Assembly: GCA_028287065.1 (NCBI GenBank)
Contig: JAQBQJ010000098.1
Location: forward strand, 1-64,000
Length of the DNA: 64,000 bases
Origin: Labilithrix sp.
GTDB taxonomy: Bacteria; Myxococcota_A; Polyangia; Polyangiales; Polyangiaceae
Direction of reading: 5' to 3'
Part shown: positions 1 to 64,000 of the stretch, in pieces
Layout of the letters: each line of letters begins with the position of its first letter
Numbering within the stretch: position 1 is the first letter of the stretch
Program-made: the position numbers and the translations under genes
The notes under the pieces: generated by a model
Database searches by the model: none
What the model was told of the DNA's origin: nothing
What the model saw: only the letters and a program-made list of their open reading frames with translations

Positions 1-1
1 G

Positions 2-751
2 ACGGTCACGAGCGCGAAGCCCGCACCCGCCCCACCCGCCCCGTCCGCGGCACCCGCGGCATCGAGCGCCTCGAGCACGCCGAGCGCCGCGAGCGCCGCG
101 CCCGCGCCGGGAGCGACCGTCCTGCGCTTCGACGACGAGACCGAAGGCGCGATGCCCGCGAGCGTCGAGCCGGTCGTCGGCGACTGGACGATCGGCCGCG
201 CCGGCGATGCCAAGGGCCTGATGGTCGACGGTTCGAAGTGGCGCAACGGAACGCCGTCGGTGAACCTCGCCGATCAAGCCAAGCGCCTCTACGGCGATCG
301 CTACGCCGAGTTCCTCGACGGCGTGAAGACGTTCGCGTTCTATCCGCTCGCCGTCGCGCGCGCGCCGGCGCCGACCGGCGACATGCGGCTGAGCGTTCGC
401 TTCTATCCGATCGCCGGCAGCGTCGATCAGGCCGCCGGCATCGCGTTCGGCATCGCGCCCGACGGCAGCTACACCGGCGTGCGCGCGAACGCGCTCGAGG
501 ACAACCTCCTCTACTTCACCGTCGTGAAGGGCAAGCGCACGGTCCACGACACGGTCCGCGGCGTCGCCACACCGAGCCGCACATGGCACACGCTCGCTCT
601 CGAGCTGCGCGGCACGAACCTCTTCGTGACGATCGACGGCGCAAAGCGCTTCGAGAAGAAGCTCGATGGCGTGCCGCACGGCCGCGTCGGGCTGTGGTCG
701 AAGGCCGATTCGAAGGTGCTCTTCGACGACTTCGAGATCGCGCCGCTGTGA
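2..751 (+). CDS. Secreted/extracytoplasmic LamG/DUF1080-like concanavalin-fold protein, 5' truncated by window edge
   Basis: Frame stays open from base 2 through an Ala/Pro/Ser linker into the 152..751 ORF; '..NLFVTIDGAKRFEKKLDGVPHGRVGLWSKADSKVLFDDFEIAPL' is typical of LamG/3-keto-disaccharide hydrolase-like folds. Confidence 0.7.
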   Translation, partial: TVTSAKPAPAPPAPSAAPAASSASSTPSAASAAPAPGATVLRFDDETEGAMPASVEPVVGDWTIGRAGDAKGLMVDGSKWRNGTPSVNLADQAKRLYGDRYAEFLDGVKTFAFYPLAVARAPAPTGDMRLSVRFYPIAGSVDQAAGIAFGIAPDGSYTGVRANALEDNLLYFTVVKGKRTVHDTVRGVATPSRTWHTLALELRGTNLFVTIDGAKRFEKKLDGVPHGRVGLWSKADSKVLFDDFEIAPL

Positions 752-755
752 GCGG

Positions 756-1421
756 CTAGAGCTCGGTCGCTTCGAGATCGTCGAACGCGGTGACCGAGTC
801 GGCCTTGGTCCACACGCCTACCTTTCCGCCCGCAGGGAACGTGCCCTCGTCGACGCTCACCACCTCGTGGCCGTCCCACACCACGCGAATGTGCGCGCCC
901 TCCATGAAGGCCTCGAGCGTGTGCCAGTCGTTCGAGGTCACGCTCATCCCGGCGCCGCCGAGCTGCTGGCGATCGTTGGCGACCACCCGATAGACGTTCA
1001 CGTTGTCCTCCAGCGCGTTCGCGCGCGCGACGTAGTAGTTGTCGCTGTCCTTCGCGCGCCAGATGATCCCGCACGCGCGATCGGTGCTGCCGCCGCGCAT
1101 CGAGCAGCGGACCTTCACGTGGACGTTGGTGAAGGCGGTATCGCGCAGGAGCAGGCGCGGGAAATCCGGATCCTCGAGCTCGCCGATCTGCGCGAGCACG
1201 CGGTGTCCGTTCTCCTGCTCGATCGTCCAGTCGCCGAGGACGTGCGCGAACGGCGCCGGCGTGCCCTTGCCGAGCGAGAGCTCCTCGAAGTCGACCTTGC
1301 GCGCCGTTCCTTTCACCGCAGGCGTCGAGGCGCCGCCGTCCGTGAAGGTGTACGGCGTGGGATCGGCGGCGCACGCGACGGCGGCGACGCCGAGCAGCGC
1401 GAGAGTGGCGAGCGAGCGCAT
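756..1421 (-). CDS. Putative secreted LamG/DUF1080-like protein, paralogue of the preceding gene
   Basis: MRSLATLALLGVAAVACA signal/lipobox; '..VGVWTKADSVTAFDDLEATEL' matches the end of the convergent neighbour. Confidence 0.75.
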   Translation of the reverse strand: MRSLATLALLGVAAVACAADPTPYTFTDGGASTPAVKGTARKVDFEELSLGKGTPAPFAHVLGDWTIEQENGHRVLAQIGELEDPDFPRLLLRDTAFTNVHVKVRCSMRGGSTDRACGIIWRAKDSDNYYVARANALEDNVNVYRVVANDRQQLGGAGMSVTSNDWHTLEAFMEGAHIRVVWDGHEVVSVDEGTFPAGGKVGVWTKADSVTAFDDLEATEL

Positions 1422-1429
1422 GGCTGTGT

Positions 1430-2458
1430 TCACGGTGTCCTTCGATCCTGTTCGAGCAAGAGCACGCGGCCGTGGGCGGGATCGCAGATCCAGACCGAGC
1501 CGTCGTCGTCGACTGCGGCGCACGTCGCGCCCTTCGCCGTCGTGATTTTGGAGACGAGCGAGAGTTCGCCCTGCGGGCCGACGGCGATCGTCGCAAGCGT
1601 CCCCGTGACGCCGCTCGGCGCGTGGAGCAGACCGCGGCTCGGATCGTAGGCGAGCGCGTCCATCCCCTCGCCGTACACGAGGCGGCTCGTCACCTGCCCG
1701 CCGTGCGAGAGGTCCATCGTCGTGACCTTGCCCTCGACGCAGGCGGAGAAGAGCAGCCCACGAGGCTCGTCGATGGCGAGGACACGCGAGCCGTCGCAGC
1801 CGTTCGCGAACGCACCCCGCACGGTGTGGCTCTCGAGATCGATCACGACGGTGACGCCCCGCCATGCGTTGACGTAAGCGCGACCGCGCGGGTGATCGAA
1901 CACGAGCGCCTCGGGACCGTCGGCCACCACGATCGTCGTAACCTGAGCGAACGCAGCGTCGCCACGCCGAGGATCGAGGGAGAACACCTCGATGCGCTCG
2001 GCGTCGGGCTCGGTCACCCACACCTCGCGCGCCGCCGGCTCGTAGCGAACGTAGTCGGGGATCGCCGCGAGGTCGTGCGCGGCCAGGATCGCGTGAGTCA
2101 CGGGATCGAAGACGAGGACACGCTTCGCGGTACGGTCGATCGTCACCACGAAGCCGTCGGCCTCGGCGGCCGACGTCGGCCCTTGCGTGTGTCCGCCGCG
2201 CAACGTGCTCGAGCGGCTGAAGCCGCCGACGGTCTCGGTCGAGCGCGTCGACGGATCCACGAGATGCACCTGCCCGGTGCCGCCTGCGGGTACGACGACG
2301 CGATGCAGCCCCGGCGCCCACGTGATCTCGTCGAAGCCGACGGAGCCCTGCTCGATCTGCAGCGCGGTCTCCGCCTGTCCGGCGAGAGGCTCGTCGTTCG
2401 GCGCCGTGGTGCATGCCGCTGCGAGAGCGATCACGGAGAGACCGAGGAGCGATCGCAT
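1430..2458 (-). CDS. YncE-like beta-propeller lipoprotein
   Basis: MRSLLGLSVIALAAAC lipobox; repeated blade-like motifs (VHLVDPSTRS, VLVFDPVTHA, VVIDLESHTV). Confidence 0.75.
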   Translation of the reverse strand: MRSLLGLSVIALAAACTTAPNDEPLAGQAETALQIEQGSVGFDEITWAPGLHRVVVPAGGTGQVHLVDPSTRSTETVGGFSRSSTLRGGHTQGPTSAAEADGFVVTIDRTAKRVLVFDPVTHAILAAHDLAAIPDYVRYEPAAREVWVTEPDAERIEVFSLDPRRGDAAFAQVTTIVVADGPEALVFDHPRGRAYVNAWRGVTVVIDLESHTVRGAFANGCDGSRVLAIDEPRGLLFSACVEGKVTTMDLSHGGQVTSRLVYGEGMDALAYDPSRGLLHAPSGVTGTLATIAVGPQGELSLVSKITTAKGATCAAVDDDGSVWICDPAHGRVLLLEQDRRTP

Positions 2459-2696
2459 GGTGCGGCCCGACGGCAGCAATGGATGTGCCGCGGGGTAGAT
2501 TCCGTCGTTTCCGCGTCGACTGTCCCCTCGAGGTGACACCTCGCGCTCGCCCGTCCGCCGCGACCGTCACGTCGACGTGCCACTCCACACGCGCGTTCGC
2601 CCCGCATTCACGCACTTCTGCATGCATCGCCGTACGGCATCGACCTTGCTCATGGCGCCGTCGGGAAGAGGGACTCAGACCCGAAAGGCCGCTCTC

Positions 2697-3848
2697 ATGA
2701 TCACTCGTCGATTCGCTTTCCGTTCGCTCGCCATCGCCTCCATGCTCGCCGTCGCTGCGGGCTGCGCCGCGCCCACCGACCACACCACGTCGGACGGCGT
2801 CGACTCCACGGCCGACGAGCTGCGCGGTCCCGGCGCCGCCGCGACCGATGCGCGCTCACCGGAGATGGGCAACGACCTCCGCGTCCTCAAGACGTCGAAG
2901 ATCACGATGGCGCAGGGCATCGCCGAAGCGGCGAAGCTCGGTCCCGTGATCGAGGCGAAGTTCGAGCTGAACGACGACAAGGAGCTGAGCCTCAGCCTCT
3001 ACCCGACGTCGCAGCCGATCACCGTCGATGCGCAGCGCCAGGAGTTCAAGGAGCTCGCCGGCGACCCGACGAAGGCGCCGTTCAAGGGCAACGTCGAGGT
3101 GTTCGCCGATCAGGAGCACCTCACGCGCTCCGCGCGCGACCTCACGCTCCTGCAGCTGAGCACCAAGTCGCTCGCGCAGGCCGTCGCCGAGGTCCCCGCG
3201 TCGGCGGGCTTCGTGTTCTGGGCCATTCCGACGATGCGCGCAGGTCGCGCGGGCGTCGGCGTGTACAGCGCGCAGGGCAAGGCGCAGCAGTATCGTTTCA
3301 TCGACGGCGGCGGCAGCCACGCGCATGCTCTTCTCCATCTCGGCACGGGTCCGGGCGCGAAGGCGACCGACCAGCGCGTCCCCGAGCTCGGCACCAACCT
3401 GAGCGTGCTCAAGACCGCGAAGATCGAGATGTCCGCGGCGCTCGCCGAGGCCGAGGAGCACCACGGCGCGACGATCGAGGCGAAGTACGAGATCGGCGAC
3501 GACGGCAAGCTGTCGCTCAGCATCTATCCGGTCGGCAAGGGCATCGCGACCGACTCGGAGCGCAACACGTTCTTCGAGCTCGCCGGCGATCCGACGAAGA
3601 CGTACTTCGCCCCGTCGAAGACCGAGTTCAAGGTCCCCGACGCCGAGCACCTCACGCGCTCGTCGCGCGACCTCACGCTCGTGCAGGCCGCGGGCTTCAG
3701 CCTCCGCAGTGCGGTAACGTCGGCGGAGCATGCGATCCCGGGCGGCTTCGTGTACTGGGCGATCCCGACGATCCGCGACACGCGCGCGGGCTACGGCGTC
3801 TACGTCCTCGGCACCGATGGGAAGTCGCATTACCTCTTCATCTCGTGA
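2697..3848 (+). CDS. Lipoprotein with two tandem PepSY-like repeats
   Basis: MITRRFAFRSLAIASMLAVAAGC; two ~150-aa homologous halves (GPVIEAKFELNDDKELSLSLYP / GATIEAKYEIGDDGKLSLSIYP). Confidence 0.75.
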   Translation: MITRRFAFRSLAIASMLAVAAGCAAPTDHTTSDGVDSTADELRGPGAAATDARSPEMGNDLRVLKTSKITMAQGIAEAAKLGPVIEAKFELNDDKELSLSLYPTSQPITVDAQRQEFKELAGDPTKAPFKGNVEVFADQEHLTRSARDLTLLQLSTKSLAQAVAEVPASAGFVFWAIPTMRAGRAGVGVYSAQGKAQQYRFIDGGGSHAHALLHLGTGPGAKATDQRVPELGTNLSVLKTAKIEMSAALAEAEEHHGATIEAKYEIGDDGKLSLSIYPVGKGIATDSERNTFFELAGDPTKTYFAPSKTEFKVPDAEHLTRSSRDLTLVQAAGFSLRSAVTSAEHAIPGGFVYWAIPTIRDTRAGYGVYVLGTDGKSHYLFIS

Positions 3849-3867
3849 CGCTTCGAGCATCGCGCGC

Positions 3868-4893
3868 GTGAAGACGGCCGCGGTCCTCGGAGCTGCGGCC
3901 GTCCTTGCGTGCTGCGCTTCTCCCGACGGCGATGCCATCGCGATGATCCACAGCTCACCGGGCATCGGCTTCGACGATCTCCGCTGGTCGCCGTCGCTGG
4001 GCCGCGTGCTCGTCCCCGGCGGACGCTCCGGTGTGCTCGACCTCGTCACGCCCGACACGGGAGAGGTCGTCGGCATCGAGGGCTTCGCGACGACGGGAGA
4101 CTACTCCGGCGGTCACGACGACGGCCCGACGTCCGTCGACGAGGCCGAAGGCTTCCTGTACGTGACCGATCGTACGACGACGACGCTCGCCGTCGTGGAT
4201 CCTGCAAAGCAAGCGATCGTCGGGAACGTGCCGCTCGCTACGACGCCGGACTACGTGCGTTGGGTCGCGACGACACGCGAGCTCTGGGTGAGCGAGCCCA
4301 GCGGCGCTCAGATCGAGATCTTCTCCGTCGGGACATCGGTCGCTGGGGCTCCTCCCGCGCTCCGTTCGGTCGCGACGATCCCCGTGGAAAATGGCCCTGA
4401 ATCGCTCGTCATCGATCCCGTTCGCGGTCGCGCGTACACGCATCACTGGCAGTCGAGCACCGTCGGCATCGACGTGCGGACGCGCGCCTTGCTCGGAACG
4501 TGGCCGAACGGCTGCGCGGCGTCGCGCGGCATCGAGCTCGAGCCCGAGCACGGCTGGGTGCTCGCCGCGTGCAACGAAGGTACGCTGACGGTCCTCGATC
4601 CCGAGCAAGGCGGACGCGTGCTCTCGGTGCTCGCGGCGGGCGCAGGCTTCGACGTGATGGGTTATGCGCGCTCGACGCGGCACGTGTATCTAGCAGGTGG
4701 CGCATGCGCGTGTCTCACGGTCGTCGGGCTCGCGCCGACCGGAACACTGAGCGTGCTCGGTCGGTTCGACGCGCCGTCCGACACGCACTGCGCGGTCGCC
4801 GACGATCGCGGGCATGCGTGGGTATGCGCTCCTTCCGAGGGCGGCGTTCGTCGCGTGAGCGATCCGTTCCCGTCGTGGGCGGGGTCGCCATGA
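3868..4893 (+). CDS. YncE-like beta-propeller lipoprotein
   Basis: GTG start, VKTAAVLGAAAVLACC; similar to 1430..2458 (IGFDDLRWSPSLGRVLVPGG vs VGFDEITWAPGLHRVVVPAGG). Confidence 0.7.
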   Translation: MKTAAVLGAAAVLACCASPDGDAIAMIHSSPGIGFDDLRWSPSLGRVLVPGGRSGVLDLVTPDTGEVVGIEGFATTGDYSGGHDDGPTSVDEAEGFLYVTDRTTTTLAVVDPAKQAIVGNVPLATTPDYVRWVATTRELWVSEPSGAQIEIFSVGTSVAGAPPALRSVATIPVENGPESLVIDPVRGRAYTHHWQSSTVGIDVRTRALLGTWPNGCAASRGIELEPEHGWVLAACNEGTLTVLDPEQGGRVLSVLAAGAGFDVMGYARSTRHVYLAGGACACLTVVGLAPTGTLSVLGRFDAPSDTHCAVADDRGHAWVCAPSEGGVRRVSDPFPSWAGSP

Positions 4894-5546
4894 GCGCGCG
4901 CGCGCTCGCGTTCGTGCTCGTCTCGCTGCCCGCCGTTGCACATGCCGACCTCGTCGATGTCGGCCTTCGCACCGGTTATGCGAGACCTGTCGGCGCGTTC
5001 GACCTCGGAACGCACGCCAGCGACGGATCGTTCGGCGCGATCCCGTTCGCGCTCGACGCGACCTTCGGCCTCCAGCCAATCGAGCGCGCGCGCGTGGACA
5101 CGAGCTGGCGCGCTGCGGCGGGCGTCTTCGTCGCCTACGCTCCGACGATCCCGACGCTGTGCACGAGCGCGCCGGAGTGCATCTCCAGCATCGGCTCCGA
5201 TGTCGAGCTCGGAATGCTCGCGCGCGTGCACGCGCCGCGCATGGCCTTCGTCCTTCCCGAGGCCGAGATCGGCGCCGGCTGGTCGTGGTCGTCGCGCTCG
5301 CTCGTCGATCGCGACGCCGTATCGACGCGATCGTGGAACGGCCCGGTGCTGCTGCGTGGCGCGCTCGTGCCGTCGATCCGACTCGGCGTGCACACGCGTT
5401 TCGGGCTCGTCGTCGGCGGCTCGATCGCACGCAGCACCTCGTTCAGCCTCGAAGCGCCCGGCGTGACGCGGCACGGGATCGACGGCGCGCGGGTCCACGG
5501 AACCCTCGATTTCGGGCTGCGCTTCGCCGTCGACCTCGACTGGTGA
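4890..5546 (+). CDS. Predicted outer-membrane beta-barrel-like secreted protein
   Basis: ATGA overlap with upstream stop; N-terminal signal peptide; alternating hydrophobic strands; ends LDFGLRFAVDLDW. Confidence 0.65.
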   Translation: MSARALAFVLVSLPAVAHADLVDVGLRTGYARPVGAFDLGTHASDGSFGAIPFALDATFGLQPIERARVDTSWRAAAGVFVAYAPTIPTLCTSAPECISSIGSDVELGMLARVHAPRMAFVLPEAEIGAGWSWSSRSLVDRDAVSTRSWNGPVLLRGALVPSIRLGVHTRFGLVVGGSIARSTSFSLEAPGVTRHGIDGARVHGTLDFGLRFAVDLDW

Positions 5547-5626
5547 CCGCGCAGCGCTGCGACATCGCTCGGCGTTGCAGATTTCGACATTGCGTCCACG
5601 CGATCGTCCTGCGCACCATCGTGGAG

Positions 5627-6655
5627 ATGCGCATTGCGGTCGCGTTGGGAGCCGCCGTGCTGATCCTCGGTGCAACGTCGCGCGATGCGTTCGCGGCACA
5701 GCCCGCGAGGGAAGACGAGGCGGCAGCCCCGCCAGCACAGGTCGATCCTCCCGCGGCGGTCGAACCGCCGGTCGCGCCGCCGGCGCCCCTCGAGCCTCCG
5801 TCCGTCGAGCCCACGGCCTCGCGCAACAGCGAGGTGGCGTGGCGACCGTCGTGGAAGCGCTTCTCGACGGCGGAGTACATCCTCACGGGAGCGCTGTTCG
5901 CAGGTACGGCGGCCTTCGTCTTTCTCGGAGATCCCGACGCCGAGCCGAACTGGCGAGGGCCGATCCTCTTCGACAAGGGCGTCCGCAACGGGCTGCGCCT
6001 TTCGACGCGCGACGGCCGTCGCGCGGCGCAGACCGTCGGCGATGCCTTCTACTACGGCGGGCTCGCATATCCGTTCCTCGTCGACGTCGTCGCCGTGACG
6101 CTCATCGGTCATCAGAAACCGGACGTCGCCGCGCAGATGGCGCTGATCGACGCCGAGGCCTTCGCGATCACCGGATTCCTCAGCTTCCTGAGCAATGCGA
6201 CGATCCGCAGACAGCGTCCTTACCTGCGCGAGTGCGGCGCGGGCAAGCCGGATCAGGGTTTCCCCGCGTGCGAGACGGGCGGCCAGGGCGAAGGCTTCTT
6301 CAGCGGCCACACCGCGATCGCGTACACGGGCGCGGCGCTGACGTGCTCGCACCACGCGCACCTGCCGCTCTACGGAAAGAGCGGCGCCGGCGGGACCATC
6401 GCGTGCATCTCGATGCTCGCGGGAGCGACGGCCGGCGGCACGGCGCGCTTGCTCGCCGACAAGCACTACGCCACGGACGTGCTCGTCGGCGCGGGCATCG
6501 GGCTCGCGTCCGGCTTCCTCGTGCCGTTGCTGCACTATCGAGGAGGCAATGACGCTGCCGCGGAAGCCTCCGCGAAGCCGTCCGACCTCCGCGTCATGCC
6601 CGTGCCGATGCTCTCGCTCGACGGCGGAGGCATGGGCGCGGTGGGCATCTTCTGA
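5627..6655 (+). CDS. PAP2-family phosphatase-like membrane protein
   Basis: Motifs RRQRPY, FFSGHTAIAYTGA, DKHYATDVLVGAGIG. Confidence 0.8.
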   Translation: MRIAVALGAAVLILGATSRDAFAAQPAREDEAAAPPAQVDPPAAVEPPVAPPAPLEPPSVEPTASRNSEVAWRPSWKRFSTAEYILTGALFAGTAAFVFLGDPDAEPNWRGPILFDKGVRNGLRLSTRDGRRAAQTVGDAFYYGGLAYPFLVDVVAVTLIGHQKPDVAAQMALIDAEAFAITGFLSFLSNATIRRQRPYLRECGAGKPDQGFPACETGGQGEGFFSGHTAIAYTGAALTCSHHAHLPLYGKSGAGGTIACISMLAGATAGGTARLLADKHYATDVLVGAGIGLASGFLVPLLHYRGGNDAAAEASAKPSDLRVMPVPMLSLDGGGMGAVGIF

Positions 6656-6674
6656 TCCGGAGGCGCGCGCGCGC

Positions 6675-7679
6675 TCAGCCGTCGCTGCCCGCATCGCGCG
6701 GCGCAGGTGGCGTGTAGCCGGCAGGCGCGCCGGCAGCACCGAGCGGCTTTCGATAGGGCGACCAGGGCCCGCACGTCGGAACGCGCTCCGTCTTCGTCGC
6801 GCACGCCGCGGTCGTCGCGACGCCGAGCACCTTGCGGGCGTTCGCGGGCTCGGCGAGTCGATCGCATGCGGCGCGCGGCAAGAGCGCACGACCACCGGTG
6901 ACGGCATACCCTTCGCGCGCGCCGGCGCCGAGCGGAACGAGACATGGGCCGCTCGTTGCGTCGGCGCAGATGCCGCCTTCGGTCGGGGCCACCACGAGCG
7001 CAACGTTCGATCCCGAACCTCCGCCGGGCAGCGCGACGCTGCAGTCGTCGAGGCTCACGTCGGCGATCGCTCCCTGCGCGAAGCACGCGAGGGTATCGAA
7101 GCACTCTCCTTCGCCGCGACGCGAGCCGCCGCCGAACACATCGGCTTCGTCGTAGGCGGGCAACGTGGCCGAATCGATCGTCCAGTCGACGCACTGTCCG
7201 GCGATGCACGTGAGGCCCTCCGGACAGAGCCCTTCGACGTACCCGTCGGGCTCGGGCTTCGCGGCACCGACGCAGAGCCAGTCGATCGTGAGGTGCAAGA
7301 GCGCGACGCGGTCCGACGGAACGTTGGTGACGACCTCGCGCAGCGTGCGCGGGGCGCCGACCCGCGTTCCGCCGCCGCTCGCACGACCGGTGAGCACGCG
7401 GATGTGCACGCTGGTCGAAGGGTCGTCATTCGAGACGATCGAGAGCGTCGTCGGAAACGTGAGCAGGCCCGGTCGGCCGAGCTCGTCGACGGGGTTGTCG
7501 TACTTGTCGTTCGAATTCGAGCTCGTGATCTGGATCTGGAAGCGATCGAAGTCGACGCCCGGCGCATGATCGCTGTCGACCGCGAGCACGAGCGCGCCCT
7601 TTGGATCGGGCTTGCACGAGGTCGCGACGACGCAACCGGCGACGGCGAGCCCGAGCATGGCAAGTCGCAGACGCTTCAT
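6675..7679 (-). CDS. Cys-rich lipoprotein of unknown function
   Basis: MKRLRLAMLGLAVAGCVVATSC; EGLCPEGLTCIAGQCVDW motif common in Polyangia lipoproteins. Confidence 0.7.
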   Translation of the reverse strand: MKRLRLAMLGLAVAGCVVATSCKPDPKGALVLAVDSDHAPGVDFDRFQIQITSSNSNDKYDNPVDELGRPGLLTFPTTLSIVSNDDPSTSVHIRVLTGRASGGGTRVGAPRTLREVVTNVPSDRVALLHLTIDWLCVGAAKPEPDGYVEGLCPEGLTCIAGQCVDWTIDSATLPAYDEADVFGGGSRRGEGECFDTLACFAQGAIADVSLDDCSVALPGGGSGSNVALVVAPTEGGICADATSGPCLVPLGAGAREGYAVTGGRALLPRAACDRLAEPANARKVLGVATTAACATKTERVPTCGPWSPYRKPLGAAGAPAGYTPPAPRDAGSDG

Positions 7680-8620
7680 CAGGGCACCTGATAGGCGCCG
7701 ATCGTGCCGGTCGGAGCCTCGTCGCGCGACGGACGAAACAGGAAGTAACCGCCCACCGCAGCGCCCGCGACGAGCACGCCGCCGCCGACCCACCACACCC
7801 ACGCGGGGACGCCGCTCTCGGTCTCGAGCGTGAGCTCGCGGGTCTCGCGATCGGCGAGGACGATGTCGGCACGTCGTGTCTTCGAAGATCGCGACACGAC
7901 GACGGCGTGAGGACCGACGGGCAATACGCCGGCCCACGTCCCCTCCCCGACCAGCTTGTCGTCGACGCGGATCGAGTCTCCGCTCCGGGCTCGCACGACC
8001 ACGCGTCCGACCTCGCGCTCGAGGGCGACGGCGAGCTCTTGCTTCACGCCGCCCTCGACGTCGATGGTGCGTTCGAGCGGGCGGAAACCCGCCTTCGCGA
8101 GGCGGATCTTGTGGCGGCCCATGTCGACGAGCAGCGGTTTGTCGAACGGAGTCTCTCCGACGGGCTCTTCGTCGACGGCGACGGTCGCGCCCGCCTCGTC
8201 GGCGCGCAACGCGACCTCACCGACGAGCGAGCGCACGGCGGTGGCGAACGTGAGCGCGCGCTCGAGATCGGGCGCGTCGAGCTGGCCGTCCCTCACGTAG
8301 CGTTCGATCAGCCCGAGTACCTTCACGTAGTGGCGGAGGTTTTTCTCGCATGCCGCCATGTTCCAGAGCAGGCGCACGTCCTTCGAGATCTCGTACGAGC
8401 GCCGGAACTTGGCGACGGCGCTCGCGTAGTCGCCGTCGCGGTACAGGATGCGCGCGAGGTCGTACTGCGTCTTCGCATCGCCGGTGAGGATGTCGGAGAG
8501 CGATCGCGGCTCGTCGGACAGCGGCGCGGGCGCGGGTCTCGCGGGCGGAGCAGCCTGCACGGACGACGCCGCGAGAGCAGCCACGACGAACGCCACGATG
8601 CTGCTTCGAGAAGCGGTCAT
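7679..8620 (-). CDS. TPR-like / PEGA-domain protein with C-terminal TM
   Basis: TGDAKTQYDLARILYRDGDYASAVAKFRRSYE helix pair; GRHKIRLAKAGFRPLERTIDVEGG PEGA; WVWWVGGGVLVAGAAVGGYFLF. Confidence 0.75.
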   Translation of the reverse strand: MTASRSSIVAFVVAALAASSVQAAPPARPAPAPLSDEPRSLSDILTGDAKTQYDLARILYRDGDYASAVAKFRRSYEISKDVRLLWNMAACEKNLRHYVKVLGLIERYVRDGQLDAPDLERALTFATAVRSLVGEVALRADEAGATVAVDEEPVGETPFDKPLLVDMGRHKIRLAKAGFRPLERTIDVEGGVKQELAVALEREVGRVVVRARSGDSIRVDDKLVGEGTWAGVLPVGPHAVVVSRSSKTRRADIVLADRETRELTLETESGVPAWVWWVGGGVLVAGAAVGGYFLFRPSRDEAPTGTIGAYQVP

Positions 8621-10077
8621 TTCAGATCGATGTCGAGCGGGCTCGCCGTGGACGGCGGCGGCGTCACGCTAGCGGATGCGGGAGGAGATGTCTTCGTGTG
8701 GACGATGGGCGCGACCTTCACGGCTCGCGCACCCGAGCTGCTTGCGATCGCGCTCGCCGTCGTCGTCGCGCTCGCGTCTCCGACGACAGGAGACGCCATC
8801 GTCGCCGTGCCTGCTTCGACGACGACGACAGCCTCGCTCGGCAGCGGCGCAGCGACGGGCGCGCTCGGCGCGAAGCGACCGCGCATCGCCATGCCCACGA
8901 CCGCTGCAACGACGATCGCCGCCCCGACCGCCATTCCGAGTCCGCGACGCGGCGGCTCCTTGGGCGGCGTGGAAGGCTTGCGAACGACCTCGCTCCCGTA
9001 GTCCGTGCGTTGCCCGGCGGCAGCGTGCGGAGGAGCAGCAACGGGTCGTTCCTCTTCCTCCGTGAGCGCTGCGGTCACGCGCGGGGACCGCGCAACCGGC
9101 TCCGGCGCGGCATCTTCCTCGGGCTGCGTCGCGGCGAGGGACAGACGGCGCGTCGCTGCCGCGCGCGACACGCGTGAGACGCGATCGGCCGAGCCGTTCG
9201 CGCCCGGCGCGAGCGTGGCGAGCGCGCGCGCCAGCTCGACGACGCTCTCGAACCGCTGCGACGCATCCTTGCGAAGACAGCGGTCGACGGCCTCGAGATA
9301 GGCCGCAGGCAAGCCGGGGCGGACCTTCGCCAGCGGTACGGCGGCCTCCGAAGCGATGACCGCCGCGAGCGCCGTCGCGCTCGTCGCCTCGAACGGAAGC
9401 TTCGCCGATACGAGCTGATAGAGCACGACGCCGAGCGACCACACGTCCGTGCGCGCGTCGACGTCGCGTGAGCCCTTGAGCTGCTCGGGCGACATGTAGA
9501 GAGGCGAACCGACGACGCCGCTCGTCGCCGTGAGCGAGAGGTCGTCGTTGGACTCGAGCGCCTTCGCGATCCCGAAGTCGAGGACCTTGACGACCTCGCC
9601 GCCGTCCTCCGTCTTCGCGACGAACAGGTTCGACGGCTTCAGATCGCGATGGACGATGCCGGCGGCGTGCGCCTCGGCGACCCCCTCGCACGCCTGCAGC
9701 ACGTAATCGGCGGCGCGCTCGGGCTCGAGCGGCCCTTCGCGAAGAAGCACGGCATCGAGGTCGGAGCCGACGAGGAATTCCATGACGAGGAACGGAACGC
9801 CGTCTTCGGTCTCGTCGACGTCGAGGACGCGCACGACGTGCTCGTTACGGAGCTTCGCCGCGGCGCGAGCCTCGCGCGCGAAGCGAGCCTGGACGTGAGC
9901 CCGCTTCTCGACGCTCGGCAACAGGACCTTCAGCGCGACGCGCTGTTCCAACTTGAGATGCGTCGCAAGAAGCACGACGCCCATGCCGCCCTCGCCGAGC
10001 ACGCGCTCCACGCGGTACTTCGCGCGGATTATGGCCCCCCGGCGGAACCGCGGCTCGGCGTCGGCAGCGTCGGTCAT
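8617..10077 (-). CDS. Eukaryotic-like serine/threonine protein kinase
   Basis: YRVERVLGEGGMGVVLLATH, HRDLKPSNLF, DFGIAKAL, GSPLYMSPEQ; C-terminal TM segment. Confidence 0.95.
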   Translation of the reverse strand: MTDAADAEPRFRRGAIIRAKYRVERVLGEGGMGVVLLATHLKLEQRVALKVLLPSVEKRAHVQARFAREARAAAKLRNEHVVRVLDVDETEDGVPFLVMEFLVGSDLDAVLLREGPLEPERAADYVLQACEGVAEAHAAGIVHRDLKPSNLFVAKTEDGGEVVKVLDFGIAKALESNDDLSLTATSGVVGSPLYMSPEQLKGSRDVDARTDVWSLGVVLYQLVSAKLPFEATSATALAAVIASEAAVPLAKVRPGLPAAYLEAVDRCLRKDASQRFESVVELARALATLAPGANGSADRVSRVSRAAATRRLSLAATQPEEDAAPEPVARSPRVTAALTEEEERPVAAPPHAAAGQRTDYGSEVVRKPSTPPKEPPRRGLGMAVGAAIVVAAVVGMAMRGRFAPSAPVAAPLPSEAVVVVEAGTATMASPVVGDASATTTASAIASSSGARAVKVAPIVHTKTSPPASASVTPPPSTASPLDIDLK

Positions 10078-10127
10078 GACAGACGGAAGGATAAGCGATC
10101 CTCGTGCATTTCCGGCACAATGCGGCC

Positions 10128-11501
10128 ATGGGCGCGGGCGGATCGCTGACGATCGACATCGGAGCGGGTGGAGGCGCAGCGCCGGTCGCCCTGAAGCTCG
10201 TCGTGCTCGCCGGCGCGGAGGCCGGAACCGAGGTGCCGATCGCGTCCGCCGCCGAGATCGGCGCCGACCCGTCGTGCCACCTCGTGCTCACCGACGCTGC
10301 GGTGTCGCGGAGGCACGTGCGGGTCGCGATCGACGCCGGGCGGATCCTCGTCACCGATCTCGGCAGCCGCAACGGCACGTTCGTCGGCGAGGCGCGCATC
10401 AAGGAGGCGGAGGTCGGCATCGGCAGCGTGCTCCGCCTCGGCAAGTCTCTCGTCGCGGTCCAGCCTCGCTGGCGCATCCAGGAGGTCGCGCCTTCGACTG
10501 CGACGTCGTTCGGGGAGCTCTATGGCGAGTCGCTCGCGATGCGCGAGGTGTTCGCGATCCTCGAGCGCATCGCGCGTAGCAACATCACGGTGCTGGTCGA
10601 AGGCGAGAGCGGCACGGGCAAGGAGCTCGTCGCGCGATCGATCCACAAGGCGTCGCGACGCGCGAACGGTCCGTACGTCGTCTTCGACTGCAGCTCCGTC
10701 CCCGCGGACCTCGCGGAGAGCGAGCTCTTCGGTCACAAGAAGGGCGCGTTCTCCGGCGCGACCAGCGATCGTGCGGGCGCATTCCAGAGCGCGAACGGAG
10801 GCACGATCTGCCTCGACGAGCTCGGCGAGCTGCCGCTCGATCTCCAGCCGAAGCTGCTCCGCGCGCTCGAGAACCAGGAGGTCCGCCCCGTCGGTGAAGA
10901 CGCCGCACGCAAGATCGACGTGCGCGTCATCGCGTCGACGAACCGCGATCTCAACGCCGAGGTGCAGCAGGGCCGATTCCGCGCCGACCTCCTCTACCGG
11001 CTCGAGGTCGTCCGGCTCCGCATGCCACCGCTCCGCGCGCGCCCGGACGACGTGGCCGGTCTCGTCGCGCGTCTGCTCACCGGGCAGGTGCCGCCGGGCG
11101 ATCGCATCGAAGGAGAGAACCTTCGCAAGCTGACGTCGTATGCGTGGCCGGGCAACGTGCGCGAGCTGCGAAACACGCTCGCGCGCGCCGTAGCGCTCGG
11201 GACCCTCGCGGACGGCTCGCCCGCACGCTTCGCGGATCTCGTCTTCAACCTCGGCCCCGCGTCGTCTTCGCCCGTGACGATCGGCTTCGAGTTCCCTGGT
11301 GTGACGGGGGAGGTCCCGTACAAGGAAGCCAAGGCGCAGCTCGTCGACAGCTTCGAGCGCGCGTACGTCGGAGCGCTGCGCAAGCGTCATCCCGGTAACA
11401 TCCAGCGCGCGGCGAACGCCGCCGGGCTCAGCCGCAAGCACCTCTACGATTTGTTGAAGCGCGTCGAGGGCCGCGAGCCGCCGGACGAAGGCGCCTCGTG
11501 A
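10128..11501 (+). CDS. FHA-domain sigma-54-dependent transcriptional activator
   Basis: FHA VSRRHVRVAID..GSRNGTFV; AAA+ GESGTGKELVARSIH, GAFSGA; Fis-type HTH at C-terminus. Confidence 0.93.
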   Translation: MGAGGSLTIDIGAGGGAAPVALKLVVLAGAEAGTEVPIASAAEIGADPSCHLVLTDAAVSRRHVRVAIDAGRILVTDLGSRNGTFVGEARIKEAEVGIGSVLRLGKSLVAVQPRWRIQEVAPSTATSFGELYGESLAMREVFAILERIARSNITVLVEGESGTGKELVARSIHKASRRANGPYVVFDCSSVPADLAESELFGHKKGAFSGATSDRAGAFQSANGGTICLDELGELPLDLQPKLLRALENQEVRPVGEDAARKIDVRVIASTNRDLNAEVQQGRFRADLLYRLEVVRLRMPPLRARPDDVAGLVARLLTGQVPPGDRIEGENLRKLTSYAWPGNVRELRNTLARAVALGTLADGSPARFADLVFNLGPASSSPVTIGFEFPGVTGEVPYKEAKAQLVDSFERAYVGALRKRHPGNIQRAANAAGLSRKHLYDLLKRVEGREPPDEGAS

Positions 11502-11576
11502 GCGCCGTAGCGATTCGCGGCACGAGCCACTTCCCGCGCTTCTCGACGAACGAGACTTGGTAACGTACGCGCGCGC

Positions 11577-12071
11577 ATGAAGCTTCTCTCGCGGTCGCTC
11601 GTCCTCGCGTTCGCATCGCTCGCGCTGCTCGCCACGACGCCGGCGTGCAACAAGGCGCGCTTCTACGACTCGCGCGTGAAGATCAACCGCATCATGCCGG
11701 TGCGCGTCGCGCCCGACGGCAAGCCGCTCGACCTCGATGTCGAGTTCGACTGGTTCCAGTGCCCGGGCACGCAGATCGAGATCATCCGCGGCACCGCGGC
11801 GTTCGCCGACTGCATGAAGCAGTACAAGCCGGGCGACGACGTGAAGGTGCGGGTCGAGTACCACTGGCAGAGCCGCCAGGGCGTGTGGGACTGGGACGTC
11901 AACGAGATGGGCGGCTGCCTGCGCCCGCCCGACGACGACGATCTGTCCTCCTTCGACACGGTCCAGGAGTGCGAGCCGATCGTCGCCAACGGCGTCGAGG
12001 AAGGCTTCAAGTGCAACCGGATCCCGGCGAAGGCACTGCTCGCGAAGTGCCCCTGGTTCGCGCGCCATTGA
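11577..12071 (+). CDS. Small lipoprotein of unknown function
   Basis: MKLLSRSLVLAFASLALLATTPAC lipobox; conserved-looking Cys/Trp-rich body. Confidence 0.7.
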   Translation: MKLLSRSLVLAFASLALLATTPACNKARFYDSRVKINRIMPVRVAPDGKPLDLDVEFDWFQCPGTQIEIIRGTAAFADCMKQYKPGDDVKVRVEYHWQSRQGVWDWDVNEMGGCLRPPDDDDLSSFDTVQECEPIVANGVEEGFKCNRIPAKALLAKCPWFARH

Positions 12072-12195
12072 TCGCGCTCGACCCGGGTCGGTCGCGGGCT
12101 CGAAGGGCAGCGAGACGATCCGGAGGCCCTTCGCCGCGTCGACGATCGCCTCGAACGGGCCGATGTCGACCTTGTCTCCCGGCCTCGATCGACGC

Positions 12196-12753
12196 TCAGC
12201 GGCAGTCGTCGAAGTACCAATTTGCGAGCTCTTCCTGGACCTGCGCGCGGATCGTGTGTCCGCCCCAGCATCCGCCCTGATAGCCCCACTGCCCGCCCTC
12301 GCAGACCGGCGTGAATCGCTTGGCGATCGTGACCTTGATGCCGCGCCCGACGCGCTGCACGATCGCAGCGTCGTAGAAGTCTGGGACGCGGTAGCTCCAG
12401 AAGTCATCCGCGCCGAAGTCGGACGCCTTGTAGATCCCGTGCATGACCGGCTCGCCGGCCTGCACCACGATCTCGTGCCGGGCGTTGACCATCGGAGCTC
12501 CGGACTTCGACTGGAGGTAGTCGACGGCGGCGCGGTCGCGGATGACGAGCTGGACGTTGCGACGCTCGCTCGTATCGACGTCGAGCACGGCGGCTCCGCC
12601 GTTGCACGTCGCGACCTTCGTCCACGTGCCCGACGAGTACGCCGCCTCCGACGTCTCGGAGGTCGAGCCTTCGTCCTGTGCGGGTGCGGAGCAACCCGCG
12701 GTCGAGAGAGCAGTAACGGAGGCAGCGAGAGCGACGAGCGCGAGCGATTTCAT
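12196..12753 (-). CDS. Secreted lipoprotein of unknown function
   Basis: MKSLALVALAASVTALSTAGC; paralogue of the adjacent upstream gene. Confidence 0.7.
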   Translation of the reverse strand: MKSLALVALAASVTALSTAGCSAPAQDEGSTSETSEAAYSSGTWTKVATCNGGAAVLDVDTSERRNVQLVIRDRAAVDYLQSKSGAPMVNARHEIVVQAGEPVMHGIYKASDFGADDFWSYRVPDFYDAAIVQRVGRGIKVTIAKRFTPVCEGGQWGYQGGCWGGHTIRAQVQEELANWYFDDCR

Positions 12754-12796
12754 GACGACTCCTTGGTGGTGACAGAGAGATGACGGAAGAAGCCGC

Positions 12797-13285
12797 TCAG
12801 CGGCAGTTACGGAAGGTCCAGTTGACGTACTCGCTGGCGAGCAGCGTGATGTCGCTGCCGGTCCGCGTAATCTCGACGGTCGGGCCCCACTGATCGCCGA
12901 CCTGCACCTTGGGACGGCCGCTGATCGCGACGGCGCGCGTGAAGTCGCCCGGGTTGAAGATCCCGTACTGCACGGTGCCGCGGAAGATCACCTCGCCGCT
13001 CGGACTGAGGTTCCAGTCGAAGGTCGCGGTGCTGTACGCCGTCATGAGGTGCTTCTTCGCGGCGGCGTTACGGACGACGAACTGGAGCTCGCGTCGCTCA
13101 TTCGTGTTCACGTCGAGGACCGAGCCGTCGTCGCAGCGATAGATCGACTGCCAGTGCGCGCCGGTGACGGCGCTCTCGGTGGCGGCCGTGTCGAACGGCT
13201 CGGAGTCCTCGCCGCTGGGCGCGGCGCAGGCCGGCGCGGCGACGACGAACAAAAGGAGGAGGGCAGCGAGCGGCGTTCGGTTCAT
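12797..13285 (-). CDS. Secreted protein of unknown function
   Basis: MNRTPLAALLLLFVVAAPAC; shares VLDV(D/N)T(S/N)ERR and NW.F..CR with neighbour. Confidence 0.7.
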   Translation of the reverse strand: MNRTPLAALLLLFVVAAPACAAPSGEDSEPFDTAATESAVTGAHWQSIYRCDDGSVLDVNTNERRELQFVVRNAAAKKHLMTAYSTATFDWNLSPSGEVIFRGTVQYGIFNPGDFTRAVAISGRPKVQVGDQWGPTVEITRTGSDITLLASEYVNWTFRNCR

Positions 13286-13534
13286 GCCACACCTATGTAC
13301 ACGTGGTGTGCCGTCCCCGAATTCGGCGCAGATCGAAGCAATGACGTACGGATAGCTGACGATCTCACTGGCCCGTATTGGGCCGGCGGCCCGAATTAGG
13401 CCGGCTTCGTTTGAGCCAATGCCTGGCTAACGCGCGGGATCCGCGTGAGCCGGCGCCCTCATCGAACACCCCCTGAGCACGGCGCGACAGTGGAGGAAGC
13501 GGATGCGCGGCGACTCATGCGTCATGTGCGAGTA

Positions 13535-14623
13535 TCAGTTCGATCCGGCGGGCTTCGCCGGAGCCTTGACCTGGACGTGCACGCCGTTCCTGAGGTCCTC
13601 CGAGCCGCGCTTTGCGATGGTGTCGCCGGCCGCGAGCGCTCCGAAGACCTCGACGAGGTCGCCCTGCGCGATGCCGCGCGCGACCGGCACTTGCTCGACC
13701 GTACCGTCCTTCACGCGTGCAACGAACGTCCGCTCGGTCGACTGCACGATGGCGGACGGCGGCACGAAGAGCGACGGCATCGCTCGCTTCACCGGCCACA
13801 CCACGTTCGCGAACATGCCGGGCGCGAGACGACCGTCCGCGTTGTCGACGTCGAGCTCGACCGGCATCGATCGAGTCTTTGTGTCGATCGACGCCGACAC
13901 GCGCTTCGTCACGCCGGTGAACTTCACGCCGGGGAACGTGCGTACGTTGAAGGTCGCCGTCACGCCCTCGGCGATGCCGCCGACGAGGCTCTCCGGCACC
14001 GCGACGGTCAGACGCAGCTTGTGGACCTGCTCGATCTTGAGCAGCGGCGCGGCGGTCGCCCCGCCCTGGGGACCGACGAGCGCGCCGGGATGCACGTTGC
14101 GCTCCGTGACGACGCCCTCGAACGGCGCGGTGACGGCGAGGTACTGCTCCATCGCGCGCACCGAATCGAGGCGTGCCTGATCGGCCTGCACCGTCGCCTC
14201 CGCGACCTCCACCTCGTGCGCGGCCACCGCTCCCGGCGTCTGTGCTGCCGCCTTGAGACGATCGAAGGTGCTCTTGTCGCCCTGCAGCTTCGCTTGGGCC
14301 TCCGCGCGCTGCGCGCCGAGCTCGGGCGCGACGATCGTCGCGAGCAATTGCCCTTGCTTCACCTTGGTCCCGCGATCGACGAGGACCTGCGAGACGAAGC
14401 CATTGGCGCGCGCGAAGATCGCGACGCGCTCGTACGGAGCGATCTCGCCTTCGAGCTGGATGGTGGTGTCGAGGGTCTTGGAGGCGACCGTGAACGGCTC
14501 GACGGTCGGCACGGCGGCGGCGGCCGCGCTGCCGCTCGGTGCCGGCGACGGTTCGCTGCGCGCGCCGTTGCACGCGCAAGCGAACAGCGTCAGGGCCAAG
14601 GGAGCGAAGAGACGGCAGCTCAT
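13535..14623 (-). CDS. RND efflux periplasmic adaptor (membrane fusion protein)
   Basis: GEIAPYERVAIFARANGFVSQVLVDRGTKVKQGQLLATI; HPGALVGPQG; 4-bp overlap with RND gene. Confidence 0.9.
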   Translation of the reverse strand: MSCRLFAPLALTLFACACNGARSEPSPAPSGSAAAAAVPTVEPFTVASKTLDTTIQLEGEIAPYERVAIFARANGFVSQVLVDRGTKVKQGQLLATIVAPELGAQRAEAQAKLQGDKSTFDRLKAAAQTPGAVAAHEVEVAEATVQADQARLDSVRAMEQYLAVTAPFEGVVTERNVHPGALVGPQGGATAAPLLKIEQVHKLRLTVAVPESLVGGIAEGVTATFNVRTFPGVKFTGVTKRVSASIDTKTRSMPVELDVDNADGRLAPGMFANVVWPVKRAMPSLFVPPSAIVQSTERTFVARVKDGTVEQVPVARGIAQGDLVEVFGALAAGDTIAKRGSEDLRNGVHVQVKAPAKPAGSN

Positions 14624-17600
14624 GCGTGCACCTGGGCATCACCGGAAGCGTCACCGGAAGCAGTCGCGGGATCGTCCGGGTCGAGCGACGCCGATCGCGC
14701 GACGCCGCGCTTCCCGAGGATGACGTAGAGGGCGGGGACGAAGACGAGCGTCGCCAGCGTCGACGCGACGAGGCCGCCGATGACCGCGCGCCCCAGCGGC
14801 GCCGACTGCTCGCCGCCTTCGCCCAACGCGAGCGCCGTCGGGACCATGCCGGCGATCATCGCGGTGGTCGTCATCAGGATCGGCCGCAAGCGGCCGCGCG
14901 CCGATTCCACGATCGCCTCGTGCTGCGCCGCGCCCGCATGCCAGCGGTCGTGCGCGAACGTGACCATGAGGACGGCGTTCGCGACGGACACGCCGATGGC
15001 CATGATCGCGCCCATCATCGATTGCACGTTGAGCGTGGTCCCGGTGAGCCATAGCGCGACGAGCACTCCGCCGAGCACCGCGGGCGCCGTCAGCATGACG
15101 ATGAGCGGCTCGCGGAGCGACTGGAAGCTCACGGCGAGCAGCAAGAGGACGACGATGACGGAGAGGCCGACGCCTTCCCGCAAGCTCTGGAGCGTCGTGC
15201 GCATCTGTTCGGCCTGTCCGTGGAGCGCGATGGTCGTTCCCTTCGGCGGCGGGCCGAGCGACGCGATAGCGCGCTCGACGTCAGTCGCCGCCTTGCCGAG
15301 GTCTGCGCTCGCGACGTTCGCCGTGACCTGGATCGCACGCTGGCTGTTGTAGTGGTCGATCTCGCCCGGCACCGCGCCTTCGCGGATCGTCGCGATGTCG
15401 CGCAGGAACGTCCGCGCCGAGCCTTCTTGCATCACCGGCAGAGCCGCGAGATCCTCGAGCGACTGGATGCGCTCCTCGGGCACGCGGATCTGCACGCGGT
15501 AGCCGACACCCGACACGGGATCGGTCCAGAAAATGGGGGTGGTGAGCGCGCTCGACGACGTCGCCGACACGAGCGACTTGCCGACGCGGTCGACGGTGAG
15601 CCCGAACTGCCCGGCGCGCTCGCGATCGATGTTCACGTCGACGGTCGGGTAGTCGAGCGCAAGCGGGATCTGGACGTCGCGGAGGTCGTCGATCTTCGAC
15701 AGTGCGCTGACGATGCGCTCCGCGAACGAACGCGTCTCCTTCATGCTCTTCCCGGAGACAGTGACCTGGATCGGCGTGGGCGCGCCGAAGTTCAGCACCT
15801 GCGAGACGATGTCGCCCGCCTCGAACGAGAACTTCGTGCCCGGATACGCCGCGGTGAGCCGCGTGCGGAGGCGCTCCTGCAGCGCGTCGACGCCGACGCG
15901 ATCCTTGCCCTGGAGCTGCGCGAGGAGCATGCCCTCCTGCGGCCCCGAGTTGAACACGTAGAGGGCGTTCACCGGATACGTCCATGCGGGGTTGCCGACG
16001 TTGGCGAGCGTCATGCGCACGTGCGACGGCCCGACCTCCTCTCGGATCGCCTGGTCGACGCCGCGCACCATGTCGACCGTACGCTCGACCTGCGTGCCGG
16101 CGGGCGCGCGGATGCGGATCTGGAACTGTCCGGTGTCGACGCGCGGGAAGAGCTCGGTGCCGAGGCTGCGCACCAGGAAGAATGCAGGCACGCAGAGCAA
16201 GACGTACGCGGCGGCCGCGAGCCATCGCGCGCGGACGACGAGCGCGACGAAGCGGCCGTAGGTGTCGCCGATCCGCGTGAAGAGGCCGCGGCGGCTGCGT
16301 GCATCCTCCCCTTCTTCAGCGGGGACTTCGTGCTTCATGTTGCGAAACAGCCGCGTCGCGAGCACCGGCACGACCGTGCTCGACAACAGATACGACGCGA
16401 TCATCGAGAAACCGACCGCGAGCGCGAGCGGGGGGAACAGCGCGCGGCTGATCCCGACGAGGAAGAACGTCGGAATGAAGACGGCCAGGATGCAGAGCAT
16501 CGCAAGGAAACGCGGCTGCATCACCTGCTTCATCGCGTCCACGACGGCGCGCCCCGAAGGCTTCCCCATCGCGAGGTGCGTGTGCACGTTCTCGATCGCG
16601 ACGGTCGCCTCGTCGACGAGGATGCCGACCGCGAGCGCGAGCCCGCTGAGCGTCATGATGTTGATGGTCTGGCCTGCGAGGCCGAGCGCGATCAACGCCG
16701 CCATGATCGACAGCGGGATCGTGATGACGACGATCAGCGCGGACCGCCAGCTACGCAAGAACAGCAGCACCGTGAGCGCGGTGAGCATGGCGCCCAGGAT
16801 GCCCTCGAGCGCGAGGCCGCGAATCGCGTTCTTCACGTAGATGGACTGATCGAACTCGAAGTCGACGTGCACGTCGTCCGGGACCTGCGCGCGCATCGCC
16901 GGAAGGGCCTTCTTGATGCTGTCCACGACGTCGAGCGTGGAAGAATCGGGGCGCTTGGTGAGCGGCATGTAGACCGTGTCGCGGCCGTTCACGAGGGCGA
17001 CGTTGGTGACGACGTCGCTGCTGTCCTCGACGCGCGCGACGTCGCGCAAGAGCACGGGCGCGCCCACCCCGGGCCGCAACGGAAGCGTCTCGAGCTCCTT
17101 CGTCGTTTCGACCATCGCGTTCGTCGCCGCGATCGCGGTGCGCCCGCCGATGCGCACGTTTCCGGCAGGGAGCGTGACGTTGCCCTTCGCGATTGCGGTT
17201 GCGACTTCGTCCGTCGACATGTTGTAGGAGCGCAGGCGATCGGGGTCGACGTAGGCGACGATCGTGCGGACCTTCCCGCCGGAGGGCGGCGGGGCGGATA
17301 CGCCGGGCAGGGTCGCGAGCAGCGGCCGCACCTTGAAGAGCGCGAGGTCCTGGACCTCACTGCCGGTCTTCGTCTCGCTCGAGAAGACGAGCTGGCCGAC
17401 CGGCACCGAGCCGACGTCGAAGCGCACGATGAACGGCGGCAGCGTGCCCGTCGGCATGAAGGACGTCGCGCGGAAGGCCATCGCGGTGACCTGCGACAGC
17501 GACTGGGCGATGTCGGTCCCGGGGTGGAAGTACAGCTTGAGCATCGCCATGCCCTGGATGGACTGCGACTCGATGTGCTCGATGCCGTTGATGTAGAGGA

Positions 17601-17811
17601 AGTGGTACTCGTAGTAGCCGACGAGCTGTCCCTCCATCTGCGACGGCGACATTCCGCCGAACGGCTGTACGACGTACACGACGGGGACGCCGAGGCTCGG
17701 GAAGATGTCCGCCGGCGCGCGGCGCAGCGAGAGCGCGGTGCCGGCGACGATCGCGAGGACGAGCACGAGGATCGTGATCGGCCGCCGGAGCGCGAGGTGA
17801 ACGAGCCACAT
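14620..17811 (-). CDS. RND efflux permease (AcrB/HAE-like)
   Basis: 1063 aa; ~12 TM pattern; internal repeat; ILVDEATVAIENV and GVSVANAVLMV motifs. Confidence 0.93.
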   Translation of the reverse strand: MWLVHLALRRPITILVLVLAIVAGTALSLRRAPADIFPSLGVPVVYVVQPFGGMSPSQMEGQLVGYYEYHFLYINGIEHIESQSIQGMAMLKLYFHPGTDIAQSLSQVTAMAFRATSFMPTGTLPPFIVRFDVGSVPVGQLVFSSETKTGSEVQDLALFKVRPLLATLPGVSAPPPSGGKVRTIVAYVDPDRLRSYNMSTDEVATAIAKGNVTLPAGNVRIGGRTAIAATNAMVETTKELETLPLRPGVGAPVLLRDVARVEDSSDVVTNVALVNGRDTVYMPLTKRPDSSTLDVVDSIKKALPAMRAQVPDDVHVDFEFDQSIYVKNAIRGLALEGILGAMLTALTVLLFLRSWRSALIVVITIPLSIMAALIALGLAGQTINIMTLSGLALAVGILVDEATVAIENVHTHLAMGKPSGRAVVDAMKQVMQPRFLAMLCILAVFIPTFFLVGISRALFPPLALAVGFSMIASYLLSSTVVPVLATRLFRNMKHEVPAEEGEDARSRRGLFTRIGDTYGRFVALVVRARWLAAAAYVLLCVPAFFLVRSLGTELFPRVDTGQFQIRIRAPAGTQVERTVDMVRGVDQAIREEVGPSHVRMTLANVGNPAWTYPVNALYVFNSGPQEGMLLAQLQGKDRVGVDALQERLRTRLTAAYPGTKFSFEAGDIVSQVLNFGAPTPIQVTVSGKSMKETRSFAERIVSALSKIDDLRDVQIPLALDYPTVDVNIDRERAGQFGLTVDRVGKSLVSATSSSALTTPIFWTDPVSGVGYRVQIRVPEERIQSLEDLAALPVMQEGSARTFLRDIATIREGAVPGEIDHYNSQRAIQVTANVASADLGKAATDVERAIASLGPPPKGTTIALHGQAEQMRTTLQSLREGVGLSVIVVLLLLAVSFQSLREPLIVMLTAPAVLGGVLVALWLTGTTLNVQSMMGAIMAIGVSVANAVLMVTFAHDRWHAGAAQHEAIVESARGRLRPILMTTTAMIAGMVPTALALGEGGEQSAPLGRAVIGGLVASTLATLVFVPALYVILGKRGVARSASLDPDDPATASGDASGDAQVHA

Positions 17812-17812
17812 G

Positions 17813-19228
17813 TCAGGGTCTCCCCGAGCGCGCCTGCGCGAAGAACGGTCCGAGATCGCCCGACGCGCGTGCGAGCAGCAGCTGCGCGCGCCGCACCTCG
17901 AGACGCGCGACGGCGTCGTCGATCTCGGCCTGCGCGAGCACGCGCTGCGTGTCGGCGACGTCGGTGACCGCCGAGAGGCCGGTCTTGAAACGCGCTACCG
18001 CCTGCTGCTCCGCGGCGCGCGCCGAGGCGAGCGTCGCAGGCGTCTGTCGTGCCACGTTCAGCGAGCCGCGGAGCACGGCCGTCGACGTCGCGAGCTGTCC
18101 GGCGACGGCCAGGGTCACTTCTTCGCGTCGCGCGACCGCAACGGCATGGGTCGCGCCGGCGACGCGCGCGCGCGCTCGTATCGTGGGGATGTCGAGGAAC
18201 GACCACGTCACGTTCACGCCGGCGAGCCAGTTCGCGGTATCGGGCACGAGCCCGGCCGCGGGGCTCTGGAAGAAACCGCTGCCCCTCGCCCATAGCGCGG
18301 CGACGAGATCGATGCGCGGAAGGTACTCGACGTCGACGAGACGCCTTGCCTCGCTCGCGCGCGTGACGGCAGCCGCCGCGAGCGCCACATCCGGATGCGA
18401 CGCCGGCGCAGGAGGCGCCGATGCGCGCGGGGCGATGCCGTCGACCGGTCCGAGCAGAGCTCCAGGCGCGGGATCCACGACGATCCCCGTGGTGCCGACC
18501 GCCTCGGCGAGCTGCGCCCGCCGCATGTCCCTGCCCTGCTCCGCTCGCGCGAGCGACGTACGCGCACTGGCGAGCTCCGCCTCGGCACGCGCGGCGTCGG
18601 CGCCGGGACGCAAGCTCTGATCGACGAGCGACTTCGTCACCGTCGCGAGCACCTGCGCGCGCTCGACGCTCGCGCGCGACGCTCGAACGGCCTCCTCCGA
18701 CTCGAGCACGAGGAGGAATGCGTCCGCCGCGCGATACGCGATCTCGAGCCGGCGCGCCGAAGACGACGCCGCGGCCTCGCTGCGGCCAGCCATCGCGACG
18801 TCGATCGCCGCGGCCTGCCGCGCGAGCGAGAGCACGTCCCACGTCCCCCACAGGCTCGCGCCGGTCTGCCACTCCCCGCCGTCGAGCGCCTTGCCGCGCG
18901 TCGGGCCGGCGATCGGCACGAACCCGGTGGTCGGGAGGAACGCTCCGGGCACGGTATTCCCCGTCGAACGATTGAGCTGCGCGCTGACGCCGACGTCGGG
19001 GAGCTGCGCAGTCTTCGCCTCGTCGATGCGCGCGTCCGCGGCCGTCTCCTCCGCGGTCGACGCGCGGAGCCGCGGATGCGTCGCGAGCGCGTCAGCGACG
19101 GCTTGCTCGATCGTGTAGGCACGGTCCGGAGCGCCGGCCGCGCCCGCATCTCCGGCGGAGGCGGCGCGCGCCGAGCCGATCAGCGCGACGCCGACCGCCA
19201 GCGCGACGCGTCGGCACGAACGCTTCAC
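17813..19228 (-). CDS. TolC-family outer membrane efflux protein
   Basis: AVADALATHPRLRASTAEETAADARIDEAKTAQLPDVGVSAQLNRS..; duplicated TolC repeat. Confidence 0.88.
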   Translation of the reverse strand: MKRSCRRVALAVGVALIGSARAASAGDAGAAGAPDRAYTIEQAVADALATHPRLRASTAEETAADARIDEAKTAQLPDVGVSAQLNRSTGNTVPGAFLPTTGFVPIAGPTRGKALDGGEWQTGASLWGTWDVLSLARQAAAIDVAMAGRSEAAASSSARRLEIAYRAADAFLLVLESEEAVRASRASVERAQVLATVTKSLVDQSLRPGADAARAEAELASARTSLARAEQGRDMRRAQLAEAVGTTGIVVDPAPGALLGPVDGIAPRASAPPAPASHPDVALAAAAVTRASEARRLVDVEYLPRIDLVAALWARGSGFFQSPAAGLVPDTANWLAGVNVTWSFLDIPTIRARARVAGATHAVAVARREEVTLAVAGQLATSTAVLRGSLNVARQTPATLASARAAEQQAVARFKTGLSAVTDVADTQRVLAQAEIDDAVARLEVRRAQLLLARASGDLGPFFAQARSGRP

Positions 19229-20217
19229 GAGCGTCTCCTCTTGTAGAGCTCCAGGAGGGCGTCGAACATTCGACCGCCCAGCGCGATGCGCTCGTCGTCC
19301 TCGGGATGTGCGACCGCGATGCCGGCCACGAGCGCGGCGACGCCGGCGGCCTCGGACCGCCCGAATTTCGCGTCCTTGACGTCGATGTCATGGATGATCT
19401 CCGCGACGACGGCGAGGCCCGGCTCACGGAGGTCGAAGCGCTCGATGAGCGTCTCGAAGGTGCAGCGATCGCCGACGTGCGTGAACTCCGCGTCGAACAT
19501 GTCGAATGTCACTTCGCTCTTCTTGGCGACGTACCCTTGTCCGGGCACGAGCTTGAAGCGCGCCTTCGGGTCGATGAAGCGCCGGACGAGCCAGGCGCTG
19601 CCGATGCGGTCGACGTGGACGTTCTTGCGCGTGACCCAGGTCCGGCCCCGATAGTCGGCGAGCTTGGGCTTCGCAGCCGGTCGCTCGGCGAGCACGGGCG
19701 AAGGTGCGCTCGCACGGAGGCGCTCCTCGAGCGCCAGCACGCTCGCCTCCGCCGCTTCGCGACCTGGCGCGCCGAAAAAATCGACGCCGATCACCTCGGC
19801 GATGCGCTTCTTCCGGCGGACGATGTCCGCCTCGAGCTCGGCGCGGCGTCGGTCGTCCTTCAGTCTGGCGATCGGCCCGCGCGCGAGCACACGAGCGTCC
19901 GCGGCGATCTCGGCATAATCCTTCTCCCGTGCGGTCTGGAAGAGCGCCTCGACCTGCGCGTCGCTGAGCCCGTCGACGAGGCTGGCGGCGCAGACCGTCG
20001 CATCACCGCCCTCGGTCGCGATCTCGCGCGCGATCCACTGGAAGTCCTCGCGCGTCTGGTCGTTCGAGGGCAGGACGTAAACGGCGTTCTTGATGGGGAC
20101 GGCGCCGAGGCGGAACAGCCTCCGCGCGACCTTTGCCCTGAAATAGGCGGGCTTCGGCGGGATCTGGTGGATGAGGAGGAGCCACCGGGGCTGCCCCGTT
20201 CGGGGTCGCGCGTCCAT
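19225..20217 (-). CDS. chrB: ChrB-like chromate resistance protein
   Basis: N-term LLLIHQIPPKPAYFRAKVARRLFRLGAVPIKNAVYVLP; C-term TWVTRKNVHVDRIGSAWLVRRFIDPKARF and FDMFDAEFTHVGDRCTFE, typical of ChrB. Confidence 0.85.
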   Translation of the reverse strand: MDARPRTGQPRWLLLIHQIPPKPAYFRAKVARRLFRLGAVPIKNAVYVLPSNDQTREDFQWIAREIATEGGDATVCAASLVDGLSDAQVEALFQTAREKDYAEIAADARVLARGPIARLKDDRRRAELEADIVRRKKRIAEVIGVDFFGAPGREAAEASVLALEERLRASAPSPVLAERPAAKPKLADYRGRTWVTRKNVHVDRIGSAWLVRRFIDPKARFKLVPGQGYVAKKSEVTFDMFDAEFTHVGDRCTFETLIERFDLREPGLAVVAEIIHDIDVKDAKFGRSEAAGVAALVAGIAVAHPEDDERIALGGRMFDALLELYKRRRS

Positions 20218-20299
20218 CGCTGACTTGGGTCTATCACAGTTGCATGATCACCGCACAAGGCGGGTAGCAACTGCGCTGTAGCGCGCCACTCGAGCGCTG

Positions 20300-21415
20300 T
20301 CACGTGCCGGATGGCTTCATGATCCGCAGGACGGGCGTGCCCTTCGGCCCCGCCATGAGCGGAAAGAACACGCGGTGCGTGGCGGCGTCGACGGAGACCG
20401 AGTGTGCGTGCTCGCCGGGATGCTCGCGATCGATCGCGACGAGCCCGGGCTTGCCGATATCGAACACCGTGAGATCGCCGCTCTCGGCCGCGACGTAGAG
20501 CCAGCCGAGCCCGGGGTCGATGCCGAGCACGTCCGGGCCGTCGCCCGTCGCGGCGATGACGACGGCGTGCGCGCCCTCGAGGTCGACGCGCGCCATCATC
20601 GAGTTGCCTTCGCACGCGACGAACGCGCTCTTGCCGTCGGGATGAAGGCGCAGCCCGTGCGCGGCGTCACATCCGGGGAGGTCGATGCGCGTGGCGATGC
20701 TGCCGGCGACCGGATCGACGGCAACGAGCTGATCCGGCGGCCGCGCGCTCTCGACCGTGACCCAGAACTGCGCGCGCGTCGGGTCGAACACCACGTTGCC
20801 CGTGGCGCTGCCGAGCTTCACCTGCACGCGCGTGCCGTTGCCAGAATTCGGGATGAGCGAGATCGCTCCGTCACCCTGGTCCGACACGCCGACGACCTTG
20901 TGGACCGGATCCCAGCCGACGCCGTCGGGCCCGCTGCCCGTCGTGACGCGCGTGAGCTCGCTCAGGGACGTATTGTCGATGATGACGAGCTGATTCGGCG
21001 AGCTCGTCACGAAGATGCGACCGACGTCGTCCGCGGCCACGACTCCGCGCGCCGTCGGGATGCCGGGAAGGAGCTTCTTCAGCGCCCCGTCCTTCAGGTC
21101 GACGACGACGACCGCGGCGTCGTTCATGTGCGCGATGACGAGGAGCCCGCGTGCGACGTCGATGTCCTGATAGTCGAAGCGGTTCGACTTGCCGGGGAGG
21201 TCGACGTCGGCGACGAAAACGAGCGGGAGGCCCAAGCCGGCGACCGCGCCGGCCTCCGGGTCGTTGCCGCTTCCACCACCGCCGCCAGCGTCGGCGCCGC
21301 CCGGAGGGCCGCCGCTGCTCGCAGGCGGTGACGAGGTCGCCGCGGGCGAGCATGCGATGAGCGTCGCGAGCAACGCGCCGGACACGAGGGTGACGAGGTG
21401 GTGGAGCGAGCGCAT
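20300..21415 (-). CDS. YncE-like beta-propeller lipoprotein
   Basis: MRSLHHLVTLVSGALLATLIAC; repeated blade motifs (VVVVDLKDGAL, LVIIDNTSLS, LVAVDPVAGS). Confidence 0.75.
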   Translation of the reverse strand: MRSLHHLVTLVSGALLATLIACSPAATSSPPASSGGPPGGADAGGGGGSGNDPEAGAVAGLGLPLVFVADVDLPGKSNRFDYQDIDVARGLLVIAHMNDAAVVVVDLKDGALKKLLPGIPTARGVVAADDVGRIFVTSSPNQLVIIDNTSLSELTRVTTGSGPDGVGWDPVHKVVGVSDQGDGAISLIPNSGNGTRVQVKLGSATGNVVFDPTRAQFWVTVESARPPDQLVAVDPVAGSIATRIDLPGCDAAHGLRLHPDGKSAFVACEGNSMMARVDLEGAHAVVIAATGDGPDVLGIDPGLGWLYVAAESGDLTVFDIGKPGLVAIDREHPGEHAHSVSVDAATHRVFFPLMAGPKGTPVLRIMKPSGT

Positions 21416-21474
21416 GGGAGAACCTTCAGCTCACGAAGAAGTAGTGCGTAGACACCGTAGCCCAGCGATGCCTT

Positions 21475-22839
21475 TCACAAGTCGAAGCTCTGCGGGATCT
21501 GGCCCGGCGGATTGACGATCTCCTCCGTGCAGACGTCCTTGTTCTGCTGGAAGAAGTACCAGTGGTAGTTCGACTGCTCGAACCACTTGCCCGTGCCGTC
21601 GTCGGCCCAGTTGCCCTTCGTCGTGATGAACGCCTCGCCCGGCTTCAGCCATCGGAACGTCGCGACGTCGGTGAGGCCGTAGGCGAACTTGCCGCTCGGC
21701 AGGTGCGTCTCGAGCCACGGATTGTTGCGTCCCGCGGCGACCATGAGCGGGCCGGTCTCGAGATCGTTCATGATCGTCTCGGCCGCGTCGTTGATCTGGT
21801 GCCAGCCGCCGCCGCTCGGCACGCCGCCGTCGGGCGCGTTCACCTCGAGGTCGAGGCGGCGCCGCTCGAAGCACGTGTACATGACCTTCAGGCCGTTCGG
21901 GCGCTGATCGGCGACCCACGTCCAGCCCTGGCCGACGCCGGTGACGATGTTCTTGCCGAAGAACGGGTACGTCGCGTGGATCGACGCGGGCTGGAAGGGC
22001 TGCACGATGCCGCCGGCGCCGTTGTATCCGAAGCCGAACGAGTGACCGGAGAGGCGTTCGCGCGCGCTCTTGCCGTCGTTCGCGCCGACCGACGTGACGT
22101 GCTCGCGGTCGATCACGGTACGACCGTCGGAGAACTTCACCTGCGAGACGCGCAGGTCGGAGATCTTCTTCACGCCGGTGCGGAAGTAGATCGGGAACCA
22201 GTCGCCCCAGCCCGCGGGGTGGACGAGCGCGGCCTGCTGGCTGAGCAGGTCGTCGTAGGAGAGGCCCGCGGGGAGCGGGATCTCGACGACGGCGTCCCCC
22301 TGCGCGTCACGCGTCGCGGTCATCGCGAGCGTCGTCGCGTTGAAGCGCAGCTCGAACGCCGTTCCGCTGTACGGCAGCGCGCGATCGAAGCGCACGACGA
22401 GCTTCGTCGGCGCGTTCTTGAACTTGATGACGCTCGCGACGACGGGAGGCCGCGTCTGGCCGCGCCAGTCCATCAGCTCGGGGCGCGCGTTCGCTTGCCC
22501 GTCGCCGAACTCGTAGAAGCCGCTCGAGTAGAGCTTCATCGGCACGGCCACGAGGACGTCCTTCACGTCGTTGCGCGACCAGCCGGCGTTGATCGCCTGG
22601 CTCGCCGCGTTCGCGACGATCGCCTCGGGCCGCCACTTCGACGCGTCGCTCCCGCCCCACGGCGTGAGGTCGCCGGTCCCGCCGGGCGCGGGCAGCTGCG
22701 GGATGGTGGGATCGGTCCCGAGGTTCGATTCGGCGGACGCGAGGTCGTCGCCCGCGTCGTCCGAAGGCGCGGCACATGCGGCGAGCGGGGCGAGGACGAC
22801 GAGGAGAGCTGCGAGGGAGTGAGCGGTCAGCGACTTCAT
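21475..22839 (-). CDS. Secreted protein of unknown function
   Basis: MKSLTAHSLAALLVVLAPLAACAA signal/lipobox; 454 aa; high-GC3 coding pattern. Confidence 0.7.
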   Translation of the reverse strand: MKSLTAHSLAALLVVLAPLAACAAPSDDAGDDLASAESNLGTDPTIPQLPAPGGTGDLTPWGGSDASKWRPEAIVANAASQAINAGWSRNDVKDVLVAVPMKLYSSGFYEFGDGQANARPELMDWRGQTRPPVVASVIKFKNAPTKLVVRFDRALPYSGTAFELRFNATTLAMTATRDAQGDAVVEIPLPAGLSYDDLLSQQAALVHPAGWGDWFPIYFRTGVKKISDLRVSQVKFSDGRTVIDREHVTSVGANDGKSARERLSGHSFGFGYNGAGGIVQPFQPASIHATYPFFGKNIVTGVGQGWTWVADQRPNGLKVMYTCFERRRLDLEVNAPDGGVPSGGGWHQINDAAETIMNDLETGPLMVAAGRNNPWLETHLPSGKFAYGLTDVATFRWLKPGEAFITTKGNWADDGTGKWFEQSNYHWYFFQQNKDVCTEEIVNPPGQIPQSFDL

Positions 22840-23151
22840 GGCGACGGTGTAAGCAGGTGGTGTGCCGCGGCGCGCAACGCGAGATCACCCTGGGATGATC
22901 GGCGTTTCTTCGGTCGCTCCTTCCCCGGCGCCGGCCCATCGCGGGCCGCCGGCCCAAATCGAGCCGGTTCGACGTGAGCCACCGTCACGTCGAGGTCGCA
23001 GTCACGCCCGCGACGGCGTCACGTCGAGGTGACGGTCGGCGGAGCGTGGCTACCGAAACGACCGCCGAAATGGATCGACATACGTGGGCACACGCGTTGC
23101 GAAAGGCCCGACATGCACGCTGTGCGCTGCGGCCCGGATAGAATCGACGCG

Positions 23152-25269
<2,118 letters not shown>

Positions 25270-25274
25270 CGGTC

Positions 25275-25306
25275 GCGCGGCGAGGCTGGACGAGCCCTCG
25301 CCGCGC
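25275..25306. terminator. Bidirectional terminator-like hairpin between convergent genes
   Basis: 11-bp perfect stem gcgcggcgagg (25275-25285) / cctcgccgcgc (25296-25306), 10-nt loop, between convergent stops. Confidence 0.6.
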
Positions 25307-25316
25307 GCGCTCTCGA

Positions 25317-25769
25317 TCAGCGGTTCGGCGCCGCCGTCTTCAAGCACATGTCGCCGGTGCGGCATGCAGCGATCCGCGAGATCGCGTCGAGCGGGTTGTT
25401 GCAGTCCTCCTTGCGGATGTCGGTCAGGCACTCGTCGAGCTCCTTCTGATCGACTCCATACGGGCAGTCCTTCGCGTTGAGATCCTCGCGCATGTCGCTG
25501 CGGATCTTCTGCGCACAGACGTCGGGGCTCGCGTACTTCTTGTCGGCGCCGACGTTCTTGCATCGCGCCTCGCGCTCGCAACGTGCCGCGACGATGCGAC
25601 CCACGGCGCTGTCGTTCGACACGGACCCGACGTTCGCGCCGGTTATGGTCGTCCTCCCGGGCTCGGTCTGGGCCGGGTGGTCGCGGTCGAGCACGCGATC
25701 GCGATCTCCCTTACAACCCACGAGCGCAGCAAGACAGATCAGCGGAGCAGCCATAGCGACTTTCGTCAT
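25317..25769 (-). CDS. Small Cys-containing lipoprotein, possibly DUF6184-like
   Basis: MTKVAMAAPLICLAALVGC; AVGRIVAARCEREARCKNVGADKKYASPDVC resembles a family common in myxobacteria; assignment from memory. Confidence 0.6.
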   Translation of the reverse strand: MTKVAMAAPLICLAALVGCKGDRDRVLDRDHPAQTEPGRTTITGANVGSVSNDSAVGRIVAARCEREARCKNVGADKKYASPDVCAQKIRSDMREDLNAKDCPYGVDQKELDECLTDIRKEDCNNPLDAISRIAACRTGDMCLKTAAPNR

Positions 25770-25953
25770 CGTTCACCTCCGGGCGCGCCTGGGTGCAATG
25801 TGAGTGCCGGCCGCCCTCTCGTGCAGGCCACGATCTACGGCTGTTTTGTCGCGCCGCACGCGCAAGAACGCCGCGCTCGCGCTCGTGCGTAAGGCGATAT
25901 GCCGCGCGTGCGGTGCTCTGCCGTTGCCGTTATGCTCAGCCGGAGGGGCGCGC

Positions 25954-27180
25954 ATGGTACTTCGTCGGACTCTTCCTTTCGTCATCGCGGGCGCGCTCTG
26001 CATCGTCGCCGCGTGCGGCTTCGACGGCACCGCGACCGGCGTCGCTCCGGGCGGAGGCGGACCCGACGGCAGCGCGCGGGACGGCGGCGGTGACGACGGC
26101 GCCTCCGGTGCCGACGGCACTTCGACCTCCGGCGGACCCGACGGCGCCACCGACGCACCGGCGTCGGAGACGGGAGCGGACGCGGGGCTCGTCTCTCATC
26201 TCGATCCGTCCTCGTACGACCTCGGCGCGACGAACGTCGAGAACATGGGCGGCGGCACGATCGACACGACGCAGCTGACGATCAACGGCGCGACGAACCC
26301 GGCGAAGTTCAAGGTCGACCCGAGCGGCGTTGCCGTGTGGTCCGTGGCCTCGCTGCACGTCAGCGGCGGGATGAACGTGCAAGGTACACGCGCCCTCGCC
26401 ATCGTCTCCGCGGGCGACGTGAACATCGACGAGCAGATCGATCTCAACGCGAACCACGACACGCCCGCGCCGGGGAGCGCCGCGACCGGCAGCGGCGTCG
26501 GCGGCAACGGCACCGGCCTGAACGGCGGAGGCGGAGGCGGTCGCGCGACCCTCGGCGGCATCGGAGGTGGAGGCGGAGGCGGCGCGGCCGGCCTTTCGGT
26601 GGGCGACACTCCGGTGCTCCTCGGCGGCTTCGCCGGCGGAAAAGGGGGCGGCGGCTCGGGTACCTGCGGTCGCCCCGGCGCGGGCGGCGGCGCGATCCAG
26701 ATCTCCGCGGCGGGCAAGATCACGATCGGCGGCGATGCGGGTCGGATCCAGGTCACCGGCGGCGGCGGACGTGGCGGCTGCGAGAGCGGCTTGACCGGCG
26801 GCGGCGGCGGGGGCTCCGGCGGAACCGTGTTCCTCGAAGCCACGACCGGGATCGAGATCAAGATCGGCCCGTCGGTCCATATCGACGCGCGCGGCGGAGG
26901 CGGCGGCGAAGGCGGCGGCGGCGGCGACGACGGTAACCCCGGCGACAACGGCAAGGACCAGAACATCCCCACGGTCGCGAACGGCGGCAACGGCAGAAAC
27001 GGCGGCAACGGCGGCAACGGCGGCAACGCGACGACGCTGCCGGCTCCCGGAAGCTCCGGCACTGCGCCCGGCGGCGGCGGCGGCGCGGTCGGCTGGCTGT
27101 TCTTGCGCGTGAAGACGGGCGCGCCGATCGTGACTCCCGGAACGATCGCCGCAGGCGTGATCACGCTGCCCTCGTTCTGA
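25954..27180 (+). CDS. Gly-rich secreted protein with low-complexity repeats
   Basis: MVLRRTLPFVIAGALCIVAAC lipobox; many GGGG / GGNGGNGGN tracts. Confidence 0.75.
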   Translation: MVLRRTLPFVIAGALCIVAACGFDGTATGVAPGGGGPDGSARDGGGDDGASGADGTSTSGGPDGATDAPASETGADAGLVSHLDPSSYDLGATNVENMGGGTIDTTQLTINGATNPAKFKVDPSGVAVWSVASLHVSGGMNVQGTRALAIVSAGDVNIDEQIDLNANHDTPAPGSAATGSGVGGNGTGLNGGGGGGRATLGGIGGGGGGGAAGLSVGDTPVLLGGFAGGKGGGGSGTCGRPGAGGGAIQISAAGKITIGGDAGRIQVTGGGGRGGCESGLTGGGGGGSGGTVFLEATTGIEIKIGPSVHIDARGGGGGEGGGGGDDGNPGDNGKDQNIPTVANGGNGRNGGNGGNGGNATTLPAPGSSGTAPGGGGGAVGWLFLRVKTGAPIVTPGTIAAGVITLPSF

Positions 27181-27193
27181 GCGAGCGCTCGGG

Positions 27194-27787
27194 TCAGAAC
27201 GGAAACACGTAGTGGAAGAACTCGGGGCGGCTCGACACGCCGCACTTCTCGTAGATGCGCGAGATGTGCTGGCGGACTGTCTTGTCGCTGGCGCCGAGCA
27301 CGGTCGCGATCTCGAGGCTCGGCAGCCCCTTCAGCACGAGCCGCGCGACCTCGGTCTCCCGGTCGGTCAAACCGGCGCGCGCGACCGCGGTCGCGACGAG
27401 CGCGCCGAGATCGCGCTGATCGGCCAGCAGCTTGCGCACGGTGTCGACGAGCTCGCGTGCGCGAAACGGCTTCTCGAGCAGAAACGAGGCACCGAGGTTC
27501 AGCGCGCGTTTCAGCTTGTCGACGTCGGCGAAGGCCGTGATCAGCACGACGGGAAGCGCCTTGGCCTCGTCGCGGAGCGCGGCGAGCACGGAGAGCCCGC
27601 CGACATCATCGTCGCCCAGCACCAGATCGAGGATCGCGACGTCGAACGACTGCGCCTTCGACGCCGCGATCGCCGTCGCGACGTCCGCGGCCTCGACGCA
27701 GTCGATCCCGTCACGTCGCAGCGCACGCGCAAGCGCGATGCGCGCGTCTGGCTCGTCTTCGACGAGCAGCGCGACCGGCGTCTTCAT
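27194..27787 (-). CDS. Response regulator with LuxR-type HTH
   Basis: VALLVEDEPDARIALARAL receiver; LTDRETEVARLVLKGLPSLEIATVLGASDKTVRQHISRIYEKCGV. Confidence 0.9.
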   Translation of the reverse strand: MKTPVALLVEDEPDARIALARALRRDGIDCVEAADVATAIAASKAQSFDVAILDLVLGDDDVGGLSVLAALRDEAKALPVVLITAFADVDKLKRALNLGASFLLEKPFRARELVDTVRKLLADQRDLGALVATAVARAGLTDRETEVARLVLKGLPSLEIATVLGASDKTVRQHISRIYEKCGVSSRPEFFHYVFPF

Positions 27788-28746
27788 CGGGGCGGGGCGG
27801 GAAGGATGAGCCGGAACGTCGTGGACCACCCCGGGACGGTAGCGTGCTCGAGGTCGCCGTCCATCGCGCGAGCGAGCGCACGAGCAATCGACAACCCCAG
27901 GCCGAGGCCGCCGGCCTTCGCGGTCTGCAACGGATGGAAGAGCGAGCGCTGCGCCGAGAGCTCGAGCCCCGGACCGTCGTCGCTGACGTCGAGAGAGAGG
28001 CGATCGCCGCTTCGATCGACCCGGACGCAGATCTCGCCGCGGCGCTGCGTGTTCTGTCGCAGACCGTCCACGCTGTTGCCGATCAAGTTCTCCAGGATGA
28101 TCCTCACGAAGCCGGGATCGGCGCGCACGGAACGATCCGCGGTGCTCTCGAAGCGTAGCTCTACGCCGGTCTCGCGCATGACCGGCGAGAGGTCGCGGAC
28201 CACGAGCTCGGCGACCTCGACCACGGACGCGTCCGCCCCTTCGCTCCTCCGCGCGTGCGCTAGCGCGCGGAGACCATCGAGAGGGACGAGCGCTCGCTCC
28301 ATCTGCGCGCGCATACGTGCGCGCAGGTCGGCGACGGCGTCCACGTCGGTCGCGGGTGTGTGCTCGAGCTCGTCGATGAGAAGCCCGATCGCATGGAGCG
28401 GATTCTTCAGCTCGTGGAGCGTGGCCGCAGCGACGACCCACACGGCCTGGTCGCGCTCGACATGCTGGACGCGCGCACGCAGCTCGTCGGCACGCGCGCG
28501 CTCCTCCTGAGCGACGCGCGAGCGCAGGCGCAGATAGTGGACCGCGACGCCGAGCAACGCGCCGACCACGACCGGGATGACGTCGTCGACGACGTCGTGC
28601 AGCGCGACGAACGCGCGCGCGACGAACCCACGGCCGTGGAGGTAGTCCATCGACGTGTTCAGCACGGCGTACGCGATGCCGCTCGCGGTCCCGAGGATCA
28701 CGAACCGCAGCGATCGAATCCCGGTCTCGCGACGACTCGCCATCAC
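27784..28746 (-). CDS. Sensor histidine kinase
   Basis: LHELKNPLHAI H-box, NSVDGLRQN N-box, DDGPGLE G-box, GLGLGLSIARAL; 4-bp overlap with RR. Confidence 0.9.
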   Translation of the reverse strand: MMASRRETGIRSLRFVILGTASGIAYAVLNTSMDYLHGRGFVARAFVALHDVVDDVIPVVVGALLGVAVHYLRLRSRVAQEERARADELRARVQHVERDQAVWVVAAATLHELKNPLHAIGLLIDELEHTPATDVDAVADLRARMRAQMERALVPLDGLRALAHARRSEGADASVVEVAELVVRDLSPVMRETGVELRFESTADRSVRADPGFVRIILENLIGNSVDGLRQNTQRRGEICVRVDRSGDRLSLDVSDDGPGLELSAQRSLFHPLQTAKAGGLGLGLSIARALARAMDGDLEHATVPGWSTTFRLILPAPPR

Positions 28747-28835
28747 GCGTAGAGCCTAGCGAACCCGAGCGGGCGCGGCACTCCGACAAATGCCGGATGG
28801 GCCGGCGCCGGCCAGGTCCGTACGGTGACGGGACC

Positions 28836-30083
28836 ATGAAGCTCCGTGCTCTCGCAGCGGTCGGATGCAGCGCGGCGGCGCTGTTCGGCGCGGTCGAAGC
28901 GCGGTGCGACGACGGGCCGCTCGTGGTCACCCGCGAGCGCGCGATCGCGCTCGGTGCGGAGCGCGCGCCGCTCGTCCGTGAGGCGGTCGCGCCGCTCCGC
29001 GCCACGGTCGCGCTGCGTGACGCATCGAGCGCGCCGCTCGCGTATGCGCCTCGATTGACGGCGAGCGCCGGACGACGGACGGGCGCGTTCGGGTCGGGCC
29101 TCGAGATCGGCGGCGGAGTCGTGCAGGATCTCTCGCTCCGCGGCCTCGGAGCCCGACGAGGCGACGTCGCGGCCGCGGCCGCGCATGCCGCGCGCTCGGA
29201 GGTCGAGCGGGCGCGCCTCGAGGGCGCGGCGCTCGCGGCGCTGGCGTGGGTCGACCTGCTCGAGGCCGACGACCTCGCGCGCGTGCGGGCTTCTGCCAAA
29301 CAGGACGCGGAAGAGATCGCGCGTGTCGCGCGCGCACGCACGGACCGCGGCGTCGCTCCCCCTTCGGAGGCGGCGCTCGGTGCGGCCGAGGTCGGTCAGG
29401 CGGAGCTCGGCGAGCGCGACGCCGAAGGCCGCCTGTTCGAGGCACGAGCTGCGCTGCAGTACGCGATCGGCGCATCGCCGGCGACCGAGGTGGTCGCGTC
29501 CGGAGACGTGAGGGCGATCGACGGCGTCTCCCCTGCCCCGCCGCCCGGCACGGAGCACCCGGCCGAAGCGGCGGCGCGCAATCGCGTCGCGCTCGCGCGT
29601 GCGGATGCGAAGCTTGCGCGCGCGCAGGCGTCGCCGCCGCTGGGAGTAGGTGTAACATACACGCGCGAGGGCCAGGGCGAGCAGGTCGCCCTCGGGACCG
29701 TCTCGCTACCGTTGCCGTTCATCGACCCGACGCGCTTCGACGCGGCGAGGCACGAGACCGCCGTCGCGTCCGCGGAGGGTCAAGCCGAGCGCGTTCGTGC
29801 GGAGCTCGCGCGCGACGCCGCCATGGCCGCGCACGAGCGCCTGCACACGCGTGAAGTGCACGACACCCTTGCGGCGAAGGTCCTCGTGCCGTTGCGCGAG
29901 ACCGTGCGCCTCGCGCGTGCCGCATACCAGACGGGCACGCAGGACGTGACGGCGCTCTTGATCGTGCGCCAGCGCCTCGTCGCGGCCGAAGAGCAGCTCG
30001 GGCGTGCGTCGGCGGATGTCCAGCGCGCCGACCTTCGCTACGCGCTCACGTCGGGCACGCTGCTCGCAGGGTCGAAGCGATGA
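28836..30083 (+). CDS. TolC-family outer membrane protein of CzcC type
   Basis: Signal peptide, TolC repeats (HPAEAAARNRVALARADAKLARAQASPPLGVGVTYTREG); first of three overlapping efflux genes. Confidence 0.85.
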   Translation: MKLRALAAVGCSAAALFGAVEARCDDGPLVVTRERAIALGAERAPLVREAVAPLRATVALRDASSAPLAYAPRLTASAGRRTGAFGSGLEIGGGVVQDLSLRGLGARRGDVAAAAAHAARSEVERARLEGAALAALAWVDLLEADDLARVRASAKQDAEEIARVARARTDRGVAPPSEAALGAAEVGQAELGERDAEGRLFEARAALQYAIGASPATEVVASGDVRAIDGVSPAPPPGTEHPAEAAARNRVALARADAKLARAQASPPLGVGVTYTREGQGEQVALGTVSLPLPFIDPTRFDAARHETAVASAEGQAERVRAELARDAAMAAHERLHTREVHDTLAAKVLVPLRETVRLARAAYQTGTQDVTALLIVRQRLVAAEEQLGRASADVQRADLRYALTSGTLLAGSKR

Positions 30084-31276
30084 TGCGCTCGGTCCTCCTC
30101 GCCTCGATGATCGCCTGTTCGTGCGCGGCGCTGTCGTGTCGAAGCGGCGATGCGCAGGTGCAAGCGCGCAGCGAGGCGCGTCCCGGCGCAGGCTCGAGCG
30201 ATGCCGGAGCCGGGCCGCCTGTCGTGCGCGTGGATCCCTCGCTCGTGTCGTCGGGACGCATCGTTATCGGCCCGGCGCAACGAAGGCCTCTCCGCGGCGA
30301 CCTTCGTCTCCCCGCGGAGGTCGTGCCGAGCGAGTCCGCCTCCGCCGAGGTGGGGACGCTCGTGTCCGGGCGCGTCGGCTCGATCGAGGTACGTGAAGGT
30401 GAAGCGGTGACGCGCGGGCAGATCATGGCGTACGTCGAATCGCCCGAGGCCGCGCGCGTCGTGGCCGAGGTCATTCGCGCACGCGCACGCGCGATCGCCG
30501 CCGCGCGCAAGCTCGATCGGCAGCTCGCGCTCGAGCAAGACCGCGCCACGAGCCCCGCCGCGGTCGACGAGGTCCGCACCGAGCTCGCGACGGCCGAAGC
30601 CGACGCCGCCGCCGCGCGAACGCTCCTCTCGAGCCTCGGGTTGCCGGAGCCGCCACCGCCGGCACAGGGCGCGCTCGCGGCGCGCGTTCCGGTGCGCAGC
30701 CCGATCGACGGCGTCGTCGTGTCGCGCGCGCTCCCCCTCGGAGCGCCCATTTCGCCCGATAAAACGCTCTTCCGCGTGCTGGCTGCGGATCGCGTCTTCG
30801 CCGAAGCGCGATGGACGGACGCGACCCTGCCGCCGCCCGCGGACGGCACGGCCGTGAAGCTGCTCGCGCGCGGAAGCGGCGACACGGCGTGCACCGGACG
30901 CGTGCTCGCGACCATCGCGGCCGTCGACGAGAAGACGCGCGCCCGTCGCGTCCGCGTCGCCCCCGATCGTCCATGCCCGATGCTCGTGCCCGGAGCCTAC
31001 GTCGACGTGTCGCTCACGTCGGCTGCGCTCGGCACCGGCGCCGCCTCGGCGCTTGCCGTTCCGAAGGAAGCCGTGGTCGACGTCCGTGGCGCGCCCACGG
31101 TGTTCGTCGCCGGCCGCGAGAAGGGATCGTTCGCTGCGCACGTCGTGCGGACCGGCCGCACGACCACGGAAGACATCGCGATCGACGAGGGGCTCGCGGA
31201 GGGCGATCTCGTCGTGGTCGTCGGAGCAGTCATGCTGAAAGGCGAGCTCCTGCGATCGGAGCTGGAGTCGCAGTGA
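30080..31276 (+). CDS. RND efflux periplasmic adaptor of CzcB type
   Basis: LRLPAEVVPSESASAEVGTLVSGRVGSIEVREGEAVTRGQIMAYVESPEAARV; RSPIDGVVVSR. Confidence 0.88.
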   Translation: MMRSVLLASMIACSCAALSCRSGDAQVQARSEARPGAGSSDAGAGPPVVRVDPSLVSSGRIVIGPAQRRPLRGDLRLPAEVVPSESASAEVGTLVSGRVGSIEVREGEAVTRGQIMAYVESPEAARVVAEVIRARARAIAAARKLDRQLALEQDRATSPAAVDEVRTELATAEADAAAARTLLSSLGLPEPPPPAQGALAARVPVRSPIDGVVVSRALPLGAPISPDKTLFRVLAADRVFAEARWTDATLPPPADGTAVKLLARGSGDTACTGRVLATIAAVDEKTRARRVRVAPDRPCPMLVPGAYVDVSLTSAALGTGAASALAVPKEAVVDVRGAPTVFVAGREKGSFAAHVVRTGRTTTEDIAIDEGLAEGDLVVVVGAVMLKGELLRSELESQ

Positions 31277-34200
31277 TCTTCCCGCTCGTCCGCGCGTGCG
31301 TTCGCCATCGGTGGATCGTCGTCCTCACGTGGCTCGTCCTCGCGCTCGTCGGAGCGCGTGCGTACGCGATTCTCCCGGTCGACGCGGTGCCCGACGTCAC
31401 CAACGTCCAGGTGCAGGTCCTCACGACGGCGCCCGGGCTGTCGCCGCTCGAGGTCGAGTCGATGGTCACGCGGCCCGTCGAGCTCGCGCTCGCGGGACTT
31501 CCGCACACGCAGGAGGTCCGCTCGATCTCGCGCGCGGGCGTCTCGGCAGTCACGGTCATCTTCCACGACGAGCTCGCTCTCGAGGAAGCGCGCACGTATG
31601 TCTCGCAGCGCCTACCGGCGGCACGTGCAGCGGTGCTGGGCGGCGGCCAGCCCGAGCTCGGCCCCATGAGCACCGGCCTCGGCGAGGTCTTCCACTTCAC
31701 GATCGCGTGGCCGGGTCACACGCCTGCCGAGATCCGCACGCTCCTCGACTGGGAGATCGCCTACTCGCTTCGCACCGTGCCCGGCGTCGTCGAGGTGAAC
31801 GGATGGGGCGGCGACACGCGGCAGGTCGACGTCCGCTTGCGTTCGGCGGATCTGGTGCGCTTCGGTCTCGCGCAGAAGCAGGTCGAAGAAGCGCTGCTCG
31901 AAGGCGGACAGAGCGGAGGAGGAGGCGCGATCGAGCGCGGGGGCGAGCAGGCCATCGTCCGCATCGACGGCCAGTACCGCACCGTCGACGCCATCGCGCA
32001 GCAGGTCGTCGCGACACGCGAGGGCGGCACGCCGGTGCTCGTGAGGGACGTGGCGACGGTCCGCGAAGGCACCGCCTTCCGCCTCGCCGCGGCCACGCAA
32101 GACGGCGACGGAGAGACCGTCTACGGAATGGTGCAGATGATCGCGGGCGGCAACGCGCACGAGGTCGTGGCGCGTGTGAACGAGCGGCTGCGCGAGATCC
32201 AGGCCCGTCTTCCCGCGGGCGCCAAGGTCACGCCGTTCTACGACCGAGCAACGCTCGTCGATCGTGTCCTCTCGACGGTGAAGCGGTCCCTGCTCGAGGG
32301 CGGCGCAGTCGTCATCGTCGTCCTCTTCTTGATGCTCGGCGACCTCGCCGCAGGCCTCGTGGTCGCGACGACGATCCCGATCGCGATGCTCGGCGCATTC
32401 GCGCTGATGAACGCGTTCGGCATCACCGGAAATCTCATGAGCCTCGGCGCGATCGACTTCGGCCTCGTCGTCGACGGCGCCGTCGTCGTGGTCGAGGGCG
32501 CGCTCGCGGCGATGGCGGTGCAGCGCGTCAGCGCGGACAAGGCGCTCGTGCACGAGGCACGTGCGGTCGGCCAACCGATCGCGTTCGGCGTGTTCATCGT
32601 CGGCCTCGTGTACGTGCCGATCCTCCTGCTCGAGGGCGTCGAGGGGAAGATGTTCCGCCCGATGGCGTTCACGGTGCTGTTCGCGCTCGCGACCGCGCTC
32701 GTGCTCACCTTCACGTGGGTGCCGGCGATCGCGTCGATGGCGCTGCGAAAGCTGCACGACAAGGAGCCGTGGGTCGTGAGGCAGCTCCGGCGCGGGTACG
32801 AGCCCATCCTGGAGCGCAGCCTCGGTCATCCGCGCATCGCGGCCGCGATCGCGGTCGTGTTGATCGCGGTCGGTGTCGTCGTCGGCTCGCAGCGCGGCGT
32901 CGAGTTCGTGCCTCGGCTCGAAGAAGGCGATCTGGTCGTACAGGTCACGCGACCGCCGAGCGTGTCGCTCGCGGAGGCCGTCCGCGGGACCACCGCGGTG
33001 GAGAAGACGCTGCGCTCGTTCCCCGAGGTGCGCCACGTCGTTTCGCGCACGGGCAGCCCGGACGTCGCGACGGACATCATGGGCGTCGAGCAGAGCGACG
33101 TCTTCGTCATGCTGAAGCCGAAGTCCGAGTGGGTCAGCGCGCACGATCGCGAAGGCCTGGTCGCGAAGCTCGACGACGCACTTCGACGCGCGCTCCCCGG
33201 CACGGGCTTCAGCTTCACGCAGCCCATCGAGATGCGAACGCAGGAGCTGCTCGGCGGCATGAAGAGCGACGTGGGCATCAAGGTCTTCGGCGACGATCTG
33301 GTCACGCTTCGACGCGTGGCCTCCGCGGTCGCGCGCGAGGTCTCCATGATCGACGGCGCCGCCGATGTCCGCATGGAGCAGTCGTCCGGTCTTCCGCTCG
33401 CGACCGTGAGACCGGATCCATGGAAGGCGGCGCGCGTCGGCGCGTCCGTCGCGGACGTACGGCGCGCGGTCGAAGCGGTGCGCGCGGGCCGGAGCGTGGG
33501 AAAGCTGGTCGAGGGCGAGCGCCGCTTCGACGTGCGTGTGCTCTCGGAGCTCGGTCCGAACGAAGACCTGTCGCACCTCACGGTCGTCCTCGAAGGCGGC
33601 CGCGCCTTCCCCCTGACGGACGTCGCAGAGACCGCCGACGAACAGGGTCCGGCGATCATCGGACGCGAGAACGCGCGCCGCCGCATCCTGGTCGAGACGA
33701 ACGTCCGTGGCCGGGATCTCGGCTCGTTCGTGACGGAGCTGCAGCGACGCCTCGATCGGATCGAGAAGCCGGCGGGCATGTACACGCGCGTGAGCGGGCA
33801 GTACGAGAACCTGGTGCACGCCGCGAAGCGCTTCGCGGTGATCGTGCCGCTGACGATCGCGGTGATCTTCGGGCTCCTCTATCTGTCCTTCGGCAGCGCG
33901 AGGCCCGCGGCGGTCATCTTGCTCAACGTGCCCGTCGCGACGAGCGGTGGCGTGCTCGCCCTCGCGGCGCGCGGTCTGCCGCTCTCCATCGCCGCGGCCG
34001 TCGGAATGATCGCGCTGTTCGGCGTGGCGACGCTCAACGGCACCGTGCTCTTGTCCGCGGCGCGCGAGCACGAGCGGCAGGGTAGGCCTCCTCTCGAGGC
34101 CGCGCGCCTTGCGGCGCGCGAGCGCTTTCGTCCGGTGCTCACGACGGCGTTCGTCGCGTCCGTCGGCTTCCTGCCGATGGCGCTCGCGACCGGCGCCGGC

Positions 34201-34308
34201 GGCGAGGTGCAGCGGCCGCTCGCGACCGTCGTGATCGGCGGCCTCGTGACGGCGACGGTGCTCACGCTGGGGCTACTTCCGTCCGTCTATGCGCGCGTCG
34301 CGCGGTGA
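31273..34308 (+). CDS. Heavy-metal RND efflux permease of CzcA/CusA type
   Basis: GTG start overlapping upstream stop; DAVPDVTNVQVQVLTTAPGLSPLEVESMVTRPVE; FGLVVDGAVVVVEG. Confidence 0.93.
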   Translation: MIFPLVRACVRHRWIVVLTWLVLALVGARAYAILPVDAVPDVTNVQVQVLTTAPGLSPLEVESMVTRPVELALAGLPHTQEVRSISRAGVSAVTVIFHDELALEEARTYVSQRLPAARAAVLGGGQPELGPMSTGLGEVFHFTIAWPGHTPAEIRTLLDWEIAYSLRTVPGVVEVNGWGGDTRQVDVRLRSADLVRFGLAQKQVEEALLEGGQSGGGGAIERGGEQAIVRIDGQYRTVDAIAQQVVATREGGTPVLVRDVATVREGTAFRLAAATQDGDGETVYGMVQMIAGGNAHEVVARVNERLREIQARLPAGAKVTPFYDRATLVDRVLSTVKRSLLEGGAVVIVVLFLMLGDLAAGLVVATTIPIAMLGAFALMNAFGITGNLMSLGAIDFGLVVDGAVVVVEGALAAMAVQRVSADKALVHEARAVGQPIAFGVFIVGLVYVPILLLEGVEGKMFRPMAFTVLFALATALVLTFTWVPAIASMALRKLHDKEPWVVRQLRRGYEPILERSLGHPRIAAAIAVVLIAVGVVVGSQRGVEFVPRLEEGDLVVQVTRPPSVSLAEAVRGTTAVEKTLRSFPEVRHVVSRTGSPDVATDIMGVEQSDVFVMLKPKSEWVSAHDREGLVAKLDDALRRALPGTGFSFTQPIEMRTQELLGGMKSDVGIKVFGDDLVTLRRVASAVAREVSMIDGAADVRMEQSSGLPLATVRPDPWKAARVGASVADVRRAVEAVRAGRSVGKLVEGERRFDVRVLSELGPNEDLSHLTVVLEGGRAFPLTDVAETADEQGPAIIGRENARRRILVETNVRGRDLGSFVTELQRRLDRIEKPAGMYTRVSGQYENLVHAAKRFAVIVPLTIAVIFGLLYLSFGSARPAAVILLNVPVATSGGVLALAARGLPLSIAAAVGMIALFGVATLNGTVLLSAAREHERQGRPPLEAARLAARERFRPVLTTAFVASVGFLPMALATGAGGEVQRPLATVVIGGLVTATVLTLGLLPSVYARVAR

Positions 34309-34425
34309 GATGAAGCTCGACGACTATCGCGCGGCGACCGCGCGGAGCGTGGCAAGCGATCACATTCGCCACATGGTCGCGCGAACGACCACCCGTCCGG
34401 CACGCCGCTCGCACCGCCCGGACGC

Positions 34426-34719
34426 GTGACGGAAGCACCGGCACTCTCGGCAGCGACGTGCGTGAGCCGGCTCTGCGAGCTTGGGTTCACCGTGGTTCGG
34501 CGTGCGCCCGGGATGGCTCTCCTGAAGCGAGACGACCGGTGCGTCATCGTCCCGGACGTCACGATCGAGCCGGAGATGCTGCGCGCCATCCTGCGTTCGG
34601 CGGACGTCTCCGAGACGGAGTTCTTCAAGCGCGTGCAACGGAGCGGTGCGTACAGCCGCATGACGGACGACGTCGTCGACCGCGCGCGCAGGGACTCCGC
34701 GAGGCCGCCGCGGAAGTAG
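34426..34719 (+). CDS. HicA-like dsRBD-fold small protein (solo)
   Basis: LCELGFTVVRRAPGMALLKRDDRCVIVPDVTIEPEMLRAILRSADVSETEF resembles HicA/YcfA; no HicB-like ORF adjacent. Confidence 0.6.
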   Translation: MTEAPALSAATCVSRLCELGFTVVRRAPGMALLKRDDRCVIVPDVTIEPEMLRAILRSADVSETEFFKRVQRSGAYSRMTDDVVDRARRDSARPPRK

Positions 34720-34928
34720 CCGCGCGACCGCTGGCATCGTGGCGGAACGCCTCATTTTGGCGCGCAACGAGGCACTTTGTCCGCCGCTCGACATATGCCG
34801 GCAGGCGGTTTGTCCGAGAGGAACGCGGCGGCAAGCCGCTTGCTTCGTGCGGTCCCGCTCCCGTGCGCGCGTGACGATCGCCGTCACTCGAGCATCGGTC
34901 GAGCGACATGTAGGAAAGGCGAGGCGCA

Positions 34929-35618
34929 GTGAACGAAGCGCGACGGATGGTCGAACGAGGGCGGGTGCTCGTCGTCGAGGACGACCCGGATGCCAGCATC
35001 ATCTATGCGGCGACCCTCGAGCATGCGGGCTACGAAGTCGCGACCGCGGGGACGCTCGAGGAAGCCGCCGTTGCCGCGCGAAACCTCCGGCCGAGCGTCG
35101 TCATCCTCGATTGCAACCTGCCGGACGGCAGCGGCCTCTCGCTGCTCGCCAAGTGGAAGCGGTCTTCGCAGATGTCGTCGGTGCCGGTGGTGGTCGTGAC
35201 GGCGTTCTCGGATCCCGAGCACATCGACGCCGCGAGCGAGGCAGGCGCCGACGCCTTCATGGTGAAGCCGTGCATCGGCCAGGCCTTGACGAGCTTCATC
35301 GCCCGCGTGCTCGCGGCGTCGAAGCCGACGAAGCCGGTGCTGCGCCTTCGGATGAGCGGACGCTTCTCGGCACCTCCCGTGATGTTCCCGACCGGCAGGA
35401 CCACCGAAACGGCGACGCTTCATCGCATCGACGAATCGCACTTCCATGCACAGTGCGGGCAGTGCCATCGCTCGTCACCCGTCGTCGCGGGTGGCGTGCA
35501 AGACGTACTGCGCTGCGTCGTCGAGCTCGGGTGGATCGCCGACAGGAGCGGCGCGTGGGCGTGCCCGATCTGTCGAAGCCGACCGAGCCGGACGCCGCGG
35601 ATGCGACGAGGCCCTTAA
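34929..35618 (+). CDS. Response regulator receiver with C-terminal zinc-ribbon-like extension
   Basis: VLVVEDDPDASIIYAATLEHAGY..ILDCNLPDGSG..MVKPC; C-term CGQCHR...CPICR. Confidence 0.85.
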   Translation: MNEARRMVERGRVLVVEDDPDASIIYAATLEHAGYEVATAGTLEEAAVAARNLRPSVVILDCNLPDGSGLSLLAKWKRSSQMSSVPVVVVTAFSDPEHIDAASEAGADAFMVKPCIGQALTSFIARVLAASKPTKPVLRLRMSGRFSAPPVMFPTGRTTETATLHRIDESHFHAQCGQCHRSSPVVAGGVQDVLRCVVELGWIADRSGAWACPICRSRPSRTPRMRRGP

Positions 35619-35648
35619 CGAATCGCGGGGCCGGCCGTCTACATCTTC

Positions 35649-36032
35649 ATGCCCCACCCTCGTGTCATGGTCGTCGAGGACGACCGAGACGTCCGGGCTG
35701 CGCTCGTCCGCACGCTCGCGCCGCATTACACGGTCACCGAGACAGCCTCCGCCGAGCATGCGCTCGACCTGGTGCTCGACGGCTTCACGTTCGACGTCAT
35801 CGTCTGTGACCTCCACCTCGAGGGTTGGTCCGGCGCCGACCTGTACAAGCGACTGAGCCGCCGCGGCGATCCGCACACGTCTCGGTTCGTCATCCTCTCG
35901 GGGCTCGACGTTGCAGCCCGGTACCCGGCGCTCGCGGTCGAGCTCGGCGAGCGATTGCTCGCGAAGCCGATGATGCCGGCCGCGTTGGTCGCGACGCTCG
36001 CGAGCGTGCGCCGCGCGGGGATGATGGCGTAA
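35649..36032 (+). CDS. Single-domain response regulator
   Basis: VMVVEDDRDVRAALVRTL..VIVCDLHLEGWSG..RLLAKPM. Confidence 0.85.
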   Translation: MPHPRVMVVEDDRDVRAALVRTLAPHYTVTETASAEHALDLVLDGFTFDVIVCDLHLEGWSGADLYKRLSRRGDPHTSRFVILSGLDVAARYPALAVELGERLLAKPMMPAALVATLASVRRAGMMA

Positions 36033-36036
36033 GGAG

Positions 36037-36330
36037 ATGTCAGCCGTCGTTGCGTGGAACCCCGAGCAAACCGTCGAATGCGGCGGATGCCATCGGATCC
36101 TGACGCCGCCGGACTGGTACGCCCTGCGGTTCGTCGGGCGCTGGGCGACCGACGAGGGCGCCCTCGAGCTCCGGATTTGCACCTGCGGCTCGTGCATCTC
36201 GCGCAAGCGACCGACGCTCGTGAGCCGCGAGCTCCCCGCCGTACGCGAGCGCGAGAGCGTCACGCTGCGTCGCGTCGATGTCACCCGTGTCCTGCGTCTC
36301 GTCGCGGACGAGGACCCCGAAGACGGGTAG
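36037..36330 (+). CDS. Small zinc-ribbon-like protein
   Basis: ECGGCHR...ICTCGSC; starts 4 nt after the preceding response regulator. Confidence 0.65.
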   Translation: MSAVVAWNPEQTVECGGCHRILTPPDWYALRFVGRWATDEGALELRICTCGSCISRKRPTLVSRELPAVRERESVTLRRVDVTRVLRLVADEDPEDG

Positions 36331-36391
36331 GTACACTGCGACAAACCGCGGCCTTGTCGCGCGCGCACGAAGCGTGCACAATTCAGGCATC

Positions 36392-36793
36392 ATGCTCCGC
36401 AACCGCGGCGCCGCGTTGCAACGCCTCCCTCTCGTCCTCGTCGTCGACGACTACGAGGACACCCGCGAGATGTACGCGAGCTCTCTCGCGGACGCCGGCT
36501 ATCGAGTCGAGCAAGCTGCGAATGGGCAAGAGGCCCTCGACGCGATCGCGCGGAGCAAGCCCGCGCTCGTGCTGATGGACCTGTCGATGCCCGTGCTCGA
36601 CGGCTGGGAAGCGACGAAGCGAATCAAGAGCGACGCCTCGACGTCGGATGTCGTGGTGGTGGCCATCAGCGGGCAGGGCACGGACTCGGGACTACGTCGC
36701 GCGACGCAAGCGGGCGCGGACGCGGTGCTCACGAAGCCGTGCGCGCCGGCGGAGGTGCTGGTGAGCATACGGGCGCTGTTGGGCGGGGAGTGA
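36392..36793 (+). CDS. Single-domain response regulator
   Basis: LVLVVDDYEDTREMYASSLADAGY..VLMDLSMPVLDGWEATKRIK..LTKPC. Confidence 0.88.
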   Translation: MLRNRGAALQRLPLVLVVDDYEDTREMYASSLADAGYRVEQAANGQEALDAIARSKPALVLMDLSMPVLDGWEATKRIKSDASTSDVVVVAISGQGTDSGLRRATQAGADAVLTKPCAPAEVLVSIRALLGGE

Positions 36794-36895
36794 CTGACTA
36801 CGAGATCGCGCGACGACGACCAGACATTCTCGACACATCGAGCTCGCGCCGTGACGGGAGAGGGCGCACCAGATTGTCACGCTGCGCCGCGACGC

Positions 36896-38029
36896 ATGTC
36901 GCTCGAAATGGCGGTGTGCGCGGAATCGCGATTCGCGCTAGGAAAAGGCGTGCGCGCGCGCAGTTGGCCAGCGTCTTTTCTGACGATCGCAATCGCGATC
37001 AGCGCGAGCGCGCTCTTGGCCGTCGGCTGTAGCGGAGGCTTGCCGCACGACGGCGGCGGTGATGCGGGCGTCGAGGCAGGCGTCGCGCCGCCGACGAAAC
37101 CGCCTCCGACAGGCGATCCCGACGCACCGGCGATCACAGGGCCGATGCGCCTGTCCGAGAGCGGCCTCTTCAGCGACATCGCGTCGCGAACGCTCGCTCC
37201 CGGCGTCGAGGCCTTCGCTCCGTCGCATCCCCTCTGGGCCGACGGCGCGAAGAAGGACCGGTTCGTCCTCCTGCCGCCCGGCACGAAGATCGACACGAGC
37301 GACATGGACGACTGGGTGTTCCCCGTCGGCACCAAGCTGTGGAAGACGTTCACCGTCGACGGCAAGCTCGTCGAGACACGGCTCCTCTGGAAGCGTGACG
37401 AGGCGGGACGGATCAACGGCTGGTGGAAGGCCGCCTATGTCTGGGAGGCCGATGGCAGCGATGCGATCGCGAAGCCCGACGGCGTGCCGGCCGTGCTCGG
37501 CACGACGCACGACGTCCCGAGCCAGGACGATTGCGTCTACTGCCATTCGAACGTGCGTGATGCCGTGATCGGGTTCTCGGCGATGGAGCTCTCCGGCGCC
37601 GGCGCCCTCCTGTCGTTCGGCGCGAAGGGCTTCTTCTCGAACCCGCCCGCCGCCGAGCTCGCCGTTCCGGGAACCGGCAACGTCCGTGAAGCCCTCGGCT
37701 ACATGCACGGGAACTGCGGCTTCTGTCACAAGAAGGACGGCCTTCTCCAGAACCAGTCCGCGATGCGCTTGCGGCTGCTCACGACGGACCTGACGCCGGA
37801 GCAAACCGGGGCCTACACGACGCCCATCCATCTGAAAATGCGGCATGTCATGGCCGCCGACATCGACGAGGGCGTGGTCCCGGGCCAGCCCGAGAAGAGC
37901 CAGCTCTACATGCGGATGATCACGCCGAGCGTTCGCATGCCCCCGAAAGCCACGAAGGTGGTCGACACCGCCGGCAGCGGCTTGGTTCGGGATTGGATCC
38001 TGGGCCTCCCTGAACCGGTACACCCGTGA
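36896..38029 (+). CDS. Cytochrome c-like lipoprotein with CxxCH motifs
   Basis: CVYCH and CGFCH motifs, later SVRMPP; signal/lipobox ALLAVGC; ORF extends upstream to 36851. Confidence 0.75.
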
Positions 38030-38070
38030 ACGACGCGTGAGCCGCGGGACGTCTTCTCTTTACAATCCCG

Positions 38071-40320
<2,250 letters not shown>

Positions 40321-40583
40321 CGCAGCCTCTCTTGCGCTGTAGACGCAGAGCAGGCGCCGCCATTACACGGTCCGCACGTGAAACGTCACCCGCAGCGCCA
40401 CGATGTTGCAGATACCGGACCACGCAACCGCGGCACGCGCTCGAGCCGTGCTCGCCATGCACCTCGGTCATCGGCAACGCCGCGAAGAACAGGCGGGCGC
40501 GTCGCAGCGGGAAGCCTGCTGGCCGTTGCGGACGATCTCGGTGTAAGGATCTCGCCGATCGCGCGTCAGCGAGGGACCTGGTC

Positions 40584-40808
40584 ATGAGTCGAACCTTCGT
40601 CGCCACCGTTTGCCTGGTCATCACGGCGTGTGCCGGCAGTGATCTCCCGGCGCCTTCGCCGCAACATGCCGCGAGCCCGCGCGCGCCCGAGGCCGCATTC
40701 GACCCCGGCCCGAACCCACTCGACGCAGGTGTCGCGCCGTCGACGGCACCGAACGCTGCGCCGTCCTCGGGCGGGCACGGCCACGGCGCCGGGAAGAAGA
40801 AGCCATGA
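40584..40808 (+). CDS. Small lipoprotein with His/Gly tail (HGHGAGKKKP)
   Basis: MSRTFVATVCLVITAC lipobox; stop overlaps next start (ATGA). Confidence 0.65.
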   Translation: MSRTFVATVCLVITACAGSDLPAPSPQHAASPRAPEAAFDPGPNPLDAGVAPSTAPNAAPSSGGHGHGAGKKKP

Positions 40809-42175
40809 AGCGCCTGGCGTTCGTTGCCGCGCTCGCGCTCGCTGGATGCGCATCGACGTCCCCGAAGGACGGTTTCCGCGACGTCGCACAGAAGGTCGAG
40901 CAGCAGAGCGGCCGTCGCGTCATGTGGGATCAGGGCGGCGACGACGATGCGAAGGTCAAGGACGCGATCGCCAAGCTGCTCGCGTCCGAGCTGTCCGTCG
41001 ACGCGGCCGTGCAGGTGGCGTTGCTCGACAACCCGACGCTCATCGCGACGTACGAAGAGCTCAGCATCGCACAAGCAGACCTCGTGCAAGCCGGCCTCCT
41101 GAAGAACCCCGTCTTCACGGTGGGTCGGACGGCGTGGGAGGCGGAGCACATCGATCCGAACCTCTTCGCCAGCGTCGAGCAGGATGTCCTCGACCTGATC
41201 ATGTTGCCGGCCCGAAAGAAGATCGCGAAGTCGCAGCTCGAGCAGGCCAAGCATCGCCTCCTCGGCGAGATCCTCGATTTGGCCGGACGGACCCGCACCG
41301 CGTTCTATGCGCTGCAAGCTGCGCAACAGACCGCCGCGATGCGCCGCGAGATCGTCGAGGCCGCCGAGGCTGCGGTGGATCTGGCCACGCGCCAGTACGA
41401 GGCCGGCAACCTCTACGAGTTCGCCCTCGCGAACGAGCGCGCCGGCTTCGCGCAGCTCCAGCTCGGGCTGGCGCAGAGCGATCTCACGGTCACGCAAGCG
41501 CGCGCCGATCTCGCGAAGCTTCTCGGCGTGTGGGGACCTACGATGTCGTTCCGCGTTCCGGAGCGGCTCCCGGAGCTACCTGCCGAGGAGGTCTCGCTCG
41601 AGCACCTCGAGAGCCTCGCCGTCGGTCAGCGCGCCGAGCTCGCCGCGGCCACCCAGCAGCACCGCACGCTCCACTACGCGCTGAATCTCGCGAAGACGAC
41701 GCGTTGGTTCGGCACCGTGACAGTCGGCGCGGAGGTCGGGCGCCTGCGGAGCGGCAACGTCTCCATTGGCCCCAGCGCGACCATCGAGATCCCGTTATTC
41801 GACCAGCGACAGGCGGCGATCGCACGCCTCGAAGCGATGGTACGTGCGGCGGCGTCGACGGAGCGCGCCGTCGCCATCGACATCCGCGCCGACGTCAATG
41901 CAGTCCGCGCTCGCCTCGTGGCTGCGCGCCGGACCGTCGAGTTCTATCGCGACACGATCTTGCCGACACGGCGAAACCTCACGAGGCTCGCGCAAGTACA
42001 GTACGACGCGATGCTCCTCAGCGTGTACCAGCTCCTCCAGATCCGCCAACAAGAGGTCGCCGCGATGGCCGAGTACCTCGAGGCACTCCGCGAGTACTGG
42101 ACGGCGCGCTCCGACCTCGAACGTGCCGTCGGCGGTCGTCTACCGGTCGCGACTCATCCCGCCCATTCGCCCTGA
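40805..42175 (+). CDS. TolC-family outer membrane lipoprotein
   Basis: MKRLAFVAALALAGC; LLDNPTLIATYEELSIAQADLVQAGLLKNPVF; followed by multicopper oxidase. Confidence 0.88.
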   Translation: MKRLAFVAALALAGCASTSPKDGFRDVAQKVEQQSGRRVMWDQGGDDDAKVKDAIAKLLASELSVDAAVQVALLDNPTLIATYEELSIAQADLVQAGLLKNPVFTVGRTAWEAEHIDPNLFASVEQDVLDLIMLPARKKIAKSQLEQAKHRLLGEILDLAGRTRTAFYALQAAQQTAAMRREIVEAAEAAVDLATRQYEAGNLYEFALANERAGFAQLQLGLAQSDLTVTQARADLAKLLGVWGPTMSFRVPERLPELPAEEVSLEHLESLAVGQRAELAAATQQHRTLHYALNLAKTTRWFGTVTVGAEVGRLRSGNVSIGPSATIEIPLFDQRQAAIARLEAMVRAAASTERAVAIDIRADVNAVRARLVAARRTVEFYRDTILPTRRNLTRLAQVQYDAMLLSVYQLLQIRQQEVAAMAEYLEALREYWTARSDLERAVGGRLPVATHPAHSP

Positions 42176-42185
42176 GGTCAATCCG

Positions 42186-43451
42186 ATGTTCAGTCGACGT
42201 CAGCTCCTCGCGTCTGCGGCCGCCATCGGCGGCGTCTCTCTGTTGAACCCGCGCGCCGCGATCGCCGGCGGCGACGGCATCCCCAAGGTGCCGACGCAGC
42301 CCCACTTCGATCTCCCGCCGAACAAGGGACCGTTCCCTTACACGCCCGTCGAGACGCTCAACGGCGTCACGCTCCCCTGGAAGATGGAGAACGGCGTGAA
42401 GGTCTTCCATCTCGTCGCCGAGGAGGTCGATCGCGAGTTCGCGCCCGGCATGATCGTGAAGTGCTGGGGCTACAACGGCGTGACCCCCGGGCCGACGATC
42501 GAGGCCGTTCAGGGTGACCGCGTTCGTTTCCTCGTCACCAACAAGCTCCCGGAGCGCACGAGCGTTCACTGGCATGGCCTGCTGCTCCCGAACGGCATGG
42601 ACGGCGTCGCCGGCCTCAACCAGCCGCACATCGAGCGCGGTGAGACGTACGTCTACGAGTTCACCCTCAAGGAGGCGGGCACGTTCATGTACCACCCTCA
42701 CTCGGACGAGATGGTGCAGATGGCGCTCGGCATGATGGGAATGTTCGTGGTCCATCCTCGCGTGCCGGAGAGCCCGCGCATCGACCGCGACTTTGCCATC
42801 ATGCTCCACGAGTGGTTCATCGCGCCGGGTACCGCGCGTCCGAACCCGGCGGTGATGACGGACTTCAACATCTTCACCTTCAACTCGCGCGTGTGGCCGG
42901 GCACCGCGCCGCTCGTCGTGCGGACCGGACAGCGCGTTCGCGTGCGCTTCGGGAACCTGTCGATGGACAGCCATCCCATCCATCTTCACGGCTATCACTT
43001 CGAGCAGACGGCGACGGACGGAGGAAAGACTCCGGTGACCGCTCGGCTCCCCGAGACGACCGTGAACGTCCCGGTGGGCTCGACGCGCGACATCGAATGG
43101 GTCGCCGACGCGCCCGGGGATTGGGCCTTTCATTGCCACAAGTCGCATCACACGATGAATGCGATGAGCCACGACCTGCCCGTGATGATCGGCGTCGACC
43201 AGTCGAGCAGCGAGGCGAAGATACGCAAGCTGGCGCCCGGCTACATGGCCATGGGCTCGGCGGGCATGGCCATGATGGACATGGGCACGCCCAAGAACAC
43301 GCTTCCGATGATGACGGGCGAAGGCCCGTTCGGCCCCATCGAGATGGGCGGCATGTTCACGGTCGTGAAGGTGCGCGAAGGCATCAAGTCGTACGAGGAC
43401 CCGGGGTGGTACAAGCACCCGGCCGGTACCGTCGCCTACAAGTTGAAATAG
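42186..43451 (+). CDS. Multicopper oxidase with signal sequence
   Basis: SVHWHGLLLPNGMDG, GTFMYHPHSDE, HPIHLHGY, FHCHKSHHTMNAMSH copper-ligand motifs; Met-rich C-terminus. Confidence 0.93.
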   Translation: MFSRRQLLASAAAIGGVSLLNPRAAIAGGDGIPKVPTQPHFDLPPNKGPFPYTPVETLNGVTLPWKMENGVKVFHLVAEEVDREFAPGMIVKCWGYNGVTPGPTIEAVQGDRVRFLVTNKLPERTSVHWHGLLLPNGMDGVAGLNQPHIERGETYVYEFTLKEAGTFMYHPHSDEMVQMALGMMGMFVVHPRVPESPRIDRDFAIMLHEWFIAPGTARPNPAVMTDFNIFTFNSRVWPGTAPLVVRTGQRVRVRFGNLSMDSHPIHLHGYHFEQTATDGGKTPVTARLPETTVNVPVGSTRDIEWVADAPGDWAFHCHKSHHTMNAMSHDLPVMIGVDQSSSEAKIRKLAPGYMAMGSAGMAMMDMGTPKNTLPMMTGEGPFGPIEMGGMFTVVKVREGIKSYEDPGWYKHPAGTVAYKLK

Positions 43452-43479
43452 CGACCCTTCACCGCGCACACGAAGAAAC

Positions 43480-43508
43480 GCCGGAGCCCGCTTTTCGCGG
43501 GCCCCGGC
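43480..43508. terminator. Terminator-like hairpin between convergent genes
   Basis: gccggagcccgc (43480-43491) ttttc gcgggccccggc (43497-43508), 12-bp stem with one mismatch. Confidence 0.65.
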
Positions 43509-43543
43509 TTCGCCGCCTCTTCGGCGTTTGCGTCACATCCGCA

Positions 43544-44479
43544 TCACGGAACGAACGTGATCATCAGGAGCTGGTACGACGAGACGCCCTGGTCCGTGTT
43601 GCGGACGATCACCGTGCGCTGCGGGCTGTTGTCGAGGTCCAAGGCCCCGAGGCCGAACCCGGATGCCGGAAGTCGAAGCGACGTCAGATCCGACAGGAGG
43701 CCCGTGGTCGATGCGCCGGCGAACGCGGCATCCACATCCGCGAACGCCGAGGAGCCGTCGAGCGCTCCCGCATGGATCGCGTAGTCCTGGCCCGTCACGC
43801 TTCCCTCCGCCAGCTGCGCGTAGCCCGAGACGGACTGCACGACGTTGTTGACGTCCTTCGCGACGCCGAAGCTCGCGAAGCTCACCGTGTAGTCCGATGC
43901 CGGAACCGTGCCCGCAGCGACGGTGCCGCTCTGCGTCGCGAAGGTCGCGCCCTTGTCGCCCTCGTCGGATGCGCTCGGTGCGTCCGAAACGAGGAGCGAG
44001 ATCGTGAAGTCGGCCGAGAACGAGAGCGCGTTGATCTTCGCATTGCCGTAGAAGGCGAGCGGACCGGCGGGGAGCTTGAACGCCGACGGCGTGTTCTTGT
44101 ACGTGTCCGCCGTGCTCAGCGCGATGGCGGGGTTGCCGATGAACGCGCCGTCGGCCGTGACGATGTTCACGATGGTCAGCACGCAGTCGCTGTCGTTCTT
44201 GCGGACGCTGAGCTCGTCGGCCGCGGGGCCGCCCGACATCGAGATGGTCCAGTTGTCGGTGCCCGCCGCGTCGCGGCCGTCGCAGCTGCCGGCGTAAAGG
44301 CCGCTGATCGACGTGATAGAGCCGGCGCTCAACGCGCTCTTCGTCTGGTTGATGACGTCGACGCGAGGCTTCACGGCGCCGTCATCCGAGGCGGCGGTGC
44401 ACCCGGTCGAGGCTGCGGCGAGGCCGACGAGAGACGTGAGAAGGGCGGACGACAGGACGGTGCGGATCGAAATGGTCAT
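43544..44479 (-). CDS. Secreted lipoprotein of unknown function
   Basis: MTISIRTVLSSALLTSLVGLAAASTGC lipobox; 311 aa. Confidence 0.7.
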   Translation of the reverse strand: MTISIRTVLSSALLTSLVGLAAASTGCTAASDDGAVKPRVDVINQTKSALSAGSITSISGLYAGSCDGRDAAGTDNWTISMSGGPAADELSVRKNDSDCVLTIVNIVTADGAFIGNPAIALSTADTYKNTPSAFKLPAGPLAFYGNAKINALSFSADFTISLLVSDAPSASDEGDKGATFATQSGTVAAGTVPASDYTVSFASFGVAKDVNNVVQSVSGYAQLAEGSVTGQDYAIHAGALDGSSAFADVDAAFAGASTTGLLSDLTSLRLPASGFGLGALDLDNSPQRTVIVRNTDQGVSSYQLLMITFVP

Positions 44480-44651
44480 TGGTACTCTTTTTTTTCAGTG
44501 AAAAGACGGCTTCGCGCCGACGGTGGAGAAGTGCGGCGAACGCCGCCGTGACGTGGGGTTGCCAGCGTCATGTGTTCATCAACGGCGGGTTGGCCGGCTC
44601 GTTCAGCCCCACGCTTCGTTTTCGCGGGCTGAATTCCGGTCGTCGCCGGCC

Positions 44652-45398
44652 GTGAAGGAGGACGTGACAACACGTTCTCCGATCGACTCGACGACAGCAG
44701 CACATGTAGGCGCCGCGGACACGACCCGTGGCTCGAGCCCCGTCTCAGGAACGATGCGCTCCGTGCACGCGCGGCCGCGCGTCGAGCTCGCCGCCGTCGA
44801 CGGCGAGGCGGGCGACGGCCCTCGGACGATCGCGCTGGCGATCGAGAACGCGCTGAACGGCGCGGGCGACGCGTCGGGCGCAGACCGGCTCGATCCGGGC
44901 GGTGACTTCGAAGAGGAGCACGAGGCATCGAGCGCCCTCCGAGCCGCGGGCGTGCCCTCGCGCGCGGGCGGCGTGCTCATCGGTGTGGCGGTGGTCGTGG
45001 CCGCAGCGTCGTTGGCGGCGGCGCTGATCATCGCGCGGCCGCCCATCGTGTGGCGTCTCGCTCGCGCGTCGACGGCAGCGACCTCCGCAGTGCCGGCGAG
45101 AGCTCCGGCCGTCGCCGTTCCGGCCGTCGACGTCCCACCGCCGGACTTCGAGGTCGAGGACTCCCCGGAGATCTCCGCGACCGCGAGTCAGCCCGCCGAT
45201 CCGACGAAGGGAACGATCACGCTCCCAGCCCTCGCCGACGGCCATCGCGTGTACGTCGACGGCAAGCTGATCGCCACGCCTGCTTCGGGGATCGTCGTCG
45301 CGGAATGCGGACGGCACATCATCAAGATCGGCTCGCGCGGACGCGATCAGGCGATCGAGGTGCCGTGCGAGGGGGACGTGGCGGCGGCGTATCCGTAG
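44652..45398 (+). CDS. TM-anchored protein with C-terminal PEGA-like segment
   Basis: GVLIGVAVVVAAASLAAALIIA TM; GTITLPALADGHRVYVDGKLIATPASGIVVAECGRHIIKIGSRG; GTG start inferred. Confidence 0.6.
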   Translation: MKEDVTTRSPIDSTTAAHVGAADTTRGSSPVSGTMRSVHARPRVELAAVDGEAGDGPRTIALAIENALNGAGDASGADRLDPGGDFEEEHEASSALRAAGVPSRAGGVLIGVAVVVAAASLAAALIIARPPIVWRLARASTAATSAVPARAPAVAVPAVDVPPPDFEVEDSPEISATASQPADPTKGTITLPALADGHRVYVDGKLIATPASGIVVAECGRHIIKIGSRGRDQAIEVPCEGDVAAAYP

Positions 45399-45399
45399 A

Positions 45400-46320
45400 T
45401 CAAAAATCCACCCCCACGCTCGCCAGCACCACCGGCGCGGTCGCGCGATACCCCCGCATCTCCTGCACGACCGGGAACGACGCCCCCGCGCTCACCACCA
45501 CGTCCTGCGCCGGCATGATCACGATCTCCGGCGCCACACCCACCGCCGCGCCGCCCGACCGGCGCACCACCTCGCCGTCGAGCTCTCCCGTCCCGTCGAG
45601 CCTGCCGTGCACGCCCACGCGCGTCGCGAACATACGTGCAGGTTGCATCTGTAACGTCACCGACGACCGCAGCGAGTCGCCCGGATGCGACCCCTCGCGC
45701 ACCGCCACCGGGAACAGCAGCGACGCGCTCGTCGACAGCGACACGAACGACGACGACCACGTGTAGCCCACGCCCACGAACGGAACGATCGACCCGCACC
45801 CCGGCTGCAGATCGGGATGCACGAGGCGCCCCGACGGATCGTGCTCCAGCGGCGACGTCGGCAGCTTCGTGCCCGCCGAGATCGACAGCCTCTGCGCCAC
45901 GCTCGACGGCGCGCTCCTCCACGCCGTGTGCGTCGCGCGCAGCTCCACGTCGCCGAGGATCGACTCGACGCCGCGACGGTCGTCCGCGAGCACGAGTGTC
46001 CGCCGCAAGAGCGGCACGTCCGCCGACGCGATCGTCGCCTTCGTCACCGCCATCGACAGACCCGGCTCCGCCCGCAGCTCCACGACGCGGAGCGCGTGGT
46101 CGCGCGTCTCGAACGAGGCCGCCCGCAGCTCGAGCGTGGCGCGCTTCCGGCCGTCGAAGGGCACCTCCGCGCGATTCGAAGGCAGCGTCTTTTCCGCTGC
46201 GCCACACACCGCACACGCGAGAACGAGGGAAATCGCGACGCTCACGACGATGAGTGGGAGAGGCTCGCCGCCGTTACGAAAGAATCGAGAGCGCTTGGCC
46301 CAGCGCGCGTGGCGTGCCAC
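45400..46320 (-). CDS. Putative outer membrane transporter/beta-barrel-like protein
   Basis: N-terminal signal; strand-rich body with GVGYTWSSSFVSLSTSASLLFP; ends ASVGVDF. Confidence 0.6.
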   Translation of the reverse strand: MARHARWAKRSRFFRNGGEPLPLIVVSVAISLVLACAVCGAAEKTLPSNRAEVPFDGRKRATLELRAASFETRDHALRVVELRAEPGLSMAVTKATIASADVPLLRRTLVLADDRRGVESILGDVELRATHTAWRSAPSSVAQRLSISAGTKLPTSPLEHDPSGRLVHPDLQPGCGSIVPFVGVGYTWSSSFVSLSTSASLLFPVAVREGSHPGDSLRSSVTLQMQPARMFATRVGVHGRLDGTGELDGEVVRRSGGAAVGVAPEIVIMPAQDVVVSAGASFPVVQEMRGYRATAPVVLASVGVDF

Positions 46321-46337
46321 AAAGGAGGGGTCTTTCG

Positions 46338-47717
46338 ATGCGTCGCGCGCAGCAAAACCGCTCGATCTGGGCCGCGCTGGCCTTGCCGCTCGTCGCCGTG
46401 GGGGCCGTCGCCGCCGCCCTTCCCTCCTGCACCTCCGCCAAGACCGAAGACCCGCCCAGCCTCACCGGCGACGCGCTCCTCGATCCCAACAACTGCCTTC
46501 CCTGCCACGCCGACCAGTTCCGCGAATGGGCCGGCAGCATGCACGCGTACTCGAGCGAAGACCCCGTCTTCCTCGCCATGAACAAGCGTATGCAGCGCGA
46601 GACGAACGGCGCGGCCGGCACGCTCTGCGTCGGATGTCACGCGCCCATGGCCGTGCGCCTCGGCAAGACGACCGACGGCCTCAACCTCGGCGAGCTGCCC
46701 GCGTCGATGCGCGGCGTGACGTGCTTCTTCTGTCACGCGACGGACGCGGTCGAGGGCACGCACAACAACCCGCTCCGCCTCGCGACCGACGATGCGATGC
46801 GCGGCGGCATCGGCGATCCCATCAAGGCACCGCATCGCGCAACGTACTCGGCGCTCCACGATCGCGAATCGATGTCCTCGGCGACGATGTGCGGCGCATG
46901 CCACGACGTCGTCACGCAGCCCGGCGCGCACGTCGAGCGCACGTTCGACGAGTGGAACGCATCGCTCTACGCCAAGCCCGGTCAGCTCGCATGCGGCAAG
47001 TGCCACATGGAGGGCCGCGACGGTCTCGCCGCCAAGGTCGACGGCGCGCCGGCGCGGCGCGTGCACGATCACTCGATGGCCGCGGTCGACGTCGCGCTCA
47101 CGCCGTTCTCCGAGACCGAGGCGCAGCGCGCCGGCGTTCAGAAGCTCCTCGACGCGACGCTCCTCACGAAGCTCTGCGTGAAGCAGTCGCCCGCGGGCGT
47201 CCTCGCCGAGGTCACCCTCGACAACGCGTTCGCCGGCCACAAATTCCCGAGCGGCGCGGCGCAGGACCGTCGCGCGTGGCTCGAGCTCATCGCCTATCGC
47301 GGCGGCATGCAGGTGTTCTCGACCGGCGTCGTTCCGGACAAGAAGGCCGTCACGAGCATCGTCGATCCGAACCTGTGGGTGCTGCGCGACAAGATCTTCG
47401 GTGCCGACGACAAGGAGACGCACCTCTTCTGGCAGGCGGCGCGCTTCGAGTCCGAGCTCTTGCCGGCCGCGGTCACTGCCGATCCGAAGGACCCCGCGTT
47501 CTTCCACTCCGTGACGAAGACGTTCACGCTGCCCGTGCCGCCGCCCGATCGCGTGACGATGCGCGTACGCATGCGCCCCGTGGACTTCGATCTGCTCGAC
47601 GATCTCGTCGCGACCAACGATCTCGATCCTCAGGTCCTCGATCGCGTGCCCACGTACGACCTCGGCGGGTCGATCCGCGAGTGGACGAACGCCGGCGGCT
47701 TCCGCTGCATCGAGTGA
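46338..47717 (+). CDS. Multiheme cytochrome c-like lipoprotein with five CxxCH motifs
   Basis: CLPCH, CVGCH, CFFCH, CGACH, CGKCH counted in the translation. Confidence 0.85.
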   Translation: MRRAQQNRSIWAALALPLVAVGAVAAALPSCTSAKTEDPPSLTGDALLDPNNCLPCHADQFREWAGSMHAYSSEDPVFLAMNKRMQRETNGAAGTLCVGCHAPMAVRLGKTTDGLNLGELPASMRGVTCFFCHATDAVEGTHNNPLRLATDDAMRGGIGDPIKAPHRATYSALHDRESMSSATMCGACHDVVTQPGAHVERTFDEWNASLYAKPGQLACGKCHMEGRDGLAAKVDGAPARRVHDHSMAAVDVALTPFSETEAQRAGVQKLLDATLLTKLCVKQSPAGVLAEVTLDNAFAGHKFPSGAAQDRRAWLELIAYRGGMQVFSTGVVPDKKAVTSIVDPNLWVLRDKIFGADDKETHLFWQAARFESELLPAAVTADPKDPAFFHSVTKTFTLPVPPPDRVTMRVRMRPVDFDLLDDLVATNDLDPQVLDRVPTYDLGGSIREWTNAGGFRCIE

Positions 47718-47728
47718 CTCGAACCAAC

Positions 47729-48232
47729 TCACCCGTCGATGCAGAACGAGAACGCCGCGTCCTGCGGCGCCACGTTCGGCATCTGCACGGTGACCGTCAG
47801 ACGCCACAGCCCCGGCATCGGCAGGTACACGTTCGTGACGTCGTAGGTGCCGCCGCCCTTCGGCGTGACGGTCGGCTTGACCGAGCTGCCGTGACCGTGA
47901 TCGGGCATGAACGGCGTCACCGACACTGTCGCTCCGTCGACGGGCGCGCCGGCCGCATCGACCACCTGCAACGTGAGCTCGTTCGACTGCTTCGCCGGCG
48001 GCGCTGGGCTCGCGGCCATCAGCTTGACGGACAGCGCGCCCGGCGTGGTCTGCTTCGCGAGACCTGCGGTGTAGACGTCCTTGCGCGCATCGGTCGCGCA
48101 TGCGCTGGTCGTGCCGGTCGTGCCGCTTGCACCGCTCGTGCCGCTCGTCCCGTCATCGCTGCTGCTGCATGCGCCTGCAAGGATCGCGAGCCCGGCGAGA
48201 ACGACGAAGCGGGTGGCGAGGGAAGCGGACAT
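47729..48232 (-). CDS. YtkA/FixH-like lipoprotein
   Basis: VTPFMPDHGHGSSVKPTVTPKGGGTYDVTNVYLPMPGLWRLTV; MSASLATRFVVLAGLAILAGAC. Confidence 0.75.
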   Translation of the reverse strand: MSASLATRFVVLAGLAILAGACSSSDDGTSGTSGASGTTGTTSACATDARKDVYTAGLAKQTTPGALSVKLMAASPAPPAKQSNELTLQVVDAAGAPVDGATVSVTPFMPDHGHGSSVKPTVTPKGGGTYDVTNVYLPMPGLWRLTVTVQMPNVAPQDAAFSFCIDG

Positions 48233-48366
48233 GGGGGCGGTGCTCTGAAGAAGGAGTACGGCGGAGCCTGGCTCGCGGTTTCGAAGCAAAGGCTCGCCGC
48301 GTCGCGTCACATGCTCGAAGCCTAGCACGCAGGCGTACGTGCGCCCGCGAGGGTAGGATCACAGGC

Positions 48367-49032
48367 TTGCCTCCAGCCGCACGTCCGAGCCCCCGGCTTC
48401 TCGCGCTCGTCGGTGGCGCAATGAGCTGTGCGATCGCGTGCGGCTCACCCGAGCCAAAGGCAACCGCTGGCGCGACCACGTCGCCGGCCGCGAAGGGCTC
48501 CTCGATCGAAGGGGCGCTCGTCACGGTGACGTTCGTCGATGCCGTGATCGCGCTCTCGCACGACGACGGTCTCGCATGGGACAGCCCGCACGTCGTGCCC
48601 GAGCTCGTCCGCGCAGGGCTCCGCGTCGCACGCACGCGTCCCGACGGCTGGGCTCGCGTGAACGAGGCGATCGCCGCGCGCGACGGCGAGCCTTGGGGGA
48701 AGCCCGATCCCGTCGGCAGCGTGACGCTCATGCCGTCGCCGTCGTGCAACCGCGAGATGCGTCTCCTTCCCGCTCAGCGCGACACGTACCGACCCTCGTG
48801 GACGCCCGGCATGACGTGGGAGCACGTGCCGCTCGATCGCGGCACGCGCTTCCGCATCGTCCTCGAGGACGACGACGCGCCTCGCCCGAACGAGCTCATC
48901 GGCGCGGTCGACATCACGTATGCGGCGCTCACCGCTGCGCTCGCGGCGGAAGGCGCAGTGATGCGCGTCGACGTCGGCGATCAGGGCCAGCCGATCTACT
49001 TCGTCGGTCTACGCGTCGTACGCGAGCCCTGA
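48367..49032 (+). CDS. Lipoprotein of unknown function (TTG 48367 or ATG 48421 start)
   Basis: LLALVGGAMSCAIACGSP lipobox is intact only if the upstream TTG is used. Confidence 0.55.
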   Translation: MPPAARPSPRLLALVGGAMSCAIACGSPEPKATAGATTSPAAKGSSIEGALVTVTFVDAVIALSHDDGLAWDSPHVVPELVRAGLRVARTRPDGWARVNEAIAARDGEPWGKPDPVGSVTLMPSPSCNREMRLLPAQRDTYRPSWTPGMTWEHVPLDRGTRFRIVLEDDDAPRPNELIGAVDITYAALTAALAAEGAVMRVDVGDQGQPIYFVGLRVVREP

Positions 49033-49047
49033 ACGCGACGAGCGCGA

Positions 49048-49443
49048 TCAGTTCTTCGGCGCGCCGCACACGAGCCACGCGAGCAGGGTCGCGCGGCCCT
49101 CTGCCGTGAGAGGCGGACCGTCCGAGGGCGGCATCCGGCACGCGTGGATCTGGTTCAGCATCGGGCTGCGGTTCGCATGCGCGCCGTCGTACGTCGTGAG
49201 AAGGCGATTCGACTCCTTGCCGCCCGGCGCATGGCAAGGCGTGCACGAGGCCTGGATCACCGGCGCGACGTCCATCGCGTACGACGGCATGGGCGTCGGG
49301 CACGACGCCGGCAGGTTCTCCGGACATGCGCCGCTGCTCGTCGACGACGACGCGGACGAAGACGAGTCGCCGCCCGTGCACCCCGATGCCGCCGCGATCA
49401 TGATCGCGACAGCCGAGGCGAGGGCGACGACGCGCAGGGTCAC
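49048..49443 (-). CDS. Small cytochrome c-like lipoprotein
   Basis: VAPVIQASCTPCHAPGGKESNRLLTTYDG..CRMPP; GTG start. Confidence 0.75.
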   Translation of the reverse strand: MTLRVVALASAVAIMIAAASGCTGGDSSSSASSSTSSGACPENLPASCPTPMPSYAMDVAPVIQASCTPCHAPGGKESNRLLTTYDGAHANRSPMLNQIHACRMPPSDGPPLTAEGRATLLAWLVCGAPKN

Positions 49444-49450
49444 TGGACGG

Positions 49451-50089
49451 TCACTGGACGTTGACGAAGAACGCGATGTGGCCGTGCGGCGAGTCCTCGC
49501 CGTCGACGCAGTCGGCATGGAAGTGGAAACGGACGTTCCACTTGCCCGGCGCATCGAAGCGAACGGGACCGATCGTGTAGTGACCCGGCGACGTCTCGGT
49601 CGTCTTCGACGGCGTGTTCGGCGCGGGGTGCGTCTCGTCGAGGAAGATCTCGGCGTACGGCTCCGCGGCCGCGACCGGCGAGCTGTCGTTGCGGTTCGTC
49701 GCGACGATCGAGAACGTCACGTCCGTGTTGACCGCGACCGGCGTCGATTCCCATTTCACGTGGTACTTGCACTCGTCGTCGTCGCCCTCGGAGTTGTAGA
49801 TCGTCTCGCCGTATTCGTCGCCTGCCGGCGCCCCGGCATCGGCCTCGGCCGCGTCCGGCTCGTCGTGCGTGTGCCCGGCATCCGCGGCGCTCTCGTCGTG
49901 GCATTTGGCTGCGCTCGCGACGACGACCGGCTTGCCGTTGCAGCGCGTGTTCTGCGGTCCGGCGACCGCAGCCGCCGTGGACGTGCTGGGCGTCGTCGTC
50001 GAATCGGTCTTCGACGAAGAGCACGCGACGACCAGCGCGCATGTGGCGACGCTGGAAAGGATGCCAAGGCGGACGGCGGAAGCGTTCAT
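49451..50089 (-). CDS. YtkA/FixH-like lipoprotein
   Basis: GHYTIGPVRFDAPGKWNVRFHFHADCVDGEDSPHGHIAFFV; MNASAVRLGILSSVATCALVVAC. Confidence 0.7.
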   Translation of the reverse strand: MNASAVRLGILSSVATCALVVACSSSKTDSTTTPSTSTAAAVAGPQNTRCNGKPVVVASAAKCHDESAADAGHTHDEPDAAEADAGAPAGDEYGETIYNSEGDDDECKYHVKWESTPVAVNTDVTFSIVATNRNDSSPVAAAEPYAEIFLDETHPAPNTPSKTTETSPGHYTIGPVRFDAPGKWNVRFHFHADCVDGEDSPHGHIAFFVNVQ

Positions 50090-50145
50090 GGTCTTGATGA
50101 TGATCGATCCGAACGCGGCCATCCGCGTGGTGTTTTGACGCACCC

Positions 50146-50715
50146 TCAACGTTTCTGGAGGGCGCACCCGAGGGCTTTTCCCTCGGCAATACGGGGCTCT
50201 CGGCCGGCGACGAGGTCATCGAGCGCGTCGCGCAGATACGTCTTCGTGTCGTCGCGGAGTCGGTCCTTGTCGGAGTCGATGCCGCCACGATACCGCACGC
50301 GTCCGCGAGCATCGAGGACGACCGTGTACGTTGCGTAATCCGCGGCGAGCGCATCGGCGAGCTTCGCTCCCGGATCGATCGCGATCGCCGGCAGACCGCG
50401 CTCGGCGGCGGCGCGCGCATCGCGCTCGGTCGTCGCGGATACCTCCGAGTCGACGAGGAGCATGCGCACGCCGTGCGCCGCATACGCGCGCTCGAGCTCG
50501 AGGAGCCGCGCCTCGTGCACGCGGAAGCACGGACAGTGCTCGGAGTAGAAGACGACGACCGTGAGCTTCGCGCGCGCGAGATCGTCGGGCAACGTCGCCG
50601 CCCCGCCCTTCGTGTCGACGAGCGTCATCGAGGGCACCGTCGTGTCCGCCGGCGAGCGTGAAGGCGCGCACGCGACAAGCGAGAGCGCGAAGAGAGCTGC
50701 GCGCTTCAGTACCAC
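50146..50715 (-). CDS. Thioredoxin-fold redoxin lipoprotein
   Basis: LTVVVFYSEHCPCFRVHEARLLELERAY; RGRVRYRGGID; LGCALQKR tail. Confidence 0.8.
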   Translation of the reverse strand: MVLKRAALFALSLVACAPSRSPADTTVPSMTLVDTKGGAATLPDDLARAKLTVVVFYSEHCPCFRVHEARLLELERAYAAHGVRMLLVDSEVSATTERDARAAAERGLPAIAIDPGAKLADALAADYATYTVVLDARGRVRYRGGIDSDKDRLRDDTKTYLRDALDDLVAGREPRIAEGKALGCALQKR

Positions 50716-51632
50716 GCGTACACCGCCGTGAGCGTGAGCCCGATGGTCGCGGGCTGGTTCTTCCCGAGGTTCGGGATCGGCGGATTGCCGGAGAAGCCGC
50801 CCTGGAAGCGGAAGTGATCGGAGAGAGGAACCACGCCGGTGACGCCGACGAGCGGCACGCGTCGCGACGTTCCGGCGAGGTCCGTGCCGTCGACCTCGGC
50901 TGTGCCCTCGCCCGTGTACGACGCGAACGCCGCGATCGCGTAGTCGTCAGGCAGCGAGTACGCGACCGCGAGCAGCGCGGTCCACTGCGTGCCGAGCGTC
51001 GTGCTGATCCCTTGCACCGTTCGCGACGCACGCTTCGCCACGATGCCGTACGCCGTCACGAGCCACGATCCGAAGAGCTGCTCGACCGCGATGCCGGCAT
51101 TGCCCTGGAACGCACCGATGCCGGTCGCGTCGGTCGCGAGCGCGTTCGTCGCCGACTCGGGCGGCGTGCCCGTGGGAAGCGTGAGCCCGACGAGCGCCGC
51201 GATCCCCGGCACGTAGCGATGCTGCCCCGCATACAGGAAATCGTAGCGCGCGCTCACGTTCACATCGCCGAGACCGCCGCCGAATTCGCCGTTGCCGCGC
51301 GCGGTCCTGCGCGTCTCGACGAGCGGCACGAGGACCGCGAGCTGCGCGCGATCGACGACCGGCATGCGCAGCGCGCCGATCGCGTCCTGCTCGAAGTCCT
51401 GCTCGGACGAGCCGGGAGGCGGCGTCGAGTAGTGGCCGCCGCTGTCGAACGAGCCGAAGGCGTGCGCCGCGCGCATGGACAGCCCGACGAGCGCGTCCTC
51501 GTGCACCGCGAGCCGTCCGGGCGTGACGGCGCCCGAGCCCGCGCAGCACGCCTGCGCCGAAGCACGCGTCGCCGTCGCGACGATCGTTGCGGCGAGCGCA
51601 GACGCGAAGAGGGCGAGGACGAACCGACTCAC
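50706..51632 (-). CDS. Putative outer membrane transporter-like protein
   Basis: Signal peptide; GDVNVSARYDFLYAGQHRYVPGIAALVGLTLPTGTPP; ends TAVYAWY. Confidence 0.7.
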   Translation of the reverse strand: MSRFVLALFASALAATIVATATRASAQACCAGSGAVTPGRLAVHEDALVGLSMRAAHAFGSFDSGGHYSTPPPGSSEQDFEQDAIGALRMPVVDRAQLAVLVPLVETRRTARGNGEFGGGLGDVNVSARYDFLYAGQHRYVPGIAALVGLTLPTGTPPESATNALATDATGIGAFQGNAGIAVEQLFGSWLVTAYGIVAKRASRTVQGISTTLGTQWTALLAVAYSLPDDYAIAAFASYTGEGTAEVDGTDLAGTSRRVPLVGVTGVVPLSDHFRFQGGFSGNPPIPNLGKNQPATIGLTLTAVYAWY

Positions 51633-51636
51633 GCGA

Positions 51637-52101
51637 TCAGCGTATGTCGAACCGAGGCGCGAGATGATCGCTGCCGGATCCGCCGATGGTCGTGCGGATC
51701 TCCCAGAGGCCGGGCATGAAGAGGTTCACGTTGGTCACGTCGTACGTCCCGGGCTCGGTGCCGGGCTGCACCGACGGCTTGACCGAAGCGCCGTGGCCCA
51801 TCGCGGGCATCCAAGGCACGACGTCGACGTCGAGGCCGGAGGCGGGGGCACCGTCCGAGATCCGCGAGACCACCAGCCGCAGCGTGTTCACCCCGCGCGA
51901 GGGCGTCGCATCCGGTGCACTATGCACGGAAACGCGATAGCCGCCGCCGTCGGTCGTGACCACCGCCGCGGGCTCGGCGGAGATCGTCCCGGTACCGCCC
52001 GCGCCCGCATCGCTGCAGCCGACCAGCGCGGAGCCGGCGAGCGGAGACGCGAAGAGCGCGAAGAGCGAGACGACGACCGAGCGAGAGAGCCAGGCTTTCA
52101 T
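51637..52101 (-). CDS. YtkA/FixH-like lipoprotein
   Basis: VVPWMPAMGHGASVKPSVQPGTEPGTYDVTNVNLFMPGLWEIRTTI. Confidence 0.78.
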   Translation of the reverse strand: MKAWLSRSVVVSLFALFASPLAGSALVGCSDAGAGGTGTISAEPAAVVTTDGGGYRVSVHSAPDATPSRGVNTLRLVVSRISDGAPASGLDVDVVPWMPAMGHGASVKPSVQPGTEPGTYDVTNVNLFMPGLWEIRTTIGGSGSDHLAPRFDIR

Positions 52102-52164
52102 GACCTGCCTGGAGTCTAGTATGCGGGCCGGAGGGGCCCCCGCGTCATATCGTCGCGGGGTGGA

Positions 52165-52710
52165 TCAGCGGCTGCTCGGATACTTCGAGAGCTTCCGCTG
52201 CAGGCTCCGGCGGTGGAGGCCGAGCAGCCTCGCGGCCTGCGAGATATTTCCGCCGCAATCGGTGAGCACGCGATTGATGTGCTCCCATTCGGCGCGCGCG
52301 AGCGAAGGGACGACGTTCTTGTCCTCGACGGCGAGCGGCTCGGGGGGCCTGGTCGCGCGCTCGAATGCAGCGAGCAGCTCGTCGACGTCGGCGGGCTTCG
52401 TGAGGTAGTGCGTCGCGCCGAGCCGTACCGCCTCGAGCGCGGTCGCGATGCTGCCGTAGCCGGTGAGCACGACGACGTTCGTCATCGAGTCGATGGCCTT
52501 GAGCTCGCGGACGACGTCGAGGCCGGAGATGCCGGGCATGCGGAGATCGACGACGGCGTACTCGGGGCTCTCCTTCTTCGCGAGCGCGACGGCCGACTCG
52601 CCGTCGCGTGCGCCTTGCGCCTCGAAGCCGCGCGCCTGGAATGCGCGGACGAGGCGGCTGCGAAACGTCTCGTCGTCGTCGACCACGAGGACCGATGCTG
52701 CGCTCGTCAT
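52165..52710 (-). CDS. RegA/PrrA-like response regulator with Fis-type HTH
   Basis: VLVVDDDETFRSRLVRAF, DLRMPGISGL, GYGSIATALEAVRLGATHYLTKPAD, SQAARLLGLHRRSLQRKL. Confidence 0.9.
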   Translation of the reverse strand: MTSAASVLVVDDDETFRSRLVRAFQARGFEAQGARDGESAVALAKKESPEYAVVDLRMPGISGLDVVRELKAIDSMTNVVVLTGYGSIATALEAVRLGATHYLTKPADVDELLAAFERATRPPEPLAVEDKNVVPSLARAEWEHINRVLTDCGGNISQAARLLGLHRRSLQRKLSKYPSSR

Positions 52711-54068
52711 GATCCACCCCGCGGTGCATTCGATGCCGCCGCGACCGGCAGCTCGAGGGTGACGCGCGTCCCCTTCCCTTCTTCGGACGCGAAGACGAGC
52801 TGCCCGCCGTAGCGATCGGCGAACGCGCGCGCGAGGAAGAGCCCTAGGCCCATGCCCTGGCCCGGGGGCTTGGTGGTGAAGAACGGCTCGCCGACGCGAT
52901 CGAGATCGGCGCGCGCGACGCCGTGACCGCGGTCGGTCACGGTGAATCGAACGACGTCCTTGGCGACGTCGGACACGAGCACGACGGGCGTGTTCGTGTC
53001 CGCCGGCGTCGCATGGAGCGCGTTCTGCACGAGGTTCGAGAGCACCTGCACGAGGCCCTGCACCGGCACCTCGAACGAGGCGTCCGTGAGCTGGACGTCG
53101 ACGCCGGAGAGCGCCCCTTCGCCCATGCGCTCGCGGAGCGCGGCGATCACCGCGGTGGTGGTCGTGCGCTCGGCCACCTCGCCGATGGTCTGACCGGCGC
53201 TCGCGCTCATGCGTCGCACGATGGCGCGACAGCGTTCGAGCTCGTCGCGAATCAAGCGAGCGTCCTCGACGGCCTCGTCGGGGGCGCTGTGAATCGAGCG
53301 CTCCAGCTCCTTGGCGGCGATCGCGATGGTGCCGAGCGGCGTGCCGAGCTCGTGGGCCGCGCCGGCGGCGAGCGTGCTGAGGGACGCGAGCTTCTCGTTG
53401 CGCGCCGCGAGCTGCTGCGCGCGCAGGAGCTCGGCCTCGCGAGCGCGGAGAGCGCCGGCGACGCGCGTGACGAAGTACGCGATGAGCGACGCGGCGATCG
53501 TCAGCGCGAACCACATGCCCTGGAGGTGCACCGAGAACGCCGTACCGCTGTGGTGCGCGTGCTCCATGGCGGGAACGTTGACGTGCTCGAAGAACAGCGT
53601 CGCGTACGAGAGCACCGAGAGGACGACGACGATACCGGCCCAGCGGATGCCGAGCGCGACGGCGGCGAGCGTGACGTGCACGAGGTAGAAGACGCTGAAC
53701 GGATTCGCCGGACCGCCCGAGAAATAGAGCAGCGCCGTGAGCAGCATCGTGTCGAGCGCGAAGACCGCGCCGAGCACGGAGCCGTGCGGATCGCGCCGCT
53801 TGCGCGACCAGAGATCGAGCGCGACGTTCGAGATGCCCGATGCGGCGACGACACATGCGAGCGCGGTGATGGGCACGTCGACGTCGAGGACGTAGCGAGC
53901 GGCGGCGACGGTCGCTGCCTGCGCGGCGAAGAAGCCCCAGCGGAGGCGAACGAGCCACGTGAGCGTGATCGCGGTCGCGGAGCGCTCGGCGGCGAGCGGC
54001 GCGTTGGAAGCGCGTGCCTCGGCCGGCGAAGCAGCCAGCGTACGAGCTCGAAGGGCGACGTCGGTCAC
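52707..54068 (-). CDS. RegB/PrrB-like sensor histidine kinase
   Basis: Multiple TMs; LAAGAAHELGTPLGTIAIAAKELE; DRGHGV; GMGLGLFLARAFADRYGG. Confidence 0.9.
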   Translation of the reverse strand: MTDVALRARTLAASPAEARASNAPLAAERSATAITLTWLVRLRWGFFAAQAATVAAARYVLDVDVPITALACVVAASGISNVALDLWSRKRRDPHGSVLGAVFALDTMLLTALLYFSGGPANPFSVFYLVHVTLAAVALGIRWAGIVVVLSVLSYATLFFEHVNVPAMEHAHHSGTAFSVHLQGMWFALTIAASLIAYFVTRVAGALRAREAELLRAQQLAARNEKLASLSTLAAGAAHELGTPLGTIAIAAKELERSIHSAPDEAVEDARLIRDELERCRAIVRRMSASAGQTIGEVAERTTTTAVIAALRERMGEGALSGVDVQLTDASFEVPVQGLVQVLSNLVQNALHATPADTNTPVVLVSDVAKDVVRFTVTDRGHGVARADLDRVGEPFFTTKPPGQGMGLGLFLARAFADRYGGQLVFASEEGKGTRVTLELPVAAASNAPRGGS

Positions 54069-54145
54069 GGAGCAAGCCTAGCCTGCGGCGCGAGCGTCTC
54101 CAAAAGGGACTTCCCTCCGAGGGCCCGCCGGGCTTTGCTGGCGCC

Positions 54146-54790
54146 GTGGGGTTCGAAGAAGCCGCGCGCGACGTCGCAGGGCGTTACCGGTCGCGCCCCG
54201 CGCACTACTACGTGCGATCGAAGCTGAAGATCGATCCGGTGAGCCGCGCGCTCCACGTGCTCGCCGAGAGGGAGCCGTTCGGCAGCGTGGTCGACGTGGC
54301 GTGCGGGCGTGGCCAGGTGGGGCTCTTGCTCCGCGCGTCGAACCTGGCGACGAGCTTGATCGGCTTCGACTGGGACGCCGGCAAGGTCGCGAACGCGAAC
54401 GACGCGGCGGGGGGCCTCGACGACGTGCGCTTCGAGCAGGGCGACGTACGCGAGGTGGTGGTGCCTGCGGCGGACACGGTGCTGCTGATCGACATCCTCC
54501 ATTACCTGACGCGCGAGGAGCAAGACGACCTCCTGATGCGCTGCGCGCGAGCGGCGCGAAAGCGCGTGATCGTGCGCGACGTCGATCCGGACCAGGGCGC
54601 GTCGAGCATGCTCACGCACGGCTGGGAGTGGGTCACGACGACGCTCGGCTACAACCGAGGCGCGCGCGTCTCGCCGCGATCGTTCGCAGAGATCACGGCG
54701 CTGCTCGAGGGCGAGGACCTCCATGTCTCGCGCGAGCCGTGCTCGGCGAAGGCGATGTCGAACGTCCTCCTGGTAGCGCGCCGCGTCTAA
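54146..54790 (+). CDS. Class I SAM-dependent methyltransferase
   Basis: VVDVACGRGQVGLLLRASN motif I; VLLIDILHYL; GTG start. Confidence 0.8.
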   Translation: MGFEEAARDVAGRYRSRPAHYYVRSKLKIDPVSRALHVLAEREPFGSVVDVACGRGQVGLLLRASNLATSLIGFDWDAGKVANANDAAGGLDDVRFEQGDVREVVVPAADTVLLIDILHYLTREEQDDLLMRCARAARKRVIVRDVDPDQGASSMLTHGWEWVTTTLGYNRGARVSPRSFAEITALLEGEDLHVSREPCSAKAMSNVLLVARRV

Positions 54791-54795
54791 CGAAT

Positions 54796-54883
54796 GAGAA
54801 CAGGAACAGGAACAGGAACGGGAACGAGAATTCTCGAAAAATTCTCGTTCTGATTCCTGTTCCTGTTCCTGTTCCCTGTTCTC
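54796..54883. repeat. Long imperfect inverted repeat built from GGAACA hexamers
   Basis: Left arm GAGAACAGGAACAGGAACAGGAACGGGAACGAGAATT, right arm ATTCTCGTTCTGATTCCTGTTCCTGTTCCTGTTCCCTGTTCTC. Confidence 0.85.
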
Positions 54884-54896
54884 TTTTGGATCCCTC

Positions 54897-55718
54897 TCAG
54901 GAGTTTTCCCGCGCCCCCAACAAAACCCCACGCTCCCCCAAATCCGCCAGCAGCTTCGCCGCGCCACCGACCACCGGCGCGTCCAGCGCAAACCCCTTCG
55001 CTGCGCACGCCTCGACCATCGCCTGCGCCAGCGGCCTCCCCTCGAACAGCCGCTCCAGGATCGCGCACGCCAGCGGCGTCAGATCCAGCATCCGCGTGCA
55101 GTGCTGCGCGTCGCGATACACGAGCAGGTCCACCGGCCGCTCCGCCGGCGTCGCTTTGACGTCGTCGCCCGCGAGCTCGTGCACCGCCCACCCCAGATGC
55201 ACGATCACGCGCGGGTCCCCGAACACCAGCGCGCGGTCCGCCGTCACGTCCGCGAGCGGCGGCGGAGGCGACGGGCGCGGCGCGACGCCGATCGTGAAGT
55301 CGACGAGCTCGAGCTCCGCATAATCGGTCAGCCACGCCGGGATGCGCGCATCCTTCCGCCACCGCGGCCCCACCCACGCGAGGAACTCGCTCGGCACGTC
55401 GCGCAGATGCGGCGTGCGCGGGCCGTGTGCCGCGAGGAATCCGTCGACGGAGCGATCGAGCTCGCCCGGCACGTGCGCGTCGAGTCGCGCGCGCGTGCGC
55501 TCGAGCATCATGCCGATCACGTTCACCACGTTGTGCCTCACGAGCTGCCGGTACAGCCCGAGCCGCCGCGGCGACGCGAGGATCGCCTCGGCATCCTCCT
55601 TCGCGACGCCATGACGCGCGAGATATGCCTCGAGATCGCCGCCGAGCGCATCGGCCGAATCGCCGAAGCACGCGTCCGCGAACAACGCGTGTAGGCCGTT
55701 CACGTCCGCGCCGCTCAT
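54897..55718 (-). CDS. DUF2063 / HvfC-BufC-like RiPP maturation partner protein
   Basis: N-terminal LYRQLVRHNVVNVIGMMLERTRARL resembles DUF2063; 4-bp overlap with MNIO gene. Confidence 0.72.
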   Translation of the reverse strand: MSGADVNGLHALFADACFGDSADALGGDLEAYLARHGVAKEDAEAILASPRRLGLYRQLVRHNVVNVIGMMLERTRARLDAHVPGELDRSVDGFLAAHGPRTPHLRDVPSEFLAWVGPRWRKDARIPAWLTDYAELELVDFTIGVAPRPSPPPPLADVTADRALVFGDPRVIVHLGWAVHELAGDDVKATPAERPVDLLVYRDAQHCTRMLDLTPLACAILERLFEGRPLAQAMVEACAAKGFALDAPVVGGAAKLLADLGERGVLLGARENS

Positions 55719-56659
55719 GCCGGCTTCGCGGTCGCCCGCGTCCAGATCGCCTTGACCTTCGCGATCTCCGCCAGCAGCTCGGACAGCGGCGGGATCGCCT
55801 GATCGCGCTCGAGCAGCACCGGCACCGGCCCCGTCTTCGCCAGCGTGCGCTCGAGCAGCGCGAGCACGTCGTCGCAGCAGTCCGCCCCGTGCGTGTCGAC
55901 GATCAGCTTGCCGTCCGTCTCGCGCGCGTCGCGCGGGACGTCGGTCGCCTTCCACTCGCCTTCGGTGAACCAGTCGTGTCCCGCGACGTGCATCTGCACG
56001 ACGCGATCGAGCGGCACCGTCGCCATCCACGCGTCGACGTCGAAGCCGAAGTTCGTCGCGTTCACGTACGCGTTGTTCACGTCGAGCATCAGCCCGCAGT
56101 CCGCCGCATCACACACGCGCGCGATGAACTCCGCCTCGCTCATCTCGCGCTTGCCGGGATGCAGATAGAAGCTCACGTTCTCGATCGCCATCGGCCGCCC
56201 GATCGCGTCCTGCGCGCGCTTGATCCGATCGGCGACGCGACCGACCTCGGCCTCCTTGAACGGGATCGGCAACAGGTCGTGCAGCACGACGCCCCCGAAC
56301 GTGCTGAAGCAGAGATGGTCCGAATGCCATGGGCTCTTCACGCGATCGAGGAACGCGGCGAGGCCCTTCAAGTAGTCCTCGCGCAGCGGATCCACGCCGC
56401 CGATGCTCATCGTGAGACCGTGCGTGACGATCGGCCAGAGCTCGCGCGCGCGGTCGAGCGCCTCGTCGTAGTACCCGCCGCGACCCATGTAGTTCTCGGG
56501 CGAGATCTCGACGAAGTCGAGCGCGGGCTTCTTTTCGAGGAGCTCGTCGACGAAGTCCCAGCGCAGGCCGAGCCCGACGCCGTTCACGCCTCTCGCTCCC
56601 GTCTTCTCTGCTCCGGCGGTACTCACGGAACACTCGTTTCGAAACGAAGGTGAGCCCAC
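55715..56659 (-). CDS. DUF692 multinuclear non-heme iron oxidase (MNIO; BufB/HvfB-like)
   Basis: GVGLGLR..FVEISPENYMGRGGYY; THGLTMSIGG; WHSDHLCFS; AIENVSFYL; LMLDVNNAYVNATN; HVAGHD. Confidence 0.9.
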   Translation of the reverse strand: MGSPSFRNECSVSTAGAEKTGARGVNGVGLGLRWDFVDELLEKKPALDFVEISPENYMGRGGYYDEALDRARELWPIVTHGLTMSIGGVDPLREDYLKGLAAFLDRVKSPWHSDHLCFSTFGGVVLHDLLPIPFKEAEVGRVADRIKRAQDAIGRPMAIENVSFYLHPGKREMSEAEFIARVCDAADCGLMLDVNNAYVNATNFGFDVDAWMATVPLDRVVQMHVAGHDWFTEGEWKATDVPRDARETDGKLIVDTHGADCCDDVLALLERTLAKTGPVPVLLERDQAIPPLSELLAEIAKVKAIWTRATAKPA

Positions 56660-56716
56660 GAAAGCCCACGAAATAGAGGGGCGAAGGGATGTCCCTCCGC
56701 CCCTCCGAGCGTCACG

Positions 56717-57184
56717 TCACTTCTTCGCGCTGCACGTACCCGCGCCGCAGCTACCCGAGCCGCCCTTCTTGGCGGGCGCGGGCGGAGCCGCCGGCTTCTT
56801 GCCGGTGGTCGAAGCGGGCGCCGGCGTCGAACCGGTGACACCCTTCGCGTCTGCGGGCTTCGCATCCGCGGGCTTCGCGTCCGCCGGCGTCGCCGCGGCG
56901 GGCGTCGTCGCGGGCGTCGAGGCCGCCGCGCCGGTCGCGTCGGCCGGCTTCGCGTCCGTCTTGTGGTCGGCGGAGCACGTGGCCTCGCCGGCCTTGTGGT
57001 CCTTGCCCGCGCCGCAATGATTGGCGCCGTCGGCTGCCTTCTCGGTTGCGCCGCTGACCTCGTTCGCGTTCACGGGGGTCTTCGGTTCCTCACCGCCGCA
57101 CGCGGCCATGATCACGCCCGTGCCCAGGACGGCGAGCGCCGCCGTAATGCTCTCAAGACTCAGATTCGGTCGCATCCCTCTCAC
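56717..57184 (-). CDS. Putative bufferin/HvfA-like modified RiPP precursor with two Cys modules
   Basis: Signal-like N-terminus; NHCGAGKDHKAGEATCSADHK and C-terminal GSCGAGTCSAKK; immediately upstream of MNIO and DUF2063 genes. Confidence 0.7.
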   Translation of the reverse strand: MRGMRPNLSLESITAALAVLGTGVIMAACGGEEPKTPVNANEVSGATEKAADGANHCGAGKDHKAGEATCSADHKTDAKPADATGAAASTPATTPAAATPADAKPADAKPADAKGVTGSTPAPASTTGKKPAAPPAPAKKGGSGSCGAGTCSAKK

Positions 57185-57277
57185 TCCTTTGATGATTCGG
57201 CGCGCAGATTCAATCGCGCCTCTTTGCCAATCGAGCGCCTCTACCCGGTTTGGCAGAGGAACCGTATCACGCCTCCG

Positions 57278-58093
57278 TCAAGACTGCGGCGTAGCGCGAA
57301 GATCGAGTGTGATATCGGCCACCTCGGCCACCTTCGTACCCAGCAGATTGAACGCGCCCTTGGCGATTTTTCCGAAGCCGTCACGCGGTTTGACGTCGTG
57401 CTCGGACAGCGTCGCACGCAGCGGCTTCTTCGATTTGATCGTGAGCGAAGTCGGCTTGTCGGCCGCGGCGCCCGGCGGGTAATGGAACGCGACTTCGACG
57501 TCCGCATCGCGATCGACCTTGTGACCGTGAATCAAGAATTCGCCGTGCGTCGTCGCGGTGACGGTGCGGACCTCGTCGGCGCCGTCCTTCGTCGCGGCGA
57601 GCTTCGTGAGATCCGTCGCGCTCAGGTTGTCGATCGAACGGATCGCGTAGACCGCGTACTTGTTCGCGGCCTTGACGTCGTCCGGCAGCTTGCCTTCTTC
57701 GCCGTCGGCGACCTCGAGCCACGTGCGCGCGTGTCCGGTCTGCGTCTTGTCCTTGTCGGCCTCGCCGAACGTCTTCGTCGAGAGCGTCGTGAGATCGGCC
57801 TTCACCTCACCGCGCGTCTGCGCGAGGTTCATGAAGTCGACGTCGAGCGTGCCTGCCGCGCCGTCGGTGCCCGCCTTGATGTGCTCCTTCGGGGCCGGCA
57901 TGTCGATCGAGGTGCCGCTCTTCGGATCGATGACGAACTTCATCGACTTCGCGGACGGCGCGACCGTCGACGGAGCGAGCGAGCTTGCCGCAGGCGCGAG
58001 GTTCTGCGGTTTCTTGTCCTCGCACCCTCCCGCGCCTAGCCCGATGGCGAGTGCGATGGTCGGTACGACGATGACGGCGATCGCGCGCTTCAT
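57278..58093 (-). CDS. Lipoprotein, possibly YceI-like
   Basis: MKRAIAVIVVPTIALAIGLGAGGC; GTLDVDFMNLAQTRGEVKADLTTLST. Confidence 0.6.
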   Translation of the reverse strand: MKRAIAVIVVPTIALAIGLGAGGCEDKKPQNLAPAASSLAPSTVAPSAKSMKFVIDPKSGTSIDMPAPKEHIKAGTDGAAGTLDVDFMNLAQTRGEVKADLTTLSTKTFGEADKDKTQTGHARTWLEVADGEEGKLPDDVKAANKYAVYAIRSIDNLSATDLTKLAATKDGADEVRTVTATTHGEFLIHGHKVDRDADVEVAFHYPPGAAADKPTSLTIKSKKPLRATLSEHDVKPRDGFGKIAKGAFNLLGTKVAEVADITLDLRATPQS

Positions 58094-58130
58094 TCCCGAG
58101 CCTCCTTGCCGCGGCTGCGGCACGCGTACT

Positions 58131-59441
58131 CTACGCGGACTCGTTCGGCGCGGTTTCGGTTTTGTCGTGCGTTTCGGCGACAGCCGCATGGGGGCTGCGA
58201 CGGCGCGCCCGGAGCCGCGCGGACAGCGCAGGAGGTGCGATGAGCGTGGTCGCGAACACGGCGGCCACCAGCGCCGCGTAGATCCCCGGGGAGAGGAGCG
58301 GCGTCCCGCCCGGCGCGATACGTGCGCCGGCGTCGGCGAAGATGAGGCCGACCTCTCCGCGCGGCATCATCCCGAGCCCGATCGTCAAGCGATCGACCTT
58401 GGAGCCGTCGCGATTCGTGCCGCCCCGCACGCCGAGGCCCGAGGCGAGCTTGCCGACGACGGCGGTCACGACGAGCACCAGAGCGAGGATGATCGCGCTC
58501 CCGTCGAGGCCGCCGAGCTTCACGTTCATGCCCGTCCTCACGAAGAACACGGGCGAGAACACCGCGACGATCGGGCCGACGAACGTCTCGACCTTGCGGA
58601 CGCCGCTCGTCTTCTCGTCCGTGAACGGCGCGACCGTCACGTCGTCGAGCAACAGACCGGCCGCATAGGCGCCGACGATCGCCGCGAGCCCGGCCGCGGC
58701 GCTCGAGCCCGCGAAGAACAGGCAGGCGGCGACCGACACCGCGCCGAGGACGTGCGGCGCGCGCAGCACCGCCGCGACGCGCAGCACCCGCCGGAAGGCC
58801 CAGAGTCCGAGGACGAGAGCGCCGACGACGAAGGCGAACGCGGTGGCCGTGATGCGCGCGAGCGTTCCGACCTCCGGCATGCCGCCGCCGGTCATCGCGA
58901 CCGCGGAGACGATCGCGAGGACGATCAGGCCGAGAACGTCGTCGATCACGGCCGCACCGAGGATGATGCGCGCCTCGTCCGTATCGAGGGCTCCCGCGTT
59001 GAGGAGGACGCTCGCCGTCACGCCGACGCTCGTCGCGCACATCGTCGCGCCGATGAAGAGGTGCACCGGCATCGGCGCGGCCGGAAGGCAGAGGATGCTC
59101 GCGCCGATACCGAGCACGCTCGGAAAGATCACGCCCAGCACGGCGACCGCTCCCGCGCGGCTCGCGACCTTCGCCATCTCGCGGATGCTCGACTCGAGCC
59201 CGACCTGGAACAGGAGGAGCATGACCCCGAGCTCTGCGGCGAAGCTGATCGCGGGGCCCTGCGCGAGCTCGGACAGGCCGGCAAACGGCAGATTTCCGAG
59301 CACGACGCCGCACGCGAGCTCGCCGAGGACCGCCGGTTGGCGGAGGCGCAGCGCGGCCTCGCCGCCGAGCTTCGCGGTCAGGATCATGGCCGCGAGCGCG
59401 AGCCATGTTTGCGCGGTTACGCCATGATCCATCGCGGCCAT
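58131..59441 (-). CDS. Cation:proton antiporter (CPA2-like)
   Basis: QPAVLGELACGVVLGNL, QVGLESS, DDVLGLIVLAIV, GMMPRGEVGLIFADAG. Confidence 0.9.
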   Translation of the reverse strand: MAAMDHGVTAQTWLALAAMILTAKLGGEAALRLRQPAVLGELACGVVLGNLPFAGLSELAQGPAISFAAELGVMLLLFQVGLESSIREMAKVASRAGAVAVLGVIFPSVLGIGASILCLPAAPMPVHLFIGATMCATSVGVTASVLLNAGALDTDEARIILGAAVIDDVLGLIVLAIVSAVAMTGGGMPEVGTLARITATAFAFVVGALVLGLWAFRRVLRVAAVLRAPHVLGAVSVAACLFFAGSSAAAGLAAIVGAYAAGLLLDDVTVAPFTDEKTSGVRKVETFVGPIVAVFSPVFFVRTGMNVKLGGLDGSAIILALVLVVTAVVGKLASGLGVRGGTNRDGSKVDRLTIGLGMMPRGEVGLIFADAGARIAPGGTPLLSPGIYAALVAAVFATTLIAPPALSARLRARRRSPHAAVAETHDKTETAPNESA

Positions 59442-59456
59442 GCTAAGCGAATCATC

Positions 59457-61739
59457 GTGGCGCAGCCGCCTTCCGTACAGACCGTCGCAAAAGGCGACGA
59501 GGACATGCTCGTCATCCCGGTGACCGGCATGACGTGCACGGCCTGCGCCAATCGCGTGCAACGTGCGATCGCCAAAGCGCCCGGCGTCGTCCGCGCCGAG
59601 GTGAGCTTCGCGACGCGCGCCGCGAAGATCACGCTCGACGATCCCACGCGCGATCTACCGAGCGCGCTCGATGCGATCCTCGGAGCGGGCTACGAGCCGG
59701 CCGCGAACGCCGAGCAGATCCTCTCGCGTCGCGGCGCGGCCGCCGCGGCCAAGATCGAGCGCGAACAGCAGCGTCGTGACGCGGGACGTGCGATCGCGGC
59801 GCTCGCGATCGCCGCACTCCAGATGCTCTTCAGCATGCCGATGATGGCCCACGGCGGGCGCATGATGCCCGGCCTCGCGGGTCCGGCGATGCACCCGATG
59901 CTGCGCTGGGCGCTCCTCGTATCGACGCTCGTCGTCATCGTCATCGCGCGCTCGTTCTTCGTGCGCGCGTGGTCCGCGCTGAAGCAGCGGACGGCGGACA
60001 TGAACACGCTCGTCGCCCTCGGGAGCGGCACCGCGTTCCTCTACTCCGCCGCCGCGACGGCATGGCCTTCGTGGTTCGCGACCGAAGCGCAGCTCCCCGA
60101 CGTCCACTTCGAGGCCGCGAGCTTCATCCTCGCCTTCGTGCTGCTCGGGCGCACGATCGAGGCGCGCGCGCGCTCCCGGACGACCTCCGCGCAGAGCGGG
60201 CTGCTCGCGCTCGTCCCTGCGTTCGCGAACGTGGTGCGCGACGGCCACGAGGTGCGCGTCGCCGCGAACGAGGTGCGCGCCGGCGACGTCTTCGTCCTCC
60301 GTCCTGGCGGTCGCGCGCCGGCGGACGGCGTCGTCACCGAGGGCTCGTCGCAGCTCGACGAAGCGCTGATTACGGGCGAGAGCCGCCGCGTCGCGAAGCA
60401 CGTGGGCGACGCGATCGATGCCGGCACCAAGGCCGTCGACGGGCTCGTGCACGTCCGCGCGGTCCGCACCGGAACGGACACGCGCATCGCTCGGATCGCC
60501 GCGCTCGTGGAGGACGCGCAGGCGACGCGCGCGCCGGTACAGCGCCTCGCCGATCGCATCGCCGCCTATTTCGCCCCGGGAATCGTCGCTCTGGCGACGG
60601 CATCTGCGCTCGCGTGGTGGCTCTTCGGACCGGAGCCGAAGCTCGTGCACGCGCTCACCACGTTCGTCACCGTCGTCGTCGTGTCGTGCCCGTGTGCGCT
60701 CGGTCTCGCCACGCCCACCGCGATCGCGACGGCGATCGGCCGCGCCGCGCAGCTCGGGATCCTCGTTCGATCCGGAGACGCGCTCGAGAGAGCGGCGCGG
60801 ATCGACACGGTCGCGATCGACAAGACGGGCACGCTCACCGAAGGCGAGCCGGCCGTGGTCGAGTTCGTCGCGCTCGGTGGCGCAGACGAGGACGAGGTCC
60901 TCCGCCTCGCGGCCGCGGTCGAGAAGGGCAGCGAGCATCCGGTCGGCGAAGCGATCGTCGCCGAGGCCGAGGCACGTGGCCTCGAGGTGCCGCCGATCGC
61001 GAAGTTCGTGGCGACGGCCGGGAGCGGCGCGCGTGCGGACGTGCGGGGCTTGGACGTGCGCGTCGGCGCGATGGCGTGGCTCGCGAGCGAAGGCATCACG
61101 ATGCCCGAGGGCGGAGCGCCCGACGCGGCCTTCGGCGTCGCGATCGACGGCGTGCTGCGCGGGCACGGCATGGTCGCCGACAGCCTGCGCGAGGACGCTC
61201 CGCTCGCCGTCGCGAAGCTGCATGCGATGAGCATCCGCGTCGTCGTCCTCACCGGCGACCGCGAGGAGATCGCGCGCGCGGTCGGGAAGGCGCTGCACGT
61301 CGACGACGTCCGCGCCGAGCTCGGTCCCGAGGGCAAGCTCGCGGCTCTCGACGAGCTCGCGAAGGAAGGACGCCGCGTCGCGATGTGCGGCGACGGCGTG
61401 AACGACGCGCCCGCGCTCGCACGCGCGCACGTCGGCATCGCGATCGGCTCCGGCACGGACGTCGCCATCGACGCGAGCGACGTGACGCTCCTCGAGGGCG
61501 GCATCGCTCGCCTCCCCGACGCGATCGCGCTCGCCCGCCGGAGCATGCGCGTCATCCGCCAGAACCTCGCCTGGGCGTTCGCCTACAACGTCGCGCTCAT
61601 CCCGATCGCTGCAGGCGCGCTCGTACCGTGGCTCGGCTACCGCATGCCCCCTGCCCTCGCGTCCGCCGCGATGGCCCTCTCGAGCATCAGCGTGGTGCTG
61701 AGCTCGCTCCGGCTCCGTCGCTTCTCGCCGAAGGCCTGA
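59457..61739 (+). CDS. copA: Copper-type P1B ATPase with one N-terminal HMA domain
   Basis: [50 protein letters not shown]; alternative ATG at 59505. Confidence 0.93.
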   Translation: MAQPPSVQTVAKGDEDMLVIPVTGMTCTACANRVQRAIAKAPGVVRAEVSFATRAAKITLDDPTRDLPSALDAILGAGYEPAANAEQILSRRGAAAAAKIEREQQRRDAGRAIAALAIAALQMLFSMPMMAHGGRMMPGLAGPAMHPMLRWALLVSTLVVIVIARSFFVRAWSALKQRTADMNTLVALGSGTAFLYSAAATAWPSWFATEAQLPDVHFEAASFILAFVLLGRTIEARARSRTTSAQSGLLALVPAFANVVRDGHEVRVAANEVRAGDVFVLRPGGRAPADGVVTEGSSQLDEALITGESRRVAKHVGDAIDAGTKAVDGLVHVRAVRTGTDTRIARIAALVEDAQATRAPVQRLADRIAAYFAPGIVALATASALAWWLFGPEPKLVHALTTFVTVVVVSCPCALGLATPTAIATAIGRAAQLGILVRSGDALERAARIDTVAIDKTGTLTEGEPAVVEFVALGGADEDEVLRLAAAVEKGSEHPVGEAIVAEAEARGLEVPPIAKFVATAGSGARADVRGLDVRVGAMAWLASEGITMPEGGAPDAAFGVAIDGVLRGHGMVADSLREDAPLAVAKLHAMSIRVVVLTGDREEIARAVGKALHVDDVRAELGPEGKLAALDELAKEGRRVAMCGDGVNDAPALARAHVGIAIGSGTDVAIDASDVTLLEGGIARLPDAIALARRSMRVIRQNLAWAFAYNVALIPIAAGALVPWLGYRMPPALASAAMALSSISVVLSSLRLRRFSPKA

Positions 61740-61756
61740 GCTAAGATCCGCGCACG

Positions 61757-62614
61757 ATGCTGAACGTCGTCGACGCCGTCACGACTCACCGCGTGTGTCC
61801 GTGCGATTGCTTCGCGAGCCTGCCGCTCGCCGATCGGGTCGCCGGAATACGTGCAGTGTACAAGCTCGACGACGCGCTGCGTGGTTGGGGCTTCACCCCG
61901 ATGTACGACGTGCACGGCGATCGTTTGTGGCGCGAGGCGCAGGCCCGCAACGACGGTACGTATCGCGGCGTCGCCGTCCGCTTCGGCGAGTGCATCTATC
62001 GGCGGCTCGTGGGCTCGCTCCTCCACGAGTGCATCCACGCGTTCTGCGGAGACGTCACGAAGGCGAACTACGGCGTGCTCTTCGGGTTGCCATATGCGGT
62101 CCCGGTCGACGTCGCCGAGAAGGACGAAGAGGCCTTCCTCGACGCGTTCAACTTCGGCGAGGCGCGCGCGTGGGTCGGCGTGTGGATCGTCGGGCGCCGG
62201 ATGTTCGGCCTCGACTGGGACCTGCGCACGGCGCGCGACATCGGCACGTACTGCTTCACGGGCGGCAACGCGCTCGTGCCGGCGATCGCCGGGTACAGGC
62301 CGGTCGCGCACATCGATCGGCAGCATCATCCCGAGCGCTATTACGCGCGCGGCCGCAAGATCGAGGAGCGCGCGCGCGCCTGGTTCGAGGCGGACGGGAA
62401 CCTCGACGAAGTGATCCGCAGCATCGAGGAGGCCGCGGCGATCGGCGAGAAGAAGCGCCCGCGCAAGTACCCCGACCCGCAGGTCGTCGCCGCGGCGGCA
62501 CCGAAGAAGATCGGCCGCAACGAGCCGTGCGTGTGCGGCAGCGCGCAGAAGTTCAAGGACTGCTGCGCAGAGCGCGAGACACTCGGGCACTTCCTGCCTT
62601 CGATCGCACGGTAG
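61757..62614 (+). CDS. SEC-C-motif protein of unknown function
   Basis: C-terminal KKIGRNEPCVCGSAQKFKDCC SEC-C motif. Confidence 0.8.
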   Translation: MLNVVDAVTTHRVCPCDCFASLPLADRVAGIRAVYKLDDALRGWGFTPMYDVHGDRLWREAQARNDGTYRGVAVRFGECIYRRLVGSLLHECIHAFCGDVTKANYGVLFGLPYAVPVDVAEKDEEAFLDAFNFGEARAWVGVWIVGRRMFGLDWDLRTARDIGTYCFTGGNALVPAIAGYRPVAHIDRQHHPERYYARGRKIEERARAWFEADGNLDEVIRSIEEAAAIGEKKRPRKYPDPQVVAAAAPKKIGRNEPCVCGSAQKFKDCCAERETLGHFLPSIAR

Positions 62615-64000
62615 TCGACGCGACCAGCGCGGCCTCCATGCGGCGGATCGCTTCGCGCACCTCGCGCTCGTCGTGTTGCGCGAAGCCGATGCGCAGGAAC
62701 GGCCGGCTCTTGCCGTCGTAGGCGAACTGTCGCGCGGGCTGCAGCACGAGCCCGAGCTCCTCGGCTCGGGCGACCCATGCGTCGATCGCGACGTCGTTCG
62801 CGACGCGCGTCCAGATCGCGGTGCCGCCGCTCGGGAGCTTGAACGAGAGCACCGATGCGAAGCGACTCTCGAGGAGGCCGGCGAGGCGCTCGCGGCGCTC
62901 GGCGTAGATGCGTTTCGCCCGCCGGATGTGTCGCTGGATCTCCCCTTCTTCGAGGAGGTCGGCGACGGCGTTCTCGAGGAGGTGATCGCCCTGGCGGTCG
63001 ACGACGCGACGGATGGCGGCGAGACGCATCGCGAGCGGCTCGGGCGCGACGACGAAGCCGATGCGCATGCCGGGCGCGAGCACCTTCGACATCGTGCCGA
63101 GGTACACGACGACGCCGTGTACGTCCGCGCTGGCGAGCGGAAGCACGGGACGGCCCTCGTAGTGGAACTCGTGGTCGTAGTCGTCCTCGAGCACGAACAG
63201 ACGTCGCTCGTGCGCGACCTCGAGCAAGCGCAGGCGGCGCGCCGGCGCGAGCGTCACGGTCGTCGGGAACTGGTGATGCGGCGTGACGTACACACCGCGG
63301 ACCTTCTGCTCGATGCAGAGCTGCTCGAGCGCATCGACGTCGATGCCGTGCGCATCGACGGGAAGCGGTACGAGGCGAGCGCCGCTCGCCCGCAGCGCCT
63401 CCCATGCGGGGCGGTAGCCGAGGGCCTCGACGGCGATCACGTCACCGGGCGAGACGAGCGCACGCGCCGCGAGATCGATGCCCATCTGGCTGCCGCGCGT
63501 GACGAGGACGTTCTCGGCACGAGCTGCGACGCCGCGCGTCGCCGAGACCATGCTCGCGAGCGCGGCGCGGAGCGACGGCGGGCCGGCGGGATCGCCGTAG
63601 GACAGCACCTCGACGGCCCGTCGCTTGAGCACGCGTCGCATGGCGCGCGCGAGCTCGGCGGCGGGGACGAGACGGACGTCGGGGATGCCGCCGCCGAGTG
63701 ACATCGGACCGTCGAGCGACTTCGATGCGGGGACGGGCAGCGGCGCAGGCGGAGGCAGAGGAGAGATGCGCGAAGGCCCGAGATCGAAGCCGACGCGGGG
63801 CGCGATCTCGCGTGCGACGGCGGCTTGCGTCGAGAAGCGTCGCGGCGAGACGTCGGGGATCTGCGGAGAGACGAACGTTCCGTGCGCCTCCTCGCTGGCT
63901 ATCCATCCCTCGGCCACGAGCTCGCGATACGCAGCGAGGACCGTGTTGCGATGAACGCCGAGCGACGTCGCGAGCGTGCGCGATCCGGGCAGCGCATCCC
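62553..64000 (-). CDS. MocR-type GntR/aminotransferase regulator, N-terminus beyond window
   Basis: wHTH end AEGWIASEEAHGTFVSP, then PLP fold-type I (EDDYDHEFHYEGRPV, LGTMSKVLAPGMRIGF); frame open to window end. Confidence 0.88.
   Translation of the reverse strand, partial: DALPGSRTLATSLGVHRNTVLAAYRELVAEGWIASEEAHGTFVSPQIPDVSPRRFSTQAAVAREIAPRVGFDLGPSRISPLPPPAPLPVPASKSLDGPMSLGGGIPDVRLVPAAELARAMRRVLKRRAVEVLSYGDPAGPPSLRAALASMVSATRGVAARAENVLVTRGSQMGIDLAARALVSPGDVIAVEALGYRPAWEALRASGARLVPLPVDAHGIDVDALEQLCIEQKVRGVYVTPHHQFPTTVTLAPARRLRLLEVAHERRLFVLEDDYDHEFHYEGRPVLPLASADVHGVVVYLGTMSKVLAPGMRIGFVVAPEPLAMRLAAIRRVVDRQGDHLLENAVADLLEEGEIQRHIRRAKRIYAERRERLAGLLESRFASVLSFKLPSGGTAIWTRVANDVAIDAWVARAEELGLVLQPARQFAYDGKSRPFLRIGFAQHDEREVREAIRRMEAALVASTTVRSKAGSARVSRALRSSP

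Follow-up and report, generated by a model that had tools for sequence, protein, structure and literature searches.

A lipoprotein-type precursor beside an MNIO enzyme and a DUF2063 partner: a candidate lipid-anchored, MNIO-modified RiPP cassette in Polyangia and Nannocystia

Small Cys-bearing peptides modified by an MNIO enzyme (DUF692) and a type 1 partner protein (PME1) make up a newly defined class of RiPPs, the characterised products of which all carry 5-thiooxazoles and generally bind copper (PMC13097082). In the oxazolins, fontiphorins and gonophorins (HvfA, FonA, the EGKCG captophorins), a signal-bearing precursor gene is followed by the MNIO and PME1 genes, and the Cys residues of the precursor recur at a 5-residue spacing amid Gly. 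A lipidated oxazolin, NedA, is triacylated and changes by -4 Da per motif (PMC12636315), and a Lys before the Cys is not required, since FonBC modifies NVCGG (PMC13097082). Bufferins 1 and 2, with DUF2282 and Buf_6/12Cys precursors, have the same A-B-C gene order and a PME1 partner, and some bufferins 2 are lipidated. The CxxxxC family was described with 76 proteins (PMC12452194), in clusters containing DoxX and, in 54% of cases, Lactamase_B_2; a lipidated CxxxxC cluster was noted without being characterised (PMC12636315).

Here, a stretch of 64,000 nucleotides from Labilithrix sp., hereafter the window, was found to contain a cassette of this general kind. The assembly of the source genome is fragmented (577 contigs) and 72% complete. 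As the original prediction had it, three minus-strand genes follow each other in the order precursor, MNIO/DUF692 enzyme and DUF2063 partner, and open reading frames and HMM matches agree with this description. The features discussed below are as follows.

57278-58093, minus strand: YceI/BcnA-type lipocalin lipoprotein, conserved upstream neighbour (adjacency, PF04264 orthologues, modelled fold)
56717-57175, minus strand: RiPP precursor, lipoprotein-type, 152 aa from ATG, Cys at 26, 54, 67, 143 and 148 (ORF; start by conserved MRPNLS and SD)
57098-57175, minus strand: lipoprotein signal peptide to lipobox MAAC (Cys26), Gly at +2, presumed part of the leader (lipobox rule, 58-precursor alignment)
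57056-57079, minus strand: TPVNANEV, of the [ST]PVxAxEV stretch, candidate recognition segment (58-precursor alignment)
56975-57016, minus strand: inner Cys module CGAGKDHKAGEATC with Cys54 and Cys67 (sequence)
56732-56749, minus strand: terminal CGAGTC with Cys143 and Cys148, proposed main modification site (50 dereplicated precursors)
56676-56706, minus strand: strong hairpin between the precursor and MNIO genes, proposed partial terminator or attenuator (z -5.7 and -6.7)
55715-56626, minus strand: MNIO enzyme (DUF692), GTG start (PF05114 1.4e-95; PDB 3BWW 3.2e-52; conserved active-site set)
54897-55718, minus strand: PME type 1 partner, DUF2063 plus RRE-like C-terminal domain (DUF2063 1.7e-7; NGO1945_C 2.3e-9; fold)

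The first start listed for the precursor ORF is a GTG at 57184, but the ATG at 57175 is the better start because it is preceded by AAAGGAG and relatives keep MRPNLS. The MNIO and PME genes overlap by 4 bp, as predicted (ATGA, 55718-55715), and the latter ends at 54897. A GAACAG/CTGTTC hexamer palindrome lies directly past it (54795-54885); it is a dispersed repeat, matched 98 times in the genome. An Rfam scan of the whole window returned zero matches.

The HMM search named beforehand for DUF692 and DUF2063 gave matches for both proteins. The enzyme scored above cut-off with PF05114 and aligned with PDB 3BWW over almost the full length, while the partner scored above cut-off with both PF09836 (DUF2063) and PF22106 (NGO1945_C). 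The model of the partner (pLDDT 92) matches the NGO1945 structure PDB 3DEE (E 1.2e-6) and TglI 8HI7. Of the 80 related loci examined (see below), 72 encode a PME partner. Natural single-ORF fusions of MNIO and PME occur in eight loci (L069, L071, L107, L109, L110, L111, L117 and L120, from Nannocystis, Paraliomyxa and Polyangiaceae), L032 also looks like such a fusion, and in L051, L052, L055, L056, L057, L058, L068 and L085 the downstream PME gene is encoded on the other strand and converges on that of the MNIO.

The precursor is organised as a lipoprotein signal running to MAAC-GG, the TPVNANEV stretch, CGAGKDHKAGEATC, a tether rich in Ala, Pro and Lys, and a terminal CGAGTCSAKK. Lipidation is predicted from the lipobox rule; the window sequence reads VIMAAC-GG, and relatives have LAAC, LVAC, LIAC and similar. 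The small signal-bearing Cys protein of the original prediction thus contains five Cys in total, the lipobox Cys26 and four others, and its atypical two-module architecture is borne out, with Cys54 and Cys67 in the inner module and Cys143 and Cys148 in the terminal one. No Pfam or NCBIfam model matched the precursor. Searches with it found no significant match except itself in its own genome, and no match in plasmids.

MNIO relatives were detected at E<=1e-40 in 90 of 110 genomes of the same family as that of the window. A scan of named genomes yielded 80 loci, spanning Labilithrix, Sorangium, Polyangium, Nannocystis, Plesiocystis, Enhygromyxa, many Polyangia MAGs and four Melainabacteria; leaving out six loci at contig edges and the four melainabacterial ones, 70 non-edge Myxococcota loci remained. 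A lipoprotein-type Cys precursor directly precedes the MNIO gene in 59 of them (58 by script, L059 by eye), and the other 11 have no recognisable precursor just upstream. The precursor family is conserved across Polyangia and Nannocystia and has a lipobox, frequently followed by a [ST]PVxAxEV stretch, together with a variable tether of Ala, Pro and Lys, 0-8 Cys repeats in the inner part and CGxG[TS]C at the end. The check for a conserved precursor in homologous loci, also named in advance, bore the prediction out: CGxGxC ends 51 of 59 script-found precursors, that of the window included, versus 3 among the 8130 remaining ORFs of these loci (a further ORF with this ending, in L100, is itself such a precursor and stands outside the 3). 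The frequency of the lipobox is not an independent result, because the precursor counts required one; a lipobox-free search recovered the same ORFs. Two Obscuribacterales MNIO loci (L101 and L116) have SPI-type precursors with GEKSCKK or EGSCKGK repeats and an R-R-Q enzyme pocket.

Conservation is unevenly spread along the precursor. Among 50 dereplicated sequences, the terminal motif has the composition C50 G50 x G49 [T44/S5] C50, versus about 0.3-0.7 bits per column in the part of the tether lying further than 14 residues ahead of it. In a lipobox-anchored alignment, the residue at +2 is Gly in 37 of 58 precursors. A PVxAxEV-like stretch occurs within 35 aa of the lipobox in 34 of the 58 and elsewhere in one; with this frequency it was rejected as a universal leader motif and stays a candidate. 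The inner region comprises 2-4 EGGCGAHK- or AGCSAGHK-type repeats in congeners and none in others, so that the two-module shape is real but the terminal module is the conserved one. Eight precursors without the terminal motif have inner repeats only; five were included in the tree, where they form one clade.

The original prediction had described the cassette as bufferin/HvfABC-like. This holds for its general kind, an MNIO with a DUF2063 partner, but the cassette belongs to neither named family. The enzyme scored below cut-off with the NCBIfam models of BufB (287.7, cut-off 310) and HvfB (285, cut-off 360), as did the partner with that of HvfC (91.2, cut-off 142), and the precursor has neither the DUF2282 domain of bufferin 1 (Pfam) nor an EGKCG repeat. 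Its five Cys, lipobox Cys included, also contrast with the 6 or 12 conserved Cys of the bufferin 2 type. The spacing of the Cys in CGAGTC is that of EGKCGEGKCG, with Ser/Thr replacing Lys; instead of EGKCG, the motifs here are CGAGTC and CGAGK/EATC, with one terminal CGAGTC and a short inner module carried on a long tether. In the tree, 27 enzymes of the same type as that of the window (type A) formed one group with support of 99/98, outside of which fell all of the few references included (six Buf1, two Buf2, one HvfB-like and one CxxxxC-like enzyme). The genome of the window contains a second MNIO and DUF2063 cassette (L001, contig C343, 934-3164), with the precursor HACKGKNDCKGQGGCKTDKNSCKGQNACKGQGGCKTT and an enzyme that groups with bufferin enzymes. 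A third MNIO (L003, 1480-2820) is 447 aa long, with a long C-terminal extension and a very long tree branch; it adjoins an apparent TsaB gene, recognised by eye, and has no evident precursor.

Within the active site, a His/Asp/Glu/Asn set is invariant or near-invariant in 81 type-A sequences, one Asp being Glu in four of them. The catalytic and specificity residues reported for FonB (PMC13097082) were mapped onto the window enzyme through the 3BWW alignment and motif position. The catalytic Asp is kept in the aligned type-A sequences, while specificity residues R16 and F250 of FonB correspond to Trp and Gln, giving a substrate pocket of R-W-Q as compared with R-R-F in HvfB/FonB; chemistry or site choice could therefore differ. 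The frequency of Trp is biased, because the search pattern partly required it, but Trp is present in all eleven homology-found sequences of A1 in the family search. The pocket residues covary with the repeats-only precursors, which may reflect a single event, as these precursors fit one clade.

In 35 of the 80 loci, the next gene upstream of the cassette, in the same orientation, encodes a YceI-type lipoprotein. PF04264 is matched by 19 of 25 YceI-type orthologues (best 3e-6); the window copy gave no match by itself in the Pfam search, and its model (pLDDT 86) matches YceI/BcnA structures at E 5e-8. The lipocalin and the product of the cassette probably contribute to a common response to envelope stress. 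A YceI-type lipocalin gene also belongs to the system of YceI/BcnA lipocalin and cytochrome b561 (LcoA), but the protein here is a lipoprotein encoded beside an MNIO cassette in place of a cytochrome b561 partner. The lack of a DoxX-like gene (HvfX/BufD) nearby, recorded in the original prediction, turned out to be the norm for this lineage: the neighbourhood of the cassette in the window has no DoxX, five copies being encoded elsewhere in the genome, and among the matches listed for 25 relatives not one is close to the type-A enzyme, six of these relatives having no DoxX match at all. The cassette differs in this from the oxazolins, with their HvfX/DoxX, and from the bufferins, the sigma and NrsF genes of which are likewise missing here. 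Lactamase_B_2 is also absent near the type-A enzyme in the 25 relatives among the matches listed.

The copper-type P-type ATPase predicted about 2.3 kb away is present (59505-61739), but the support that it had been taken to give to a copper role is weak: it adjoins the cassette in just 2 of 80 loci, carries little weight for that reason, and was dropped as evidence. The window also contains a copper-type island with an HMBD P-type ATPase (38074-40320, minus strand), an outer membrane efflux protein (40805-42172, plus strand) and a multicopper oxidase (42186-43448, plus strand). Three YtkA-like proteins (47732-48328, 49454-50137 and 51640-52101) and a redoxin (50149-50715) are encoded within 5 kb and possibly belong to metal or redox handling. 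Downstream of the cassette (52168-54068) are an ActS/PrrB/RegB-like histidine kinase, so named from its best NCBIfam match, which is below cut-off, and a Fis-type response regulator; the adjacency of this pair is not conserved over the 80 loci.

The gap between the precursor and MNIO genes has a folding z below -3 in 13 of 30 relatives, versus 1 of the 29 gaps that precede the precursor gene (Mann-Whitney p=0.005, uncorrected for kinship), and T-rich tails follow the hairpins of several relatives. A strict terminator scan did not flag the hairpin of the window, and a sigma-70 promoter scan found no promoter. We infer that the hairpin attenuates transcription in favour of the precursor.

With a PF05114 enzyme, a PME1 partner and a Cys-bearing signal precursor before the MNIO gene, the locus has the gene set of the captophorin class. 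Judged from its genes, the product of the cassette is quite likely a metallophore of the captophorin (5-thiooxazole) class, a RiPP modified by the MNIO and anchored through a lipid. The lipobox, the CGxG[TS]C end, the conserved active site, the PME1 fold and the conservation across two classes point to this reading, while the R-W-Q pocket, the non-conserved copper genes and the 11 of 70 loci without a recognisable precursor count against it. Copper is the probable ligand, by analogy with the class. In the cytosol, the PME would bind the N-terminal leader (the signal peptide, perhaps with TPVNANEV) and present the Cys to the MNIO, which would convert Cys143 and Cys148, probably along with Cys54 and Cys67, into 5-thiooxazoles by four-electron oxidation, with a mass change of -4 Da per Cys and up to -16 Da. 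Sec export and acylation of Cys26 by Lgt/LspA would then anchor the product in the envelope, where the A/P/K tether may keep the metal-binding head off the membrane. The head would bind a soft metal, most likely Cu(I), and buffer it outside the cytoplasm, and the hairpin behind the precursor gene would hold the precursor in excess over the enzyme.

Several other readings bear on parts of this proposal. The small ORF might be an unrelated Ala/Pro-rich lipoprotein, with the true substrate encoded elsewhere, as its low-complexity tether and lack of an HMM match could suggest; its place immediately ahead of the MNIO gene in 59 loci, the conserved leader and the mostly terminal CGxGxC nearly refute this by conservation, and we regard it as highly improbable. 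That the MNIO performs a reaction other than thiooxazole formation, or that the terminal and inner Cys serve as plain thiols or a disulfide, would fit the replacement of the FonB specificity residues by Trp and Gln, but appears improbable given the conserved catalytic Asp and metal-ligand set, enzyme scores much higher with BufB/HvfB than with MbnB, ChrH and ApyH, and the PME partner in most loci.

More room is left for the precursor being simply a divergent representative of the already published CxxxxC family (Antoine 2025; lipidated Cluster X, DybA preprint), which we nevertheless consider rather unlikely. CGAGTC is a C-x4-C motif, Cluster X precursors likewise have lipoprotein signals, and the CxxxxC-type precursor of an Escherichia albertii plasmid (L130) ends in DGKCVSGICGK, with the same C-x-x-G-x-C-G spacing. 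However, the DoxX and Lactamase_B_2 genes of the family's description are missing near type-A enzymes, as noted above, whereas the plasmid locus has MBL-fold and DoxX genes; its precursor has no lipobox, and its enzyme falls outside type A, beside the HvfB-like one, which suggests a different branch. The same modified lipoprotein could also have a role other than in copper handling, with another soft metal or in envelope defence against redox stress or lipid peroxides together with the YceI/BcnA-type lipocalin. The conserved neighbour is indeed the YceI-type gene and not a copper gene (35 versus 2 of 80 loci), BcnA lipocalin shields the envelope from lipid peroxyl radicals (PMC9113575), and gold is another metal to which bufferin operons respond (PMC12452194). 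Against this stand the copper binding general among characterised MNIO-PME1 products and the Cu-ATPase, HMBD ATPase, efflux protein and multicopper oxidase of the window, and a non-copper role seems unlikely.

The class itself is already known, and both lipidated and CxxxxC precursors have been reported; what appears to be new is a Myxococcota branch with its own tail motif and neighbour gene. More speculatively, and with considerable doubt, Myxococcota may have lipid-tethered thiooxazole metallophores of their own, with a head reduced to one terminal CGxGTC pair on a disordered tether and a YceI/BcnA-type lipocalin in place of DoxX, which together would remove a redox metal and the resulting lipid peroxides. 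The RiPP class gains a Myxococcota precursor family for which no Pfam or NCBIfam model exists. Because its motif is minimal, one C-x4-C pair, a single precursor could serve to test the requirements of an MNIO for flanking residues as well as the way in which a two-thiooxazole site binds copper. Clusters without DoxX illustrate that the cassette does not need it, and the conserved YceI-type neighbour provides a lead on the role of the peptide in the envelope.

Follow-up and report, generated by a model that had tools for sequence, protein, structure and literature searches.

What kind of product is encoded by a small gene that lies next to an MNIO gene in Labilithrix sp. and carries two separate patches of cysteine behind a possible lipobox, and which of these patches is its core? 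The gene was found in the window, by which we mean the whole stretch of 64,000 nucleotides that was analyzed. The Cys modules that an earlier note had pointed out in the open reading frame at 56717-57184 are real, and NHCGAGKDHKAGEATCSADHK, PADAKPADAKPADAK and GSCGAGTCSAKK all read in the minus-strand translation as they were quoted there. The GTG at 57184, assumed in that note to be the start, overlaps a Shine-Dalgarno sequence (AAAGGAG) that lies 8 nt upstream of an ATG at 57175; since homologues from the genus likewise begin with MRPNLS, the ATG is probably the true start, and the precursor would have 152 residues, not 155. It is laid out as a signal peptide (residues 1-25), the lipid Cys26, a PVNANEV motif, an N-terminal module (52-72), a linker (73-138) and a C-terminal module (139-152), with four Cys in addition to the lipid Cys. 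A loose xEV-type pattern follows the lipobox in 73 of 97 precursors. Judged from sequence, this is a real and well-conserved MNIO precursor that is predicted to be lipid-anchored.

Table 1. Features of the locus, with their positions in the window
Feature	Position	Strand	Basis
HvfC-type partner (DUF2063 + NGO1945 C-terminal domain)	54897..55718	minus	Pfam matches; HvfC model E 9.1e-26, below cut-off
MNIO (MbnB/TglH/ChrH family), HvfB/BufB-like	55715..56659	minus	PF05114 E 1.6e-95; PDB 3BWW E 3.5e-52
Precursor lipoprotein gene (152 aa)	56717..57175	minus	Translation, start-site inspection, homologues
C-terminal core GSGSCGAGTCSAKK, two 5-mers SGSCG-AGTCS (CxxxxC)	56720..56761	minus	60/60 homologues; dN/dS 0.21; period-15-nt repeat
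Pro/Ala/Lys/Thr linker, repetitive, least constrained	56762..56959	minus	dN/dS 0.52 and 50% identity in genus; TRF period 15/45 nt
N-terminal Cys/His module NHCGAGKDHKAGEATCSADHK, accessory array, optional in family	56960..57022	minus	Cys there in 29/60 homologues
PVNANEV, local form of the post-lipobox motif PVxAxEVPA / TEVPA	57056..57076	minus	Many relatives across phylum
Lipobox Cys26, predicted lipidation site, +2 = Gly	57098..57100	minus	-1 A/G 60/60; +2 G/A/S/T 60/60
Signal peptide MRPNLSLESITAALAVLGTGVIMAA, probably also leader	57101..57175	minus	dN/dS 0.16 in genus; 81% vs 33% identity
YceI-fold lipoprotein, directly upstream of precursor	57278..58093	minus	PF04264 in 38/42 homologues; pLDDT 89.5; PDB BcnA, YceI
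P-type metal ATPase, HMA domain + CPC motif, CopA-like	59500..61739 (start approximate)	plus	Sequence/Pfam

The genes stand in an operon-like order, YceI-fold lipoprotein, precursor, MNIO and HvfC/DUF2063 protein, and the ATG of the last overlaps the stop codon of the MNIO gene. The MNIO to which the earlier note refers is indeed there, followed by its DUF2063/RRE partner of the HvfC type, both downstream of the precursor. Its match to PF05114 scores 319.8 bits (gathering score 25), and of the 106 aligned rows, which include 3BWW, the best-matching solved structure, no fewer than 105 keep each of H80, H115, E160, D193, N196, H224, D255, H257 and E284. By motif, N196, D255 and H257, kept in 105 to 106 of the 106 enzymes, are the counterparts of HvfB N175, D242 and H244, which are reported to be essential (PMC13419390). 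The scores against the NCBIfam equivalog models fall short of their cut-offs, at 287.4 bits against 310 for BufB and 284.8 against 360 for HvfB, as does the partner's match to the HvfC model; the partner does belong to the DUF2063/HvfC family (PME type 1) by PF09836 (31.8 against 27.2) and PF22106 (37.9 against 27). A scan for sigma-70-type promoters found nothing, and a terminator scan gave matches at chance level only. Just beyond the HvfC gene an inverted repeat, GGAACGAGAATTCTCG-AAAAATTCTCGTTCT, occupies window positions 54821-54851 near short repeats. The partner gene is on the opposite strand, convergent to that of the MNIO, in loci L043, L044, L046, L047, L049, L050 and L051. The same genome holds a second MNIO cluster (L001, G000:C343; precursor at about 934-1398, MNIO from 1501), whose precursor combines a lipobox with CKGxxxCKGQGGCK repeats of a Cys-Lys type unlike that in the window, and a third, distant MNIO (L003, G000:C521; 32% identity), upstream of which no Cys precursor was recognized.

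MNIO homologues occur in 90 of the 108 genomes of the window's GTDB family, and named records place the enzyme beside those of Labilithrix and other Polyangiaceae. The open reading frames upstream of the MNIO yielded 60 distinct precursors in the family set. To be included, a frame had to encode a hydrophobic stretch ahead of a Cys and one or more additional Cys, and any count of lipoproteins is therefore conditional on this choice. A laxer rescan of the loci that had given no precursor detected no myxobacterial precursor lacking a lipobox; several loci yielded none, L027 and L133 provided further lipoprotein precursors with the C-terminal pair, and L118 another lipoprotein. All 60 precursors have a Cys pair (CxxxxC) near the C-terminus, with the consensus [AG][SGA]CG[AEQ]G[TS]C[GSA], after which a single residue remains in 33. 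Between lipobox and pair, 31 precursors have no Cys and 29 have one to seven, among them all nine members of the window's genus, each with at least one N-terminal Cys. The N-terminal module of relatives is often a tandem array with a period of 30 or 33 nt (10-11 residues), present in about 3.6 copies of HKAGEAGCSAG in L010, 4.0 in L016 and 7.6 in L054, and on the MNIO tree (105 rows, short search, LG+G4) its presence changes 11 times, at least 6 of them forced by well-supported branches. In the window, Tandem Repeats Finder reads GGSGSCGAGTCSA as a 15-nt repeat of 2.5 copies, which corresponds to the two 5-mers SGSCG-AGTCS. By crude Nei-Gojobori counts on a hand-defined split into segments, dN/dS within the genus is lowest in the signal peptide (0.16), followed by the C-terminal module (0.21), the N-terminal module (0.42) and the linker (0.52). 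Because the counts, the repeat periods, the changes on the tree and the dN/dS values all separate the two modules, we conclude, on sequence comparison, that conservation marks the C-terminal pair as the core, which is built of two 5-mers in tandem of the EGKCG/captophorin kind, and that the N-terminal patch is an accessory array. At the level of the family only one module is conserved, which the earlier note had itself named as an outcome that would speak against its model of a core in two halves.

Other myxobacterial precursors depart from this plan. L135, L126 and L136 encode lipoproteins with two spaced Cys patches, Ala/Pro/His-rich tails and no C-terminal CxxxxC. Lipoprotein precursors of the Nannocystis/Enhygromyxa type (L115, L124, L127, L140 and L147) have solely EGSCG-like, EASCS or EGSCK repeats, and several of them carry a TEVPA motif after the lipobox.

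The possible MAAC lipobox of the earlier note is present as VIMAA/C and is conserved in all myxobacterial relatives found, with Ala or Gly at -1 and Gly, Ala, Ser or Thr, never Asp, at +2 in 60 of 60; Lgt was also found in the genome. Lipid anchoring, as predicted from the lipobox, is the rule in this group of precursors. Nor is it as unusual for a precursor as had been supposed: NedA is a lipidated (triacylated) MNIO-associated product (PMC12636315), and a lipoprotein signal is predicted for about 16% of the Buf2 precursors (PMC12452194). With a lipobox in a precursor that adjoins its RiPP enzyme, the locus has the sequence features of a DAG-RiPP, a hybrid of RiPP and lipoprotein whose N-terminal Cys, here predicted to be Cys26, would bear a diacylglyceryl group. 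The signal peptide is conserved far beyond the needs of export. In the same eight congeners its pairwise identity is 81%, as against 33% for the signal peptide of the adjacent YceI lipoprotein, with the same direction in 28 of 28 pairs, and the mature part of that lipoprotein is 68% identical; without gaps and over all genera, the two signal peptides could not be told apart in this respect (identity 0.25 vs 0.19), and it was the gapped alignment of the congeners that proved decisive. Such conservation is expected if the signal peptide is also the leader of the enzyme, and it fits the remark that the signal peptide of Buf1 is part of the recognition sequence (PMC12452194).

We suggest, with a probability of roughly 0.7, that the product of the gene is a precursor from which a lipid-anchored RiPP of the captophorin type is made, one that carries 5-thiooxazole and sequesters Cu(I). 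The product would be captophorin-like by its organization, from which we infer the thiooxazole and the copper. An MNIO and a PME1 protein adjoin a Cys-rich precursor whose export is predicted, and the C-terminal SGSCG-AGTCS, with its period of 15 nt, consists of 5-mers in tandem, the captophorin minimum of two, in each of which the fourth residue is Cys and the fifth is small. In these 5-mers, and in the order precursor-MNIO-DUF2063 with an exported Cys precursor, the locus resembles the captophorins or Buf_EGKCG-oxazolins (HvfABC, FonABC, NgoABC); it differs in having SGSCG-AGTCS or EGSCG in place of EGKCG, a single C-terminal pair behind a long linker, a lipoprotein signal throughout and a YceI-fold neighbor. 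The exact EGKCG motif, repeated in the Buf_EGKCG/oxazolin class, is absent from the window's precursor. Sequence support for the captophorin-type reading comes from relatives that grade into EGSCG repeats: the more distant myxobacterial members, Nannocystis and Enhygromyxa, have EGSCG-like repeats and no separate pair, and beyond the phylum most of the precursors found beside the nearest MNIOs (Acinetobacter and other gammaproteobacteria) are EGKCG-like and without a lipobox. FonBC forms 5-thiooxazole in EGKCG repeats, modifies a substrate of two repeats and not one of a single repeat, tolerates Thr, Ala or Arg before the Cys (position 3), prefers a small residue in position 5 and rejects charged residues after the Cys (PMC13097082). 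Gly, Ser or Ala directly follows 119 of 120 pair Cys (99%) and 83 of 88 array Cys (94%), against a background of 49%, which matches the FonBC preference; Lys follows 5 of the 88 array Cys.

On this reading HvfC would bind the precursor in the cytoplasm, recognizing as leader the unusually well conserved signal peptide, possibly together with the PVxAxEVPA motif, and the MNIO, an iron enzyme, would oxidize Cys, with loss of 4 H each, to 5-thiooxazole at SCG and TCS; array Cys followed by a small residue would probably be converted in the same way. The modified precursor would then be exported by Sec, lipidated at Cys26 and cleaved by signal peptidase II. By the general +2 rule of E. coli, Gly in this position directs a lipoprotein to the outer membrane, the probable destination of the mature product. 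The linker, presumably disordered, would hold the C-terminal pair away from the membrane, where its two neighboring thiooxazole thiolates could bind Cu(I), and the N-terminal array would offer further, expandable sites close to the membrane; tandem duplication would let its unit number drift, and the whole array could be lost.

The most serious alternative, possible though in our estimate the less probable account, is that the enzyme modifies the C-terminal pair only and that the N-terminal module (NHC...DHK...DHK) remains unmodified, as a metal binder with free thiols and imidazoles or as a spacer. The module is optional and less constrained, His co-occurs with Cys in members of the genus, and the two Cys of the window's module stand 14 residues apart, outside the 5-residue register, so that it may be a poorer substrate. 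The array Cys nevertheless keep the rule of a small following residue in the proportion given above, and regular EGSCG-like units are the only Cys of the distantly related Nannocystis-type precursors.

Several other MNIO products resemble the proposed one in part. NedA and other DAG-RiPPs (PMC12636315) are likewise formed from a precursor that is associated with an MNIO and has a lipobox for signal peptidase II; NedA has EGKCG motifs, whereas the precursors described here, from another phylum, have a C-terminal pair to which an array may be added, and their lipidation is predicted. The "CxxxxC" family, or cluster X (PMC12452194, PMC12636315), shares the signal peptide, which in cluster X is of the lipoprotein type, and the conserved CxxxxC motif; compared by description only, 54% of the published CxxxxC clusters contain Lactamase_B_2, which was not recognized as recurrent here, where YceI recurs. 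The bufferins Buf1 (DUF2282) and Buf2 (6 or 12 conserved Cys) employ the same kind of enzyme pair, but the window's precursor has no Pfam match to DUF2282 and only its lipid Cys and four more. Chryseobasin-type products (ChrH/DybA/ArlA) likewise have a C-terminal Cys motif, theirs recognized by an MNIO, and some are lipidated, one of them from Archangium (PMC12636315); their CPxCGxG is absent here, and the ChrH model matches the window's MNIO weakly (57 bits against a cut-off of 600).

The proposed role in copper sequestration rests on precedent, since, beyond the window, the CopA-like gene adjoins the cluster in no more than the two nearest relatives; two others have a Na/H exchanger there, and neither linkage is used as support. 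More widely kept is the YceI-fold lipoprotein gene, which many loci of the Polyangiaceae carry directly ahead of the precursor gene. Among 42 homologues of this neighbor, 38 match PF04264 (YceI) at E<=0.1, some of them weakly, with 1.9e-6 as the lowest E. The copy in the window does not match PF04264 by sequence, and no PDB sequence was hit by a profile of the YceI-like family; comparison of folds did match, the predicted model resembling BcnA and E. coli YceI with E of about 1e-8 to 1e-7. The same RiPP might serve against another stress, such as zinc, gold, oxidants or damage to envelope lipids, the YceI-fold partner being the clue to function. We consider this unlikely: the YceI-fold gene is the only conserved and specific extra neighbor and the CopA link is not conserved, but the close products that have been characterized, namely oxazolin, fontiphorin, gonophorin and the bufferins, bind or respond to copper (PMC13097082, PMC12452194).

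It is quite improbable that the lipoprotein is no substrate at all, being instead a Cys-rich anchored metal or redox protein, with the MNIO acting elsewhere. The strand reversal of the HvfC partner in some relatives and a linker that resembles an ordinary lipoprotein tether would suit such a protein, yet where the upstream sequence is long enough, almost every family locus has the precursor directly before the MNIO, the Cys context and the gene order A-B-C are the usual ones, and in a clustering of 61 loci the only recurrent genes recognized were those of the core, the YceI gene and members of a common kinase family.

Least probable by far is the earlier note's proposal that a single core was duplicated into two halves, of which the second became condensed: CGAG and TCSA do occur in both modules as it said, and the CGAG codons differ at one base only, but the first module is missing from 31 of 60 homologues and the second from none, the relatives' arrays repeat every 30-33 nt and the pair every 15 nt, the Ser codons are TCC in one and AGC in the other although the GC bias of the gene leads one to expect shared codons, and the array is gained or lost at least 6-11 times along the tree, so that homologue counts, tree and repeat periods contradict the model at family level.

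Relative to the literature searched, the C-terminal-pair architecture across Polyangiaceae, the conserved YceI-fold neighbor and the over-conserved signal peptide appear to be new. No paper joining YceI with MNIO was found in that search, and we regard the YceI-fold gene as a candidate partner of the MNIO cluster that this literature does not mention. We offer, as a tentative and somewhat doubtful extension, the idea that Polyangiaceae possess a distinct class of lipid-anchored MNIO peptides in which the lipoprotein signal peptide is the leader of the enzyme, modification being finished before export, and a dedicated YceI-fold lipoprotein works in the same envelope; if so, the latter might be, for example, a periplasmic acceptor, a lipid or quinone carrier or a copper handler for the modified tail.

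The captophorin-type reading would extend copper-type MNIO peptides, studied mainly in Pseudomonadota, to the Myxococcota. The conservation of the signal peptide bears on a question of the field, namely what holds back a precursor bearing a Sec signal so that it can be modified before export. The family also provides a natural series of precursors, with 0 to 7 extra Cys ahead of one fixed C-terminal pair, that could be used to test how many sites the enzyme requires and what further sites contribute.
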